Of a DNA stretch of 64,000 bases, positions 1-64,000 are shown piece by piece. Positions within the stretch are counted from its first letter, which is position 1; the number at the start of each line of letters is the position of its first letter. Made by a program: the position numbers and the translations under genes. The stretch is taken from the NCBI RefSeq assembly GCF_001715195.1, contig NZ_MDWE01000016.1:1-64000 (forward strand), given 5' to 3'. Below the pieces are notes generated by a model, which saw nothing but the letters and a program-made list of their open reading frames with translations, made no database searches and had not been told where the DNA came from. Origin of the DNA: Rhodohalobacter halophilus. GTDB taxonomy: Bacteria > Bacteroidota > Rhodothermia > Balneolales > Balneolaceae.

Positions 1-1461
1 ATAATAGTTTCAATCACTGTGGATGATATTCTGCTTTTAGATCAGCCTGAGATAGTATTTGAAGCGGAGGACGGAATTCCGAATGCACCTCAACTTGTTG
101 CCATTGAGGCAACAGATGGATCCGCACAGTTGGAATGGACAGTTTCAACCACTGAATATATTATCGGATTTAGAATTTATAGAGGCAGTTCAATCGACAA
201 CATGTCAATTGTAAATGAGACTGATGTGACCTCACGATCTTACATCGATTCTAACCCACTGTCGGGTACATCCAGCTATGCAATGACTGCCGTAAACAGA
301 AATGGGGAAGAGAGTGAAATTTCAAACATCAAAACGTTTGTAAATACCAATTTCATTGCCTCTAAGGAATGGCAGCTTGTCAGTATTCCGGTAAAAACGG
401 GTACGGCAGAAATGGAGCTTGCAACCATTTATAATTTTACCGACAGATATGAACTGAGCAGTTCGCTGGAATCCGGTAAGGGATATTGGGTCAAAACCCG
501 GTCGTATGAAGATGAATTGATGCCGGTTGCAGGGGAGGGTGCTGACAGCCTTACCATTGAGCTGAATCGTGGGTGGAATTTGATCGGAAGCTTGTCTGAT
601 GATGTGGATGTAGGTACAATTTCAGACCCGGATGACATTTTAACAAACACACCGGTCTATCTGTATAAAGGAAATAGCTATACTGAAACAGAGGATATCA
701 TTCCCGGCGCAGGGCACTGGATGTACGCATCCGATAACGGAAATGTCACGATGACCATCCAAAATTCTCCTCCTGCGGCTAGTGATCATGTCTTAGCAGA
801 TCAGAAGATTTTAGACGACACGGTTCTTCCGGTACTTCGTTTTTCAAATGAAGGCCGAGCTGCCGAAGTGTATGTAAGCAATATCTACATGGATCAATCG
901 GAGCAAACTCGGTACTATCTGCCGCCTGTTTCGCCCGAACCGATGCTCGATGTTCGTACCAGAAGTCATACAAAGCTGATTAACAATCAGCCGACTGAGT
1001 TGATCATTGATTCGGATCAATATCCCATACGAGTTTCCCTGGATGAGATTGATGAGATGCATCAATTTGCCATTCGTATTCATGCAGAAAAGGAGGGGGA
1101 GAAGCGTTCATTTGATCTGCTACCCGGCCAGAGTGATCAAATTACGGAAGAGTATGACAGATTAAGTGTGGAGCTGGTTCATCCGGATGATGTGGTCTCT
1201 GAAAATCAGCTGATGCCTAACTACCCGAACCCATTCAACCCGACAACAACGATTCAATATCAGCTTCGGGAGCAGACCCACGTAATGATTGAGGTGTATG
1301 ATGTGATTGGGCGAAGGGTAAAAATGCTGGCAAACAATGTTCAGCTTTCCGGTCAGCACAGTGTGGAATTTGATGGGAGAAATCTGGCATCTGGTCTTTA
1401 CATCATTAGGTTTACTGCGGGCAACGTGGTCGACATCAGAAAAATGACATTGGTTAAGTAG
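1..1461 (+). CDS. C-terminal part of a secreted FnIII protein with type IX sorting domain (5' end outside window)
   Basis: The frame is open from base 1, and the first possible start in it (GTG at 19) has no special support, so the gene almost certainly begins upstream of the window. The visible 480+ residues hold a fibronectin type III module near residues 20-105 (ending in a TAVNRNGEESEISN strand), an undefined beta-rich middle, and a C-terminal domain of about 80 residues starting with NYPNPFNPTTTIQY and ending GLYIIRFTAG...KMTLVK. That last block is the classic type A sorting signal of the type IX secretion system in the FCB group, so the protein should cross the outer membrane and be cleaved or surface-anchored (family knowledge). 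The catalytic or binding part, if any, lies upstream. It is followed six bases later by a lipoprotein gene on the same strand. Confidence 0.85.
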   Translation: MIVSITVDDILLLDQPEIVFEAEDGIPNAPQLVAIEATDGSAQLEWTVSTTEYIIGFRIYRGSSIDNMSIVNETDVTSRSYIDSNPLSGTSSYAMTAVNRNGEESEISNIKTFVNTNFIASKEWQLVSIPVKTGTAEMELATIYNFTDRYELSSSLESGKGYWVKTRSYEDELMPVAGEGADSLTIELNRGWNLIGSLSDDVDVGTISDPDDILTNTPVYLYKGNSYTETEDIIPGAGHWMYASDNGNVTMTIQNSPPAASDHVLADQKILDDTVLPVLRFSNEGRAAEVYVSNIYMDQSEQTRYYLPPVSPEPMLDVRTRSHTKLINNQPTELIIDSDQYPIRVSLDEIDEMHQFAIRIHAEKEGEKRSFDLLPGQSDQITEEYDRLSVELVHPDDVVSENQLMPNYPNPFNPTTTIQYQLREQTHVMIEVYDVIGRRVKMLANNVQLSGQHSVEFDGRNLASGLYIIRFTAGNVVDIRKMTLVK

Positions 1462-1467
1462 AAGATT

Positions 1468-2166
1468 ATGAAATACTCTCTGATTAAAATTTTACTCTTT
1501 TCAATTGTATTGAGCGGTTGTGGTGAAATCTCATCATCGGGTGATCGTGTGAACATCAACGTGAATGCTGTACCGTCTACGGCGGGAACCGTTTTGAGCA
1601 GTGGAGGTGATGAAGTTGGGAATACCGCCGAATTTCTGGCCGTACCCAACGATGGCTGGCAGTTTGAAAACTGGAGCGGTGATGTGGAATCTGATGAAAA
1701 TCCATTAGTAATGGAGTTGGAGGATGATTTGAATCTTATTGCCAACTTTAGGGTAATGAGTAACAACTACCGGATTGATCTGGAAATGAGTGACGGGCAA
1801 TCAGCGGTGGACCTGGCATTTGGACAGGTAAGCGGCGCAACGGATGTGTTTGATTCAGGTATTGACCTTGAAGCTCCGCCAAGCGCAGCTCCCAACTCCC
1901 TCTTTGCCTGGTTCGATAATGATGAACGAAAACTGTTTCACGATTTCAGAAATTCCGTCTCATCAAGTGTTGAATGGGTATTGAATGTAGAGCCGGGAGA
2001 GAATAGTAAAGTTAGTTTAAACTGGCAGATGAACGACGGCTATTTTGATGGAAATCTCTATTTAACGGATGCCGATGAAACGTTCACCCTTGATATGAAT
2101 GAGGAGGACAGTGTATCCATTGAAGTGACTTCACCGACTCAGGTTTATATCTATTTCAAAAAATAG
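1468..2166 (+). CDS. Lipoprotein with InlB B-repeat-like domain
   Basis: A short hydrophobic leader ends in the lipobox LSGC (Cys18), so this should be a lipid-anchored envelope protein. Residues about 30-80 (VNAVPSTAGTVLSSGG ... GWQFENWSGDVES...ANF) resemble the divergent InlB B-repeat module common in FCB surface proteins. The remaining 150 residues are beta-rich and not recognised. Start codon ATG lies seven bases after the stop of the T9SS cargo gene, so the two are probably co-transcribed. Function unknown; adhesion or a structural surface role is only a guess from the domain. About 175 bases without a gene follow. Confidence 0.75.
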   Translation: MKYSLIKILLFSIVLSGCGEISSSGDRVNINVNAVPSTAGTVLSSGGDEVGNTAEFLAVPNDGWQFENWSGDVESDENPLVMELEDDLNLIANFRVMSNNYRIDLEMSDGQSAVDLAFGQVSGATDVFDSGIDLEAPPSAAPNSLFAWFDNDERKLFHDFRNSVSSSVEWVLNVEPGENSKVSLNWQMNDGYFDGNLYLTDADETFTLDMNEEDSVSIEVTSPTQVYIYFKK

Positions 2167-2342
2167 AAAGTTACTCCTGATACGATCAACCTTAGTTAAG
2201 CCATTCATTTATTACTTCTGACACGTCTATCATCTTTTCAACGTTCCGGTTTAGAAATCACAAGAGAATGGCTCTATAAATAACTATCTTTCCATTGGAT
2301 AGAAACGCGCAGTTTGTTTTGCGTATAAATGGATAGATATCA

Positions 2343-3113
2343 ATGTCTGAGTCACTGCAGGAACTTCGTAATTACGCAGAATCGTTTGCCAGAAAAGGTG
2401 GCGATTCCACACTTCAATACTTTAAAAAATCGTTTGAGCTGGAGTTTAAGGAGGATGATTCCCCTGTTACCAATGCCGATCGTACAGCTGAACGAATCAT
2501 CAGAGATTTGATTAACAACCAATTTCCCGAACATGGAATTATCGGGGAAGAGTTTGGAGAGGAGAATACGGACAGTGATGTAGTCTGGGTACTCGATCCG
2601 ATTGACGGCACACAATCTTTTATTCACGGCGTGCCTTTCTATACCACATTAATCGGGATTTTGATCCGTAATCAACCGAAAGTAGGTGTGATTTATGCAC
2701 CTGCACTGGATGAAATGATGTCAGCAGCCATTGGCCACGGTTGCACACTGAATGGCAAGAAAACGAATGTAAGAGCGTGTGAAGACCTCTCTAAAGCTAC
2801 ATTTCTTTCAACGGAGGTGACAACATTTGAGCAGTACGGTTTTGGCAGGTCTTTTTCGGAACTTTTAAACAGAACTCGGATTCACAGAACCTGGGGTGAT
2901 GCCTACGGCCACATGATGGTAGCTGCAGGTCGGGCAGACATCATGATCGATCCTATTTTAAATATTTGGGATGCAGCGGCGTTACTACCCATAGTAAGTG
3001 AATCCGGCGGGGCATACACCGACCTGATGGGACACCAATCAATAGATACCGGTAACGGACTTTCAACAAACCCAATTCTGCTACCTCAAATTCTTTCAAT
3101 ATTTAATGATTAA
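2343..3113 (+). CDS. hisN: Histidinol-phosphatase, inositol monophosphatase family
   Basis: A 256-residue IMPase-fold phosphatase. Metal-site residues are visible: Asp45 (TNADR), Glu69/Glu70 (GEEFG), the DPIDGT motif at 85-90, and WD at 209-210 followed by AAALLPIVSESGG. The stretch RTWGDAYGHMMVAAGRADIM at about 182-201 is characteristic of the HisN-type histidinol-phosphatases rather than SuhB, so the likely reaction is L-histidinol phosphate to L-histidinol in histidine synthesis. No other his gene is nearby, so substrate assignment is inferred from sequence type only; another sugar or inositol phosphate remains possible. A second, more SuhB-like paralogue lies at 17277-18083. The 3' end overlaps the next gene by 8 bases, suggesting translational coupling. 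Confidence 0.8.
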   Translation: MSESLQELRNYAESFARKGGDSTLQYFKKSFELEFKEDDSPVTNADRTAERIIRDLINNQFPEHGIIGEEFGEENTDSDVVWVLDPIDGTQSFIHGVPFYTTLIGILIRNQPKVGVIYAPALDEMMSAAIGHGCTLNGKKTNVRACEDLSKATFLSTEVTTFEQYGFGRSFSELLNRTRIHRTWGDAYGHMMVAAGRADIMIDPILNIWDAAALLPIVSESGGAYTDLMGHQSIDTGNGLSTNPILLPQILSIFND

Positions 3114-5436
3114 GATGAGAAAACAGTTCTTTCTACTTTGTTCGGCATTGCTTTTTAACCTTGGAATCTATTCTGCTGTACAGTCACAAAACTGGGACTA
3201 CGAGTCTTATCCCTATCAACCGTTCGAAATCAGTCATCTGGACGCAGAGATCACAATTAGCGAAACAGGGGTGATTGAGGGGGATTTGCTCTACTTATTG
3301 ACATTAAAAGATAACCGATCTGATTCTCTGGTTTTCGATGCAAGAGAAATTGAAATCCTGAGCCTGGTATTAGAAGGAGAGAGTGCAGATTTTTATATCG
3401 AGTCCGATAAACTAATCATACCGGTTGCTGATTCTTTCACACAAGGGGAGGAGCTTTCACTTCGTGTTCAGTATAGAGTATCTCCCATGTTTGGTCTAAA
3501 TCAAACAGCAAAGGGGACGTTTTTTAGCTCACTTCTCCCCAAAACAACATCCCACTGGCTGCCCGTGGTCGACCACCCCAGAGTACAGTTTACTACCGAA
3601 ATGATTTTCACACATCCTTCCGGAAAAACACTGATTTCTAATGGCAGACAATCATCCCGTGATATTGAAAGTGTTTCTGAAGAAGTAACCATCTATTCAT
3701 CTAACAAACCGATATCGCCGGTGGATCTCACATTTGCACTTGGTGATGTTGAACTGGTTGCCTCTACTCAAAGCAGCAGGGGTTCCGGTTCAGCTTCCAG
3801 ATTGTTTGAGCGTCGGTCTGATAACCACATTTATATCTATTCGGAAAACTCCGCAATAAACACGGATGACATTCTGCACACAGCTGTGGATGCATATGAA
3901 AAACTTTACAACTCACTCGGAATCGGATACCCATTTAGGGATTTGTCAATCATCATACTGGATGATGATTACTGGGAGACAAAATCTTACGGTGCGGGTG
4001 TAATCTATTTATATGAAAGCCGGGGAGATCTCAAAGAGCAGCTCTATCGAAGCATGACCGGACTCTGGGTCGGGTCACATATCCGGGCTGAACAGTGGCA
4101 GGATGCAAACGCTGTGCTGGCTATGCAAGCTTACGTCAACTCTGACCTGTTTGATTTGGATTATATAACAGAAGAGACACCGGTCCCTTATCATGTATTT
4201 GACGGATCGATGGAATCTGTCTGGCGATACGGGTTGGAACAGGATTCGTTTTCAACCTTTGCCGGACGATTTGAAAGAGTTATGAATACGTTATTGAATG
4301 AAACCGGTGGAGTTGTTACATGGAATGATCTGGCTGGTTCTATTTATAGAGATTCCGGAGTTCCCTATTTCGAAAAACTTGAATTACCGGAAGTAAGGGA
4401 AGAAGAGCCGGTAGAATATCTTTACGAAGCGGAATTGACTCATAATGAGCAGGATCAAAATATGACGATTCATTTTCGTGCGATTGGTGAGCCTCTTAAC
4501 GAACTGGTAACCGTTCAGGTTGATGAGATCACATTTCAGGATCAAAAGCAGAGTGAGATTACATTTACGGGTTCAGACGATACAATCGTTTTGAACACTT
4601 CGGCTGCTACAGAAAATATTCGTTTCACTGTTCTTGGAAGAGATGACATCACTCTTGAAACAAAAAAGCCGTTTGAGTTCTGGATTTATCAGCTTCGAAA
4701 CGGAGAGGAAATCAGAGATAGAAAAGAGGCGGCCCGGTCATTGGCAAGATATTCCGACAATCCGGATCTGCAGCTTGCCATCCGTGATCAAATGCGAGGA
4801 GAAGAGAATCAGGATGTGTATGCCGAATTGCTTCGAACTCTATCAGCAGTAACAATGGGAGCCACCGGTACGGATGAAACGTTTATCAGTCACCTTTCTT
4901 CAAACTACTCAGCTGAAGTGCAACTGGCTGCTGTTGAAGCTCTGGCCCATTTTAGTGAAAACGATCGGGTAGTCAGCCGTCTTCGTTCGGTAGCAAATCA
5001 AACAGAAAATGGTGAGCTCCGAACGGCTGCCATTCGATCCCTGAATGAGACTACAAACCCGGATCGATTTAAAGTTCTGGCAGAAGATCTGATCACAAGA
5101 GAATCAGCTCTTTATGATGTACCGCTCATACTTAGACTGCTGGCCGAGAAAGGTGAAGAAGAGGCTGCGGTTCGGTATGCGTCCACATTTTTAGCGGAAG
5201 GCTTTCCCTTTACGGTAAGGCAGGAAATTTTGCAGCTTGTACTCAATCTGGATCAGTCCAGAGAGGGCTGGGAGAATCGTCTGCCTTCACTGCTTCAGGA
5301 TCGTGATCCCAGAATCCGTGTTAGGTCCTTGGAAGCATTGAATCGAACCGGCAGTAGTTTTCAATCGGAATGGATTGAACGACGAGAAGCTGATGAGTAT
5401 GATGAACGGGTAAGGAGATCACTAAACAGTCTGTAG
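3106..5436 (+). CDS. Secreted M1-peptidase-like protein with lost zinc site and C-terminal HEAT repeats
   Basis: 776 residues with an N-terminal signal peptide (about 1-27, ...AVQSQ). Residues 30-220 look like the beta-sandwich N-domain of M1 aminopeptidases, and 255-345 follow the catalytic-domain layout: a YGAGVIYLYES segment (295-305) where M1 enzymes have GAMEN, then RSMTGLW at 315-321 where they have HExxHxW, then W331-x-D and no Glu where the third zinc ligand should be. All three ligands therefore appear lost, so a non-catalytic binding or scaffold role is inferred. From about residue 540 the protein is alpha-helical with repeats such as AAVEALAHF and AAIRSLNE, typical of HEAT repeats. 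Start ATG at 3106 overlaps hisN; an in-frame ATG at 3115 also leaves an intact signal peptide. Confidence 0.7.
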   Translation: MIKMRKQFFLLCSALLFNLGIYSAVQSQNWDYESYPYQPFEISHLDAEITISETGVIEGDLLYLLTLKDNRSDSLVFDAREIEILSLVLEGESADFYIESDKLIIPVADSFTQGEELSLRVQYRVSPMFGLNQTAKGTFFSSLLPKTTSHWLPVVDHPRVQFTTEMIFTHPSGKTLISNGRQSSRDIESVSEEVTIYSSNKPISPVDLTFALGDVELVASTQSSRGSGSASRLFERRSDNHIYIYSENSAINTDDILHTAVDAYEKLYNSLGIGYPFRDLSIIILDDDYWETKSYGAGVIYLYESRGDLKEQLYRSMTGLWVGSHIRAEQWQDANAVLAMQAYVNSDLFDLDYITEETPVPYHVFDGSMESVWRYGLEQDSFSTFAGRFERVMNTLLNETGGVVTWNDLAGSIYRDSGVPYFEKLELPEVREEEPVEYLYEAELTHNEQDQNMTIHFRAIGEPLNELVTVQVDEITFQDQKQSEITFTGSDDTIVLNTSAATENIRFTVLGRDDITLETKKPFEFWIYQLRNGEEIRDRKEAARSLARYSDNPDLQLAIRDQMRGEENQDVYAELLRTLSAVTMGATGTDETFISHLSSNYSAEVQLAAVEALAHFSENDRVVSRLRSVANQTENGELRTAAIRSLNETTNPDRFKVLAEDLITRESALYDVPLILRLLAEKGEEEAAVRYASTFLAEGFPFTVRQEILQLVLNLDQSREGWENRLPSLLQDRDPRIRVRSLEALNRTGSSFQSEWIERREADEYDERVRRSLNSL

Positions 5437-5441
5437 AGAAA

Positions 5442-5472
5442 AAAAGCCCAATGACTGAGTCACCGGGCTTTT
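5442..5472. terminator. Bidirectional intrinsic terminator
   Basis: Perfect 8-bp arms AAAAGCCC (5442-5449) and GGGCTTTT (5465-5472) enclose a small inner stem TGAC/GTCA. It sits between the converging HEAT-repeat gene and the ABC permease gene, with A and T tracts that serve both strands. Confidence 0.8.
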
Positions 5473-5480
5473 AAACTGTT

Positions 5481-6782
5481 TTAAGACTGTTTGATCCACT
5501 TTGCAAGATCTTTAAAAGTAGCTGTTTTGCCATAGCTTAATATTCCCACCTGGTATATTTTCGCACTCAGCCACATGGTTCCAACAAAGGAGAGGAGCAT
5601 CAATAGTATGGCCGTGGATGTTTGCCAGAACGGAACCTCTGTAATTGCAATTCGGGTAATCATCAAAATCGGAGAGAAAAAAGGAATCAGTGATCCAACC
5701 ACCGAGAGCGTACTGTCCGGACTCTGCATGGTATGAAACATGATGATATATGCAATAAATATAGGCGCAGAAATTGGCAACATCAGTTGTTGCGTATCTG
5801 TTTCGGAATCGGCAGCCGATCCAATAGCTGCAAACAGTGAGCTGAACAGCAGGTAACCGAGGAAGAAGAAAATTACAAAGTAGATAATGAGAGATGTTTC
5901 CAGTGTTGGAATATCCAGGATGGCCGGAAGTTCCTGATTGGCCTGTTCCATACCATTCGGCATTTGAGTTGCTGAAGCGCTCTCCCCGATAATGGAGGAC
6001 GCCACGGGGCCTGCAATGGCCGACAGTCCTGTAAATGCGAGTATCCAGATCCCGAACTGGGTAATGGCAATTGCACCCACACCGGCCATTTTACCGGTCA
6101 GAAGCTCTATCGGTTTGACGGATGAGGCAATCACCTCGATAATCCGATTGGTTTTCTCTTCAATAACACCGCGCATTATGTAACCACCATAACCAAAAAT
6201 GGCACCAAAAATGATCAATCCCATAAACATACCCACTACGGAGAGAAACTCGGTATCGTCGTCGGTTTCTTCACCTTCCCGGCTTAAACGTCTTGAATCA
6301 ATGGTTACGGAACTTTCAAAAATATTTCTGATATCCTCACTCACGTTTTCACGCCGGAGTCGTTCCTGTCGGATCGATTCTCTGAAATCGGAGCGGACGG
6401 CTGTCAAAAGCTGAAGTCCGCCGCTGCCGCTGTAGATCAGTTCCAGGTTTTGTTCACCGGTAATGTGTGAATCGTTGACCAAAACATAGCCCGTGATCTC
6501 TTCTCTCTGCACCATTGCACGCAGAGTGTCTACCGGCAAGTCTGAATAGTCCTGATAGCGAGTTTCATCAATTTCCTGCAGATTCTCTATAATCAGCCCG
6601 GATTCATCAAATACGCCGATTGTGTAGTCGATTTCACTGTCCCATGCGGCGATGAAGATCCCCACACCAATCAAAACGGCAAACCCGACCGGAACCAGAA
6701 TGGTAGCCCAGATAAACCCTTTACTTTTTACACGGGTCAGATATTCTCTTTTTAAGACTAAATACGTTTGTCGCCAATTCAT
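5481..6782 (-). CDS. ABC-2 type transporter permease, NatB-like
   Basis: 433 residues. An N-terminal membrane segment (about 20-45, after KREYLTRVKSKGF) is followed by a large extracytoplasmic loop (about 50-175) and then five hydrophobic segments, the usual ABC-2 (NatB/YhaP) arrangement. The segment GGYIMRGVIEEKTNRIIEVIASSVKP is the conserved cytoplasmic region of this family. It pairs with the ATPase gene just upstream: the ATPase stop and this start share ATGA, so the subunits are translationally coupled. NatAB-type pumps export sodium or other solutes; the actual substrate cannot be read from sequence. Ends just before a bidirectional terminator. Confidence 0.85.
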   Translation of the reverse strand: MNWRQTYLVLKREYLTRVKSKGFIWATILVPVGFAVLIGVGIFIAAWDSEIDYTIGVFDESGLIIENLQEIDETRYQDYSDLPVDTLRAMVQREEITGYVLVNDSHITGEQNLELIYSGSGGLQLLTAVRSDFRESIRQERLRRENVSEDIRNIFESSVTIDSRRLSREGEETDDDTEFLSVVGMFMGLIIFGAIFGYGGYIMRGVIEEKTNRIIEVIASSVKPIELLTGKMAGVGAIAITQFGIWILAFTGLSAIAGPVASSIIGESASATQMPNGMEQANQELPAILDIPTLETSLIIYFVIFFFLGYLLFSSLFAAIGSAADSETDTQQLMLPISAPIFIAYIIMFHTMQSPDSTLSVVGSLIPFFSPILMITRIAITEVPFWQTSTAILLMLLSFVGTMWLSAKIYQVGILSYGKTATFKDLAKWIKQS

Positions 6783-7711
6783 GAGAGTTCGGCCTCCTGC
6801 TGCTTTTTGATGTTATCTTCGCCTACCGTAGATATGAAAATTTCATTTAGTGAAGGCTCTACAAGCTGAAATTTGTGAATTTCCACATTTTGCATCGCTT
6901 TTTTCAAAATCTCCTGAGCATTTAATCCATTTAAAATTCGTATCTCAGCGAAGTTGGTTGATCGATTATTGATTCGAACATCCTCCAGCTCATCCAGAAA
7001 ACTTCCGTCTCCCTGGAATTCAAGCAGTACGGTATTCTTGCCAAAATCTTTTTTAATCTTTCTGAGATTTCCGGTCAGCACCACTTTCCCGTTGTTAAAG
7101 AGGCAGATATCATCACACATCTGTTCAACCTGCTCCATTCGGTGTGTAGAAAAGAGGATGGTATTCCCCTGATCTTTCAGTTCAATGATAATCTCTTTTA
7201 AAAGCTCACTGTTGATGGGATCGAGTCCGCTAAACGGTTCATCAAAAATGTAAATTTCCGGATTGTGAACGATTGTTGAGATAAACTGAATTTTTTGACT
7301 CATCCCTTTGGAGAGTTCCCCAACTACTTTGGAGTGCCAGTCGTAGGCATTAAACCGGTTTAGCCAGTACTTTATTTTTTCCCTGGCGTCCGTCTTGTTC
7401 ATCCCTTTTAGTTGAGCGAGATACATCAGCTGTTCACCCACTTTCATTTTTTTATAGAGCCCTCTCTCTTCGGGCATATATCCAATCATCTTTTGGGTTT
7501 TGGGGCTTACGGGGAGATCATTAATCGTAATTTTCCCCTCATCCTGCAGGGTGATGTAATTGATCATTCTGATGGTTGTGGTTTTACCAGCACCGTTGGG
7601 GCCGAGAAGGCCGAAAATTCGCCCTTTTTCCACATCGAATGAGACATTATTTACAGCCTGTGTCTCCCCAAATCGTTTAGAGACGCCGTCTACAGATATT
7701 GTTACACTCAT
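6779..7711 (-). CDS. ABC transporter ATP-binding protein, NatA-like
   Basis: 310 residues with a full nucleotide-binding domain: Walker A GPNGAGKTT (37-45), Q-loop YMPEERGLY region, signature LSKGMSQK, Walker B IYIFDEP followed by FSGLDP, and H-loop STHRMEQ. The long C-terminal extension (about 220-310) is typical of ABC-2 partner ATPases of the NatA/CcmA class. It energises the permease encoded directly downstream with a 4-base overlap. Start ATG at 7711; the 232-base divergent region to glgA must hold promoters for both directions. Substrate unknown. Confidence 0.88.
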   Translation of the reverse strand: MSVTISVDGVSKRFGETQAVNNVSFDVEKGRIFGLLGPNGAGKTTTIRMINYITLQDEGKITINDLPVSPKTQKMIGYMPEERGLYKKMKVGEQLMYLAQLKGMNKTDAREKIKYWLNRFNAYDWHSKVVGELSKGMSQKIQFISTIVHNPEIYIFDEPFSGLDPINSELLKEIIIELKDQGNTILFSTHRMEQVEQMCDDICLFNNGKVVLTGNLRKIKKDFGKNTVLLEFQGDGSFLDELEDVRINNRSTNFAEIRILNGLNAQEILKKAMQNVEIHKFQLVEPSLNEIFISTVGEDNIKKQQEAELS

Positions 7712-7943
7712 CTGGTTCTCTTTAAAAGATTGTTTTAATTAGATGACAGCACAAAGGATACTCTAAAATCTATAAAGAATGAAATTTAAAAAGTGCTCTA
7801 TGCCCATAATGTTCGGTAAAATTATTGGTTTGATGATGTGCTGTTCGTTGCAGGTCATCAATAAATTTCTTAACTCAATAATCTAATGGAGGCATACTAA
7901 ATCCTTCGAGTAACGATTACGAATCATCTATAGATAAGTTTCA

Positions 7944-9380
7944 ATGAATATAGTTCACATTTCTGCCGAGTGTTACCCTTATGCCAAAGCCGGAGGGCTG
8001 GGAGATGTAGTAGGAGCACTGCCGAAATATCTGAATCAAAGCAGACATCAGGCCATGGTGATCCTACCGTATTATTACAATGAAAGACTGAGAGATGCTG
8101 AAAAAAGCCTTGTCTATGAAGGTCAGGCTCCGCTCGGCGTTGAGCCATTTGCCTTCCGGGTGTATAAAGTAGATGACTCTAAGGATTTTGACCTGTATGT
8201 TATCGATATACCCGGAAGATTTGACCGGCCGGGTATCTATATCGATCCGTGGTCGGGACACGCCTACTGGGATGAAAAAGAGCGATTTATCAGCTATCAG
8301 GTGGCCGCACTCGAATGGCTTAAAATCGAAGACTTCAAACCGGATATCATTCATAGTCATGATCATCACACGGCGCTCATTCCTTTTATGATGGGACAAG
8401 CCTTTCGGTTTGAGAATTTCAGAGAAACTCCCTCAATTCTGACCATTCACAACGGAGAGTACCAGGGACGATACAGCAGGGACGATTATGATCTTTTACC
8501 GGCATTTAATTTGGAAAACATTGGTTTACTGGATTGGGATGGAGCTCTGAACTCCCTGGCTGCCGGAATTAAAACCGCGTGGAGTGTTACAACGGTTTCG
8601 GAAGGGTACATGGAGGAGTTACTGGAGTATTGTCATGGGCTGGAGCAGTTGCTTCGTCACGAAAAGGAGAAGACCATAGGTATTGTGAACGGAATTGACA
8701 GCGATGTATGGAACCCAGAAACGGATCAATATATCGGGCATAACTACTCGAAAAAGAGTTCAAAAACAGGAAAGTCAAAAAATAAGAAGATTCTATGCAA
8801 CGAGTTCGAAGTTGATCCGAAGTCTCCTGTTTTCTCATTTATCGGGCGGCTGGTTCGAGAAAAGGGGGCTGATCTTCTGCCATCGCTCATTCAAAAGTGT
8901 AGTGAAGAGGGCGTTGATGCATCATTTATTGTGTTAGGAACCGGAGATCCTTCTCTCCACGAAGTGTTTGATAAACTGAGTGATGAGCATTTCGGTTATT
9001 TTGACACACGACTTGAATACAATGAACAATTGGCTCATCAAATTTATGCAGGCAGCGATTTTTTGTTGATGCCGTCACGTGTTGAACCATGCGGGTTAAA
9101 CCAGCTCTACGCCATGCGCTATGGCACCATACCGGTAGTGAGGAAAACCGGCGGACTTGCTGACACGGTGAAGGATTTACATGAAAAATCGGGATATGGG
9201 ATTGTATTCGATGAATTTTCCGTTGGGGATGCATACAGGGCAGTTGAGCGCGGAGTAGAACTATTTGCCGAAAAAGCGTTATTTAAAAAGAAGGTAGAAA
9301 AAGTGATGTCGCTGGATTATTCCTGGAGACGTTCAACAGAGAAGTACATATCGCTCTACAATTCATTGATTAAATCTTAA
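7944..9380 (+). CDS. glgA: Glycogen synthase (ADP-glucose)
   Basis: 478 residues, the usual GlgA length. N-terminal ADP-glucose binding motif KAGGLGDVV (Lys15-Gly17-Gly18) and C-terminal EPCGLNQLYAMRYGTIPVVRKTGGL with Glu381 are the two GT5 signatures. It adds glucosyl units from ADP-glucose to alpha-1,4-glucan in the cytoplasm. It is 11 bases upstream of glgC, so precursor supply and polymerisation are encoded together. No glgB (branching enzyme), glgP or glgX is in the window. Start ATG is well supported by the MNIVHISAECYPYAK N-terminus. Confidence 0.95.
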   Translation: MNIVHISAECYPYAKAGGLGDVVGALPKYLNQSRHQAMVILPYYYNERLRDAEKSLVYEGQAPLGVEPFAFRVYKVDDSKDFDLYVIDIPGRFDRPGIYIDPWSGHAYWDEKERFISYQVAALEWLKIEDFKPDIIHSHDHHTALIPFMMGQAFRFENFRETPSILTIHNGEYQGRYSRDDYDLLPAFNLENIGLLDWDGALNSLAAGIKTAWSVTTVSEGYMEELLEYCHGLEQLLRHEKEKTIGIVNGIDSDVWNPETDQYIGHNYSKKSSKTGKSKNKKILCNEFEVDPKSPVFSFIGRLVREKGADLLPSLIQKCSEEGVDASFIVLGTGDPSLHEVFDKLSDEHFGYFDTRLEYNEQLAHQIYAGSDFLLMPSRVEPCGLNQLYAMRYGTIPVVRKTGGLADTVKDLHEKSGYGIVFDEFSVGDAYRAVERGVELFAEKALFKKKVEKVMSLDYSWRRSTEKYISLYNSLIKS

Positions 9381-9391
9381 CGGGGTATATT

Positions 9392-10666
9392 ATGAGCAGT
9401 TCAACAATAGCCATAATTCTTGGAGGGGGAAGAGGCACCCGGCTTCATCCGCTAACGTATCACAGAAGTAAGCCTGCCGTTCCGGTGGCGGGTAAATACC
9501 GTCTGGTAGACATTCCCATTTCGAACTGTCTGAACTCAGGGATACGCAGAATTTTTGTATTAACGCAATTCAACTCTGCATCTCTGAATCGTCATATCAA
9601 GAATACCTACAATTTTGATCTATTCTCTCATGGATTTGTGGATATTCTGGCAGCTGAACAAACTCCCAAGAGCAGCAATTGGTTTCAGGGGACGGCCGAT
9701 GCCGTGAGACAGTCAATTCACCATCTGGCTAATCACGAATATGAACATGTACTGATACTTTCCGGCGATCAGCTATATCAAATGGATTACGATAAACTGA
9801 TCCGGGATCATAAAGAGAACGGAGCCAATCTTACCGTAGCAACCATTCCGGTAGATGCCAATGATGCTCCCGGCTTTGGGATTATGAAGACCAATGAAGA
9901 CGGAATGATCGACTCGTTTGTTGAGAAACCTTCAAAAGATGAGCTTTCGAAATGGTCATCTGAAACCGGCTCAAAGCTTGAAAAGGAGGGGAAGGTTTAC
10001 CTGGCATCCATGGGTATTTACGTATTCAACAAGGAAGATCTGATTCGGTTGTTTAATGAAAATCCGGATGCAACAGACTTTGGTAAGGAGATCATTCCCA
10101 AAGCGATCGATGAGGGGGCAAAGGTGAACAGTTACCCATATATTGGTTACTGGACCGATATCGGAACAATTGCCTCTTTTTTTGAAGCGAATCTTGCTCT
10201 TACAGAAACCTTGCCGAAGTTTAATCTGTACGATAATGAACGGCAAATCTTCACACGTGCACGTCTGCTGCCAACGTCTAAACTGACAGGCACCTCACTT
10301 GAATATGTGATTATTGCTGAGGGGTGTATCATTGAGGCGAGCAGGATAGAGAGGTCTGTGATAGGAATTCGGTCCAGAATTGGAAAGGGTACAACCATCG
10401 AGCACTCTATTGTGATGGGTAATGATAACTTCCCAACGCCCGATGACCTGAATAAACAGAGCAGCGAAATGCCGCTCATGGGAATCGGTCAGAGATGCTA
10501 TATCAGCCGCGCCATTGTGGATAAAAATGTTCGAATTGGGAATGATGTTCGAATTGTTGGCGGTACGCATCTGGAGGATGGAGAGTATGATAAATATCAC
10601 GTGGTAGATGGCATCGTGATTATTCCTAAAGGCACTGTAATTCCTGACGGATACAGTATTCAGTAA
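9392..10666 (+). CDS. glgC: Glucose-1-phosphate adenylyltransferase
   Basis: 424 residues. N-terminal nucleotidyltransferase signature GGGRGTRLHPLT (11-22) followed by RSKPAVPVAGKYRLVDIPIS, the KP/ALL region of ADP-glucose pyrophosphorylases, and a C-terminal left-handed beta-helix region (hexapeptide-like IGIRSRIGKGTTIEHSIV). Makes ADP-glucose from ATP and glucose 1-phosphate, normally the allosterically controlled step of glycogen synthesis. Directly after glgA in one transcription unit. An AT-rich 94-base gap without a clear terminator separates it from the oxygenase gene. Confidence 0.95.
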   Translation: MSSSTIAIILGGGRGTRLHPLTYHRSKPAVPVAGKYRLVDIPISNCLNSGIRRIFVLTQFNSASLNRHIKNTYNFDLFSHGFVDILAAEQTPKSSNWFQGTADAVRQSIHHLANHEYEHVLILSGDQLYQMDYDKLIRDHKENGANLTVATIPVDANDAPGFGIMKTNEDGMIDSFVEKPSKDELSKWSSETGSKLEKEGKVYLASMGIYVFNKEDLIRLFNENPDATDFGKEIIPKAIDEGAKVNSYPYIGYWTDIGTIASFFEANLALTETLPKFNLYDNERQIFTRARLLPTSKLTGTSLEYVIIAEGCIIEASRIERSVIGIRSRIGKGTTIEHSIVMGNDNFPTPDDLNKQSSEMPLMGIGQRCYISRAIVDKNVRIGNDVRIVGGTHLEDGEYDKYHVVDGIVIIPKGTVIPDGYSIQ

Positions 10667-10760
10667 AATATTTTTTCTGTATCTATTCACAATTTATCTG
10701 GAACTGCTTAATTTTTGAAACTTTATTACAGATTTATTTCATTTAAAAATTATTCGGGTT

Positions 10761-11381
10761 ATGTATTCAGATGAACAGTGGATTGAGTGGTTTGATCGCC
10801 TTGCGGAGGATGACCATGTAGTTGTCGATGATTTTCTTTCAGGTGACCTCTACCGTCAGATTATGGCTTTCTTTTCAAATGCTGAAAAGAGCGATCGACT
10901 CAAGAAAGCCGGGATTGGGGCTTCCGGTGAATTTCAGATCAAGTCATCTGTTCGCGGAGATTTTATCTATTGGCTTGATGAGGAGAGAGACGTGGAAATA
11001 AGTGGTTTTTTTGACCTGAAAAATGAATTGATCGAAAAATTGAGAAGGTTCTGTTTTCTGAGCCTATCCGGTTCAGAATTTCATATCGCAAAATATCCGG
11101 AGGGTTCCCATTATGACCGGCATTTAGATCAATTTAATGAGCGGTCAAATCGGCAAATAACCGTTTTGATTTATCTTAACGAGAATTGGAAAAAAGGAGA
11201 TGGCGGTGAGCTGGTGATCTACAAAGAACAAGAAGAAATTCTTGTGGAACCCGTTGCCCGACGATTACTTCTCTTTAAGAGCGATGTAATAGAACATGAA
11301 GTTCTGAAAACCAATGTGTCACGATACAGTTTAACGGGATGGCTTCTTCACAAGCCGGAATCAGTCGGGTATATTTTATAA
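10761..11381 (+). CDS. 2-oxoglutarate/Fe(II) oxygenase, prolyl 4-hydroxylase-like
   Basis: 206 residues. The iron triad is visible: His121-x-Asp123 in YPEGSHYDRHLDQF and distal His179 in FKSDVIEHEVL, with Arg188 (RYSLTGW) placed to bind 2-oxoglutarate. The strand RQITVLIYLNENWKKGDGGEL is typical of the P4Hc/PKHD subfamily. Substrate is unknown: bacterial homologues hydroxylate proline on translation proteins or other peptides, but nothing local identifies a target. Preceded by glgC and facing a small lipoprotein gene on the other strand. Confidence 0.85.
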   Translation: MYSDEQWIEWFDRLAEDDHVVVDDFLSGDLYRQIMAFFSNAEKSDRLKKAGIGASGEFQIKSSVRGDFIYWLDEERDVEISGFFDLKNELIEKLRRFCFLSLSGSEFHIAKYPEGSHYDRHLDQFNERSNRQITVLIYLNENWKKGDGGELVIYKEQEEILVEPVARRLLLFKSDVIEHEVLKTNVSRYSLTGWLLHKPESVGYIL

Positions 11382-11396
11382 GTGAGAGGAAAGGTT

Positions 11397-11624
11397 TCAG
11401 GAGTCTTTCTCTTCCTGTTTTTCTCTCTCCTCTTTCCGGATTGAAGGCGTTTCGGTATCAGAGAGAACTGCTTCAATGTGAGTGTCTGAACCATCAGATA
11501 TTTCTGTCGACTGTTCAATTGTTACTTCTTCCTGTTTTTCAATAGAGTCTTCGAGCACCTCGCAGCCGATAACCAATAAAATAGATAAGAGTAGAAGTGA
11601 GATACTTGTAAGTATCGTTTTCAT
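11397..11624 (-). CDS. Small acidic lipoprotein, unknown function
   Basis: 75 residues: a Lys-starting hydrophobic leader (MKTILTSISLLLLSILL) ends in lipobox VIGC (Cys21), and the mature part is short, highly charged and Glu/Ser/Thr-rich with no recognisable domain (ends in an EEREKQEEKDS tail). Probably an anchored, disordered envelope peptide. It ends 15 bases from the converging oxygenase gene. Leader quality makes it a credible gene despite small size. Confidence 0.6.
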   Translation of the reverse strand: MKTILTSISLLLLSILLVIGCEVLEDSIEKQEEVTIEQSTEISDGSDTHIEAVLSDTETPSIRKEEREKQEEKDS

Positions 11625-11692
11625 TCCAGAATTAATTATTTAAAGTAGAGTGATTGTTACAGAATTGACTACTCAAAGAAGAGCAGTTTGTT

Positions 11693-11730
11693 CCCAAAAA
11701 AGGCTTCCAATACCCAAAAATTGGAAGCCT
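11693..11730 (-). terminator. Intrinsic terminator for the disrupted lipoprotein gene
   Basis: Perfect 10-bp arms AGGCTTCCAA (11701-11710) and TTGGAAGCCT (11721-11730) with a 10-base loop. Read on the minus strand the stem is followed by TTTTTGGG, as expected for a terminator after the gene at 11759-12623. Confidence 0.85.
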
Positions 11731-11758
11731 CAAAAATAGATGTTTCGTGATTTCTATT

Positions 11759-12623
11759 TCAACTCCATTTATAGCCGTTATTATCCGATGAATCATTGGG
11801 TTTTACATCGTAAGGCTCAGATGAACTCGAGGGTTCCGGAGCACCATGATATAGCTCAAGAGACTCCTCACAAAGAATATCCGCATTCAGTATTTTTATT
11901 TGTACCGCGGGAAGTGTGCCAGTGGAGAAATCAGATAAGTACTTCACATCTTTTACACTAAACGCGACTGTACCTAAATTTTCCCCCTGTAAATTTGCTT
12001 CAATCGGGCTGTAATTGGTACTTACGTCGCTGTCGTAAACTACAGCACAAACCGTTTTTCCGATCAGGCCATATAGGCCTTCTGCACGGAGCGGAATCAC
12101 ATTCGGGATTTCATCAAGCCGCACTTCCGGGCTGTCTCCGGTTCCAAGGCCCTGCCCGACATTATGAGGGTAGGGTTGAGAAGGATTGCCGAGATAGTTT
12201 CGCAAGCCGCTGTCAGTGGGTCCGGCTTCTGTCCACCGGTTTGGAATGGTTTTAGGAGCGTGCCACCCTTCATCACCGACTTGACCGCTCCAAAGCCAGA
12301 TGGTTTCGCTGATATTGTTACCGAAATAGCGCAGCTGATTTCTGCGTGCCAGATCAGAAAGATCGTCGTTTACTTCAGTGTCACTGAAAGATCGGATATT
12401 GTCCGCGTTCAGATTGGTTTCGTTTCCGGGCCAGTAACGGTCTCCGTTGTTGATGGCGTCTTCGTCCAGGATAAGATAGTAGATTTCAGAAAGGTCGTCT
12501 GTTTCATCATTTCCAATTTGGGTGGATGATGGAGTATTGGTTTCTGGTTCATTAGCTGATTGCGGTGACTCTATGGGTTCACATGCGGAAAACAGAAAGA
12601 TTAGCATTGAAGAAGTATTGAGT
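11759..12623 (-). pseudogene. Lipoprotein gene cut in its signal peptide by an IS element (main part)
   Basis: From the first remaining ATG (12607) the protein is 282 residues, beginning MLIFLFSACEP. That leaves only eight residues before the lipobox Cys, with no basic n-region, too short for a lipoprotein signal. Upstream the frame meets a TGA at the IS junction. Removing the IS and one copy of the 9-bp duplication restores a continuous frame starting at 13976 (MKTTISILNTSSM, then LIFLFSAC), a proper lipoprotein leader. The mature part is Ser/Asn/Asp-rich with a WLWSGQVGDEGWH segment and two more Cys; no domain recognised. Probably inactive or mislocalised now. Confidence 0.8.
12615..12623. 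repeat. Left target-site duplication of the IS4 element
   Basis: GTATTGAGT, repeated exactly at 13948-13956 on the other side of the element. Nine bases is within the range of IS4-family duplications, and the matching pair fixes both ends of the element. Confidence 0.9.
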
Positions 12624-12640
12624 CAGTAGTGTCCGGTTAA
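12624..12640 (+). repeat. Left terminal inverted repeat of the IS
   Basis: CAGTAGTGTCCGGTTAA; the reverse complement of 13931-13947 without mismatch. Identity stops after 17 bases. Confidence 0.92.
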
Positions 12641-12765
12641 GCAAATTCTAAATTCTTGTAACTCATTGTTGTACAGTGTAATAAGTATTGTTAAAATTTT
12701 TATCGACTTGAACTCGTAGTTTGCCAGTAACTGCGGTGCTCAATTATAGATCGATATATAAAATC

Positions 12766-13934
12766 ATGTACACTGGCCGACTTATTTTTTCACAACTTAT
12801 GGATGTCATTCCCAAATACAAATTTCGAAAAATCGTTGACCGTCACAATGGTAATTATCGTGTGCGTCGCTTTACATGCTGGGATCAACTTCTTTGCTTG
12901 TGTTTCGTCAACTCACCTTTCGGGAAAGTCTGAGGGACTTGACTTCGACCCTCAATGCCCTGGATTCGCGCCGCTATCACATGGGTATCAAGCATAAGGT
13001 CCCATTATCTACATTTGCTGATGCCAATAATAGTCGACCCTGGCAGATCTATCAGGATTTGGCCATGGTGCTGATCGATCAGGCTCGCAAGGTTGTCAGT
13101 GATCAGAGTGAGTTGGAACGGGCGAGGGATTCCATTTATGCCCTTGATTCCACCACCATCGATTTGTGTTTGTCGCTGTTCCCGTGGGCCGAGTTTCGCT
13201 CCCGTAAAGCCGCGATCAAACTCCACACATTAATGGGCCTGGAGGGTTCTATACCCACATTTATCCATATTTCCGACGGTCGCACCCACGATGTGAAGGT
13301 CCTGGATATGATCCCAATAATGGCCGGGAGTATTTACATCATGGATCGTGGATATTTGGATTTCCAGCGACTGTATGATCTGCATTAATCTGGTGGCCGC
13401 TTTGTCATCCGATCCCGTAAGAACCTTCAGTTTTATCGCAAAAGTTCCACTCCGGTTGATCGAAGTCAAGGCCTCCAATGCGATCAACTCATTCGATTAA
13501 CAGGAGCAAAGCCCAAGAAAAAATATCCTGAGCCACTTCGCCGTATTCGTTTGATCGACACCGAAAACGATCAAAACATTATTCTTCTGACGAACATGAA
13601 AACGTGCAGTGCCGAGACGATCTGCCAGTACTATAAAAGCCGCTGGCAAATCGAACTGTTCTTCAAATGGATAAAACAGCACCTTCGAATTAAATCTTTC
13701 TACGGCCAATCGGTGAATGCAGTAAAAACCCAGATCTGGACTGCGATCTGCAGTTACCTGATCATTTTAATAACTCAAAGAACAAATCAATTTAACGTCA
13801 AAATGCACACGATGATGCAAGTTCTCAGCGTCGCGATATTGGACCGTATGACGCTTAAACAGCTATTTTCCGATGAACAACTCACAGAATTTGACCCCCA
13901 ATTACGTAACCAATTGGGGCTCTTCGACTTTTAA
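12766..13934 (+). pseudogene. IS4-family transposase, broken by a frameshift and a nonsense codon
   Basis: Translation from ATG 12766 reads MYTGRLIFSQLMDVIPKYKF and on to TCWDQLLCLCF in one frame; the family sequence then continues RQLTFRESLRDL in the -1 frame from base 12906, so about one base is missing near 12904-12906. In the second frame a TAA at 13386-13388 interrupts ...QRLYDLH-stop-SGGRFVIRSRK; the family normally has Gln there, so CAA to TAA is the simplest reading. After it the same frame stays open to 13934. All catalytic pieces remain: ALDSTT (first Asp), IMDRGYLD (second Asp) and Y-2-R-3-E-6-K at YKSRWQIELFFKWIK. Two independent lesions argue for real decay, though assembly error is not excluded. 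Confidence 0.88.
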
Positions 13935-13947
13935 CCGGACACTACTG
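13931..13947 (-). repeat. Right terminal inverted repeat of the IS
   Basis: TTAACCGGACACTACTG, exact complement of 12624-12640. Contains the transposase TAA (13932-13934). Confidence 0.92.
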
Positions 13948-13956
13948 GTATTGAGT
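13948..13956. repeat. Right target-site duplication of the IS4 element
   Basis: GTATTGAGT, the second copy of 12615-12623. Confidence 0.9.
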
Positions 13957-13976
13957 ATAGAAATTGTAGTTTTCAT
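13948..13976 (-). pseudogene. Detached 5' end of the lipoprotein gene (start codon and signal-peptide codons)
   Basis: On the minus strand, ATG at 13976 begins MKTTISILNT, which joins in frame, after excision of the IS and one duplication, to the lipoprotein body ending at 11759. A second in-frame ATG is at 13982. The native promoter and ribosome site must lie upstream on the minus strand (13977-14070) and now read into the IS instead of the full gene. Confidence 0.8.
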
Positions 13977-14074
13977 CGGCATGAGGGTTTGTTAATATCT
14001 ACTCATACTACAGTTTTAAAGCAGGGTTTCCACTAATGGGAGGTACATAAAAATTTCAGACAGGTGGGGCAATA

Positions 14075-14106
14075 AAAAAAGCCACTCTGCAGAACAGAGC
14101 GGCTTT
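14075..14106 (-). terminator. Intrinsic terminator after sucD
   Basis: Arms AAAAAGCCACTCTG and CAGAGCGGCTTTTT pair with one A/C mismatch around a 4-5 base loop; on the minus strand a run of seven T follows. Lies 28 bases beyond the sucD stop. Confidence 0.8.
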
Positions 14107-14133
14107 TTAAAAAAGTGTGAAAATTGACTAGAA

Positions 14134-15000
14134 TTATAAAATTCCCTTCAATGTCTCACCAATTTCTGCAGGGCTTTCTGCTACGGTTACTCCGGCATCT
14201 TTCAGTGCTTTCTTCTTGTCGTCCGCACCTCCTTTTCCACCGGATATAATAGCACCAGCGTGCCCCATTCGTCGTCCGGGAGGCGCTGTGCTTCCGGCGA
14301 TAAATGCTACAACCGGTTTGTCCACATTCTCCTTGATGTAGGCAGCCGCCTCTTCTTCGGCAGAACCGCCAATTTCACCGATCAGTACAATGGCGTCCGT
14401 ATCGGGATCATCCTGGAAAAGTTTAACGGCATCGGTGTGTGTGGTTCCGATTACCGGGTCTCCGCCAATACCAATAGCAGTACTCTGTCCGAGCCCGATT
14501 TTTGTAAGCTGGTCAACGGCTTCGTAGGTCAATGTTCCGGATCGGGAAATAAGTCCAACGTTACCCGGGGTAAAGATCATAGCCGGCATAATACCAACTT
14601 TCGCTTCACCGGGTGTAATTAAACCGGGGCAGTTTGGCCCGACCAGAGTTGCTCCGTGACGGTCGCATACGGCTTTTGCTTTCACCATATCCTGAACCGG
14701 GATTCCCTCGGTAATACAAATTATAACTTTAATTCCCGCAATGGCAGACTCAATAATCGCATCGGCTGCGAATGGAGGCGGTACAAAAATGACAGATGTG
14801 TTAGCTCCTTCGTTTTCTACAGAATCGGCAACGGTATTAAAAACCGGTCGGTCCAGATGCTTTTGACCACCTTTGCCCGGGGTTACTCCACCCACTACAT
14901 TTGTTCCGTATTCAATCATTTGTCCGGCATGAAATGTGCCCTCACTGCCGGTGAAACCCTGCACAATCAGCCGGGTATCTTTACCAACTAATACACTCAT
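14134..15000 (-). CDS. sucD: Succinate-CoA ligase, alpha subunit
   Basis: 288 residues, family length. N-terminal CoA-binding Rossmann domain ([20 protein letters not shown], 13-32) and C-terminal ligase domain with the phosphorylated His247 in [16 protein letters not shown]. With SucC it converts succinyl-CoA, NDP and phosphate to succinate, CoA and NTP in the TCA cycle. The beta subunit gene is not adjacent, so the two subunits are encoded apart in this genome. Monocistronic between a terminator and the divergent dnaG. Confidence 0.95.
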
Positions 15001-15203
15001 GAATCAGGTTAGTTTATTTGATATTTTGATTTATAAATCTACGCATGAATATACCATCATTGATCAGATTTTCCCAAGAGCTCTGGCAACAAATCTAAGG
15101 TTGTTCATGGATCGAATTTCTTTCTCTGTTTTGTTTTAAACTGAAAGTTAATTCTCAATTGAGATCTTTTTAGTCGGATCAATTTTGTATTATTTAACCC
15201 GAT

Positions 15204-17201
15204 ATGATAACCGATAGTAAAAAAGAGGAAATACGCGAGACGGCTGATATTGTCGAGATTGTAGGCGACTATGTGAAGCTCAAAAAATCCGGCACCGGCT
15301 TTGTAGGGCTCTGTCCGTTTCACAATGAAAAGACACCCTCTTTTCACGTAACACCAAGTATGGGCATATATAAATGCTTTGGGTGTGGAGAGAGCGGAGA
15401 TGTGTTCAGTTTTGTGATGGCGATGGAGGGAGTAGGATTTCCGGAAGCGCTCAAATCACTGGCGGATCGCTACGGAATCGATATTCCCGATGAACATGTG
15501 GATGGGGATGATGAACGAACCAAAAAGCGGGAGGGTGTGTATCACGCGCTTAAATATGCCGGCCTCTTTTTCTATCGCCATCTGAAGGAGAATGAGGATG
15601 CAGCCAAGGCACGTGATTATCTGAAGAGACGTGGTTATGATCACTCCATTATTAAAAAGTTTGGGCTGGGATATGCACCCGCAAATTCTCAGCTCCTGAA
15701 AGAGGCCACACGCGAAGGAATTCCGGAAGAGTATCTGGCAGAGGCTGATCTGGTGAAACCCAGCAACCGCGGTGATGGATTTTACGACACTTTCCGCGAC
15801 AGGCTGATGTTCCCGATTTTCAACCCATCCGGTAAGGTAATAGCGTTTGCCGGCCGAATATTGGATGAGGATAAAAAAGCGGCCAAATATGTAAACTCTT
15901 CCCAGACAATTGTCTATAACAAAAGTGAAGTTGTTTACGGCGTCAACTTTTCGAAGAATGAGATTCGAAAAGAGGGAGAGGTGATTCTGGTGGAAGGATA
16001 TACTGATGTGATTACCATGCATCAGCACGGCATAAAAAATGTGGTGGCTTCCAGCGGAACCTCACTTACATCCGGACAGATTAATATTCTGCAGCGTTAT
16101 GGCAAACGGATTGTGATGATTTATGATGCAGACAGTGCCGGCCAAAAAGCGATGGAGCGCGGTATGAACATCGCTCTTGAAGAGGGTATGGAAGTTTTTC
16201 TGATGGAGTTACCCGATGGAGAAGATCCCGACTCTTTTGTGAAACAGTTTGGCGGGGAATCGTTCCTGGATTATAAACGAAAGCATGCCGAAGATTTTGT
16301 CACATTCTCCATCCATAAAGCGGAGAAGGAGGGGCGGATGGAGAGCCCCGGAGATCGGACGGCCGCCATTCGCTCGGTGCTCGAAAGTATCGCGTTAATT
16401 CCGGAAGAACTGGAACGCCAGGTCTATGTTCAGCATCTACACCAACAGACACAGAAATACAGGAAAGGGAGCGACCGTGAGCTGTTTCAGGTGCTGGATA
16501 AGATATTGGCGGAAAAAAAGAGTCAGCGCAAATTCCGCAAGCGTGATAAGCAGTCGGGCCCAAATGCACCGGTTCCACATACAATCGGTGATTTTTCACC
16601 TGAACCGGAATGGTCAGGGGATTCTAAACCTGTTCCCAAAAAGAAGCCTCACTACGAAAAGGAGATTATCCGGCTGATGTTGTCGTACGGTGAAAAGATG
16701 ATCAAATTTATTGGACATAATGTTGCCGAGGATCATTTTGAGGATGAGGAACTAAAAGAGTTCTACAACGATATTATAGTGCGGCATGTAAATGAAGAGG
16801 AGATATCAGTTCAACACTATTCAAACCGGGAGAAGCCCTATCCTGGATTAGTTGGAGACATAATGCTGGAACGCTATTCTGTCAGCGAAAAACACGCAAA
16901 AAGAACCGGAAGCGAAGTGAAACGCGACCGAAATCCATTCAAAACGGCAAAGTACTCTATGAAGCCCCTGCGGCTCCACTTCCTTGAACGCAAACGAAGA
17001 GATGTAACTGAGAGGCTGAAACAGGTTAGCGGTGAAGAGAAGTCAAAATTGATAAAAACAATCACCAAGCTGCAGCAGGAAATTACTCGCATTCAAAAAA
17101 TATCAGCCGATGAACTATTTGAAGATCCGGAATTTTTAAAGAGTGATGACACATCAAATTTTACCGGTAAATTTGAGTATAAGATGAAGGGGGAGAATTA
17201 G
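15204..17201 (+). CDS. dnaG: DNA primase
   Basis: 665 residues. N-terminal CHC2 zinc ribbon with Cys37, His40, Cys58 and Cys61 (CPFH ... YKCFGCGESGD), catalytic core RNAP-basal region (FRDRLMFPIFNPSGKVIAFAGR), TOPRIM domain with the EGYTD acid motif near 264 and DAD at 308-310, and a long C-terminal region that would contact DnaB. The segment about 430-480 is a basic, low-complexity linker (KKSQRKFRKRDKQSG). Synthesises RNA primers at the replication fork. Not in the usual rpsU-dnaG-rpoD arrangement here. Confidence 0.95.
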   Translation: MITDSKKEEIRETADIVEIVGDYVKLKKSGTGFVGLCPFHNEKTPSFHVTPSMGIYKCFGCGESGDVFSFVMAMEGVGFPEALKSLADRYGIDIPDEHVDGDDERTKKREGVYHALKYAGLFFYRHLKENEDAAKARDYLKRRGYDHSIIKKFGLGYAPANSQLLKEATREGIPEEYLAEADLVKPSNRGDGFYDTFRDRLMFPIFNPSGKVIAFAGRILDEDKKAAKYVNSSQTIVYNKSEVVYGVNFSKNEIRKEGEVILVEGYTDVITMHQHGIKNVVASSGTSLTSGQINILQRYGKRIVMIYDADSAGQKAMERGMNIALEEGMEVFLMELPDGEDPDSFVKQFGGESFLDYKRKHAEDFVTFSIHKAEKEGRMESPGDRTAAIRSVLESIALIPEELERQVYVQHLHQQTQKYRKGSDRELFQVLDKILAEKKSQRKFRKRDKQSGPNAPVPHTIGDFSPEPEWSGDSKPVPKKKPHYEKEIIRLMLSYGEKMIKFIGHNVAEDHFEDEELKEFYNDIIVRHVNEEEISVQHYSNREKPYPGLVGDIMLERYSVSEKHAKRTGSEVKRDRNPFKTAKYSMKPLRLHFLERKRRDVTERLKQVSGEEKSKLIKTITKLQQEITRIQKISADELFEDPEFLKSDDTSNFTGKFEYKMKGEN

Positions 17202-17204
17202 ATA

Positions 17205-17232
17205 TGAGTCGTGAGGCTTGAGACTTGAGAAG
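17205..17232 (+). repeat. Four tandem TGAG-heptamers between dnaG and suhB
   Basis: TGAGTCG, TGAGGCT, TGAGACT, TGAGAAG run head to tail from 17205 to 17232, starting four bases after the dnaG stop. The units share TGAG and differ in the last three bases. No coding or hairpin role is evident. Confidence 0.6.
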
Positions 17233-17276
17233 TTGCCATACATTTATCATCCAGCATTCAAAACTTAACATTTATT

Positions 17277-18083
17277 ATGAATAATGATTTAAAGGTTGCC
17301 TTAAACGCCGCGCGAAAAGGCGTTGAGATGATCAAAAGCTTTGAAACCAAAAAACTGAATACCCGCGAAAAGGGGTATCATGATCTGGTGACAGATGCTG
17401 ATTTTGAAACGGAAAAGGCAGTATTATCAGTCATTAAGGATCATTTTCCGGAAGATAAAATACTGGCTGAAGAGACGGAAGCACACGAACATCTGACCGA
17501 CTCTCGCACATGGATCGTAGATCCGATTGACGGGACAACCAATTTTGCTCACGATTTTCCGATCTATTGTGTTTCAGTTGCTCTATGGATTGACAAGAAA
17601 CCGGCTGTTGGGGTTGTCATAGAGGTGAACAGGAACGAAGAGTTTACTGCAGTGGCCGGTGAAGGTGCATTTTTGAATGGTGAACAAATTTCGGTTTCAA
17701 ACACTCACAAGTCAAGAGATGCTTTTATTGCTACCGGTTTTCCGTATAACGACCTGAGCCTTGTTGACCCGTATTTACAACTTTTCCGTCATCTTATGGA
17801 GGAAGTTCAGGGAATTCGAAGACCGGGAGCTGCTACATTTGATCTTTGCTGTGTAGCCTGTGGACGGTTTGACGGTTTCTTTGAATACTCTCTCCACGCC
17901 TGGGATGTAGCTGCTGCCGCACTTATCGTAAAAGAAGCGGGAGGGTTGGTTACAGACTGGATTGGGGAAAACAGATGGCTGTTTGGCCAAAGAATTATTG
18001 CAGGAAATCCAGAAATTCACAACATGCTGCTCAAGAGGGTAGAGGAGTTTATTCCGCGTGAACTGAGAAAGCCGAAGAGTTAA
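17277..18083 (+). CDS. suhB: Inositol-1-monophosphatase family protein
   Basis: 268 residues with a complete IMPase site: TDADFETE (39-46), Glu65/Glu66 (AEET), DPIDGTTNF at 82-90 and SLHAWDVAAAALIVKEAGG near the C-terminus. The TTNFAHDFPIYCVSVAL run is typical of SuhB-type enzymes, which hydrolyse inositol and related sugar phosphates; some family members also act in rRNA transcription antitermination. It is clearly distinct from the HisN-like paralogue at 2343. A strong hairpin terminator follows. Confidence 0.88.
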   Translation: MNNDLKVALNAARKGVEMIKSFETKKLNTREKGYHDLVTDADFETEKAVLSVIKDHFPEDKILAEETEAHEHLTDSRTWIVDPIDGTTNFAHDFPIYCVSVALWIDKKPAVGVVIEVNRNEEFTAVAGEGAFLNGEQISVSNTHKSRDAFIATGFPYNDLSLVDPYLQLFRHLMEEVQGIRRPGAATFDLCCVACGRFDGFFEYSLHAWDVAAAALIVKEAGGLVTDWIGENRWLFGQRIIAGNPEIHNMLLKRVEEFIPRELRKPKS

Positions 18084-18127
18084 GCCGCTCTTTTTTAATT
18101 GTTATCATCTGATGGAGGTAAATAGAA

Positions 18128-18157
18128 AACCCCATCAGACAAAGATCTGATGGGGTT
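18128..18157. terminator. Intrinsic terminator, 12-bp stem
   Basis: AACCCCATCAGA (18128-18139) and TCTGATGGGGTT (18146-18157) pair perfectly with a six-base loop, placed between the converging suhB and amidohydrolase genes; on the minus strand GTTTTCTATT follows. Confidence 0.8.
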
Positions 18158-18212
18158 CAGGTTTAATTTAGGTGTTGTTTGTCGAATCGTTAACAGACAG
18201 TAAATGTTTTAT

Positions 18213-19565
18213 TCACCGCTCTGCGTTGCGCTGATCCAGCTTTTCACGATACAGCTCATAGAACTGACGATGGGCATCCATCATATCGCTTTCACGCCCT
18301 TGAACGTAAACCTGTTCAATTTGAGTGCTATACTCGATTGGGTTGCCGGTTGTGATCAGCAGAGAGGCGTCTTTTCCAACTTCGAGCGTCCCCACATAAT
18401 CATCAAGGCCTAAAATGGCCGCCGGATATGTAGTCAGTGATCTGAGTGCTGTATCGGCATCTAAACCAAACGCAGCTGCTGTACCCGCTTCATACGGGAG
18501 CCGATGTGCATAGGCTGCACTTGACCCGCCGGCAATGGCAAATGTAACACCGGCTTCATGCAACTTGGCAGGAAGTGAATAGCGTGCATCATAACTCTCC
18601 CAGTCTCTGTTGGAGGAGGTTTGTACGCTTGTGATAATAACCGGAATGTTTTTTGAACGCAGATGATCTGTAACCAGGTGAGCATCAGACCCGCCTAATA
18701 TAATCAACCGGACACCTTCCTCTTCGGCCCAGGTTATGGCATCTTGAATCTGGCGCACTTCATTGGCACTTACCACCACCGGAACATTCCCTTCAAAAAC
18801 AGGGATCATCGCTTCCCAACGGCTGTCGGTATCGTGGCGCTGAGCCTGACCCGAACGCATAGCCTGCCGCGCTTTCATGTAAGATCGAGCATCAGCAAAT
18901 GCATCACGCAGTGTTTGGATGTTATCTTCGTAATCGCTTCTGCTGGGAAACGGCCAGTTAACGATTAGTCCGGTGCTCGATTTGAGTGTCATTTCATCCC
19001 ATGCCCAGCCATCTGTTTTCATCGCTGATGACTGCCCGGAAATTAAACCGCCGCCCGGAGTGGTTATTACAGTTAGAATTCCTGCAGATCGGGCAATCGG
19101 TATGTGGCGACTGGCTGGGTGAAATGCCCGTTCGGCCAGCACATTCGGGTTGATTATGCCCTGCTCATTCACATCACTTGTCATATTAACAGCCCCGATT
19201 TCAGTAATTCCCATCTGGCTGTAAGAGTCGATCAGACCCGGATAAATATGTTTGCCGCTAACGTTTTGTTGCCGTGTACCGGATGGAATATTCACGTTTG
19301 AACCAATGGCGGTAATTTTTCCATCTTCAAACAGAATGGTTCCATTTTCAATGACATCACCGGCTAAGGTATGAATAGTTCCCCCAACAAGAGCGATGGG
19401 TTCACTCTGTTTGGGAGCCGGGGTTTGAGCATCAGCCTGCGGTACAGCTATCATCACGAAAGCAAACAGGGTGCAAGTTAAAAGTAGGTTTTTCATAGTT
19501 TCGTACGTTTTGATATTCAAACGATTGATCATATCCGTTCGCGGGTTCATTTTTGAAATTTTCAT
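18213..19565 (-). CDS. Secreted amidohydrolase-family protein lacking the HxH metal motif
   Basis: 450 residues. A hydrophobic export signal runs from MKNLLLTCTLF to QADAQ (residues 24-47). The composite fold follows imidazolonepropionase-like amidohydrolases: beta-sandwich start ALVGGTIHTLAGDVIENGTI, then HIYPGLIDSYSQMG, where the usual metal motif DxHxH is replaced by DSYSQ, and the C-terminal GTLEVGKDASLLITTGNP strand. Later ligand positions also look altered (FAIAGGSS), so hydrolase activity is doubtful. The ATG at 19565 has a GGAGG seven bases upstream, inside the previous gene's last codons; ATGs at 19532 and 19496 are alternatives. It follows the two-module paralogue by one base, so they form an operon. 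Confidence 0.8.
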   Translation of the reverse strand: MKISKMNPRTDMINRLNIKTYETMKNLLLTCTLFAFVMIAVPQADAQTPAPKQSEPIALVGGTIHTLAGDVIENGTILFEDGKITAIGSNVNIPSGTRQQNVSGKHIYPGLIDSYSQMGITEIGAVNMTSDVNEQGIINPNVLAERAFHPASRHIPIARSAGILTVITTPGGGLISGQSSAMKTDGWAWDEMTLKSSTGLIVNWPFPSRSDYEDNIQTLRDAFADARSYMKARQAMRSGQAQRHDTDSRWEAMIPVFEGNVPVVVSANEVRQIQDAITWAEEEGVRLIILGGSDAHLVTDHLRSKNIPVIITSVQTSSNRDWESYDARYSLPAKLHEAGVTFAIAGGSSAAYAHRLPYEAGTAAAFGLDADTALRSLTTYPAAILGLDDYVGTLEVGKDASLLITTGNPIEYSTQIEQVYVQGRESDMMDAHRQFYELYREKLDQRNAER

Positions 19566-19566
19566 C

Positions 19567-22527
19567 TTATTCCTCCACGATAAGTCGGATTAACTGGTCA
19601 CGCTCACGCTCTACGGCTCGTTGCAGATCAGCATCTTCGTCCAGGTCAAAATATTTACGACCGTCAATCCAGGTCTGTTCTGCTTTTGTGAGTGTTGAAA
19701 GTGGATCTCCATTCCAGATTACAAAATCTGCATCCTTTCCGCTTTCGAGTGAACCGACACTGTCTTCGATTCCAAGAATTTTTGCTGTATCACTGGTAAC
19801 GAGTGAAAGTGCATCCTCCGGATCCATTCCGGCGCGTACCATCTTGGCCGCTTCCCAATTCATCCGTGATGCAATCTGGCTGTTATCGGAGTGTAGTGAA
19901 GTTAAAACACCCGCCTCTTTCAATAGTCGTGCATTGTAGAGTGTTCCGTCATAAGCCTCAATTTTGAATGAAGACCAGTCTGACCATACAACCGCCCCTG
20001 CACCATGTTCTGCAAGTTCCGGAGCTACTTTATACGCCTCAACACCGTGATGGAAGGCGTGGATTTTGAAGTCGAACCGTTCGGCAAGTCGCATCAGCAT
20101 CAGGATTTCATCCTGACGATAGCTGTGAGACATAATTAGGATTTCACCGTTAAGAATATCGAGGAGTGCATCCAGGCGCAGATCTTTACGTGGCGGAATT
20201 CCCTGTCCGGTCTCATTCCACTCATTCCATCTGGCTTCGTAATCACGTGCCATGCGGAAACGGTCTTCAATAATCTGTTCGGTACCCATTCGGGTTTCAG
20301 GATAGCGGTCGGAACCGACTCTTTTGGGATTTTCGCCCAGTGCAAATTTTACGGTTCTCGGTGCATCCTCAATCATAAGATCGTCGGAGAGAGCGCCCCA
20401 TCGCATTTTAACGTGTACATTTTGTCCGCCAATTGGATTCGCTGAACCGTGCATGACGTGTGCAGTTGTCAAGCCGCCTGCAAGTTGACGATACATCCAG
20501 ATATTATTGATGTTCAGTACATCACCCATTCGAACCTCTGCAGTAATTGCATTTCCAACCTCATTGACACCGTCAACTCCGGAGTGGAGGTGAGCGTCAA
20601 TCAAACCGGGGGTTACATGCTTACCTTCCGCATCAATTATAACAGCATTTCGCGGAGCGCGCAGGTTCTGTCCCACTTCAACGATCTCTCCGTTTGAGAC
20701 AATCATGTCGGCATTTTCCATGATTCCCTGGGCCCCCATGGTCCAGATGGTGGCATTACGGACAAATACGTTTTGTGGCTGTTCGGGTATACTTTCACGT
20801 CCGTACTCCATGGCCGGCCGCAGATCAGCAAGCTGAACATCCCGATTCAACTCTTTCGAGGAGTCGCCATTTTCGGCTGCGGGCAGTGTACTGGTTCGGG
20901 TAGCACTGAATTGAACACGTTCTCGTCCTGAAACCTCAGCCCAGCCTCTTAAATTGTCTCCATCAAGAGATGCTGTAAGTCGTACAGGACCTTCAAAACC
21001 TGCTTCACTGCCTGCAAAATGAGCGCGAATACGTCTTGGCAGATCTTCATAGCTGACCGATGCCAGATCTACTTCGCTGCCACTGATGGTCATGGTGCCA
21101 GAGAGTCTTCCGGGACGGTTTTCCTCAATCTTCAATGTTCCGTCAATTGATCCATCATTTGAGGCGATTTCCCACACACCTCGCGGATTCATCGCATTTT
21201 CGTGGTTTATACGATAGTGATCTCCGTCAACCCAGAGGTCGATGATTTTGGAACCGTCTTCAAACAGATCTCCATCTGCAATGATGAAACTTGCACTTTT
21301 TCCGGATTCAATCGAACCATGAGTAGAACTTATCCCCAGAAGGTTTGCCGGGTTTGTTGTAAGAGCGGCAAGGGCTGTCTCTTTATTTAACCCGAGTTTG
21401 ATCGCTTTTCTCAAGTTAGGCAGGAACGATGATTTGTTGTCGAGACCTTTTGTGGTTAAGGAAAATTGTATGCCCGCATCGGCAACCCTGCCCGGATTTT
21501 CAGGTGACAGATACCAGTGGCGCAGATCGGCTAAATCTTCTCCGAGTGCATTTTCAGGTGTATCCACATCAGGTTTATCGGCAAAATTGAGTGGAAGAAT
21601 AAGCGGCATCCCGCCATCCCTTAATACATCAAGGAGTTTATATTCATGTCCATTACCCAGAATCCATGGGGTGATGTTAAACTCATTGGCAAGACGTCTG
21701 ACTCTCAGAATCTCTTCATCACTGCCGGTTTCAAAAAGGAGGGGCTGCTCACCGTTTGCTGCATTGCGAAGAGCGGCAAGTGGAGCATTCGATTCCGGAC
21801 GTTCCAGTGAACGATCGTTCATATAGGCTTGATGGGCCCTTTCATACCAGTCTGCATCATAAAGGGTTTGGCGGATGAATGCGATAACTCCGATTGCCGA
21901 AGTTGGATAGGTGAACCCAAACTCTCTGAATCGTGAAAAAGTAGCTCCCTGGGCTACACCGGATTGCACAACACGGTCGGCAGAAAGACCGTCTTTGAGG
22001 CTCATAACGGCAGCTTCCCCTTTGAAAATACCGAGAGGAGGAAGTGTGAGTGCGGCTGTAAAACCCTGCTTTCTTAAATCATCACTGCCATCATTTTCAT
22101 TGTCAAACTCCTGTTCCGCTTTGAGGTGAGCGCGAAGGTTTGGATTCCACGAGACATTACCACGATCTAACTCAACTCGCGGATCATTCATCCCGAGATC
22201 TGTATAAGGATCAATAAAACCGGGATAGATCGTTTTTCCTTCCATATCCCAAACACGTGCATCTGCCGGTGGAGTTACGCGTCTCCCAACGGCTTCAACA
22301 ACACCATTTCGGATGACAAGGGTTGCATTTCGGACGGTTTCACCTGGAGCTGTAACAATGGTGGCATTGGTGAATGCGTGAACATTTGGTGTATTATCTT
22401 TCATCCCGTCGATGGGAGTGGTTTGTGCCACACCCCATGCAGGGAGTGCCAGCAGAAGCAGTGGAAGTAAAAGCCACCGCAACACTGAAGAGTGTAAGTT
22501 TTTCAGAGAGTCGTATGTATGATTCAT
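19567..22527 (-). CDS. Secreted two-module amidohydrolase
   Basis: From ATG 22527 the protein is 986 residues with an export signal (RWLLLPLLLLALPAWGVAQ); the frame extends to a TTG at 22617, a less likely start. Module 1 (about 35-430) has YPGFIDPYTDLGM where HxH should be and is probably non-catalytic. A linker of about 150 residues follows. Module 2 (about 600-980) keeps the metal set: VTPGLIDAHLHSG, MSHSYRQDE, HAFHHGVEAYK and SLHSDNSQ, matching active imidazolonepropionase/prolidase-like amidohydrolases. Both modules end with the GSLESGKDADFVIWNGDP-type strand. Likely a periplasmic hydrolase of cyclic amides or dipeptides; substrate unknown. Confidence 0.85.
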   Translation of the reverse strand: MNHTYDSLKNLHSSVLRWLLLPLLLLALPAWGVAQTTPIDGMKDNTPNVHAFTNATIVTAPGETVRNATLVIRNGVVEAVGRRVTPPADARVWDMEGKTIYPGFIDPYTDLGMNDPRVELDRGNVSWNPNLRAHLKAEQEFDNENDGSDDLRKQGFTAALTLPPLGIFKGEAAVMSLKDGLSADRVVQSGVAQGATFSRFREFGFTYPTSAIGVIAFIRQTLYDADWYERAHQAYMNDRSLERPESNAPLAALRNAANGEQPLLFETGSDEEILRVRRLANEFNITPWILGNGHEYKLLDVLRDGGMPLILPLNFADKPDVDTPENALGEDLADLRHWYLSPENPGRVADAGIQFSLTTKGLDNKSSFLPNLRKAIKLGLNKETALAALTTNPANLLGISSTHGSIESGKSASFIIADGDLFEDGSKIIDLWVDGDHYRINHENAMNPRGVWEIASNDGSIDGTLKIEENRPGRLSGTMTISGSEVDLASVSYEDLPRRIRAHFAGSEAGFEGPVRLTASLDGDNLRGWAEVSGRERVQFSATRTSTLPAAENGDSSKELNRDVQLADLRPAMEYGRESIPEQPQNVFVRNATIWTMGAQGIMENADMIVSNGEIVEVGQNLRAPRNAVIIDAEGKHVTPGLIDAHLHSGVDGVNEVGNAITAEVRMGDVLNINNIWMYRQLAGGLTTAHVMHGSANPIGGQNVHVKMRWGALSDDLMIEDAPRTVKFALGENPKRVGSDRYPETRMGTEQIIEDRFRMARDYEARWNEWNETGQGIPPRKDLRLDALLDILNGEILIMSHSYRQDEILMLMRLAERFDFKIHAFHHGVEAYKVAPELAEHGAGAVVWSDWSSFKIEAYDGTLYNARLLKEAGVLTSLHSDNSQIASRMNWEAAKMVRAGMDPEDALSLVTSDTAKILGIEDSVGSLESGKDADFVIWNGDPLSTLTKAEQTWIDGRKYFDLDEDADLQRAVERERDQLIRLIVEE

Positions 22528-22647
22528 AGAATCTGTGTGTGGTTCAGGGTTAATAAAATTGGTAAGTGATAGAGACTGAACCATTAGGTTCAGAATTGGA
22601 TCGGTAAGAATTGCCAACGCGTTTACTACCGAGGATCATAATTTATA

Positions 22648-22663
22648 AATCGATCGGTCGATT
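22648..22663. promoter_or_regulatory. Inverted repeat upstream of the amidohydrolase operon
   Basis: AATCGA and TCGATT arms separated by four bases, about 120 bases upstream of the chosen start at 22527. The size suits a dimeric regulator site, but no regulator gene is adjacent and no promoter could be fixed. Confidence 0.25.
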
Positions 22664-22804
22664 CAAAATAAAATATAGAAGTGAGGGTGAGCGAATCGAA
22701 AAAAATTGTAAATGAAACCAACATTAGATTTGAGTACCATGTCTCTCAGGGATTGAATCGATAACTTCAGAAATCTCATAGTAGACATGGCATAGTTAAT
22801 GACA

Positions 22805-23548
22805 TTACCGTTTCGGTTTGGTTTCCGAAAACAAGTTGAACGAACTCAAAGGTATTGGTTTGCTTTGATAGAGGAATCCTTCACCATACGAAAAGCCGCC
22901 GAGGTGTCCGAAATGTTTAGCTCTTGCACGAAGGGCCTGAAAAAACTCAGGATCAGATATGTAAGTTTCCGGTTCATCTCCGGGGTCAGCTACATCAAAC
23001 TGTGTTGAAAATGCTTTAATCGCTTCCTCTTTGATATCAATGGTGTCTGAAATATCAAATACAACATCCGGTTCGAACGGGCGATCCTGCATAAAGTGGA
23101 GCACATGTGAAGGCCTGTGAGGCTCTTGAAGATTTCCATTCTCATCTTTTGTTTCAATTTTGATCAATCCGCCGTAAAAGATGGCATCAATAAGCAAACG
23201 CGCCGCATCCCCATGATCGGGGTGTCGGTCTGATGGTGCAGGAATCAGACAAACATGGGGTTTGAATTTACGTACAGCTTGTATAATGGGAAGATGGAAA
23301 GCTCGTTTGTTGCGCAGTTCTGTGTCGGGTAGCCCCAGATTTTCCCGTGCGGAAAGCCCCAGTATTTTAGCAGCCTCAGCAGCTTCCTTCATCCGAATTT
23401 TGGGCGTGCCGCGAGAACCCATCTCGCCCCGGGTTAGATCAACTACGGCCACTTTTTTCCCCTGTTTGATCAATGAGGCCAGTGTTCCGGAGCAGCTTAG
23501 TTCAGTATCATCGGGGTGTGCGCCAAAGGCAAGAATATCAACTTTCAT
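22805..23548 (-). CDS. bshB1: Bacillithiol biosynthesis deacetylase BshB1
   Basis: From the ATG at 23548 (MKVDILAFGAHPDDTELSCSG) 247 residues; the frame extends ten codons further to 23578 but homologues begin at MKVD. PIG-L/LmbE fold with zinc residues His11, Asp13/Asp14 (HPDD) and the HPDHGDA motif (His109, His112). DLTRGEMGSRGTP is the hallmark of BshB1. It deacetylates GlcNAc-malate to GlcN-malate in bacillithiol synthesis, implying bacillithiol as low-molecular-weight thiol. bshA and bshC are not in the window. The gene is alone on its strand. Confidence 0.92.
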   Translation of the reverse strand: MKVDILAFGAHPDDTELSCSGTLASLIKQGKKVAVVDLTRGEMGSRGTPKIRMKEAAEAAKILGLSARENLGLPDTELRNKRAFHLPIIQAVRKFKPHVCLIPAPSDRHPDHGDAARLLIDAIFYGGLIKIETKDENGNLQEPHRPSHVLHFMQDRPFEPDVVFDISDTIDIKEEAIKAFSTQFDVADPGDEPETYISDPEFFQALRARAKHFGHLGGFSYGEGFLYQSKPIPLSSFNLFSETKPKR

Positions 23549-23703
23549 AGATAAATAAGGTTTTTCGTTTTTATTCAAATATAGTGAAACGAAAAGAGTT
23601 TATTTCCGTATCGCACATTCGAAAACTGTTTCTATATTAATCAGAACGTTTTCAATGATTAAATAGAAGTCTATAGAAAGGATCACCGTTCACACGAATA
23701 TCG

Positions 23704-24936
23704 ATGAATCGAATTTTTACAAGTTTTACCGAAGGTTTTAAGATTGCACTCTCTTCACTTTGGGCGAATAAGATGCGGGCTATCTTAACAACCACCTGTA
23801 TCGTCATCGGTATCGTATCTGTGACCGCGATGAATACAATTACCGATGGTGTAGACAGGGCATTTGAGGATAGTATGGATATGCTTGGGCGAAACGTGGT
23901 GTTTGTTGAAAAGTGGCCGTGGGGCTTCGGCGGCGAGTACAAATGGTGGGAGTACCGTAATCGAAGAGAGCTCGAAGTTGGCTATGTCGATCAATTGAGA
24001 GATTTGGTGTTAAATGCATCCGAGGTTTCTGCAAACGTCTATCGGGGAACATCTGTTCGGTTTGAGGATCGCACAGCCGAAGGTGTGGGACTCGCCGGTG
24101 CAACTGCATCTTATTTCGAAACGGCAGGCCTGGATATTGGGGACGGACGCCCATTTACCGACTCGGACGAGCAAAGAGCCGCTAAAGTTGTGGTGTTGGG
24201 TGCCGGTGTGGCCGATCACCTTTTTCCCGATTCGGATCCAATTGGCGAGCGTGTGAGGATTCGAGGACAAAGATTTATGGTGATAGGAGTTCTCGAAAAA
24301 CAGGGAAGTTTTCTCGGAATGGAAGATCTAGACAATCAAATGGTCATCCCCATTTCAGCTATGGCATCCATTTTTGATATTCGTAATAATGTTCGGCTCT
24401 CCGTACAGTTCCCATCAGAAGAGTTAATGGTAGACGGTGAGTATGAAGTGATTGGTGCGATGCGCCAGATTCGCGGGCTCGACCCGATGGACGACGACGA
24501 TTTTGCAATCAACAAAGCCGCCCTTTTTGAACAAGAATTTCAGGGGATGAAAGTGGTGATCTACGGAATTGGCATCTTTTTAACCGGCCTGGCGCTCTTT
24601 GTGGGGGGTATTGGTGTGATGAACATCATGTTCGTATCGGTGAAAGAGCGAACCAAGGAGATTGGAATCCGAAAAGCCGTAGGCGCTCAGCCGTGGGAAA
24701 TTCTGCTTCAGTTTTTAATGGAATCTATTGTAATCTGTATGCTGGGCGGAGTGATTGGGGTTCTTCTCTCTGTGGGAATTACCCAGATCATCAACCAGTT
24801 CTTCATAGCTTACATGGATTGGACCACCGTATTGAATGCCATTTTAATCTGTACATTTGTTGGAATTCTCTTCGGTTACCTTCCATCCAATAAAGCTGCC
24901 AAATCCAACCCGATTGAATCATTGAGGTACGAATAA
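23704..24936 (+). CDS. ABC transporter permease, MacB/FtsX type (1)
   Basis: 410 residues: one N-terminal membrane segment (about 25-50, MRAILTTTCIVIGIVSVTAM), a periplasmic MacB-core domain (about 55-285), then three membrane segments with the GGIGVMNIMFVSVKERTKEIGIRKAVGA coupling motif and a SNPIESLRYE end. This is a permease without a fused ATPase; the matching ATPase is probably that at 30221. The following permease is a clear paralogue starting two bases downstream, suggesting a heterodimer. Possible roles are macrolide, peptide or lipid export, not decidable here. Confidence 0.88.
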   Translation: MNRIFTSFTEGFKIALSSLWANKMRAILTTTCIVIGIVSVTAMNTITDGVDRAFEDSMDMLGRNVVFVEKWPWGFGGEYKWWEYRNRRELEVGYVDQLRDLVLNASEVSANVYRGTSVRFEDRTAEGVGLAGATASYFETAGLDIGDGRPFTDSDEQRAAKVVVLGAGVADHLFPDSDPIGERVRIRGQRFMVIGVLEKQGSFLGMEDLDNQMVIPISAMASIFDIRNNVRLSVQFPSEELMVDGEYEVIGAMRQIRGLDPMDDDDFAINKAALFEQEFQGMKVVIYGIGIFLTGLALFVGGIGVMNIMFVSVKERTKEIGIRKAVGAQPWEILLQFLMESIVICMLGGVIGVLLSVGITQIINQFFIAYMDWTTVLNAILICTFVGILFGYLPSNKAAKSNPIESLRYE

Positions 24937-24938
24937 GT

Positions 24939-26165
24939 ATGAATATTGTTGAGGTTTTCAGGCAGGCAATCGATTCACTCCGGGCAAATAAACTTCGCTC
25001 GTCATTAACGCTTCTGGCTATTGCAGTCGGTGTCTTTGCGATCATCAGCGCAAACACGGCTGTGTTGGTATTGGATACATATTTTAAAGATACACTCAGT
25101 TTGATGGGCGGTGATGTTATAACTGTCAGCAAGTTTCCGGCAATTAACATGGGAGGGGAGAACTGGGACGAGATCCGAAACCGGAAAGATATTACGGTCG
25201 ATCAAATGGAGCGCCTTCATGAACTTAGCCGGCAGGCATCCGAAGTTGGTCCAAATCGTACGTACAGAACTACCAGGGTTTCATACGGAGAAGAGGAGAC
25301 CGAGCCTAACATCAACATCCGGGGTGGAAATCAATACTATCTCTCAAATAACGCATACGAAATTGAGGTCGGACGTAACTTCTCGGCAGAGGATATTGAC
25401 TACTCACGTCCGGTTACCATTATTGGAGCAGACGTAAAGAGTGCACTGTTTGAGCAGGAGGAGGCTCTCGGGAAAACGATACGGGTTGAAGGCCGCCCCT
25501 ATACAATTATCGGAGTTACAGAAGCGAAAGGAAATGTTTTCGGTCAAACACTCGATCGGTTTGTGGTGATGCCATACAGCACACTTGAAGGTGTTTATGG
25601 TCGGAATCAGAATATTGGAATTCAGGTTCGGGCCGGTTCCGTTGAAAAACTGGATGCCGTTATCGACGAAGTTACAGGTATTTTACGAGCCATCCGTAAA
25701 GTAAGCCCGGAGAGTTCCAACGATTTTGAAATTTCAACCAATGAATCGTTGGGAAGCGTTTTTGATAGTTTTACCGGAGTTCTTTACCTGATCGGTTTTG
25801 TGGTTGGCGGTGTGGTACTGCTCGGTGCGGGAATTGGAGTGATGAATATTATGCTGGTATCCGTAACCGAACGGACACGGGAAATCGGTATCAGAAAAGC
25901 TGTGGGTGCCACACGAAAAGCTATTGTGTCTCAATTTTTGATGGAATCGATCGCCATTTGCCAAATCGGGGGAATCGTGGGGATATTACTTGGTGCAGCT
26001 CTCGGTAATGGTGCGGCTATCTGGCTGGAGTCCGGTGTGGTTATTCCATGGAGCTCAGCTATCGGTGGAGTTATCGGTATGACCGTAGTTGGTGTACTGT
26101 TTGGAGTTTATCCGGCTTTTAAAGCTGCTCGTCTCGACCCGATCGAAAGCCTCCGATACGAATAG
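24939..26165 (+). CDS. ABC transporter permease, MacB/FtsX type (2)
   Basis: 408 residues, same layout as its neighbour: N-terminal anchor (LRSSLTLLAIAVGVFAIISA), MacB-core periplasmic domain, three C-terminal membrane segments with GVMNIMLVSVTERTREIGIRKAVGA and the same DPIESLRYE tail. The two are obviously a tandem duplication that has diverged mainly in the periplasmic domain. Two bases separate the genes, so expression is coupled. Confidence 0.88.
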   Translation: MNIVEVFRQAIDSLRANKLRSSLTLLAIAVGVFAIISANTAVLVLDTYFKDTLSLMGGDVITVSKFPAINMGGENWDEIRNRKDITVDQMERLHELSRQASEVGPNRTYRTTRVSYGEEETEPNINIRGGNQYYLSNNAYEIEVGRNFSAEDIDYSRPVTIIGADVKSALFEQEEALGKTIRVEGRPYTIIGVTEAKGNVFGQTLDRFVVMPYSTLEGVYGRNQNIGIQVRAGSVEKLDAVIDEVTGILRAIRKVSPESSNDFEISTNESLGSVFDSFTGVLYLIGFVVGGVVLLGAGIGVMNIMLVSVTERTREIGIRKAVGATRKAIVSQFLMESIAICQIGGIVGILLGAALGNGAAIWLESGVVIPWSSAIGGVIGMTVVGVLFGVYPAFKAARLDPIESLRYE

Positions 26166-26324
26166 TATATCAGGCCCCTTCACTTTTTATGGCTAATACG
26201 TGTTAAGCCGATAAATTGAACTTGAGAATTGAAAGTTCTGTTTTAAGAAAACCAATCAAGGTGTTATTTTGATTACATGAAGGGTTGAAAACACTATTCA
26301 AGCCCTCCTGTAGTTTTTTTGAAA

Positions 26325-26546
26325 ATGAAAATGGACAATACGATGAATGAAGATATTATAAACGATTTAAATGAAGAGCTGGAAGGTGTGATTGAGGAAG
26401 GCTACTCATTTCTGCAGGATGAAGAGTTGCAGGAAAAAATTCAGGAATTGAAAACAGAATCAGAACTTCTGATACGTAAGCACCCGATTAAAAGTGTTTT
26501 GATTAGTGCAGCAGCAGGATACCTGCTGGCCAGATTACTCAAATAA
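26325..26546 (+). CDS. Small membrane-anchored protein, YqjD/ElaB-like (DUF883-like)
   Basis: About 73 residues from ATG 26325 (ATG 26331 and 26343 are alternatives; a TTG at 26319 is also in frame). An acidic, Glu-rich helix (INDLNEELEGVIEEGYSFLQDEELQEKIQEL) is followed by IRKHPIKSVLISAAAGYLLARLL, a single C-terminal membrane anchor with the K/R-H/N-P-I-K-S-V motif seen in YqjD/ElaB proteins, which in E. coli anchor to the inner membrane and can bind ribosomes. First of three such genes here. Confidence 0.6.
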   Translation: MKMDNTMNEDIINDLNEELEGVIEEGYSFLQDEELQEKIQELKTESELLIRKHPIKSVLISAAAGYLLARLLK

Positions 26547-26549
26547 TTT

Positions 26550-26969
26550 ATGACAGACAGCCCAAAAGATAGCGACACCCAAAATAACCTGGGACAAGAG
26601 ATACGCCTCTATGTTGAGAAACGCATACAGCTGATCAGTATAAATTTTGCTGAGCAGATCTCATTGATTGTTGCACAGTCTTTCCAAAAAATTGCTGGCC
26701 TGCTGATTCTCAGCTCGGCATTGCTGTTTCTATGGCTGGGAGTGGCATTTTTTCTGAGTGAACTGGTTCAAAGTAATGCTCTTGGGTTCCTGCTCGCCTC
26801 GCTGCCGCTATTTCTGGTAGGATTCATCTTTTCACGTACCAGTTCAAAAAAATTAACAGAACGTATTCAGGCTGAGTTGATTACAAAAGTGATGGACGGG
26901 GTGGAAGAGTCGATTCGTCCATCTGCAACAGATCAAAAAAATCAAGAGGAGAACGCTGGAAAAGAGTAA
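26550..26969 (+). CDS. Holin-X/YqjE-like membrane protein
   Basis: 139 residues: an amphipathic N-terminal helix (LGQEIRLYVEKRIQLISINFAEQISLIV), two closely spaced membrane helices (KIAGLLILSSALLFLWLGVAFFL and ALGFLLASLPLFLVGFIF) and a charged tail. This matches the Phage_holin_3_6/YqjE family, which is usually encoded beside YqjD despite the holin name. Start three bases after the preceding gene. No lysis genes are nearby, so a phage role is rejected. Confidence 0.65.
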   Translation: MTDSPKDSDTQNNLGQEIRLYVEKRIQLISINFAEQISLIVAQSFQKIAGLLILSSALLFLWLGVAFFLSELVQSNALGFLLASLPLFLVGFIFSRTSSKKLTERIQAELITKVMDGVEESIRPSATDQKNQEENAGKE

Positions 26970-26979
26970 TCACATATCG

Positions 26980-27351
26980 ATGAAAGAGGTGAAAGAACGA
27001 AAGCAAAAGCTTAAAGATGAGATTCGACTCCTTGAATCGGGTTTTGAAAATCGTATTACGAAAGCGAAATCTAACCTCGGCCAAATTACCGGTCCCACCG
27101 GATATGTAAAGAAGAATCCGATTAAGTCTGTCGCGGTTGCGGCTGCAGCAGGTTTTACACTTGGGCTGCTCAAGAGAAGCAATAAATCTCGTTCATATTC
27201 CAACTCCAAATCAAACCCCCGAAGTGGAATTTCGTCTATTCTGATGAACGAATTAAAGCACATGGCTGTACAGAAAGCGATGTACTATCTCTCAGATGTT
27301 GTCGACCAGCAGTTGGCTTCCAGAAAGCGATCCGGATCTGAGAATAATTAA
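26980..27351 (+). CDS. Small coiled-coil plus membrane-segment protein, YqjD/YqjK-like
   Basis: 123 residues. N-terminal charged coiled coil (MKEVKERKQKLKDEIRLLE...), then GYVKKNPIKSVAVAAAAGFTLGLL, a short hydrophobic segment with the same NPIKSV motif as the first gene of the trio, and a basic Ser-rich C-terminus. Probably a paralogue of the 26325 protein; exact function unknown. A terminator follows directly. Confidence 0.6.
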   Translation: MKEVKERKQKLKDEIRLLESGFENRITKAKSNLGQITGPTGYVKKNPIKSVAVAAAAGFTLGLLKRSNKSRSYSNSKSNPRSGISSILMNELKHMAVQKAMYYLSDVVDQQLASRKRSGSENN

Positions 27352-27359
27352 TCACTTTT

Positions 27360-27381
27360 CCCGTCCTCTAACGGGGTTTTT
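27360..27381 (+). terminator. Intrinsic terminator after the YqjD-like trio
   Basis: CCCGT (27360-27364) and ACGGG (27371-27375) pair around CCTCTA, followed by GTTTTT. It separates the permease/YqjD unit from the tolC unit. Confidence 0.7.
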
Positions 27382-27477
27382 GTAAAAAAACGTATTAAAT
27401 CTTTTAGACGGAGTAATTTTACTGTAACTCTGTTTAAACTTTCTCGTGTAACACCAATAAATAATCATAACTACCGA

Positions 27478-28830
27478 ATGATGCAGAAACTATTACTAAC
27501 CTCATTATTTCTACTTTTTCCGGTTATCGGGTTTGCCCAGGCACAATCCATGACAATAGAACAGGCGATCAATACAGCGCTGGAAAATAATTACCAGATT
27601 AAACAGGCCGAAAATAATCGAAATCTGGCTGATACCAGGGTTCGAAGTGCACAAGCCGATTTCCTGCCATCACTGAATGCAGGCTTTAACGGTTCCCGAA
27701 ACGTAGGTCGACAGTTTGTTCAGGAGGATCTCTCGTTTGAAGACAGAACAACCTACGGACTGAGTGGAAGCATAAATGCCAACGTTACCATTTTTGATGG
27801 TTTTGCAAATATTGCAGGTTTAAGAGGTGCTCAGGCTGATCGGGAATCAGAAGAGCTGAACTTTCAGAGGCTGAAAGAGAATGTGATGTTTGATACAGCC
27901 AGCCGATTTCTGGAAGTGGTATTAAATAGAGAGCTGCTAAAAATTGCTGAGAGTAACCTCGAAGCTTCCAGAGGTCAGCTTGAAAGAATTTCAGCAGAGG
28001 TCGAGGTTGGATCTCGGCCAACAGTTGACCAATACAATCAGGAGTCGGTAGTAGCCAATGATGAACTGACCTTGATACAGCGAGAAAATGCTTTGGAAGT
28101 GAGCATGGCAAGGCTTATTCGAATTATGCAAGATGACTCCATCACGGAGGTGGATCCCGTAATGCCTACCGTTGATGAGATGGCACTGATGCCAATGGAT
28201 TTAAGCTTGAACGATATGATATCTGCTGCGCTTGAACAGCGAAGCGATATTCGGGCACAAGAATTCAATATTGAAAGTAATCAGCAGAATTATCGTATAG
28301 CCAGAGGTCAGTACTATCCAACCGTTTCGGCAAGTGCAGGTTTTAACGGCAGCTGGAGTGATCAGCTCCGTGACCCTATTACCGGGGAAACCGTTTCATT
28401 TAGTGATCAGTTTTTTGATCAAAACGTAAGACGTTCCCTTGGCTTTTCTATTCAAATACCCATTTTTAACCGATGGAATACGCGAACCAGCATCGAAAGC
28501 GCAAGAGTTCAACTTAAAAACAGTGAACTTGCTCTCGACAATGTACGCTTTCAGGTAACTGAAGAAGTTCGTCAGGCGTATAACGACTATGTATCTATCG
28601 TTAAAGAGTTGGAATCATCAGAAAAAGCACTGAGAGCGGCTGAGCGTGCATACGAAACAGAACAGCAGCGCTACGAAGTTGGATCCACAACGCTGATCGA
28701 GCTGAATCAGGCCAATGCAAATTACGTACAGGCACAGAGCAACCGAATACAGGCAGTTTACAACTTTGTATTCCAGGAGAAACTGCTCGATTACTACATC
28801 GGTCAGCTAAATTCAGAGTTTCAATTTTAA
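27478..28830 (+). CDS. TolC family outer-membrane efflux protein
   Basis: 450 residues with an export signal (LLLTSLFLLFPVIGFAQAQ). Two OEP repeats of long helices and beta strands are visible: helix starts MTIEQAINTALENNYQIKQAENN and LNDMISAALEQRSDIRAQEFN, and the repeated pattern ending YEVGSTTLIELNQANANYVQAQSN. Forms the trimeric outer-membrane channel of a tripartite exporter. The adaptor and ATPase follow in the same unit, and two permeases lie upstream. Confidence 0.9.
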   Translation: MMQKLLLTSLFLLFPVIGFAQAQSMTIEQAINTALENNYQIKQAENNRNLADTRVRSAQADFLPSLNAGFNGSRNVGRQFVQEDLSFEDRTTYGLSGSINANVTIFDGFANIAGLRGAQADRESEELNFQRLKENVMFDTASRFLEVVLNRELLKIAESNLEASRGQLERISAEVEVGSRPTVDQYNQESVVANDELTLIQRENALEVSMARLIRIMQDDSITEVDPVMPTVDEMALMPMDLSLNDMISAALEQRSDIRAQEFNIESNQQNYRIARGQYYPTVSASAGFNGSWSDQLRDPITGETVSFSDQFFDQNVRRSLGFSIQIPIFNRWNTRTSIESARVQLKNSELALDNVRFQVTEEVRQAYNDYVSIVKELESSEKALRAAERAYETEQQRYEVGSTTLIELNQANANYVQAQSNRIQAVYNFVFQEKLLDYYIGQLNSEFQF

Positions 28831-28857
28831 AACAAACAGTAACTAACGGTAAGGGTG

Positions 28858-30219
28858 ATGGGAAAAAATAAGTCTGCGACAAAAAAACTATTAAAACTAC
28901 TCGGCATACTTCTATTTGCGATGGTAGTTCTGGCAATTGTCGCTAAAACAGCCGGCTGGTTGGATGGCGACTCCGGAGAAGTGGAAGTTGAAACCCAACA
29001 AGCTGAATTGAGAACCATCACCCAGCTTGTTTCTGCATCCGGCCGCATTCAACCGGAAGTGGAAGTGATTATTCGGCCCGATGTATCCGGCGAGATTATT
29101 GAGCTCAACGTAAAGGAGGGTGACTTTGTACGCGAAGGTGAACTTCTGCTGAGAATTAAGCCGGATATTTATGAAGCGAGAATTGATGAGTTGAATGCCG
29201 CACTGCTTACCCAACAGTCTCGAATGGAGCAGGCACGGGCGACAATGCTACAGGCTGAAGCGGAGTTCATGAAAAATCAACAGCTATACGATCGGGAGCT
29301 TATTTCTGAGCTGGAGTTTCTTCAGATCAAAAATAATTATGAAGCACAAAAAGCGAATCTTAAAGCTGCAGAATTTCAAATAGAAAGTGCGCGGGCACAG
29401 CTTCGCAGGGCAGAGGAGGAGCTTCAGCAGACGGTGATTCGTTCACCGAAAGACGGTACAATCAGTCGGCTGGCAGTGGAACGGGGAGAACGTGTGCTGG
29501 GGCAGGCTCAGACTGCCGGTACAGAGATGATGAGAATTGCCCGAATGGAGCAGATGGAAGTTGTGGTGGATGTGAATGAAAACGATATCGTGAACGTCTC
29601 GTTAACCGACACTACCCTGATAGAAGTGGATGCCTATCCGAATCGAACATTTGAAGGAGTTGTGACAGAGATAGCCAACTCTGCAGATGTAACGGGTTCA
29701 GGTTCGGCCGATCAGGTTACGAATTATAAAGTGAAAATTCGGATAACTACACCGCATAACCTGGATCAGTCTCCTGATCGCATTTTAGCACAGGATGCCA
29801 CAGATTCTGAAGTGCCGGAATTTATCCCAAATTTTAAACCGGGAATGTCGGGCACCGTAGATATCAAGGCAAACACTGTGTACGATGTGGTTTCAGTTCC
29901 TATTCAGGCCGTTACAGTTCGAAATTTCGCCGAGGATAAGCAGGAAAGTGATGAGGATGGCGAAACATCGGGAGTTAGATCACGTAGCACTGACGAGGAT
30001 TTTCGAAGAGTTGTATTTGTAAACGATAATGGAATTGCAAAACGCGTTGAAGTTGAAACAGGAATCAGCGACAATACACACATTCAGATTATGAGCGGTG
30101 TAGATACAGGAGCTGAGGTGGTAACAGGCAGTTATCGAATTCTTTCGCGGGTACTCAATGATGGAAATCCGATAAAAGTACAAAACAGAAATAAGATCGC
30201 AGCGCTCGGAGGAAACTGA
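28858..30219 (+). CDS. Efflux periplasmic adaptor, MacA/HlyD-like
   Basis: About 453 residues from ATG 28858 (a GTG one codon earlier is possible). N-terminal membrane anchor ([20 protein letters not shown]), lipoyl/biotinyl-like strand ([21 protein letters not shown]), a coiled-coil hairpin of about 80 residues rich in Gln/Glu/Ala (about 115-190), then beta-barrel and membrane-proximal domains. Bridges an inner-membrane ABC permease and TolC. One base separates it from the ATPase gene. Confidence 0.9.
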
Positions 30220-30220
30220 T

Positions 30221-30952
30221 ATGGCAAAGAAAGTAATTGAGATTAAAGATTTAACACGGCACTATAAAATGGGTGAAACCATCGTTCGGGCTTTGAACGG
30301 AGTGACATTTAACGTGGATGAAAACGAATATATAGCCATAATGGGACCCTCAGGATCCGGAAAGTCAACATTAATGAATATGATTGGCTGTCTCGATACA
30401 CCAACTTCCGGTGAGTATATTTTGAATGGCAATCGTGTTAGCGAACTGGATGATTCTGAACTTGCTCAGGTTCGAAATCGAGAGATCGGGTTTGTCTTTC
30501 AGACATTCAATCTACTTCCCAGAACAGACTGCCTCAGTAATGTAGAGCTACCGTTGATATACTCCGGAATAAAAAGTTCAGAAAGAAAAAAGCGCGCGAA
30601 GGATGTTCTGACCCGTGTGGGACTGGGAGATCGGGTAGATCATAAACCCAATGAACTTTCAGGCGGGCAGCGTCAGCGAGTGGCAATTGCCCGTGCATTG
30701 GTCAACAATCCGTCTATTCTTCTTGCTGATGAGCCTACAGGGAACCTCGACACCAAAACCGGAGAAGAGATCATGAATCTTTTTGAAGAGCTCTACCGGG
30801 CAGGGAATACCATTATTCTGGTAACACACGAGAATGAGATTGCTGAGCATGCTCGCAGAGTTGTCCGATTACGGGACGGCTTAATTGAGTCGGACGAGCG
30901 GGTTGATAATCCTGTACTTTCCAATCGTGATTTAACCATGCAGCCTGCATAG
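30221..30952 (+). CDS. ABC transporter ATP-binding protein, MacB/LolD type
   Basis: 243 residues, a single nucleotide-binding domain: Walker [10 protein letters not shown] (42-50), Q-loop [11 protein letters not shown], signature [12 protein letters not shown], Walker [13 protein letters not shown] and H-loop VTHE. This subclass powers MacB-type mechanotransmission permeases, so it most likely serves the permeases at 23704 and 24939. Last gene of the exporter locus; a 465-base noncoding stretch follows. Confidence 0.9.
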
Positions 30953-31417
30953 GTAACTTTCCTTGATTAGATGGGAATTTACTTCAGCTAAATCAATAAA
31001 AGCTCTCCCTGAATCTAAACCCTTTCATGGATCTTGATAGGATATTCAGAGAGTCCTAACCATCGCTTTTCGATTAAGATACTTCCCCGGTGAGTGTGTC
31101 TGTAGTGTAGAATAAAAAGTCTTCTTGTTTAGGTTTGGCAGCGTCCAAACCTACCAAATCCCATAACTCACGAAGACCATAAGATTTCAAGAGAATAACT
31201 CCGGCACTTAATTGTCAGCCGCTTTAAAAAAGCTGATAGCAACATTACACTTCTACTTGCTCTTAATTGTAAGTTGCAATATGAGTGTAGAGTTCACACC
31301 AAATGATTCTTACAGCAATCATGCCAATGGGTGCCATTCAGATACCTGTTGTGCGTAAAGTCAATTACTTGGCGTAGATGATAAACAACAGATGGCACGA
31401 TTCTCATATCAATAAAA
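30953..31417. other. Noncoding gap between the exporter and nuo operons
   Basis: No supported gene. Two possible RNA folds are visible: CTCTCCCTGAAT (31003-31014) against ATTCAGAGAG (31044-31053) with a two-base bulge, and AGGTTTGG (31131-31138) against CCAAACCT (31145-31152) around a six-base loop. Neither has a following T run. A 25-codon frame at 31281-31358 has no convincing ribosome site. Confidence 0.5.
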
Positions 31418-31446
31418 AAACCCTTGTTAAACGTTAACAAGGGTTT
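31418..31446 (-). terminator. Intrinsic terminator closing the nuo operon
   Basis: AAACCCTTGTTAA (31418-31430) and TTAACAAGGGTTT (31434-31446) form a perfect 13-bp stem with a three-base loop; on the minus strand a T run follows. It lies just after nuoH, so transcription of nuoA-H ends here. Confidence 0.88.
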
Positions 31447-31469
31447 AAGAAAGCAAATTGTGACTGTTC

Positions 31470-32471
31470 CTATCCGACGATGAAGAAGAGGATGGCAGCA
31501 ATCACAAAAAAGTTAAGAATACTGATTGGTAAAAGTCTTGACCAACCCAGTTTCATCACCTGGTTATACTTAAATCTTGGAATGGTCCACCGAACCCAGA
31601 TAAAGAAGAAGACAAAGAATGCAGTTTTTGCTGTGAATACACTAACATCCAGAATTCCTTTCACCAAAGGGGAAAGCTCCGGCAGCCAGTATCCTGCAAA
31701 TGGCAAATGGTAGCTTCCAAAAAAGAAGGTAGTCATCAGCATAGAGTTGATCACGACGTGCATGTACTCTGCGAGGAAGAACATACCAAACTTCATGGAG
31801 CTGTACTCGGTATGAAAACCACCGACAAGTTCCTGTTCTGCCTCTACGAGATCGAAAGGAGTTCTGTTACTTTCGGCAAAGGCTGCTATGATAAAAATGA
31901 TAGCTCCAACTGGGTTGAGAAATACAAACCACCAGTTCTCCTGTGCTACTGCAACATCCACCACACTTAGCGAACCTACAAAAAGAATGACGGATGCAAC
32001 AGCCATACCCAGCGGCAGTTCATAACTGATCATCTGTGCCGCAGCTCTCAATCCACCTAAAAGGGAGTATTTACTGTTTGAGGCCCATCCGGCAAGAGTT
32101 ACACCGTAAACACCCAATGAGGCAACTGCCAGCAAGTACAGAACACCTGCGTTGATGTCGGTGGCATAGAGTCCCTCACCAAATGGAATAACAGCAACTG
32201 TTAACAGTGCGGTAACTACAGGAATCATTGGTGCAACTGTGTGAAGAACTTTATTTCCTTTGTCAGGAGTTACATCCTCTTTAAAGATAAGTTTCAACAC
32301 GTCTGCGATCGGTTGGAGTAATCCGAATGGCCCCACCCGGTTAGGTCCAACTCTGTTTTGAATTAAACCTGCAACCCGTCGTTCTGCATATACAGTAATT
32401 GCAGCAGAGTTCAGAAGCATAAACAGGCCTACTCCTAAAACGATATAAGATGTCAATGTGACTTCAGCCAT
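31470..32471 (-). CDS. nuoH: NADH-quinone oxidoreductase subunit H
   Basis: 333 residues, about eight membrane helices. Family signatures are clear: AERRVAGLIQNRVGPNRVGPFGLLQPIADVLKLIFKED near the start and FAESNRTPFDLVEAEQELVGGFHTEYS in the middle, part of the quinone channel of complex I. It is the last gene of nuoA-H; the membrane antiporter subunits J-N and the ferredoxin-like NuoI are not beside it. Confidence 0.95.
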   Translation of the reverse strand: MAEVTLTSYIVLGVGLFMLLNSAAITVYAERRVAGLIQNRVGPNRVGPFGLLQPIADVLKLIFKEDVTPDKGNKVLHTVAPMIPVVTALLTVAVIPFGEGLYATDINAGVLYLLAVASLGVYGVTLAGWASNSKYSLLGGLRAAAQMISYELPLGMAVASVILFVGSLSVVDVAVAQENWWFVFLNPVGAIIFIIAAFAESNRTPFDLVEAEQELVGGFHTEYSSMKFGMFFLAEYMHVVINSMLMTTFFFGSYHLPFAGYWLPELSPLVKGILDVSVFTAKTAFFVFFFIWVRWTIPRFKYNQVMKLGWSRLLPISILNFFVIAAILFFIVG

Positions 32472-32490
32472 CCCCTAAGAAATTAAATAA

Positions 32491-34224
32491 TTAAGATTTT
32501 ACTGTTGTTTTTTCCTGGTCTAATACAATTCCAGACTCCTCATCCATTCTGGCATAGCTTACCCCTTCAAACGGAGCGAGGGTAGAGGAGATCTCCTCCA
32601 TAATTTCTCTTCCATTGCCGTAGTCAAAACCATCCACTCCCAATTGATCTGCAAGTTTGGAGGCTACAATCCAGAATGGAAGACAGTCTACTTTATTTTC
32701 TTCCGTAACCCAATTATCAAAGTTGGTTCCGTACCGGTCTAATCGACCTTCATTCATCTCAAAATCGAGTCTGCGATTGGTATATTTCGTCTCCTTAGCA
32801 GGGAAGGATCGTTGTATTCGTCCATCAATATTCACATAGCTTGCGGCATGTTCCGCAATGCATGTGATCGGAATAACCAGATCAGCGGTTTTTGATGTTT
32901 GTGAGTGATTTGTAGAGAAAGAGACAACAAATGTGTTATTCAGTTGATCTTCACTCAACACCTCACGGTCTACCAGATTATCGTTCAGAAGAAGTACAAC
33001 TTTGGCCTTTTCTGCAAGTCCAGACAATTTGCTGTTATCAACTTCATTAAACCCAAGCAGTCGGCATCCATTGGCGTTCGGAGCAAGATCATCAGTAAGA
33101 AGGAATCCATCTCCTTTTCCTTTTTCTGTGTGGGAGGTGAAAACCGGTTCGTTATAGCCTAAAAGGGAAGATAACTTTGACAGAATGTAGTTTTCTTCAA
33201 CCGATGCGTGCGAACTTCCAATTAACAGAACATCTTTTTTATCAACTCCTTCTAACTGCTCTGCAACGGTAGCAAACGCATTGTTCCAGGATGATTTAAC
33301 CTGTTCGTTATCAATTTTTTGATGAGGTCTTGAAACACGATTCTCATTAAACAGGCGATATGCTTCGCGCCCCTCATCCGGCATCCAGTGATCGTTTACC
33401 GCTTCGTTATATCGCGGAGTTATTCTCAATACGAGATTATCTCTCGTCCAGATGTCAATATTCGTTCCTTTTGCATTGGTAATGTCAATGCTTGGAGTCT
33501 GATTCATCTCCCAAACCCGGGCTTTAAATCTGAAATCAGCGGAAGTAAGTGCACCAACAGGACAAATATCAACCGTGTTGAGAGAGTAAGCATCATCAAA
33601 CTCACGATCCGGTGCCGTAATTGGGTAATTTTTATCTCCACGAGAGGTAATTGTTAACTGATGAGTTTTACTGACCTCATCTGTAAATCGCACACATCGT
33701 GTACAGTTGATGCACCGTTCAGCATCCAGAATTACACGCGGCCCCAATTGAATACGCTTTGGTTTATGAACTTTCTTTACCTCAAATCGGCTTCCTTCCG
33801 GTCCGTATTTATACGTTTGAATCTGGAGTGGGCATTCCCCCGCCTGATCACAAATAGGGCAGTCGAGCGGGTGGTTGATAAGAATAAACTCTAAGGTATC
33901 TTTTTGTGCTCTTTTTACCAGATCATCTGTCTCTTGGGTATGCACAACCATACCGTCTGATATCATGGTATTGCAAGAAGTTTGCAATTTTGGGAACCAG
34001 CGAATAACCCGCTCTCCATTTTCATCCAGCTCATACTCTCCGGTTTCCCGATCTTTAACCGGTTGACCCACTTTTACCAAACATTGTCGGCAGTTTGCCG
34101 GTGCAGAAAGAGAGGGGTGGTAGCAGAAAAACGGAACTTCCATTCCCTGATCCTGAATGAACTGAAGGAGTCGTTGTTCACCTTCATATTCGAATCGTTT
34201 CCCATCAATAAATACTTCAGGCAT
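32491..34224 (-). CDS. nuoG: NADH-quinone oxidoreductase subunit G (2Fe-2S/4Fe-4S protein)
   Basis: 577 residues. N-terminal 2Fe-2S ferredoxin domain (CYHPSLSAPANCRQC), then the His-Cys3 cluster segment (HPLDCPICDQAGECPLQ) and two 4Fe-4S clusters (ERCINCTRCVRF ... VDICPVGALTS). The C-terminal molybdopterin-like domain is present but shorter than in E. coli NuoG (about 900 residues) or Thermus Nqo3 (about 780). Carries electrons from NuoEF towards NuoB in the peripheral arm. Confidence 0.92.
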   Translation of the reverse strand: MPEVFIDGKRFEYEGEQRLLQFIQDQGMEVPFFCYHPSLSAPANCRQCLVKVGQPVKDRETGEYELDENGERVIRWFPKLQTSCNTMISDGMVVHTQETDDLVKRAQKDTLEFILINHPLDCPICDQAGECPLQIQTYKYGPEGSRFEVKKVHKPKRIQLGPRVILDAERCINCTRCVRFTDEVSKTHQLTITSRGDKNYPITAPDREFDDAYSLNTVDICPVGALTSADFRFKARVWEMNQTPSIDITNAKGTNIDIWTRDNLVLRITPRYNEAVNDHWMPDEGREAYRLFNENRVSRPHQKIDNEQVKSSWNNAFATVAEQLEGVDKKDVLLIGSSHASVEENYILSKLSSLLGYNEPVFTSHTEKGKGDGFLLTDDLAPNANGCRLLGFNEVDNSKLSGLAEKAKVVLLLNDNLVDREVLSEDQLNNTFVVSFSTNHSQTSKTADLVIPITCIAEHAASYVNIDGRIQRSFPAKETKYTNRRLDFEMNEGRLDRYGTNFDNWVTEENKVDCLPFWIVASKLADQLGVDGFDYGNGREIMEEISSTLAPFEGVSYARMDEESGIVLDQEKTTVKS

Positions 34225-34307
34225 GATATTGACTTTTTAATTTAATAGTGCCAATTAGCAGTGCTAAACAGCGATCTGTGAATTTCTATTTATAGTTGCG
34301 TTGATAG

Positions 34308-35603
34308 TCAGGCTACTGCGTGAACTGATTTTTTGCATCTTGCTTCAAATTCATCACGGAAGCGTGTAATTGTGTGGCGAACCGGCCATGCAGCAGCATC
34401 AGCCAGTGCACAAATGGTTCGTCCTTCCATTTGAGTGGTAATGTCGAGCAAAAGATCTAAATCTTTAATCTCACCTTCACCGTTTTTGATCTTTAGCATA
34501 ACCTTTTCAAGCCAGCCGGTTCCCTCACGGCAAGGTGTACATTGTCCGCAGGACTCGTGATGGTAGAAGTGAGTAATTCTCCAAAGCATATCTACCATGT
34601 CGGTGTCTTCGTCCATTACAACCATTCCGGCAGTACCCAACATGGTACCCACTTCACGCAAAGAGTCGCTGTCCATGGTTACACCATCGAGCTGATCGGC
34701 TCTTACAACCGGTGTTGATGAACCGCCTGGAATGACGGCTTTTAATTTCTTTCCATTTCTCATTCCCTGGGCTACATCATTAATGAGATCGAATACAGGA
34801 ACACCACTGGGTAATTCATAAACTCCCGGACGATTTACATGGCCGGAAATTCCGTAAAGAATAGGGCCGGGGTGATTCTCTGCACCGATACTCTTAAACC
34901 AATCTGCTCCCCTGTTAATTACGCTCGTCACATGGGAGAGGGTCTCAATGTTATTGATTGTGGTGGGACGTCCCCATAAACCTTTCTGTGCGGGGAATGG
35001 GGGCTTCACTCGTGGATAACCGCGTTTCCCTTCTAAAGACTCAAGCATGGATGTCTCCTCACCGCAAATGTATGCACCTGCACCTGAGTGAACATAAAAA
35101 TCGACGCTAAAGTCCGATCCAAAAATATTTTTACCGATCATTCCTGCATCGTAAGCATCCTGGATGGCCTTTTCCATCATTTGAATATAGGCTTTGTACT
35201 CACCGCGTATATAGACGTAGATCGACGTGATTTCCATGGCGTATGCAGCGATCAATGCACCTTCAATAAATACATGAGGGTTGTATTCAAAAATCTTTCG
35301 GTCTTTAAAGGTCCCCGGCTCAGATTCATCACCGTTACAGGCGAGATATCGAGGCCCACCGTCGGCAGGAGGCATAAAAGACCACTTTAGTCCGGCATTG
35401 AACCCGGCACCACCGCGTCCCCGAATGTTTGCACTCTTAACCTCTTCGATAACACTTTTTTGGTCTGCCCACTTCTTCTTATCAGTCAGAACCGATTTAA
35501 GGGCTTCGTAGCCACCATTTTTTCTGTAAACATCAATTTTGTGAATATCCTTGATGTTTGGAATCAGTACCGGTTCGTAATTTTTCCAATCAACAGTACT
35601 CAT
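34308..35603 (-). CDS. nuoF: NADH-quinone oxidoreductase subunit F (NADH-binding)
   Basis: 431 residues, family length. NADH site GRGGAGFNAGLKW, FMN-region CNGDESEPGTFKDR, SGAGAYICGEETSMLESLEGKRGYPR, and the N3 cluster motif ESCGQCTPCREGTGW. It is the NADH dehydrogenase catalytic subunit, working with NuoE. Five bases separate it from nuoE. Confidence 0.96.
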   Translation of the reverse strand: MSTVDWKNYEPVLIPNIKDIHKIDVYRKNGGYEALKSVLTDKKKWADQKSVIEEVKSANIRGRGGAGFNAGLKWSFMPPADGGPRYLACNGDESEPGTFKDRKIFEYNPHVFIEGALIAAYAMEITSIYVYIRGEYKAYIQMMEKAIQDAYDAGMIGKNIFGSDFSVDFYVHSGAGAYICGEETSMLESLEGKRGYPRVKPPFPAQKGLWGRPTTINNIETLSHVTSVINRGADWFKSIGAENHPGPILYGISGHVNRPGVYELPSGVPVFDLINDVAQGMRNGKKLKAVIPGGSSTPVVRADQLDGVTMDSDSLREVGTMLGTAGMVVMDEDTDMVDMLWRITHFYHHESCGQCTPCREGTGWLEKVMLKIKNGEGEIKDLDLLLDITTQMEGRTICALADAAAWPVRHTITRFRDEFEARCKKSVHAVA

Positions 35604-35608
35604 AATGC

Positions 35609-36139
35609 TTATTTAACTTTTCTGAGTGGCATTTCAATTTGTTCGTATTCGGGAGTTTTCCCTGCTTTGAGGTCTTCAATCAAACTCTCAATCTTCTCGG
35701 GAGTGAGATTATTCACATACTTGTCGTTTGTGATCTGAAGCATGGGTGCATAGCCGCAGGCTCCCAAGCACTCAACCTCATTCAGGGTAAACATACCGTC
35801 ATCGGTTGTTTCTCCGGCCTTAATTCCGAGCTTCTCTTCCGCACGCTCCAGAACATCATATCCGCCGCAAAGCTGACAGCTAAGGCAGGTACAAACATCT
35901 AGAACAAACTTACCTTTCTCCTCCTTGTAATATTGAGTGTAGAAAGTTGCCACACCATGAACGTGTGCTTCAGGAAGCTCCAATGTCTCTGCAACAAGCT
36001 TTTGGACGTCTGAATTTACATGGCCAAAGCGATTTTGTGCCACCCAAAGTGCAGGCAGAGTGGCTGCTTTTACTTCAGGATACTTCGCTTTGATCTTTTC
36101 TATTTCTTGTAAATCGTCTTCTGTGAATTCGTATTTCAT
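35609..36139 (-). CDS. nuoE: NADH-quinone oxidoreductase subunit E
   Basis: From ATG 36139 (MKYEFTEDDLQEIEKIKAKYP) 176 residues, four bases after the nuoD stop; the frame extends 15 codons into nuoD but that N-terminus is not family-like. Thioredoxin-like fold with the 2Fe-2S ligands CTCLSCQLCGG and ECLGACGYAPM, and the VHGVATFYTQY motif. Partner of NuoF in NADH oxidation. Confidence 0.94.
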   Translation of the reverse strand: MKYEFTEDDLQEIEKIKAKYPEVKAATLPALWVAQNRFGHVNSDVQKLVAETLELPEAHVHGVATFYTQYYKEEKGKFVLDVCTCLSCQLCGGYDVLERAEEKLGIKAGETTDDGMFTLNEVECLGACGYAPMLQITNDKYVNNLTPEKIESLIEDLKAGKTPEYEQIEMPLRKVK

Positions 36140-36143
36140 AGAT

Positions 36144-37436
36144 CTATTTATCAGCTTCTCCCAATACGGGATCAATTCCTCCAATTATGACTACTGTATC
36201 GGCTACCATTTCTCCGTCAATTACATTTTCTAATACCTGTAAATTGACAAAAGAAGGGGCTCGAATTTTTAATCTCCATGGGTGACCCGTTCCGTCACTT
36301 TGTATGTAATATCCCAATTCACCTTTGGGTGATTCAACAGCTGTGTAAGCCTCTGCGCCCTCAGGCGGACAGATACCGGTATCTGTCATCATAAAGTCAT
36401 GAATCATTCCTTCCATTGAGTAGTATACTTCATCTTTGGAAGGGTAGGCCTGTTTAGCATTATCGGTACGAACCGGGCCTTTTGGCAATTTATCCAAGCA
36501 CTGTTTGATGATTCGAATACTTTCGCTCATCTCTTCCATACGTACATAGTACCTTGCAAGGTTATCACCTTCGAGGCGGGTAGGGATGTCGAACTCTACT
36601 TCGTTGTACCGGGCATACGGTTCAAACTTTCTAATATCCATTCCAAAGCCTGATGCTCGCAGCACGGGACCGGTTGCACCGTAACGAAGCGCGTCTTCGG
36701 TTTTCAATACACCTACAGCCTCATTTCTGTCGAAGAATATTCGGTTTCTGTCGAGCAGTTTATGATAATCTTTCAATTCATTCGGGAATGTATCGACAAA
36801 CTCTTTGATGGCGCCCATGGCTTCATCGGTAATGTCGTTAGCAACTCCCCCAATTCTGGCATGAGATACCGTAAAACGGTGACCGGCCAAACGGTCCATG
36901 ATATCGTAGATTTTCTCACGCTCTTTGAATGTCCAGATAAAGAATGATACAGCTCCGGCATCCATTACCATGGTTCCAAGCCAGAGAAGGTGCGATGAAA
37001 TTCGTGCAAGTTCAGCACCGATCATCCGGATGTAGTGCGCACGTTCAGGCACCTCAACATTTGATAGCTTTTCAACTGCCTGACAGAGAGCTACGTTATT
37101 ACTGTAAGGCGAAAGATAGTCCATGCGGTCTGTGTACGGCATGAACTCTTGATACGTCTTATTCTCGGCAATTTTTTCAACACCTCTGTGGAGGTAACCG
37201 ATATCCAGTTTCGTTTTTTCGATTGATTCGCCGTTCAACTGAAGAACAAGCCGTAATACACCGTGCGTAGCAGGGTGCTGAGGGCCCATGTTTAACACCA
37301 TTTTGGATGTCAGCGGATCGCCGTCATCGAGCTCTTCAATGGTGGTGTGTTTGTCTTCAAGACTTTGATAGAGCTTTTTCTGGTGCTCCTTAAAGAACTT
37401 GGAATCAACTTTCGATTGAATGTCCGTTAATTTCAT
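36144..37436 (-). CDS. nuoD: NADH-quinone oxidoreductase subunit D
   Basis: 430 residues. Motifs: MGPQHPATHGVLRLVLQLNGE, DIGYLHRGVEKIAENKTYQEFMPYTDRMDYLSP, and near the end SPKGELGYYIQSDGTGHPWRLKIRAPSF. Forms the quinone-binding cavity with NuoB. It is a separate gene, not a NuoCD fusion. The ribosome start lies nine bases after nuoC. Confidence 0.96.
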   Translation of the reverse strand: MKLTDIQSKVDSKFFKEHQKKLYQSLEDKHTTIEELDDGDPLTSKMVLNMGPQHPATHGVLRLVLQLNGESIEKTKLDIGYLHRGVEKIAENKTYQEFMPYTDRMDYLSPYSNNVALCQAVEKLSNVEVPERAHYIRMIGAELARISSHLLWLGTMVMDAGAVSFFIWTFKEREKIYDIMDRLAGHRFTVSHARIGGVANDITDEAMGAIKEFVDTFPNELKDYHKLLDRNRIFFDRNEAVGVLKTEDALRYGATGPVLRASGFGMDIRKFEPYARYNEVEFDIPTRLEGDNLARYYVRMEEMSESIRIIKQCLDKLPKGPVRTDNAKQAYPSKDEVYYSMEGMIHDFMMTDTGICPPEGAEAYTAVESPKGELGYYIQSDGTGHPWRLKIRAPSFVNLQVLENVIDGEMVADTVVIIGGIDPVLGEADK

Positions 37437-37445
37437 AAAATCTTA

Positions 37446-37958
37446 CTATTCAGTATCAGGTGTTGAATTTGGAAGATCGATAGAGCCGGGAATTCCGAGT
37501 AGTGGGAACTCTTTTCTAAGCGGGAAATATTCAAAATCTTCCGGCATAAAGATTCGTCTGAGGTCCGGATGATTGTTGAATTTGATTCCGAACATGTCAT
37601 AGACTTCACGCTCATTCCATCCGGCAGACTGCCAAACTGATGTGACAGAATCAACTTCCGGGTTTTCTTCCTCGCATCGAACTTTTACAAAAAGCCGATC
37701 ACCGTTTTTTAATGAAATGAGATTGTATACCACTTCAAATCTGTCATCTGAAGTGTAACGATCAATTCCAAAAACGTCTGCCAGGTAAGTAAAATGTTGA
37801 TTTTCCTTCAAAAAAGTTGAGATTTCAATAATTGAATTCAGATCCACCAAAACAAACGTTCGGCCGGAAGACTGGTAAACATCTAAAATCTTTTTAGAAA
37901 AAGATTCAGTAAGAGCATCTACGGTTTTTTGAAGAGATTCTGATAATTCTAAACTCAT
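37446..37958 (-). CDS. nuoC: NADH-quinone oxidoreductase subunit C
   Basis: 170 residues. The family signature is WQSAGWNEREVYDMFGIKFNNHPDLRRIFMPEDFEYFPLRKEFPL at the C-terminal side, with DRFEVVYNLISLKNGDRLFVKV before it. Peripheral-arm structural subunit. Five bases separate it from nuoB. Confidence 0.95.
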   Translation of the reverse strand: MSLELSESLQKTVDALTESFSKKILDVYQSSGRTFVLVDLNSIIEISTFLKENQHFTYLADVFGIDRYTSDDRFEVVYNLISLKNGDRLFVKVRCEEENPEVDSVTSVWQSAGWNEREVYDMFGIKFNNHPDLRRIFMPEDFEYFPLRKEFPLLGIPGSIDLPNSTPDTE

Positions 37959-37963
37959 AGGAA

Positions 37964-38446
37964 TTAACTGTCGAGCGTAACAGAGTGCTCGGTTTTAATT
38001 TTATCTTGAATTTTCATGAGAGCGTGGAGTACGGCATCCGGTCGGGGAGGGCAGCCTGAGATGTAGGCATCCACGGGCAGGAAGTTATCTACTCCCTGAA
38101 CCACACCGTAGCATCGGTGCATTCCACCGGTTGACGCACAAGCACCCATGGCTATACACCATTTTGGGTCGGGCATCTGATCCCAGATTCTTCGGATAGC
38201 GTGAGACATTTTGTATGTACACCAGCCTGCAACAATCATAACATCACTCTGGCGCGGAGAGAATCTCATCACTTCTGATCCAAACCGAGCGGCATCATAC
38301 CGAGGACCTGCAAATGCCATCATTTCAATAGCACAGCATGCCAAACCCATCGGCATTGGCCATGCAGCATTTGAACGCGCCCAATTTACCAAAGCATCTA
38401 CTCTGGTAGTTAAATAGCCTTCACTAAGAGAACTTTCTAAACCCAT
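37964..38446 (-). CDS. nuoB: NADH-quinone oxidoreductase subunit B
   Basis: 160 residues. Adjacent cysteines in [23 protein letters not shown], plus Cys in [12 protein letters not shown] and in [11 protein letters not shown], bind the N2 cluster that passes electrons to quinone. GWCTYKM stands where many homologues have GTVTNKM, a known variant in FCB-type complexes. Second gene of the operon. Confidence 0.95.
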
Positions 38447-38455
38447 AATCTTAAG

Positions 38456-38845
38456 TTATTTCGATAAAGCTTCGTATTTAATGTTTTTCACGTCCCAGTC
38501 CAGGGTGCCTTTCTTGAGGGTATAAATCAACCCGATGAATAGGATTACAATAAAGATCGTCATAGCCAGAAACGTTCCTGTACCATGCTCCATAAAGCGA
38601 ACTGCCCATGGATATATGAAAACGACCTCAAGGTCAAACACGATAAATTCCATTGCTACCAAATAAAAAGCGATTGAGTAGCGCTCTTTCGCCTCACCTA
38701 CTGGATCCATTCCACTTTCGTAAGGGCTGAGCTTGTTGGTATTTGGTCTGTATGGTCCCAGAATTCTTGAGAGTGACATTAAAACCAGCGCCAATACAAA
38801 AGCAACGCCAATCAGGACCAGAATGGGATAATATTGTTCAAGCAT
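38456..38845 (-). CDS. nuoA: NADH-quinone oxidoreductase subunit A
   Basis: 129 residues with three membrane helices and the diagnostic loop KLSPYESGMDPVGEAKERYSIAFYLVAMEFIVFDLEVVF. First gene of nuoABCDEFGH. A TATATTTG box lies 71-78 bases upstream of its ATG. Confidence 0.95.
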   Translation of the reverse strand: MLEQYYPILVLIGVAFVLALVLMSLSRILGPYRPNTNKLSPYESGMDPVGEAKERYSIAFYLVAMEFIVFDLEVVFIYPWAVRFMEHGTGTFLAMTIFIVILFIGLIYTLKKGTLDWDVKNIKYEALSK

Positions 38846-38915
38846 GAAATACGGTTAGAATTATTTTTGCTCTAAATTACCGCCACAACGACGGAAAGTC
38901 AACGAATATACCCTT

Positions 38916-38923
38916 CAAATATA
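38916..38923 (-). promoter_or_regulatory. Probable -7 box of the nuo operon promoter
   Basis: TATATTTG on the minus strand matches the TAnnTTTG box of Bacteroidota-type primary sigma promoters. An upstream TTG is present but at non-ideal spacing, so the -33 element is uncertain. Confidence 0.5.
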
Positions 38924-39016
38924 GCAGGTTTTATACCCAACTTTGAACTCTTTTTTAAAAAAATATGCGGGTATGTTTTTTGTGAGCAGAAAAGGGAGAG
39001 AGTGGAGGTGTAACGG

Positions 39017-39649
39017 TCAAAGAAGTAACTCTTCTAACTGATTGAGTTCCGATTGAAAAACAAAGGGTCGGCTCATAGCCATGTCGGTGATCAGTGTAGT
39101 AATCACGCCGTTGCTTTGAGCCGAGGAGAGTGATGCAACCTTGTCAATGGGGAGCATTTCATCATTTTGAAAGAGGTCTCTGCTTTCAAATTCGTTATAA
39201 AGATAGCTAAACCGGTCACTGCTGTAGAGAGTGGCAAGGATCTCCTCTCGGCTCAAACTTTTTTCAGCATGATCCACCACATCTGAAGTTTTACACCATT
39301 GAGAAAGCTGGTTAGAAACTTCTGCCCACAGGTCCCGGTCGGTCGTTTCGTCCATTATTTGATGGAGCTCCATCAATAATTTTTCTTTTTGATCTGTATT
39401 CATCAGGTCGTGAAACGCCGATACAGGCTGACCTGCCCAAAAAGTTGGGTTGTTATATAATGTGCGGGTTACAGGGTGATGATAGATTGCAGCGAATAGA
39501 GTGTCGTCGCACTGTGTGTAGAGTTCCGTAACTGTAAGCTGCATGAAAGAATGTTCAGCATCATCTGTTTCCTTCTCTTGTTCACTGTTTGCACAGCTGA
39601 ATAAAAGAAATGAGAGAATGATTGTGAAAACCCTGATCATAAAATTCAA
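39017..39649 (-). CDS. Lipoprotein of unknown function
   Basis: 210 residues. Leader MNFMIRVFTIILSFLL ends in lipobox FSCA (Cys19). The mature part is alpha-helical, acidic, with no recognisable domain; conserved-looking features are TELYTQCDDTLF and a Cys near residue 119. It starts 16 bases after the PBP1A gene on the same strand and could be its last operon partner, so a cell-envelope role is plausible but unproven. Confidence 0.65.
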   Translation of the reverse strand: MNFMIRVFTIILSFLLFSCANSEQEKETDDAEHSFMQLTVTELYTQCDDTLFAAIYHHPVTRTLYNNPTFWAGQPVSAFHDLMNTDQKEKLLMELHQIMDETTDRDLWAEVSNQLSQWCKTSDVVDHAEKSLSREEILATLYSSDRFSYLYNEFESRDLFQNDEMLPIDKVASLSSAQSNGVITTLITDMAMSRPFVFQSELNQLEELLL

Positions 39650-39664
39650 TGTTTTGAATGAAAA

Positions 39665-41989
39665 TTACCAGCCAATTCTTCCGCGTCGATCATTCCGCTC
39701 CTGGTTGGCAGGATCCTCCGGCATCACAAATCCGGGTGGTTGTTCAAATGCATCGTAACTCCACGGGGCTTCAGGGTCATTCGTTACACGATTGATGAAT
39801 TCACCGACGATCGGAAGAGCGGTTCGCGCTCCCTGACCAATACTGTTGGGATCATTGGTAGGAAACCGAATTTTTCGATCTTCGCCGCCAACCCAGGCAC
39901 CCATCACAATGTGTGGCATCATGGCAACAAACCAGTTATCAGCACTGTTCTGGGTGGTACCGGTTTTTCCGGCAACATCCTGCTGTACACCGTAAACGTT
40001 TCGTAATCTCACACCCGTACCGTGATAATCGGCGCCTCCGCGAATGACGCCGCGCATCATGTCGATCATCATGTAGGCAGTTTCCGGGCTGATTACCTCC
40101 TGTGTATATTTTGGATTGAACTCTTCAAGAACATTCCCTTCCCGATCCTCAATACGGGTTATGGCAACCGGCTCTATGTGAACTCCCTGATTTACAAATG
40201 TAGTGTAAGCACTGACCAGCTCAAGCAGGGAGACCTCCGTTGTACCCAACGCAATGGAAGGGTATATAGATTGATTGGTCATATTAATCCCGAGGTTTGA
40301 GGCCATCTCTGCAATTTTGGTAGCGGCCGGCATCAGGTCGTTTGCTCGGTTTGTTCCGGGGGCACCTGCAATTTCGGGCAGCAGGCGTACCGTGACGTTG
40401 TTCAAACTTCTTGCAAGGGCTTCTCTGAGTGAAACCATCTCCGGACCGGATGGAACCGAAGGGTCTTTGGGGTTCCACAATCTGCCGGATGTCTCAATAA
40501 AACTGCTCGGATATTTAGAGAACTTATGGTAAGGCATGTAGCCGTTGTCTATGGCAACCGCGTAGACGAAAGGTTTAAATGTAGAACCGGCCTGCCGCCT
40601 GGACTGATGAACATGATCAAACTGTTTGGCACCAAAATCGGCACCGCCAACCCAAACCAGCACATTTCCATTATTCGGGTCAATGGCTGTAAAACCTGCC
40701 TGAAGTTTGGTGTTTACTCGTTTGACGGAATCAACAAAAGCAGAGTCTGCCATCAGTTCAGCAAAAACAACTGATTCTTGGTCGGTGTTAAATTTCTGGA
40801 AACCGTTTTTGTATCGGTCTGTTTCCCGAATAAAATCTCTGAGATAGGTAGGGTACTCCTCCCAATACTCATTCATGTAGTCGCCGCCACGTGAGGTCCA
40901 TTCTCGTTCAAATACAGGTTGAAACTCCTCAAGTTTTTCCAGAACTGCTCTTTCGGCATGGCGCTGTAGGCGGGAGTCGATCGTAGTGTAAATCACCAGT
41001 CCGTCTGTAAAAAGATCGTACCCATTTTCCAAAGCCCAGCGCTGCACCTGAAGACGAACATACTCACCGAAGTAACGGCTTTCCCTGCCGGACCTTGATG
41101 GAGGCTGGTAATTTAGCTGAATTTCCTCCATTCTGAGGGTTTCGAAAACCTCATCACTGATAAAGTTACGGTTGTACATTTGATTCAGCACCACATTTCG
41201 GCGAAACTGAGCCCGTTCGGGAAATCTTCGAGGATTGTAAGCATAGACGGCACGAAGCTGACCGATCAATGTTGCTGCTTCACTAATTGTCAGATCACCG
41301 GCACTTTTTCCGTAGTGTGTTCTTGCAGCTTGCTCAATACCAAATGCACTGTTACTGAACTCCACAGTATTCAGATACATCTCAATGATTTCACGCTTGG
41401 TGTAATTATTCTCAATCTGAATCGCAGTAATCATCTCCCGAAGTTTTCGGGTTACAGATACTTCAAAACCGATATTACGGTAAAGGTTACGGGCAAGCTG
41501 CTGGCTGATGGTTGATCCACCTTGAATTCTCCCCTGTATCCAATAGTAGGGTAGTCCCGCAAGTCTGCGAATATCTACTCCCCAGTGATCGAAAAAACGG
41601 TGATCTTCTGTGGCAATCAGAGCATTGATGACATTTGGAGAAATATTATCGATGGTAACATAGGTCCGGTTTTCAACAAAATAGCGGTCAAGTACGGCTC
41701 CGTCGTGGCTTCGCACTTCTGTTGCAACGGCTGTTTGTGGATTTTCAAGCTCCTGGATTGATGGCAGTCCCTGCAGTAAATAGATAAAGTATCCTATACC
41801 CATTAGCAGTAGTGCTGCAGCTGTAGAGCCTCCGTAGATCAAAATCTTCTTACCAACACCATTTCTTTTGGTGGGATTGGGACCGCGCTCGCTTTCCGGG
41901 TTCTGCCTGTTTTTACCCATCACACTTTTTCGATATTCCGGATCATCAAAATACCGGTCCATATCTATATTGTGTTCGTTATCACTCAT
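39665..41989 (-). CDS. mrcA: Bifunctional penicillin-binding protein 1A
   Basis: 774 residues. Cytoplasmic tail, one membrane helix (about 50-70), GT51 transglycosylase domain with EDHRFFDHWGVD and GGSTISQQLARNLY, then transpeptidase domain with active-site STFK (in RQAGSTFKPFVYA), SLN-type RSLNNV and KTGTTQNSADNWFVA. Polymerises and cross-links peptidoglycan. Its start overlaps the lpxH stop by four bases, coupling outer-membrane lipid and wall genes in one unit. Confidence 0.94.
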   Translation of the reverse strand: MSDNEHNIDMDRYFDDPEYRKSVMGKNRQNPESERGPNPTKRNGVGKKILIYGGSTAAALLLMGIGYFIYLLQGLPSIQELENPQTAVATEVRSHDGAVLDRYFVENRTYVTIDNISPNVINALIATEDHRFFDHWGVDIRRLAGLPYYWIQGRIQGGSTISQQLARNLYRNIGFEVSVTRKLREMITAIQIENNYTKREIIEMYLNTVEFSNSAFGIEQAARTHYGKSAGDLTISEAATLIGQLRAVYAYNPRRFPERAQFRRNVVLNQMYNRNFISDEVFETLRMEEIQLNYQPPSRSGRESRYFGEYVRLQVQRWALENGYDLFTDGLVIYTTIDSRLQRHAERAVLEKLEEFQPVFEREWTSRGGDYMNEYWEEYPTYLRDFIRETDRYKNGFQKFNTDQESVVFAELMADSAFVDSVKRVNTKLQAGFTAIDPNNGNVLVWVGGADFGAKQFDHVHQSRRQAGSTFKPFVYAVAIDNGYMPYHKFSKYPSSFIETSGRLWNPKDPSVPSGPEMVSLREALARSLNNVTVRLLPEIAGAPGTNRANDLMPAATKIAEMASNLGINMTNQSIYPSIALGTTEVSLLELVSAYTTFVNQGVHIEPVAITRIEDREGNVLEEFNPKYTQEVISPETAYMMIDMMRGVIRGGADYHGTGVRLRNVYGVQQDVAGKTGTTQNSADNWFVAMMPHIVMGAWVGGEDRKIRFPTNDPNSIGQGARTALPIVGEFINRVTNDPEAPWSYDAFEQPPGFVMPEDPANQERNDRRGRIGW

Positions 41990-42753
41990 TGCTGATCTTT
42001 ATAATCTGATTTAAATGGAGTAAATGTTCTGTTCTCTGCATCCCATCTAACGAGATTGCATTCGCCATTGGTATAAATTGCAACCGTTTTATCTCCGTAG
42101 AATGTACCGAGATTTATATACGTACCGAAAGGGAAAGTTTCCACTCTTGCATGATGATCATGCCCGCTGATGACATACCGGTAGTCGGTCTCTTTTAAAA
42201 AGCTCGTTGCCCAACTGTTTAACCGTTTCGGATCGTCCGAAGGATTATTTCTGCTGAAGGCTGAAAATTGTTTCATGATATCGATTCCTGTTTCAGGAGA
42301 AAATATAAATTTATAAAACCGAACAAATAGGGGGTGTCTCAGCAGCCTATGAAACAGCGGCCTTGGAAGGTTAAACCTTGAATCCTTCAAACCATCACCG
42401 TGGTGGATGAAAAGTTTATTTGTGTCAGCTTCTATGACTTTATACTCTTCAATTAAATCAAACCCTGCGGAGGAGAAATATCCTTCTGTCCAGTTGTCAT
42501 GGTTGCCGGTAATATAGGTAGCCGGTTTTACATGATGATTATAATGTTTAAGTGATTCCAGTAAACTCTCACCAAGTTTCGGTTTGATTGCCCCAAATTC
42601 CATCCAGTAGTCAAACAAGTCTCCCAAAATGTGTACCTGAATGGAATTCTCTGAGCAGTATTCAACCAATGAGATGAGTTGGAGCTCAAGTTCCCGGTTA
42701 ACCTCAGGAGTAAACGCACCCAGATGCACATCCGAAAGGAAAAGATGTGTCAT
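41986..42753 (-). CDS. lpxH: UDP-2,3-diacylglucosamine diphosphatase (LpxH family)
   Basis: 255 residues of a calcineurin-type metallophosphoesterase: SDVHLG (7-12), GDLFDYW (45-51), GNHDNW, FIHHGDG and a final SGHDHHA. The order and spacing fit LpxH, which removes UMP from UDP-2,3-diacyl-GlcN to give lipid X in lipid A synthesis. Implies an LPS or lipid A type outer membrane. Some LpxH-like proteins act on other substrates, hence moderate certainty on the reaction. Confidence 0.82.
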   Translation of the reverse strand: MTHLFLSDVHLGAFTPEVNRELELQLISLVEYCSENSIQVHILGDLFDYWMEFGAIKPKLGESLLESLKHYNHHVKPATYITGNHDNWTEGYFSSAGFDLIEEYKVIEADTNKLFIHHGDGLKDSRFNLPRPLFHRLLRHPLFVRFYKFIFSPETGIDIMKQFSAFSRNNPSDDPKRLNSWATSFLKETDYRYVISGHDHHARVETFPFGTYINLGTFYGDKTVAIYTNGECNLVRWDAENRTFTPFKSDYKDQQ

Positions 42754-42758
42754 GGAAT

Positions 42759-43775
42759 CTACTTTTTCCGGTTGATAATGAACCGAATCAGAGCTTCGAA
42801 ATCATCGAGTCCGTTTTTAACGGGAAGTTTGTTGAGTGTGGAAAGAGCGCGGTTGGCATACATCTCCATGCTCTTTTCAGCGAGTTTGAGTCCGTCATAT
42901 TTGTGTACAAAATTGACAATCTCATTGACATCCGCCTTCTTTTTCTTACGCTTTTTCATGATGCGGCGAATTTTCATCTGCTCCAATTTCGGCGCTTTTT
43001 CCAAAGCTTTAATTAAGGGGAGGGTTACTTTTCGTTCTTGAATATCATTTCGAGTCGGTTTCCCCACATTGTCAATTCCATAATCGAAGAGGTCGTCTTT
43101 GATTTGGAATGCGATACCGATATCCATTCCAACTTCCCGCATACTGCTTATGATCTGTTCGTCATCGGTGGTTGCAATGGCCCCACACTGGCAGCAGGCT
43201 GAGATGAGACTGGCGGTTTTTTCAGAAATAATCTGGTAGTACCGCTCTTCCGTCATGTTGAACAGTTTCGAGGTTTTGAGCTGGCGTAATTCCCCTTCAC
43301 TCATTTTACGCACAGCATCTGAGAGAACATGCAACAATTGATACTCTTTATGATCCAGGGCAACCAGCAAGCCTTTTGAGAGTAGAAAGTCACCGAGAAG
43401 CACCCCGGCCTTATTCTTCCACAGTTTATTGATGCTAAGAAAGTCTCGGCGAATGTCGGCTTCATCAACCACGTCATCATGGATGAGCGTAGCTGTGTGG
43501 AGCAGTTCGATCATAGTGGCTGCTACAAAACTCCGTTTATCCACGGTTCCAAACATTCTGGCGGTCATAAAGACCAGGGTTGGACGGATCTCTTTACCTT
43601 TTTGACGCAGAAGATATTGTATAATTTGATCCAGTAAAAAAACATCGCTTCGCAACTCATCTTTAAAAAATGTACGAAACGTTGAGAGATCATCCCGGAT
43701 GGGGGCAGTTATCTCCTTGAGCGAAAGCGGGTTCTGTATTGATTCTGATTTCTTCAGTGCTGCCTCAGAGGCCAT
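42759..43775 (-). CDS. Trans-polyprenyl diphosphate synthase
   Basis: 338 residues. First aspartate-rich motif in LIHDDVVDEADIRR and second in FQIKDDLFDYG, with QKGKEIRPTLVFM upstream for isopentenyl diphosphate binding. Length and motif type fit the octaprenyl/heptaprenyl (IspB-like) group that makes quinone side chains. Shares an operon with lpxH and PBP1A; the long-chain product is inferred, not read. Confidence 0.85.
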   Translation of the reverse strand: MASEAALKKSESIQNPLSLKEITAPIRDDLSTFRTFFKDELRSDVFLLDQIIQYLLRQKGKEIRPTLVFMTARMFGTVDKRSFVAATMIELLHTATLIHDDVVDEADIRRDFLSINKLWKNKAGVLLGDFLLSKGLLVALDHKEYQLLHVLSDAVRKMSEGELRQLKTSKLFNMTEERYYQIISEKTASLISACCQCGAIATTDDEQIISSMREVGMDIGIAFQIKDDLFDYGIDNVGKPTRNDIQERKVTLPLIKALEKAPKLEQMKIRRIMKKRKKKKADVNEIVNFVHKYDGLKLAEKSMEMYANRALSTLNKLPVKNGLDDFEALIRFIINRKK

Positions 43776-43904
43776 GTAGACATTTCGTGGTTAATAATTA
43801 GAGCCGAAAAGTAAGAATAAACTCATTAAATAGTTGCGCAATGATGAAGGGCTCTTTAGTTTTACAACTTATTCAAAAAACCAATGAATCTAAATTTTTG
43901 AATC

Positions 43905-44873
43905 TTGAAAAAAATAGGTGTTTTAACAAGTGGTGGTGACTCCCCGGGGATGAACGCGGCTTTTCGTGCCGTAGTTCGAACTGCAAAGACTTTAAATATG
44001 GAGGTGATGGCGATACGGCACGGCTACAAAGGCCTGATTGAAGATGACATTACTAAAGTAACTCCACATGATGTATCGAATATAATTCAGAGAGGTGGCA
44101 CAGTTCTCAAATCAGCTCGATGTGATGAATTCCGTACAAAAGAGGGACGGGAGAAAGCTGCAAATGTTCTCAAAAAACATAAAATTGAAGCCTTGATTAC
44201 GATTGGCGGAGACGGAACCTTTCAGGGCGCAACGCATTTAGCCAATGAGCATGACATAAATGTAATTGGTGTGCCGGCCACGATTGATAACGATCTGGTT
44301 GGTTCGGATGAAACAATTGGCTACGACACAGCTCTAAATACGGCAATGGAAGCCATTGATAAAATACGTGATACGGCAGATGCCCACGATCGGCTATTCC
44401 TGGTTGAGGTGATGGGACGTGATGCCGGATTCATTGCTTTGGAAACAGGAATTGCAGGTGGGGCTGAGTTAATTTTGCTCCCTGAATCTCTTACGGATAT
44501 TGATGATGTTAAAGCGTCATTAAATGAAGTACTGAGTGAGCAACGACGCAGCAGCTTGGTGGTTATTGCCGAAGGAGATGACACCGGTGGTGCTCTCAAA
44601 ATTTCCGAAGAGTTGAAACCGGATTTCAGCAAGTACGAAATGAGAGTCTGTATTCTGGGGCATGTTCAGCGTGGAGGTAACCCAACTGCTCGTGACCGTG
44701 TACTCGCAAGCCGACTTGGATCGGCAGCGGTGAGTGTTCTTAATGAAGGCCACAGCCAGGTAATGGTTGGGGTTGTGAATAACAAAGTAAAGCTGACACC
44801 GCTAAAAATGACGTTCGGTAAGAAGAAGGATATCAATTTCGACCTTCTTGAACTTGCAAAAACATTGAGGTAA
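43905..44873 (+). CDS. pfkA: ATP-dependent 6-phosphofructokinase
   Basis: 322 residues from a TTG start at 43905 (LKKIGVLTSGGDSPGMNAAFRAVV); the nearest upstream ATG is stopped within six codons, so TTG is the only sensible start. GGDGT near residue 104 and PATIDND (no Lys as in pyrophosphate enzymes) point to ATP as donor. GHVQRGG and the C-terminal effector half are present. Phosphorylates fructose 6-phosphate in glycolysis. Followed by pgi after two bases. Confidence 0.93.
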   Translation: MKKIGVLTSGGDSPGMNAAFRAVVRTAKTLNMEVMAIRHGYKGLIEDDITKVTPHDVSNIIQRGGTVLKSARCDEFRTKEGREKAANVLKKHKIEALITIGGDGTFQGATHLANEHDINVIGVPATIDNDLVGSDETIGYDTALNTAMEAIDKIRDTADAHDRLFLVEVMGRDAGFIALETGIAGGAELILLPESLTDIDDVKASLNEVLSEQRRSSLVVIAEGDDTGGALKISEELKPDFSKYEMRVCILGHVQRGGNPTARDRVLASRLGSAAVSVLNEGHSQVMVGVVNNKVKLTPLKMTFGKKKDINFDLLELAKTLR

Positions 44874-44875
44874 GA

Positions 44876-46168
44876 ATGATTAATGTAGATCTTTCAAAGG
44901 CTCAAAATTTCATTGATTCTGATGACTTTGATAATGCTTTAAAGCTTGCAAACGGTTCATTGAAGCAGGTTCAGGACGGGAGCGGAAGAGGCAGTGAATG
45001 GCTTGGTTGGCGGAGGATTTTAGCACAGCCTAATGATGCTGAAATTGACCGGATTGAGCAGCACGCTGCCAAAATCCGTGAAGATGCAGATATTTTTATC
45101 GTCTGTGGAATAGGTGGATCTTTTACGGGGGCAAAAGCAATTATTGAGGCATTAACTATGCCGTTTAATGCTTCTGGACCCGAAATTCTGTTTGCAGGGC
45201 ATCATATGAGCGGTCGCTATCTTCAGGAGCTGCTCAAATACATTGAAACTCCCAAAGAGAATGGAGAACCCAAAAGTGTTTACTTGAATGTGATTTCAAA
45301 ATCGGGTTCCACACTTGAGACGGCTCTTGCGTTTAGAACGCTGCGTAGTTGGATGAATGATACATATGGCAAGGATGCTTCAAGCAGGATCTTTGCTACA
45401 ACCGGTAAAACCGGTGGAGTTTTAAACAAGATCATTGAAGGTGAAGGTTATCAGAAATATATCATTCCGGATGATATTGGAGGGCGTTTTTCTGTTCTGA
45501 CTCCGGTTGGACTTCTGCCTGTTGCCGTTGCCGGTATCGATATTCAAACTCTCTATTACGGTGCGGTTTCGGAGTTTGAACATCTGGAAAAATCCCCGGA
45601 CTCAGTCCTTCAGTATGCTGCACTGCGCTATGTTTTGCATATGAATGGTGTAGCATTGGATGTGATCGGATCGTTCGAACCGGAGTTGTCGGGGTTTGCC
45701 GATTGGACGCAGCAGCTTCTTGGTGAGAGTGAAGGAAAAGAGGGGAAGGGGTTGTTCCCCGCAGTAGCCGGATACTCTACCGATCTGCACAGCTTTGGGC
45801 AGATGATACAGCAGGGGCGTCGGAATTTAATGGAAACACTGTTTGTCGTTAACCAACCTATTTCAGATCTGGGTGTACCAGAAATGTCTGACAATACAGA
45901 CCAGCTTGGTTATCTGGAGGGTAAACTGTTCCACGAAATTAATCAAAGTGCTCTGAACGGTACGGTGGAGGCGCACCACGATGGTGGCGTTCCAGTAGTG
46001 AAAATTATCATCGAAAAATTGAATGCACAGCAAATAGGACGCTTAATCTATTTCTACGAATTATTGACAGCAGTTTATGTGTATATGCTGGATGTAAACC
46101 CGTTCAATCAACCCGGAGTAGAAAATTATAAGCAGGCGATGTATCGTCTGCTCGGTAAAACAAATTAA
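44876..46168 (+). CDS. pgi: Glucose-6-phosphate isomerase
   Basis: 430 residues, the short bacterial type. Visible motifs: GIGGSFTGAKAIIEAL, ISKSGSTLETALAF (substrate phosphate loop), VLTPVGLLPVAVAG and FHEINQSALNGTVEAHH near the end. Interconverts glucose 6-phosphate and fructose 6-phosphate, supplying the substrate for PfkA encoded just upstream; the pair is clearly coupled. Confidence 0.94.
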   Translation: MINVDLSKAQNFIDSDDFDNALKLANGSLKQVQDGSGRGSEWLGWRRILAQPNDAEIDRIEQHAAKIREDADIFIVCGIGGSFTGAKAIIEALTMPFNASGPEILFAGHHMSGRYLQELLKYIETPKENGEPKSVYLNVISKSGSTLETALAFRTLRSWMNDTYGKDASSRIFATTGKTGGVLNKIIEGEGYQKYIIPDDIGGRFSVLTPVGLLPVAVAGIDIQTLYYGAVSEFEHLEKSPDSVLQYAALRYVLHMNGVALDVIGSFEPELSGFADWTQQLLGESEGKEGKGLFPAVAGYSTDLHSFGQMIQQGRRNLMETLFVVNQPISDLGVPEMSDNTDQLGYLEGKLFHEINQSALNGTVEAHHDGGVPVVKIIIEKLNAQQIGRLIYFYELLTAVYVYMLDVNPFNQPGVENYKQAMYRLLGKTN

Positions 46169-46172
46169 TGGA

Positions 46173-46811
46173 ATGCAGACAAAGAAGAGCAGGAATAAAT
46201 ACGTAGCGATTGCCGGAAATATCGGTGCAGGTAAGTCATCATTAACAAGGTTGTTGGGGAAAAATTTTAACTGGAAACCGTACTACGAATCGGTGGACGA
46301 TAATCCATATTTGTCTGATTTTTATGATGACATGCGCCGATGGAGTTTTAATCTTCAGATCTACTTTTTATCAAGCCGTTTTCGTCATCAAAAGGAGATA
46401 CAGGGGTCCAATCAGAACCTGATACAGGACAGAACGATCTATGAAGATGTAGAAATTTTTGCCAAAAACCTCTTCGATATGGGGTTAATGAGTGACAGAG
46501 ATTATGAAAATTACAAGGCTCTGTTTCACGAAATGGTTAACTATTTGCGTCCGCCTGACCTGTTGATCTACCTTCGAGCTGAAGTTCCAACCCTCGTGAG
46601 ACAGATTCAGCAAAGGGGAAGAAACTACGAAAATACGATTCGTATTGAATATTTAGAACGGCTCAACAGTTTGTATGAAAGCTGGATTGATCGTTACGAA
46701 CATCAAAAGTTGATCATAGACACAGACGATCTCGATTTTGTAAATAACAGTGAAGACCTCGGGAAAGTAATCTCGCTGGTTGAGCAGAGGCTCTACGGAC
46801 TCTTTAATTAA
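46173..46811 (+). CDS. Deoxynucleoside kinase
   Basis: 212 residues. P-loop GNIGAGKS (15-22), ESVDDNPYLSDFYDD, the QDRTIYEDVEIFA motif (catalytic DR-x-E region) and a LID-like RGRNYENTIRIEYLERL. This is the dGK/dCK/TK2-type salvage kinase family. Exact nucleoside specificity (dA/dG in most bacterial members) cannot be read. Five bases after pgi. Confidence 0.88.
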   Translation: MQTKKSRNKYVAIAGNIGAGKSSLTRLLGKNFNWKPYYESVDDNPYLSDFYDDMRRWSFNLQIYFLSSRFRHQKEIQGSNQNLIQDRTIYEDVEIFAKNLFDMGLMSDRDYENYKALFHEMVNYLRPPDLLIYLRAEVPTLVRQIQQRGRNYENTIRIEYLERLNSLYESWIDRYEHQKLIIDTDDLDFVNNSEDLGKVISLVEQRLYGLFN

Positions 46812-46840
46812 ATTGCTTTCCAAAGAAGATCTTTTTATTT

Positions 46841-47365
46841 TTGAAAGCTATCGTGAATACATCAAAACTAACATTTCGATTACAGGAAATCCCTGACGGT
46901 GAAAGCAATGGGCAGATTGCTATTGGGGAGGCTGAATTTGAGTTAGATGATGAGGTTTCACTGAAAAAGGCTGATGTTGAGGTCAATTTTTATAAGACCG
47001 ATCATTTTGTACAGGTGAAGTTTGGTGTTCAGGCAGATGTTAATTTTATCTGCGACAGAACGCTTAAACCGTTTCTCTATACAGCAGAGGGTTCATACCA
47101 GATACTGTTTGAACCCAATCCTGTTGAGGAGAGTGAAACGGAAGAGGCAGCAGTTAGGCAGATTCCGGCTGATGATCTTCTCCTTAATATAGAGAAGGAG
47201 GTGAGGGATACCATTATGCTCAATCTTCCAATTCGTAAAATTCATCCTGACTTGTTAGATTCAGACGGTAAGCCGAAAAAATTTGAAACAAAATCTTTTG
47301 GTCCTCCTATTGATGAGGAGAAGCGTATTGATCCCCGATGGGAGAAATTGAAAAAATTAAAGTAA
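46841..47365 (+). CDS. yceD: DUF177/YceD family protein
   Basis: 174 residues, start TTG 46841 or in-frame GTG 46853; no ATG fits before them. The DUF177 core VQVKFGVQADVNFICDRTLKPFLY and the D-P-R-W-E-K-L tail (IDPRWEKLKKLK) are typical. Family members lie upstream of rpmF in most bacteria and are linked to 23S rRNA accumulation. The expected metal-binding CxxC of many homologues is reduced here to a single Cys near residue 74. Confidence 0.85.
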   Translation: MKAIVNTSKLTFRLQEIPDGESNGQIAIGEAEFELDDEVSLKKADVEVNFYKTDHFVQVKFGVQADVNFICDRTLKPFLYTAEGSYQILFEPNPVEESETEEAAVRQIPADDLLLNIEKEVRDTIMLNLPIRKIHPDLLDSDGKPKKFETKSFGPPIDEEKRIDPRWEKLKKLK

Positions 47366-47384
47366 ACAATAATAAACAGTAGAA

Positions 47385-47564
47385 ATGGCGCATCCTAAAC
47401 GAAAGACATCCAAAGCCCGCAGAGATAAACGACGATCACACCACCGTATTGCGGATGTTCCTTTGGCGGAATGTTCAAACTGCGGCTCAATGCACCGGTA
47501 CCATCACGTGTGCATGGAGTGCGGATACTACCGCGGACGACAGGTACTGAACGTTTCCAAATAA
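47385..47564 (+). CDS. rpmF: 50S ribosomal protein L32
   Basis: 59 residues: MAHPKRKTSKARRDKRRSHH, then the zinc ribbon CSNC (30-33) and CMEC (43-46), ending GYYRGRQVLNVSK. All features are standard for L32 with four zinc cysteines. Lies between yceD and plsX as in most bacteria. Confidence 0.97.
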   Translation: MAHPKRKTSKARRDKRRSHHRIADVPLAECSNCGSMHRYHHVCMECGYYRGRQVLNVSK

Positions 47565-47579
47565 TTAAACAACTGAAGA

Positions 47580-48563
47580 ATGCTGATTGCTGTTGATGCT
47601 GTAGGCGGAGACCATTTTCCTCAGAATCCGGTTCAGGGTTCGATTGAAGCACTAAAAGAAGATGATTCAATTGAAGTACTCCTAACCGGACCCAAAGATC
47701 TTATACAAAAAGAGCTGAAAAATCTCGAGTATGATTCAAATCGAACCCATATTCTGGATGCTCCTGAGATTGTAGGTATGGATGAGTCTCCATCGGCGGC
47801 CTTCAAAAGCAAAAAGGCCTCATCTATTTCCCTTGGGCTAACGGCTCACAAAAAAGGGGAGTGCGACGGGTTTGTAAGTGCCGGTAATACCGGTGCACTT
47901 CTTGCTGCATCCACGCTGATACTTGGCAAGCTTGAAGGTGTAATGAGGCCAACTATTTCAGCCACTTATCCCACCTTAAAAGGCATTAGCCTTTTGATTG
48001 ATGCCGGAGCCAACCTTGAACTGAAGCCTGAAATGTATCTTCAGTTTGCAAAAATGGGGACAATCTTTTCTGAAGAGATTTTAAATAAAAAAAGCCCGAC
48101 CATTGGATTGCTGAATATTGGCGAAGAGCCCGAAAAAGGCTCTGATGAGCATAAGGAAGCTTTTCAGCTTTTATCACAAATGGACGGGTTTAAAGGAAAT
48201 ATTGAAGGAAAAGATATTCTATACGGAACAACCGATATATACCTGACCGATGGATTTACCGGCAATGTAGTTCTCAAGTTTGGTGAGTCTATTCCGGGTG
48301 TACTTAAACTACTTCTCTCTAAAACGATGGAGAGTGAGCAAGTTTCTCCGGAAGTTCAGAAACAACTCTTTACCATTTTGGCCAAAGGTCTAAACACGTT
48401 CAATTATGAACATGTTGGTGGAGTTCCATTTTTGGGTGTAAACGGTACCAGCTTAGTTGGGCATGGGGGCAGTTCTCCAACTGCAATTAAGAACATGATC
48501 ATAAACGCAGCTCACTGTGTTACCCATAAGCTAAATGATAAAATCGTAGCTTCTCTAAATTAA
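47580..48563 (+). CDS. plsX: Phosphate acyltransferase PlsX
   Basis: 327 residues beginning MLIAVDAVGGDHFPQNPV. Also SAGNTGALLAA and NIGEEPEKGSD, and the C-terminal GGVPFLGVNGTSLVGHGGSS. Transfers acyl groups from acyl-ACP to phosphate, giving acyl phosphate for PlsY in phospholipid synthesis. Start ATG lies 15 bases after rpmF. Confidence 0.95.
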   Translation: MLIAVDAVGGDHFPQNPVQGSIEALKEDDSIEVLLTGPKDLIQKELKNLEYDSNRTHILDAPEIVGMDESPSAAFKSKKASSISLGLTAHKKGECDGFVSAGNTGALLAASTLILGKLEGVMRPTISATYPTLKGISLLIDAGANLELKPEMYLQFAKMGTIFSEEILNKKSPTIGLLNIGEEPEKGSDEHKEAFQLLSQMDGFKGNIEGKDILYGTTDIYLTDGFTGNVVLKFGESIPGVLKLLLSKTMESEQVSPEVQKQLFTILAKGLNTFNYEHVGGVPFLGVNGTSLVGHGGSSPTAIKNMIINAAHCVTHKLNDKIVASLN

Positions 48564-48578
48564 TCTTATCTCAATTTA

Positions 48579-49568
48579 ATGGCTTTTAAACGAGCAAAAA
48601 TTACCGGTGTTGGTAGATACCTGCCGGACTATGTACTAACCAATGAAGAGCTTGAATCGTACGTAGATACCAACGATGAATGGATTCGAACAAGAACCGG
48701 AATATCAGAGCGAAGAATTTTAAAAGATCCCGACAAAGCAACCTCCTTTATGGCTACAAATGCTGCCAATGAAGCATTGAAGGATGCAGGTGTCTCTGCA
48801 GAGGAGATCGACTTGGTGGTTGTTGCAACTGTTACACCAGACTATCTGTTTCCTGCCACGGCTGCGCTGGTTCAAAAAAGAGTGGGTGCAAAAAATGCAT
48901 TTGCCTACGATCTTTCAGCAGCTTGCTCCGGCTTTCTGTTTGCCCTTTCTACGGTTGGCTCAATGATAGAATCGGGACGCATCAAAAAGGCACTTGTTAT
49001 CGGTGCCGATAAGATGAGCTCAATAATGGATTTTACCGACAGATCAACCTGTATACTATTTGGTGATGGTGCAGGCGCAGTTGTTCTTGAAGAGACAAAT
49101 GAAGACACCGGTATTGTGGATTTTATTCAATATACTGACGGCGATGAAGATAATATGCTCTATCAGCCGGCCGGCGGAAGCCTTCATCCTGCAACTGAAG
49201 AGACCGTGAAAAACAAGCAGCACTATATCAAACAGGATGGGCGATCGGTCTTTAAAAAGGCCACTGAAGGTATGGCGGATGTATCTTCAGAAATCATGGA
49301 GAAAAATAACCTTAAAGCAGATGATGTAGCCTGGTTAGTACCGCATCAGGCAAATCTTAGAATTATTCATGCCACGGCCCGCAGAATGGGTCTTGATAAG
49401 AATAAAGTGATGGTGAACATCAATAAATACGGTAATACCACCGCTGCTACCATTCCGCTTTGTCTGTATGACTGGAAGGAGAGTCTGAACGATGGCGACA
49501 ATATCATCCTTTCTGCTTTTGGCGGAGGTTTGACGTGGGGAGCAATCTATTTAAAATGGAGTAAATAA
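48579..49568 (+). CDS. fabH: 3-oxoacyl-ACP synthase III
   Basis: 329 residues. Catalytic Cys116 in DLSAACSGFLFAL, His in PHQAN and Asn in KYGNTTAATIPL form the KAS III triad. TRTGISERRI near the start is standard. Starts fatty acid elongation from acetyl-CoA and malonyl-ACP. Its stop abuts the fabD start. Confidence 0.96.
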   Translation: MAFKRAKITGVGRYLPDYVLTNEELESYVDTNDEWIRTRTGISERRILKDPDKATSFMATNAANEALKDAGVSAEEIDLVVVATVTPDYLFPATAALVQKRVGAKNAFAYDLSAACSGFLFALSTVGSMIESGRIKKALVIGADKMSSIMDFTDRSTCILFGDGAGAVVLEETNEDTGIVDFIQYTDGDEDNMLYQPAGGSLHPATEETVKNKQHYIKQDGRSVFKKATEGMADVSSEIMEKNNLKADDVAWLVPHQANLRIIHATARRMGLDKNKVMVNINKYGNTTAATIPLCLYDWKESLNDGDNIILSAFGGGLTWGAIYLKWSK

Positions 49569-50453
49569 ATGAAGGCATTACTATTTCCGGGACAAGGTTC
49601 CCAAAAAGTTGGAATGGGTCAAGATCATTACAACTCCAACACATTGTTTAAAAAACATCTGGATCAGGCTGATGAAATACTCGGTTACGAATTGAGCAGC
49701 ATCATGTTTAAAGGGCCGCAAGAGAAACTGACCCAAACAAAATTTACGCAACCGGCGATTTTTGTTCACTCATTTGCACTCTATGAACAACTTGATCTTA
49801 AACCGGACATGGTTGCCGGTCACAGTTTGGGTGAATTTAGCGCAATTGCTGCAGCAGGTGTGCTGTCCTTTAAAGAAACACTCGAACTGGTGAGTTTACG
49901 GGGTAAATTAATGCAGGAAGCCGGAGCTCAACATCCCGGTACCATGGCAGCCATTATTGGTATGGATGATGATGTTGTAGATCAGATTTGTGAGAAAGCA
50001 ACAGAAGAAATTGGAAAGCCGGTTGTTGCAGCTAATTATAACTCCCCCGGACAGCTAGTAATTTCCGGCGATGTGGATGCTGTGAATAAAGCTGTTGAGT
50101 TTGCTAAAAGTGAAGGCTGCAGGCTTGCAAAAGTGTTGCCGGTAAGCGGAGCATTTCACTCACCACTGATGGAACCTGCATATAAGGCTTTTAAAACAAA
50201 GGTTGATGAGATGGATTTCTCGGAACCTGATTTTCCGGTGTATAGTAACTATACTGCCGTTGGTACAGTAGATCCTGAAGTGATCAAGCAAAATGTTATC
50301 ATGCAGTTAACAAATCCTGTTCAGTGGACAAATACATTGAACAACATGAAGAGTAAAGGTGCCGAAACGTTTGTAGAAGTTGGCCCTGGGAAAGTGCTTC
50401 AGGGTTTGGTAAAGAGAACATTGGAAAACGTAACAATTGAAGGCTACGAATAA
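49569..50453 (+). CDS. fabD: Malonyl-CoA:ACP transacylase
   Basis: 294 residues. Nucleophile Ser86 in GHSLGEFSA, catalytic His197 in SGAFHSPLM, and LFPGQGSQ at the start. Loads malonate onto ACP. Stop and fabG start share one base. Confidence 0.96.
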   Translation: MKALLFPGQGSQKVGMGQDHYNSNTLFKKHLDQADEILGYELSSIMFKGPQEKLTQTKFTQPAIFVHSFALYEQLDLKPDMVAGHSLGEFSAIAAAGVLSFKETLELVSLRGKLMQEAGAQHPGTMAAIIGMDDDVVDQICEKATEEIGKPVVAANYNSPGQLVISGDVDAVNKAVEFAKSEGCRLAKVLPVSGAFHSPLMEPAYKAFKTKVDEMDFSEPDFPVYSNYTAVGTVDPEVIKQNVIMQLTNPVQWTNTLNNMKSKGAETFVEVGPGKVLQGLVKRTLENVTIEGYE

Positions 50454-51196
50454 TGAATTTAAAAGATAAAAATTGCATCGTTACCGGCGGGAGTCGCGGA
50501 ATAGGTAAATCAATCGCATTGACGTTTGCCAAGCTTGGTGCTAATGTTGCTATTACTTATTCCCGCTCAGCTGATGCCGCTAACGAAGTTGCAGATGAGA
50601 TTAAAAAAGCCGGTTCTAAGGCGATGGCAATTCAGGCAGATGCTACAGACTTTTCTAAAGCTGAAGAGGTGATCGCTAAAGTTGTTGAAGAGTGGGGGGC
50701 ACTCGATGTGCTCATCAACAATGCCGGAATTACCAAAGATAACCTGATCCTCAGAATGAATGAGGAGCAGTGGGATGCGGTTATTAATACCAATCTGAAG
50801 AGTGTATTTAACTACAGTAAAGCTGCTGCCAAACCGATGATGAGAGCACGCGGTGGCTCCATTGTTAATATTGGGTCGGTTGTGGGTATTTCCGGAAATG
50901 CCGGACAAAGCAATTATTCTGCATCCAAAGCCGGTTTGATCGGATTCACAAAATCATACGCTAAAGAACTTGCCAGCCGAAATATTCGGGCAAATGTAGT
51001 TGCGCCGGGGTACATCACAACAGAGATGACTCAGGACCTGGATGAGAAAGTCTTGGAATCAATACGTGAGGAGACTCCGTTAGGACGTGCAGGCAATCCT
51101 GAAGAAGTATCCAATGTAGTAGCATTCCTTGCATCGGATTTAAGTTCTTATATCACAGGCGAAGTGATTCGTGTTGATGGCGGAATGGCAATGTAA
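50453..51196 (+). CDS. fabG: 3-oxoacyl-ACP reductase
   Basis: 247 residues of the SDR family: NADPH motif TGGSRGIG (11-18), NNAG (89-92), catalytic Ser142, Tyr155 and Lys159 (YSASK), and the C-terminal GEVIRVDGGMAM. Context in the fab cluster secures the substrate. Confidence 0.96.
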   Translation: MNLKDKNCIVTGGSRGIGKSIALTFAKLGANVAITYSRSADAANEVADEIKKAGSKAMAIQADATDFSKAEEVIAKVVEEWGALDVLINNAGITKDNLILRMNEEQWDAVINTNLKSVFNYSKAAAKPMMRARGGSIVNIGSVVGISGNAGQSNYSASKAGLIGFTKSYAKELASRNIRANVVAPGYITTEMTQDLDEKVLESIREETPLGRAGNPEEVSNVVAFLASDLSSYITGEVIRVDGGMAM

Positions 51197-51244
51197 TTTT
51201 TCATAATTTTGCACAGTCTGAAGCGGCTCGTGTTATTTTTTATC

Positions 51245-51268
51245 GATATGTTGTATTTTCAGCATATC
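51245..51268 (+). other. Hairpin in the fabG-acpP gap
   Basis: GATATGTTG (51245-51253) pairs with CAGCATATC (51260-51268), nine pairs with one G-T wobble, around TATTTT. It precedes acpP by about 50 bases and may lie in the 5' untranslated region or attenuate read-through from fabG. No long T run follows. Confidence 0.4.
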
Positions 51269-51318
51269 AAAAATTTTATTAAACATAAAAACCACTAATT
51301 CAAATCGATAGGACTCAT

Positions 51319-51555
51319 ATGTCACAAGATGTTGAAGCGAAAGTAAAATCCATTATAGTTGATAAACTCGGTGTTGACGAATCAGAAGTAGTTGCAGAAG
51401 CAAACTTCACAAACGATTTGGGAGCAGACTCTCTGGATACCGTTGAACTTATTATGGAATTCGAAAAAGAGTTTGATCTCAGTATTCCTGATGAAGACGC
51501 TGAAAACATTGCCACTGTTGGCGATGCTGTGAAGTACATCCAGGAAAAGTCGTAG
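51319..51555 (+). CDS. acpP: Acyl carrier protein
   Basis: 78 residues, acidic, with the phosphopantetheine site Ser38 in [13 protein letters not shown]. It carries growing acyl chains. The 120-base gap before it, longer than others in this run, suggests its own promoter for high expression. Confidence 0.97.
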
Positions 51556-51589
51556 TATTATAGCTAACTGACAATTTAAAAAATCGCCG

Positions 51590-52834
51590 ATGACTGAACG
51601 AAGAGTCGTTATCACGGGTATTGGCGCGTTTACACCACTGGGTAAGACCGCTCCGGATTTCTGGAACGGTCTTGTTTCAGGGAAAAGTGGTGTACGCCCC
51701 ATTTCCCATTTTGACACCTCCGACTATCCCACAAAATTTGCCGGACAGATCGAAAATTATGATTCGAATCAATATTTCGATCGTAAAGAGGCCAGGAGAT
51801 TAGATCCTGTGACTCAGTACGGCATGATTGCGGCTGATGAAACCATTGAAGACAGTAAAATCGATCTGGACAAGATTGACAAAGATCGTGTTGCTGTTCT
51901 GATTGGAACTGGTATAGGAGGCATGAAAACGTTCTATGATCAGTCTATATCACATGATAAGCATGGTCCAAGAGGGGTTTCTCCATTCTTTATTCCCATG
52001 CTTATTCCTGATATGCCTGCAGGTCAGATCTCCATTAAGTATGGATTCAGAGGTGCAAACTTCTGTGCAGTGTCTGCTTGCGCCACGGGATCACACAATA
52101 TTGGTTTAGCCTACGATCAAATTCGAATGGGGCAGGCCGATATGGCTCTCTGCGGTGGAACAGAAGCGCCGGTTTGGGAAATCGGGATTGCCGGTTTTTC
52201 CTCCATGAAAGCCCTATCTACCCGAAATGAGGATCCGGAAAAAGCATCCCGGCCTTTTGATAAAAATCGAGATGGATTTGTCCTTTCAGAAGGCGCATCA
52301 ATGATGTTTCTTGAATCACTTGATTCTGCACTTGAACGCGGAGCCCGAATCTATGGAGAAATTACAGGTTACGGTTTTTCAGCTGATGCATATCATATTA
52401 CAGCCCCGGATCCGGATGGAAACGGTGTTCACCTCGCACTAACAAATGCGCTAAAAATGGCCGGAATCAAACCGGAAGATATTGACCATATCAATATGCA
52501 TGGCACATCCACTCCATTAGGCGATATAGCCGAAACAAACTCGATTAAGCGTGTTTTTGGAGATCATGCCTACAAAATCAATTTAAATTCAACCAAATCC
52601 ATGACCGGGCACATGCTCGGAGCCGCAGGAGCCGCTGAATCACTGGCAACACTGTTGGCAATTTATCATGGAACGGTTCCGCCTACTATAAATCTCGATA
52701 CACCCGATCCGGAGTGCGATCTGAATTACACTGCCAACGAAGCCGAAGTGCGGGACGTACGATATGCCATGAATAACGCATTCGGATTTGGCGGACACAA
52801 TACAACTCTCGTATTTAAGAAATTTGAAGAGTAA
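51590..52834 (+). CDS. fabF: 3-oxoacyl-ACP synthase II
   Basis: 414 residues. Active-site Cys164 in VSACATGSHN, His in INMHGTSTPLGD and KSMTGHMLGAAGA; NNAFGFGGHNTTLVF at the end. Elongates acyl-ACP. Separated from rnc by three bases. Confidence 0.96.
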   Translation: MTERRVVITGIGAFTPLGKTAPDFWNGLVSGKSGVRPISHFDTSDYPTKFAGQIENYDSNQYFDRKEARRLDPVTQYGMIAADETIEDSKIDLDKIDKDRVAVLIGTGIGGMKTFYDQSISHDKHGPRGVSPFFIPMLIPDMPAGQISIKYGFRGANFCAVSACATGSHNIGLAYDQIRMGQADMALCGGTEAPVWEIGIAGFSSMKALSTRNEDPEKASRPFDKNRDGFVLSEGASMMFLESLDSALERGARIYGEITGYGFSADAYHITAPDPDGNGVHLALTNALKMAGIKPEDIDHINMHGTSTPLGDIAETNSIKRVFGDHAYKINLNSTKSMTGHMLGAAGAAESLATLLAIYHGTVPPTINLDTPDPECDLNYTANEAEVRDVRYAMNNAFGFGGHNTTLVFKKFEE

Positions 52835-52837
52835 AAT

Positions 52838-53602
52838 ATGATTGAAAGACTCAGGGAGTGGTTTAGAAGGGATCAAAACTTCAATCAATCCGAGTCTTTT
52901 ACTCGTATAAACACACTTGAACGTTCTATAGGGTTTAGTATACCAGCTAAAGATCGGTCTGTTTTTTTACAAGCCCTCCGCCACCGGTCTATTGTTGATA
53001 ATGAACAATTCGAGTCTCACGAAACCTACGAACGACTGGAGTTTTTGGGTGATGCAGTTCTGGACCTAATTGTAACAGAAATCCTGTTTGAAAAATATCC
53101 TACCAAAAATGAAGGGTTTTTGACAAAACTCCGATCAAAAATTGTTAAAGGTGAAACTCTTGCAATCATTGCAAACAATTTACGGCTTTATGATGCTCTG
53201 GAAGTAGGGGAGAGATCATCCGGGCAGGGAATCGAATTTTCTAAAAGTATAATGGCCGATGTATATGAATCGGTAATTGCTGCGATCTACATTTCTAAAG
53301 GATATGCGTTTACCTACAATTTTGTGCTCAGTAACGTAAACAGTTTCCTCGATTTTGAAACCTTGGAAAATAAAGTAGACAACTTTAAATCCCTGCTTAT
53401 GGAGCACTATCAATCACAAGGTGCATCCCTGCCGGTCTACAAGGTTTTATCGGAAGAGGGGCCGGGGCACGATAAAACCTTTACAGTTGGTGTTTATTTC
53501 GATGATCAGAAAATTGGTGAAGGTGTAGGGAAAAGTAAAAAGAAGGCCGAACAGCAAGCGGCCAGGGTCGCGATTGAGGAGTTGGGAATCGCAAAAAATT
53601 GA
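52838..53602 (+). CDS. rnc: Ribonuclease III
   Basis: 254 residues. Signature ERLEFLGDAVLDL (65-77) with metal ligands Glu68 and Asp72, a second acidic pair near SIMADVYESVIAAIY, and a C-terminal double-strand RNA-binding domain ending KKKAEQQAARVAIEELG. Processes rRNA and double-stranded RNA. End of the fab-linked run. Confidence 0.95.
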   Translation: MIERLREWFRRDQNFNQSESFTRINTLERSIGFSIPAKDRSVFLQALRHRSIVDNEQFESHETYERLEFLGDAVLDLIVTEILFEKYPTKNEGFLTKLRSKIVKGETLAIIANNLRLYDALEVGERSSGQGIEFSKSIMADVYESVIAAIYISKGYAFTYNFVLSNVNSFLDFETLENKVDNFKSLLMEHYQSQGASLPVYKVLSEEGPGHDKTFTVGVYFDDQKIGEGVGKSKKKAEQQAARVAIEELGIAKN

Positions 53603-53685
53603 TGGTACTGTTAGCTTCTGCAAGGCTGATGAATTATCTTAGTGGACCTTTGTAAATAGGAATTTCTCTTTTACCCGGTACAGAT

Positions 53686-55068
53686 ATGATTGCACATTTG
53701 CTAAAACCCGAATTTGATGAGCTGATCCGGAACAAGGAGTGGATTACGATCAAGGAGGCACTCGAGGATGTACCGGCTGTTGATATTGCTGAACTGCTTG
53801 AAGATCTCGAACCGGAAGTTGCGGTTGTAATCTTCAGACTGCTGAAAAAGGCCAAAGCTGCTGATGTTTTCACATACCTCAGTTCCGGAAAAGGGGTAGA
53901 ACTGCTTGAAGTATTCAGCCGCCAGCAGCTCAGTGATGTTATGAACAATCTTGAACCGGATGAAAGAGTTGCCCTGATGGAAGAGCTGCCGGGTAACTTA
54001 ACTCAGCGTGTTCTCAACTCAATGGACACTGAAAACATAGCCCAGGTGCGCCGTCTGTTGGGGTATCCGCCTAAGAGTGTCGGTCGTTTAATGACCACAA
54101 ACTATGTAAAAATAAAAAAAGATTGGTCAATTGATCGCAGTCTGAGTCATATAAGAAAGTATGGCCGGAATGCAGAGACTGTAAACGTAATTTATGTGGT
54201 AAATGAGGAGGAAAAACTGATTGATGACCTCCGATTAAATCAGCTGATTATTTCAGATCCGGATCTGAAGATTGAGGATATCATGGACCACTCTTTTGAG
54301 GCGCTGAGTGCATTTGATGATCAGGAAGAAGCAGTTCGAATGCTCAGTAAATACGACCGGGTAGCACTGCCCGTGGTAGATTCGGATGGAGTTCTCGTTG
54401 GTATTGTAACGGTGGATGACGTGCTCGATGTAGCTGAAGAGGAGACGACTGAGGATATGCAGTTGATGGCCGGTATGAGTGCACTGGATGACTACTATTC
54501 TCAAACCAATATACCTGAGATGGTCCGGAAGAGAATTGGCTGGCTGATCTTACTATTCTTGGGGCAGATGTTTACCGTAACCGCAATGGCCGGTTTTGAA
54601 GATACACTGGCTCAGGCTGCAGTGCTGGCTCTCTTTATCCCCATGATTATTTCCAGTGGCGGTAACTCAGGATCCCAGGCCGCTACACTTATTATCCGGG
54701 CTATATCAACTGATGACATTAAATTGACAGATTGGCTTGGCGTACTTAAGAGAGAGCTGATGTCCGGATTTTTGTTGGGTTCCATTTTAGGAATTATGGG
54801 AACAGCGGTGATTTCTACCTGGATGGTCTTCAGGGGAGAACCGATGTCGTTTACGGTTCTTTTACAGGCATTAACGGTAGGATCCAGCTTGGTTGGGGTA
54901 GTGCTGTTTGGAAACTTAATCGGTTCAATGCTTCCTTTTATCATGTCAAAACTGGGATTAGACCCCGCGGTTACTTCGGCCCCTTTTGTGGCTACCCTAG
55001 TAGACGTTACCGGAATTATCATCTACTTCAGCATTGCTGTTGCACTTTTAACAGGAGTTGTTCTTTAA
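53686..55068 (+). CDS. mgtE: Magnesium transporter MgtE
   Basis: 460 residues. N-terminal helical superhelix domain (MgtE_N, about 20-130, with DVPAVDIAELLEDLEPEVAVVIFRLL), tandem CBS domains (about 135-260, ending VGIVTVDDVLDVAEEETTEDM), and five membrane helices (about 285-460) with the pore segment GGNSGSQAATLIIRA. Cytoplasmic Mg2+ binding gates the channel in this family. Confidence 0.94.
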   Translation: MIAHLLKPEFDELIRNKEWITIKEALEDVPAVDIAELLEDLEPEVAVVIFRLLKKAKAADVFTYLSSGKGVELLEVFSRQQLSDVMNNLEPDERVALMEELPGNLTQRVLNSMDTENIAQVRRLLGYPPKSVGRLMTTNYVKIKKDWSIDRSLSHIRKYGRNAETVNVIYVVNEEEKLIDDLRLNQLIISDPDLKIEDIMDHSFEALSAFDDQEEAVRMLSKYDRVALPVVDSDGVLVGIVTVDDVLDVAEEETTEDMQLMAGMSALDDYYSQTNIPEMVRKRIGWLILLFLGQMFTVTAMAGFEDTLAQAAVLALFIPMIISSGGNSGSQAATLIIRAISTDDIKLTDWLGVLKRELMSGFLLGSILGIMGTAVISTWMVFRGEPMSFTVLLQALTVGSSLVGVVLFGNLIGSMLPFIMSKLGLDPAVTSAPFVATLVDVTGIIIYFSIAVALLTGVVL

Positions 55069-55079
55069 ACAAACACATT

Positions 55080-55928
55080 ATGAAAGCATATTTAGATTTA
55101 GTTCAGCGCGTACTTGAGCACGGAGTTCGAAAGGAGAACCGGACGGGAACCGACACGCTCTCAAATTTTGCAGAATTTTATAAAGTTGACCTGGAGGATG
55201 GGTTTCCGCTGCTCACTACAAAAAAAGTCTATTTCAAATCCGTAATTATGGAGCTTCTCTGGTACCTGAGAGGCGATGACCATATACGCTGGCTAAGAGA
55301 TGAAAAAGATGTTCACATCTGGGATGCATGGGCTGATGATGACGGTTACGTAGGCCCAATCTATCCTGTGCTGTGGAGAAGGTTTCCCTATTTGAAGGAG
55401 AAGAATGGCGCATCATATCCAAAACAGGGAGAATCCCGTGAAAGGGATTGGGTCTATGATGAATTTGATCAGGTTCAGAGAGCCATTGATATGTTGAAAA
55501 ACAACCCGAACAGCCGAAGAATCGTTGTTTCTACCTGGCACCCGGGTTTATTGGATGAGATGAGGCTGCCACCCTGCCATATCATGTATATATTTAATGT
55601 GTCTAACGGGAGATTGAATTGCCATTTAACTCAGCGATCCGGTGATATTGCCTTGGGAATTCCATTTAATCTGGCGTGCTATTCTGCTTTAACTATGGCA
55701 ATGGCCCAGGAGGTTGGATTGAAACCGGGTGAATTTGCACATACAATTGTGGATGCTCATATTTATGAAAACCACATTGAAGGACTCCAGGAGCAGTTGA
55801 CCAGGGAACCCAAAAAGCTGCCTAAATTGACGATCGCAAAAAAACCGATCGACCAATTGGAGTTTGAAGACTTTTCACTTGAAGGGTATGATCCCGATCC
55901 GGCTATTAAATTTCCTGTGGCTGTATGA
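55080..55928 (+). CDS. thyA: Thymidylate synthase
   Basis: 282 residues. Catalytic Cys166 in MRLPPCHIMYIFNV, Arg21 in RKENRTGTDT, QRSGDIALGIPFNLACYS and IYENHIEG. It is the folate-dependent ThyA type, slightly longer than the 264-residue E. coli enzyme through an insert near 105-125. Overlaps folA by four bases. Confidence 0.96.
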   Translation: MKAYLDLVQRVLEHGVRKENRTGTDTLSNFAEFYKVDLEDGFPLLTTKKVYFKSVIMELLWYLRGDDHIRWLRDEKDVHIWDAWADDDGYVGPIYPVLWRRFPYLKEKNGASYPKQGESRERDWVYDEFDQVQRAIDMLKNNPNSRRIVVSTWHPGLLDEMRLPPCHIMYIFNVSNGRLNCHLTQRSGDIALGIPFNLACYSALTMAMAQEVGLKPGEFAHTIVDAHIYENHIEGLQEQLTREPKKLPKLTIAKKPIDQLEFEDFSLEGYDPDPAIKFPVAV

Positions 55929-56395
55929 AAATTGTATTAATTGTAGCTCATGACCCAAACCTGGTGATTGGCAATGAAGGCGGTTTACCCTGGCACTACA
56001 GTGAAGACCTCAAGTTTTTTAAAAAAGAAACGATGGGGCACCCAATTGTGATGGGGCGTATTGTATTTGAAGAGCTAAATGAAAAACCACTTCCCGGCCG
56101 TGAAAATATTGTACTGTCCCGCACAAAATCCTTTGAGCACGTCAAAACATTCAAATCAATCGAGGAGGCGCTTGATAATCTTCGGGGCCATGAGAAGGTG
56201 TTTATAATTGGAGGAGGGGAGATCTACAAACAAACCCTGGATATGGCTGATGAACTCATTGTCACGCAAATAAAGGTGGAGTATTCAGGTGATACCTTTT
56301 TTCCGGAATACCAGGATAAAATTGGAACGGTTTGGAGAGAGTACTGGAGAGAGGAACATTCTGCATTCGATTTCGTTAAACTTAAAAAAGTTTAA
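55925..56395 (+). CDS. folA: Dihydrofolate reductase
   Basis: 156 residues. Substrate-binding Asp28 in LPWHYSEDLKFFK, NADPH motif VMGRIVFEEL and IIGGGEIYKQTL. Regenerates tetrahydrofolate used by ThyA, whose gene overlaps by ATGA. MGR is followed by Ile-Val where most homologues have Lys/Thr-Thr. Confidence 0.95.
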   Translation: MKIVLIVAHDPNLVIGNEGGLPWHYSEDLKFFKKETMGHPIVMGRIVFEELNEKPLPGRENIVLSRTKSFEHVKTFKSIEEALDNLRGHEKVFIIGGGEIYKQTLDMADELIVTQIKVEYSGDTFFPEYQDKIGTVWREYWREEHSAFDFVKLKKV

Positions 56396-56488
56396 CGGTA
56401 AAGTGTGTGTTAACTTTATAGTTAAAAAATATTAACTGCGTGTTGAGGACTATTAGTTTTAGATTGTTTGCAGTGTATCCGGTGCCCG

Positions 56489-57586
56489 ATGGAAATTTAT
56501 CTTTCAACATATCGACCCCTGTTTCTAAATGAAATTTGGCTGTACAGTGTAACAAACCAAATTTACCTTGTTACTCTGATCATGGTCTTTTCATTGGTTG
56601 CCTATCTGTTCATAAAAAACAGGAAGTCTGAATCATTCTCGTTGACCACATCTGAACAGTACCACTTTTTACAGGCTGTAACTAAATATTCCGAGACAGC
56701 TGATTTTATTGTAGATCATCAGCATACACTGAAGTTTGCAAATGAGCATTTTCTCAAAATGTTCGACCTTGAAGAAGAGGCAGTGGATAATATCTCATTT
56801 TCCCAAATTGGAGTACCTATTGAGCTAAAAAATATCGTCACTATGACAGGAAATAATGGATCTAACAGCTCAGTATTTACGCTAAATGATGGTCGGAAGA
56901 TTTCTTGCAAAAAGGCTCCCGTGACGACACATGATGGACAACATCTCGGGACACTGTACAAAATTTCAGATCATATTTTCACAGGAAAGGGAAAAGCTGA
57001 TGCCGGAAAATGGTTGCACGAGATCAATACCCCTCTAAACGCAATTGTCGGTTATTCCGAAATTTTAAAGAATCAGGAAGGGCTTAATCCGGATCAACGA
57101 GATTACCTTGAAACGATTAATGCACAGTCGTTTCAACTAAAATCGAGAATCGAAGATCTTCTTGCTGATAGAAATTCAACCAATATTTCTGCTGTTGAAA
57201 ACAGAACTGAGATTCGTAAAGTCTTGATTGTCGATGATGTGCCGATCAATCGTACTGTTTTGAAAATTATGCTGAGGAGGATGGATTTTGATGTTACTGA
57301 AGCCGTAAACGGTAAAGAAGCATTGAAAAAGTTTGAAGCAAATCCTGCAGACTTAATTCTGATGGATATCAGTATGCCGGTGATGAATGGATTGGAGACG
57401 ACCAAAAAACTGCGTCAGGATGGACACAACATCGATGATTTACCGATTATTGCCGTCACAGCCAGTACATTTTATGACAAGAGAGAGACTCTGAGAACGA
57501 AAGGATTTAACGCACTTCTTAAAAAACCTTTCAAAGAGAGAGACTTAGTAGAGGTACTAAAAGCAGTTAATGCTCCATTAAATTAA
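56489..57586 (+). CDS. Membrane PAS-HisKA-receiver protein without an ATPase domain
   Basis: 365 residues from ATG 56489 (an in-frame TTG at 56468 is less likely). Order: short N-terminus, one membrane helix (23-43, QIYLVTLIMVFSLVAYLFIK), a PAS-like domain (64-160), a HisKA dimerisation segment with the H-box KWLHEINTPLNAIVGYSEIL (His177), then after about 60 residues a receiver domain: acidic pair Asp249/Asp250, phospho-acceptor Asp293 (LILMD), Thr324 and Lys346. The HATPase_c domain (N, G1, G2 boxes) that should follow HisKA is absent. It may be phosphorylated by another kinase or signal by dimerisation. Confidence 0.85.
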   Translation: MEIYLSTYRPLFLNEIWLYSVTNQIYLVTLIMVFSLVAYLFIKNRKSESFSLTTSEQYHFLQAVTKYSETADFIVDHQHTLKFANEHFLKMFDLEEEAVDNISFSQIGVPIELKNIVTMTGNNGSNSSVFTLNDGRKISCKKAPVTTHDGQHLGTLYKISDHIFTGKGKADAGKWLHEINTPLNAIVGYSEILKNQEGLNPDQRDYLETINAQSFQLKSRIEDLLADRNSTNISAVENRTEIRKVLIVDDVPINRTVLKIMLRRMDFDVTEAVNGKEALKKFEANPADLILMDISMPVMNGLETTKKLRQDGHNIDDLPIIAVTASTFYDKRETLRTKGFNALLKKPFKERDLVEVLKAVNAPLN

Positions 57587-58832
57587 TCTCTTTTACGTGC
57601 ACTGCGTAGGGTTTCACAACAGGCTTGGTCAAAGCGATTATATGTTTTGTATCGGCTGCTTTTGAGAATTCAACGGCTTTCTTGTGATCATCATCCAGTA
57701 TCCAGATACTCTCATTTTCATATTTATAAGCCTCGGAATAGCTCTTATCAAAATTTACATAAAACCCGGCTGAATGGTCATCACTTGGTAAATTGTGCTT
57801 TTTCAGATACTTCTTGGTTTTTGTAAAAATCTCATCTTTCAGGCTTTTAACCTGGCCTTTTTGGATAAATGTGGTTCTGAAAAGGGATCTGTTCAGAAAT
57901 CTGGACGTTAAGTCAGAAAGTATTGGGTCATAACTTCCAAGCCAGCTTTTAATAGATATGAGTACATCATTATCATCCAGGGCGAGGTAGTGTTCCAGCA
58001 TGTCCGATGTTATTAATTTTCTTGCTGAAGGCTTAGCCTGCAGAAAAAACCTGAGAGGATCTGAAGGAATGTGAACGCTTTCTCCATTTTCCAGGAGGTA
58101 TTCAACCCGTTTAAAAATCTGCTTAAGCAGTGTATCGGCACTGAGTACCGTTTTATGCAGATAAACTTGCATGTACATCAATCTTCTCGAAAGGATGTAA
58201 TTCTCTACTGCATAAATTCCCTTCTTTTCAATTACTACGTTTCCGTTTAGAACCCGCATTGTTTTTAAAATACGGTTAATACCAACAGAACCCTCCGAAA
58301 CTCCGGTAAAGAAGCTGTCTCTTTTAAGATAGTCGAGGCGATCGATATCTAACTGAGAGGAGATGAGCTGATGCAGAAATTTTTTCGGGTATTGATCGGT
58401 AAAAATGTCGATAGCGGTGGATAATGCTCCGTCAAACTCCTGATTAAGCTTCTCCATGATTTTCAAGCTCATCATTTCGTGGTTGAAATCTCGGATCAGA
58501 GAGTGTTCAAGCGTATGAGACAGTGGGCCGTGACCAACATCATGAAGAAGGATTGCGATCAGTGTTCCATTGATTTCAGCATCACTTATGGTAGTGTCTT
58601 TCTCCTGAAGATTCTTTAATACGCGCTGCCCGAGCTCCAGGGCGCCGATGGCGTGTGAAAAACGGGAATGTTCAGCCGCCGGAAAGACCAGGTATCCGAG
58701 TCCGAGCTGGCGAATACGCCGAAGCCGTTGCACATATGGATGATCGATCAGTTTGAGAATAATCCCTTTTGGGACAGAAATGAAGCCGTGGATCGGATCA
58801 CTGAAAATTTTGTACTGTTTACTTTTATCCAT
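57567..58832 (-). CDS. HD-domain phosphohydrolase (dGTPase/SAMHD1-like)
   Basis: 421 residues. Starts with the family motif KIFSDPIHGFISVP; HD residues are His60 (HSRFSH), His97-Asp98 (LLHDVGHGPLSH) and the distal Asp in SSQLDIDRLDYLKRDSFFTG. These proteins usually hydrolyse dNTPs or related nucleotides; the substrate is not known here. The last 20 bases overlap the 3' end of the PAS-HisKA-REC gene on the other strand. Confidence 0.85.
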   Translation of the reverse strand: MDKSKQYKIFSDPIHGFISVPKGIILKLIDHPYVQRLRRIRQLGLGYLVFPAAEHSRFSHAIGALELGQRVLKNLQEKDTTISDAEINGTLIAILLHDVGHGPLSHTLEHSLIRDFNHEMMSLKIMEKLNQEFDGALSTAIDIFTDQYPKKFLHQLISSQLDIDRLDYLKRDSFFTGVSEGSVGINRILKTMRVLNGNVVIEKKGIYAVENYILSRRLMYMQVYLHKTVLSADTLLKQIFKRVEYLLENGESVHIPSDPLRFFLQAKPSARKLITSDMLEHYLALDDNDVLISIKSWLGSYDPILSDLTSRFLNRSLFRTTFIQKGQVKSLKDEIFTKTKKYLKKHNLPSDDHSAGFYVNFDKSYSEAYKYENESIWILDDDHKKAVEFSKAADTKHIIALTKPVVKPYAVHVKEINLMEH

Positions 58833-58835
58833 TGT

Positions 58836-59270
58836 CTATCCTTTAAAGAGATATTTTTCTCTGTCTATCATATCGGGTAATCTGGCCGGCCGGTTTTTCT
58901 CCAAATTGAACCACACACCGGTCGTTTTTGCAACAGCTTTCAACTCCTTTTCCTTTTTGGAATAAATTGCCTGAAAACCTTTGATTGAACTGTTTCCATA
59001 CTCTTCCACAGAAGAGCCTACCAAAATTGTTTCTCCCATTAATATTGGTTTAATGTAATCGAGCTCAAGGTGAACGAGAACAAAACTAAAACCACTTTTT
59101 ACAGAGGCCTTAAACTCTGGAATGTGGTGAATGAATTGTATTCTTGCCTCTTCAAAATAGGAGTTAAACACCGCATTGTTTACATGATTGAGAGGATCCA
59201 GATCCCTGAAACGAACAGCAATCTCTGTCCAGTGGTAGAAAAGGTCGGGTCGATATGTGGGCTTCTCCAT
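58836..59270 (-). CDS. Acyl-CoA thioesterase, 4HBT/YbgC-like
   Basis: 144 residues of hotdog fold. RFRDLDPLNHVNNAVFNSYFEEARI carries the active-site Asp and the HVNN motif of 4-hydroxybenzoyl-CoA thioesterase-like enzymes. Substrate chain unknown. Starts upstream of the HD gene with a three-base gap, so the two are co-transcribed. Confidence 0.85.
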   Translation of the reverse strand: MEKPTYRPDLFYHWTEIAVRFRDLDPLNHVNNAVFNSYFEEARIQFIHHIPEFKASVKSGFSFVLVHLELDYIKPILMGETILVGSSVEEYGNSSIKGFQAIYSKKEKELKAVAKTTGVWFNLEKNRPARLPDMIDREKYLFKG

Positions 59271-59435
59271 GAAATAGATCTATTTTAAATAGGGTTTTAT
59301 ACCAAATAATTCATCTGTAAGGTAATGAGAAATAAGCTGAAAGGTGAAAGAAGATCCTTTTGAATAAAAGACGATATCTACAGATTGGATGCTTATATTC
59401 TGATGGAAATTGAAAACAAAATAGGATCAGACATA

Positions 59436-60518
59436 ATGTTGGATAAAGAGTCGCAGTTATTTTTAGAAGAGTTATTGATTACCCCAAGCCCAACCGGTTA
59501 TGAAGCTGCCGGACAAAAAGTATGGAAGGAGTACGTAAAAAAGTATTCTGATAAGGTTGAGTCGGATGCGTACGGTTCTGTAGTTGCCAAGGTTGAAACT
59601 AACATGGATGTAGCCACGGTAATGATAGAAGCCCACGCTGATGAGATTGGTATGGTGGTTCAGCACATTTCTGAAGAGGGATTCATCACGCTTAATAAAC
59701 TGGGGGGAAGTGACTCTACCATTGCTCGGGCAAAACGGGTTTATATTCATAGTAAAAAGGGGAGAGTACTCGGTGTTGTTGGAAACAAGGCCATTCACCT
59801 TCAGGACTCCAAAAATGGTGGGGGCAAACAACCGGCCTGGAAAGACATCTATGTGGATATCGGTGCATCGAGTAAGGAAGAGGCGTTGGAGCTGGTTCAG
59901 ATCGGTGATCCGGTAACCTATACCGACGAAGTGGAATATCTGAATGATGAAATTATTACAGCTCGCGCTCTCGATAATAGAATTGGCGGATTTGTCATTG
60001 CTCAGGTATTAAGAAAACTGAGGAAGCGCAAGAAAGATTTAAAAGTGAATGTTATTGCGTTGAACTCTGTACAAGAGGAAGTTGGCGGATTTGGCGCACG
60101 CATGATGAGTTTCAGGCACATGCCGGATGCTGCTTTGGTAACAGATGTTACGCACTCCACTGATACCCCTGGGGTCAATAAGAAAGAGTTCGGCTCTGTG
60201 ACGTTAGGCGGAGGCCCAACAGTTCAGCATGGAGGAGCAAATCATCCTGCTGTTGTAAAACTTGTTCAAGAAGCTGCCGAAAAAGCTAAGATCACGATAC
60301 AGCATGAGGCGACCAGTGTACGAACCGGAACAGATACGGACAGCATTTTCTATCAAAAAACCGGTATCCCAAGTGCACTTATCTCACTGCCACTACGATA
60401 TATGCACTCCCCGGTGGAAACAGCATCGTTGAATGATGTGGAAGCACTCATTGACCTGATGACAGAGTCTATCCTGAACATGCGCCCGGACCAAACATTC
60501 TCGGTATTTGAAGATTAA
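59436..60518 (+). CDS. M42 family metallopeptidase (glutamyl aminopeptidase-like)
   Basis: About 360 residues from ATG 59436 (MLDKESQLFLEELLITPSPTGYE), preceded by AGGA; ATG 59403 is an alternative. Metal and catalytic motifs: EAHADEIGM (His/Asp), ARALDNRIGG, VQEEVGGFGAR (Glu-Glu), VTDVTH and PLRYMHSPVET. Probably a cytosolic aminopeptidase or cellulase-M-like peptidase in peptide turnover. Confidence 0.9.
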   Translation: MLDKESQLFLEELLITPSPTGYEAAGQKVWKEYVKKYSDKVESDAYGSVVAKVETNMDVATVMIEAHADEIGMVVQHISEEGFITLNKLGGSDSTIARAKRVYIHSKKGRVLGVVGNKAIHLQDSKNGGGKQPAWKDIYVDIGASSKEEALELVQIGDPVTYTDEVEYLNDEIITARALDNRIGGFVIAQVLRKLRKRKKDLKVNVIALNSVQEEVGGFGARMMSFRHMPDAALVTDVTHSTDTPGVNKKEFGSVTLGGGPTVQHGGANHPAVVKLVQEAAEKAKITIQHEATSVRTGTDTDSIFYQKTGIPSALISLPLRYMHSPVETASLNDVEALIDLMTESILNMRPDQTFSVFED

Positions 60519-60601
60519 GATGAATGATTAGTTAGGTGAGAATCTATATGAGAGTCCTCTTTATCCGGGGGCTTCTTATACCTAAAGAGCATAAATCTTC
60601 T

Positions 60602-61618
60602 TTAGCTTTCGTATCCGTTTGGATTATTCTGTTGCCAATTCCATGCATCACGGCACATATCAACCAGATTGCGTTTAGCTTTCCAGTTAAGTTCCTTTTC
60701 AGCTTTAGTTGGGTCTGCATAGCAGATCGCTGCATCACCTGATCGCCTGGGGGCAATCTCGTAAGGGATTTCGAGATCATTGGCTTTCTCGAATGCTTTT
60801 ACTACATCCAATACACTCGATCCGGTTCCGGTTCCAAGGTTGTACGTTACCACACCGGGATTGCTCTCAAGTTTTTCCAACGCTTTCAAATGGCCAATGG
60901 ATAGATCAACAACATGAATATAATCCCGTACTCCGGTCCCATCGTGAGTGGGGTAATCATCCCCAAAAACACGCAGTTTATCGAGTTTACCCACAGCCAC
61001 CTGTGTGACAAATGGCATCAGATTATTAGGAATTCCATTGGGATCTTCACCAATTAGTCCGCTTTCGTGAGCCCCAACTGGATTGAAATATCTTAACAAA
61101 GCAATATTCCATGCAGGGTCAGAATCGTAGAGGTCTTTTAAAATGTATTCAATCGTGAGTTTAGTTCTCCCGTATGGATTAACGGACGTGACCGGACTCT
61201 CTTCAGGGATGGGTGACTTTTCAGGGTCTCCGTAAACTGTAGCCGATGAACTGAAAACCAAGTTTTTTACCCTATATCTATTCATTGCTTCACAGAGGTT
61301 TACAGTGCCTGAGATATTATTTTTAAAATAAAGCAAAGGTTTCTCAACGGACTCTCCGACAGCTTTTAATCCGGCAAAATGAATAACAGCATCGAAATCG
61401 TACGTTGAGAACAATTCATCTAATCCGTTTTCATCCAAAAGATCCAGTTTATGAAATTCAGCCTTTTTACCGGTAATCTCCCGGACCCTTTTCAGAGATT
61501 CGGTTTTACTATTAGACAGGTTGTCCATCACAACAACCTTATAATTCTCTTTTAAGAGTTCTAATACAGTGTGACTTCCTATAAATCCGGTTCCTCCGGT
61601 AACAAGTATCGTCTTCAT
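60602..61618 (-). CDS. galE: UDP-glucose 4-epimerase
   Basis: 338 residues, the E. coli length. Rossmann GGTGFIGSH (8-16), [13 protein letters not shown], catalytic Ser/Tyr/Lys in SSSATVYGD and [11 protein letters not shown], and [17 protein letters not shown], the GalE hallmark. Interconverts UDP-glucose and UDP-galactose for surface polysaccharide. Shares a strand with the Hpt and thioesterase genes, 18 bases downstream. Confidence 0.95.
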
Positions 61619-61636
61619 AAATAGATAAACAGTTAT

Positions 61637-61984
61637 TTAAATTAGCTCGTTGAACTCAGATAGGATCTGGTCGCAATAGACATCCATTTCATTTGTGAGG
61701 TCTGCAAGCTCTTCAGTTGATCGGTTCTCTTTGATATAATCTTTTGATTTTTCGTACATATCAATCACCGGCTGCAGTTTAAGCATCATTGCTACCGGTT
61801 TAATTTTATGGCCGGCACGTCGCAGCTCTTCCATATCCCGGGCGAGTACAGACTCTTTAAAGTTGGTTTGAAATTCTGAAAAGGATTGAATTGACGCTTT
61901 TGAAAACTCTTTTACGTATCCATCATCGTCGTAGAGCATTTCTCTTATAATTCCAACATCAACAAAGTTTCTTTGTTTAGCCAT
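61637..61984 (-). CDS. Stand-alone histidine phosphotransfer (Hpt) protein
   Basis: 115 residues, all-helical. The Hpt signature is RRAGHKIKPVAMMLKL with phospho-acceptor His59 (canonical xxHxLKGxxxxxG). No kinase is fused to it, so it must receive phosphate from, or pass it to, a receiver elsewhere; the REC-bearing protein at 56489-57586 is a candidate. Overlap-free, three bases from the neighbouring thioesterase gene. Confidence 0.8.
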   Translation of the reverse strand: MAKQRNFVDVGIIREMLYDDDGYVKEFSKASIQSFSEFQTNFKESVLARDMEELRRAGHKIKPVAMMLKLQPVIDMYEKSKDYIKENRSTEELADLTNEMDVYCDQILSEFNELI

Positions 61985-61987
61985 TGA

Positions 61988-62377
61988 TCAGTTTACAGGT
62001 TTGTTGATATTGTGCGGGGTAGGGCGTCCTTGATTATCCAGATGGACAAAAACGATTTTATCTATCCGAATAATCGTCTCTTTTGTGAACTTGTGCCTGA
62101 CCTCGCATTTAACAGTGATGGAAGTGGTCCCGAATTTCACCGTTTCCATTCCGATTTCAATAATGTCGCCCAGTTGAGCCGAACTGACAAAATCAATTTC
62201 AGACATGAATTTGGTAGCGATATTATTCTTTCCAAGCTGGCAAATAACATAAATTGCGGCTTCTTCATCAATCCAGGCCAGTACACTCCCGCCAAAAAGG
62301 GTGCCGTGCGCATTTAGATCCTGTGGTTTAATCAACTTTCTGCTGAAGAAACGCATACCTTCGTAAATTTCAGGCAT
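61988..62377 (-). CDS. Acyl-CoA thioesterase, YciA-like hotdog
   Basis: 129 residues. NAHGTLFGGSVLAWIDEEAAIYV is the acyl-CoA thioesterase II/YciA signature with the conserved Asn and Asp. Differs in type from the YbgC-like enzyme at 58836. First gene of the galE-Hpt unit; the 420-base region to parA holds its promoter. Confidence 0.88.
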   Translation of the reverse strand: MPEIYEGMRFFSRKLIKPQDLNAHGTLFGGSVLAWIDEEAAIYVICQLGKNNIATKFMSEIDFVSSAQLGDIIEIGMETVKFGTTSITVKCEVRHKFTKETIIRIDKIVFVHLDNQGRPTPHNINKPVN

Positions 62378-62590
62378 GATGCAATGGGTTTAAAAATTTT
62401 TGTTAAAGTTACTCACTTAGTAACCATTTATAGTTGTAAGTGCATGATTAAAAAATATGACTCAGCAAAGTTAAGAATAATATTACTGAATCGATGACTT
62501 TATTAACTGGATCTCGCACCGGCATACAGATATTACGATTGTTGATCAAAAAATAGTCAAATCAGTTGATCTATAGTTTTCTATTAAGCT

Positions 62591-62618
62591 TAACATCAAC
62601 TTAACATTCTACTAACAT
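62591..62618 (+). repeat. Three TAACAT direct repeats at exact 11-bp steps
   Basis: TAACAT begins at 62591, 62602 and 62613; two of the three copies are preceded by CT, and the third (62613) by AC. One helical turn between copies is the usual geometry of operators or centromere sites bound by ribbon-helix-helix dimers, and a gene for such a protein lies downstream. Chance in AT-rich DNA is not excluded. Confidence 0.45.
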
Positions 62619-62681
62619 CTGAACTTAATATTGATCGTGTAACTCCAATACGTACTATCGACAATCAAATAACGGCAAAAT

Positions 62682-62714
62682 GGGTGCTCTGAACGGGTGC
62701 CCTTTTTATTTTTT
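62682..62714 (+). terminator. Leader hairpin with T run upstream of parA
   Basis: GGGTGCTC (62682-62689) and GGGTGCCC (62695-62702) pair over eight positions with three wobbles and a TGAAC loop, followed by TTTTTATTTTTT. It ends a short transcript or attenuates one before parA, about 87 bases upstream of its ATG. Confidence 0.6.
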
Positions 62715-62800
62715 AATCATTGCTAATGTAATTTGTAACAAAAATTCACTTTCTTACTCTTTCTAATAGACTAAATGTGAACGTTACGGACGTACGTACA

Positions 62801-63553
62801 ATGAGAAAAATTGCTTTCACAAATCAGAAAGGAGGGGTTGGTAAAACCACGACTACCATTAATACCGGGGCCGGATTGAGTAATTTGGGTTATAAGGTAT
62901 TACTCGTGGATATGGATCCCCAGGCAAATCTTACCTATTCATTAAAGCTCCATTCGAATCGTATTGATAAAAATGTGTATCAAGTATTGAAGGGAACTGC
63001 GGATGTTTCTGAAGTGATCATAAAACATAACTCATTCGATATTCTCCCTTCATCGATTGAATTGTCGGGTGCAGAGATGGAGTTGGTCAATGTGCCGGCT
63101 CGTGAAATGCTGCTTAAAGATGCGCTGGATGAGGTGAAAGAGGATTATGATTTTGTTCTTCTCGATTGCCCGCCCAATCTTGGAATTCTGACTCTGAATG
63201 CATTTACTGCGGCAGATGAGCTGGTCATTGTACTTCAATCGGAGTATTTGGCACTGCACGGTTTATCTAAACTGATGGATGTGATTCAAATCGTTCAGAA
63301 ACGGTTAAATAAGAATCTTAAAGTGGAAGGAATTCTCTGTACGCTTTATGATAATCGAAAAAATCTGAACCGTGAGGTAGTGGGGCATATTCGGGATTAT
63401 TTTGGATCCAAGGTATTTAATACCGTTATTAGAGATAACGTAGCGTTGGCGGAAGCTCCAAGTCATCACAAAACTATTTTTGAGTATGACAGTGAAAGTA
63501 ACGGAGCCAAAGACTATCAAATGCTTGCGAAAGAAATCAGAAATGGCCACTAA
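62801..63553 (+). CDS. ParA family partition ATPase
   Basis: 250 residues from ATG 62801 (a GTG 24 bases earlier is in frame but lacks support). Deviant Walker A KGGVGKTT (10-17), DMDPQANLT, and DCPPNLGILTLNA are the ParA/Soj signatures. No N-terminal DNA-binding domain, as in chromosomal and type Ib ParAs. A 130-residue RHH-like protein follows after five bases, so the pair is a candidate segregation or positioning module. Confidence 0.9.
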   Translation: MRKIAFTNQKGGVGKTTTTINTGAGLSNLGYKVLLVDMDPQANLTYSLKLHSNRIDKNVYQVLKGTADVSEVIIKHNSFDILPSSIELSGAEMELVNVPAREMLLKDALDEVKEDYDFVLLDCPPNLGILTLNAFTAADELVIVLQSEYLALHGLSKLMDVIQIVQKRLNKNLKVEGILCTLYDNRKNLNREVVGHIRDYFGSKVFNTVIRDNVALAEAPSHHKTIFEYDSESNGAKDYQMLAKEIRNGH

Positions 63554-63558
63554 CCGGT

Positions 63559-63951
63559 ATGAATCTTACTAAAAAAAGTCTCGGCCACTTTCCTTTTCAG
63601 GAACACAAAGTGGATGAATCGGAATTTTCTTTCATTCCTGACATCAATGGGGGTGAAAGGCGGGAGTCACTGCGGGAAGTGGGCAGTGAACCGGAAGGGT
63701 TCAGCCTTAACCGTGAGTTACGGAAATTCCGGGAAGAGCCAAAAACAGACGAAGAGATCAGCAAGCACCTGGTAGAGCGGGATGTTCCCGAACCGGTAGA
63801 AGAGGAAGCTCCGAAGAAAAAAGTGGCAAGCTACTATCTTGAAGTTGATCTGATTGATCGCTTAAAAACCTTCTCTGATAAGATAAACCGATCTTATTCT
63901 GCAGTGGTAACCGATGCCATTGAGAGGTTCATCTCTAAGAAAGGTTATTGA
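63559..63951 (+). CDS. Probable ribbon-helix-helix DNA-binding partner of ParA
   Basis: 130 residues. The N-terminal 85 residues are acidic, Pro/Glu-rich and probably disordered. The C-terminal 45 residues (KKKVASYYLEVDLIDRLKTF then SAVVTDAIERFISKKG) fit a RHH/CopG fold: a strand followed by two helices, as in ParG-like centromere-binding proteins. No ParB (HTH) motif is present. Assignment rests on fold pattern and position after parA. The window ends 49 bases later. Confidence 0.65.
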   Translation: MNLTKKSLGHFPFQEHKVDESEFSFIPDINGGERRESLREVGSEPEGFSLNRELRKFREEPKTDEEISKHLVERDVPEPVEEEAPKKKVASYYLEVDLIDRLKTFSDKINRSYSAVVTDAIERFISKKGY

Positions 63952-64000
63952 TAAACCTTTTCGTCAAAATTTACAGCCTATCTTTTTCATCAGGGTGACA

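Follow-up and report, generated by a model that had tools for sequence, protein, structure and literature searches.

A predicted membrane PAS-HisKA-receiver protein of Rhodohalobacter halophilus that lacks HATPase_c and probably descends from a hybrid histidine kinase

The window analysed here is a stretch of 64,000 nucleotides from Rhodohalobacter halophilus (contig NZ_MDWE01000016.1, positions 1 to 64,000). Between folA and a convergent HD-domain hydrolase gene it carries a frame for a putative transmembrane (TM) PAS-HisKA-receiver (REC) protein (Table 1), described as continuous in the first-pass annotation and indeed intact. The genome has 13 HisKA matches; HATPase_c is matched in the same frame in the other 12, but not in this protein.

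Table 1. Features of the locus and of the ATPase-less protein in the window
Feature	Position	Strand	Basis
folA, upstream border of the slot (preceded by thyA, 55080-55928)	55925..56395	+	
ATPase-less TM-PAS-HisKA-REC protein, 365 aa (stop included)	56489..57586	+	intact, continuous ORF; orthologues
Single transmembrane helix, residues 24-42, then KNRK	56558..56614	+	Kyte-Doolittle 2.26; conserved FLNEIWLY..TNQIYL N-terminus
PAS domain, residues about 60-165	56666..56983	+	weak Pfam match; orthologue G099 above cut-off; profile match to 780-aa kinase
HisKA (DHp) hairpin, residues 169-228	56993..57172	+	Pfam, conservation
His177 codon, invariant phospho-acceptor; next residue Glu178	57017..57019	+	residue conservation
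Thr181 codon (H+4), phosphatase-type residue; Thr in 14 and Asn in 1 of 15	57029..57031	+	residue conservation
Linker, residues 226-243, in place of the lost HATPase_c	57164..57217	+	conservation, AlphaFold2 model
Receiver domain, residues 243-358; D249, D250, D293, T324, K346 invariant	57215..57562	+	Pfam, conservation, model, Foldseek
HD-domain hydrolase, convergent downstream border; 20 bp overlap with the 3' end of the ATPase-less gene	57567..58832	-	
Divergent stand-alone HPt-like protein, 115 aa, motif LRRAGHKIKP, candidate partner	61637..61984	-	Pfam Hpt, family profile

Pfam searches of the protein returned HisKA (5.5e-13, residues 176-225) and Response_reg (1.9e-26, residues 245-357) far above the cut-off, and no HATPase_c match even at E 10. 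The PAS match was weak in the window copy (13.7 bits) and above the cut-off in the G099 orthologue (27.9 vs 22.6 bits). By the positive-inside rule, the C-terminal part of the protein is predicted to be cytoplasmic. In the AlphaFold2 model, in which the PAS and TM parts are of low confidence, the receiver had a pLDDT of about 87-98 and two HisKA helices were formed at residues 182-194 and 201-225; residues 224-238 fell below 50, indicating a disordered linker, and residues 229-242 contain no invariant position among 13 aligned proteins. In a Foldseek search, the model matched receiver domains best. An ATPase fold missed within residues 200-245, which the first-pass annotation had named as one finding that would overturn its claim, is ruled out by Pfam and the model together. 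The positions it gave for His177, Asp293, Thr324 and Lys346 were right, as was its conclusion that HATPase_c is missing; its spacing of about 60 residues between His177 and the receiver, however, consists mostly of HisKA helices, and the true gap between HisKA and the receiver is about 18 residues.

The receiver has the residues expected of a response-regulator receiver, namely the acidic pair D249/D250 together with D293, T324 and K346; it lies at the C-terminus with 7 residues after it, and the protein contains no known output domain. The HisKA domain has its conserved His, as in a HisKA-type histidine kinase, but the HATPase_c catalytic domain of such a kinase is absent, and so is the order HisKA-HATPase_c-REC of hybrid histidine kinases. 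A sensor and a HisKA with its His, in the absence of HATPase_c, place the protein among the HisKA-without-HATPase (incomplete histidine kinase) proteins. In its relatives HATPase_c is absent as judged by alignment and length, and in two of them by Pfam as well.

The same form was found in eight of the 28 genomes of the window's genus (g1) and in six genomes of four further genera, many of the genomes surveyed being draft or incomplete, so that absences are soft. The frames are 364-385 aa long except in G103, whose 316-aa ORF is missing the TM segment; a 269-aa TM-HisKA-REC form without PAS is present in G028. Homologues with the same domain order thus exist in 14 species, besides the one shorter form. 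This conservation agrees with the earlier view that the domain borders are native and no simple deletion artefact, although an ancient domain loss does seem to lie behind them. Public records of the form are L011 and L012 (Balneolaceae), of which L011, labelled Chitinophagaceae, is probably mislabelled. Wherever both borders were recovered, the gene sits between folA and the convergent HD hydrolase gene; the G001 contig ends ahead of the HD gene, and its downstream border was not recovered.

The closest pair of orthologues, G001/G021, showed purifying selection, with a dN/dS of 0.077 overall, 0.078 for the receiver and 0.034 for HisKA, the lowest of the domains. An assembly artefact or a pseudogene is ruled out by the orthologues and the low dN/dS. 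Residues invariant in 13 aligned proteins are His177, T181, P182, L183, A185, D249, D250, D293, T324, K346 and P347, and the receiver is among the best conserved domains. His177 is present in all 15 ATPase-less proteins and Asp293 in all 13 that were aligned, which answers the question of their conservation raised at first pass.

The positions around His177 were compared with those of HisKA+HATPase proteins from the same loci (n = 97), a set chosen by a motif requiring Ser before the His, which may have favoured canonical boxes; in this set H+1 was E or D in 97/97 and H+3 was Arg in 96/97. In the ATPase-less proteins (n = 15), H+1 was E in eight, D in three, N in two, S in one and Q in one, so that an acid is kept in 11, window copy included, and H+3 was N in eight and K in seven, with no Arg. 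The Fisher values, 2e-4 for H+1 and 1e-17 for H+3, take no account of relatedness; the four proteins that lack the H+1 acid belong to a single subclade and may represent one event, and the H+3 change may likewise be a single event. Mutational work by Willett and Kirby showed that kinase activity requires the H+1 acid and phosphatase activity does not, and that the reverse holds for the H+4 Thr/Asn (PMC3510030). Given these roles, the residue needed only for kinase activity appears to have been free to change in the ATPase-less form, with the His and the phosphatase residue at H+4 held, a pattern that would argue for phosphotransfer or phosphatase chemistry over retained kinase chemistry.

Other genomes hold different occupants at the slot between thyA-folA and the HD gene. 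In g6, g22 and g24 the occupant is a TM-PAS-PAS-HisKA-HATPase_c-REC protein of 771-782 aa that carries a C-terminal tail. Five g4 genomes, Gracilimonas amylolytica (L014) among them, have a 400-aa HisKA-HATPase_c-REC protein there, and another five g4 genomes a protein of 138-172 aa consisting of the receiver only; the slot is without such a gene in one subclade of g1, in g7, g8 and other genera. The same-slot hybrid kinases of Balneolaceae (L013, L014, L099, L226-L231) share with the window protein the slot and related HisKA and receiver domains; unlike it they retain HATPase_c, and their 400-aa form lacks TM and PAS. The TM-PAS of the 780-aa kinase is homologous to that of the ATPase-less form: in a profile comparison, the TM-PAS of the latter matched the TM and first PAS of the kinase with a probability of 97.1 (E 7e-11), whereas the probability with its second PAS was far lower (19.3). 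The receiver-only proteins (L257, L260, L261, L263 and L267, from G086, G083, G080, G081 and G085) appear to be what finally remains of the same kinase after reduction. Full hybrid kinases, 784-1105 aa in length, lie directly downstream of folA in the outgroup family f5, in 3/3 genomes in which folA was recovered. Given these f5 kinases and the kinase in the slot of sister genera, a kinase at the slot is most simply ancestral. As a separate observation, the f5 loci L371, L372 and L382 have a cluster downstream of folA that comprises at least one hybrid kinase, small receivers and a REC-HisKA type protein, and the same cluster is present at L373, where folA is not in the stretch.

A tree of 120 receiver columns placed the ATPase-less proteins in one group (SH-aLRT 92), separate from a group of same-slot kinases and receiver-only proteins (SH-aLRT 89); the node uniting the two groups was weak (SH-aLRT 61). 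In a second tree, built from five genes of the neighbourhood with f3 and f5 as the root and without mgtE, which is non-orthologous in some genomes, every sampled genome with the ATPase-less form fell in one clade (100/100), sister to the kinase lineage. Repeated independent losses of the ATPase domain had been suggested by midpoint rooting, under which the carriers form three lineages, and were rejected since these become one clade with the f3/f5 root. Because all ATPase-less forms lie in one clade of the rooted tree and the slot is occupied by full HisKA-HATPase_c-REC kinases in sister genera, HATPase_c was probably lost once, long ago. In the simplest history, PAS2 and the C-terminal tail were lost along with HATPase_c or were gained in the other line; G028 later lost PAS, and the whole gene disappeared from G102 and from one g1 subclade.

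Two candidate phospho-partners were found. The supposition that the genome has a single HPt proved wrong, as a second, divergent HPt-like protein is encoded about 4 kb from the ATPase-less gene, between an acyl-CoA thioesterase-like gene and galE. It scored 19.9 bits against Pfam Hpt (cut-off 24.6) and its G021 orthologue 26.1, and the profile of its family also picks up other HPts; a fold search with its model, which is of low confidence, was uninformative. The gene is conserved in g1, g2, g28 and g30 as far as their neighbourhoods were covered, and within g1 it is present in carriers and also in genomes that lack the ATPase-less gene; it is therefore not strictly linked to the latter and would not be a dedicated partner, and we treat it as a lead. 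The second candidate is a PAS-HisKA-HATPase_c-REC-HPt kinase on C45 (locus L314, 7849-9807, P0002), between P-type ATPase and GNAT genes. Within g1 this kinase was present in 8/8 carriers of the ATPase-less gene and in none of the other 20 genomes at E 1e-6, apart from a weak match to a different protein in G018. Beyond g1 the pattern is broken, in that the kinase was not found in G100 and G102 has the kinase without the ATPase-less gene. The eight carriers represent one clade, and the kinase is a lead only.

We favour, with a probability of roughly 0.55, the reading that the ATPase-less protein is a membrane-anchored phosphotransfer or phosphatase node, no longer a kinase, that arose from a hybrid kinase through loss of HATPase_c and is fed in trans. 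The ancestor would have been a membrane-bound hybrid histidine kinase of the type TM-PAS-...-HisKA-HATPase_c-REC in the same slot, and synteny and the trees suggest that HATPase_c was most simply lost once, in the common ancestor of g1, g2 and g27-g30. With that domain missing, the protein would be unable to autophosphorylate, and it may now act as a PAS-modulated dimer whose Asp293 receives its phosphate in trans, from a hybrid kinase or an HPt. The HisKA dimer would supply His177 and Thr181, whose conservation suggests that the phosphoryl group is moved between His and Asp, hydrolysed, or both; the partner and the direction of phosphate flow are inferred. A further proposal, put forward tentatively, is that a single ancient ATPase loss gave rise to a dedicated membrane phosphatase or phosphate sink under sensor control, which would use its receiver to drain phosphate from the HPt or response regulator, with the kinase-only H+1 residue decaying and the phosphatase residue fixed.

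The H+1 acid kept in 11/15 proteins speaks against the node reading, as it is what one would expect if His177 still received its phosphate in trans from an ATPase domain. The HisKA domain could then form a heterodimer in which HATPase_c of another kinase phosphorylates His177, the phosphate passing to its own receiver or to another regulator. Split histidine kinases such as CheA3/CheA4 exist, and EnvZ is functional when split (PMC3591291); CheA3/CheA4 resemble such an arrangement in principle, in having the phospho-acceptor His and the ATPase on different proteins, and the genome has 12 other HisKA kinases as possible partners. We nevertheless consider this explanation unlikely, given that the H+1 acid is gone from a whole subclade in which the His and H+4 are retained, and that the kinase-typical Arg at H+3 is missing in 15/15. 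Moreover, unlike for CheA3/CheA4, no dedicated ATPase partner was found among the two shortest ATPase-only proteins examined, both of which resemble RsbW-type anti-sigma factors (by sequence, and one also by its STAS and GAF/SpoIIE-like neighbours), and there is no kinase gene within about 3 kb on either side of the ATPase-less gene.

That the receiver is the one domain common to all forms at the slot, remains alone in five g4 genomes and is well conserved could mean that it is the sole active part, phosphorylated in trans on a membrane-tethered response regulator in which HisKA merely dimerises, in line with the interpretation of similar archaeal PAS-HisKA-REC proteins as dimerising regulators (PMC5847659). 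The invariance of His177, T181, P182, L183 and A185 in 13 divergent proteins and the particularly low dN/dS of HisKA in the closest pair, however, go beyond the needs of a bare dimerisation helix, and we regard this explanation too as improbable. The empty slot in one g1 subclade and in other genera, the loss of PAS in G028 and the TM segment missing from the G103 ORF might be taken as signs of a functionless remnant heading for loss, but intact frames in 14 species, low dN/dS and retention of all the catalytic residues make this very hard to accept.

Spo0B and ChpT retain a degenerate ATPase domain. They are named as degenerated-kinase phosphotransferases beside PhyT, a membrane-anchored, histidine kinase-derived protein that has lost kinase activity, carries out His-Asp phosphotransfer and likewise keeps a degenerate ATPase domain (PMC5898713). 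These three proteins have no receiver in the chain, whereas in the window protein the receiver is fused and the ATPase domain, by Pfam and the model, is not degenerate but gone altogether. In a SMART survey, 3.66% of HisKA proteins were without HATPase, and 1.7% were without it and had an HE/DxxN/T motif (PMC3591291). In archaea, proteins that combine PAS/GAF, HisKA and REC and lack HATPase are on record; a role in dimerisation or as a phosphatase was suggested for them, and no member of the "HisKA, no HATPase" class had been studied by experiment at the date of that report (PMC5847659). One of them, A. fulgidus AF_1472 (REC+PAS+HisKA), shares with the window protein PAS, HisKA with the conserved His, REC and the absence of HATPase_c; proteins of its type are archaeal, whereas the window protein is bacterial and TM-anchored and has a full-kinase relative at the same slot in sister genera. 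The window protein is a further member of this known, barely studied class, whose members frequently carry the annotation of a kinase. The unusual point is the evolutionary series of kinase, ATPase-less, receiver-only and empty states at a single locus; with these forms at one syntenic slot, the fate of a kinase after ATPase loss, be it as phosphatase, relay or plain regulator, can be tested with orthologues.

A last observation concerns the rnc-thyA interval, where several species (L203, L204, L219, L322 and others) have, in place of the mgtE gene beside thyA, an mgtE homologue that is far more divergent; this replacement misleads species trees.
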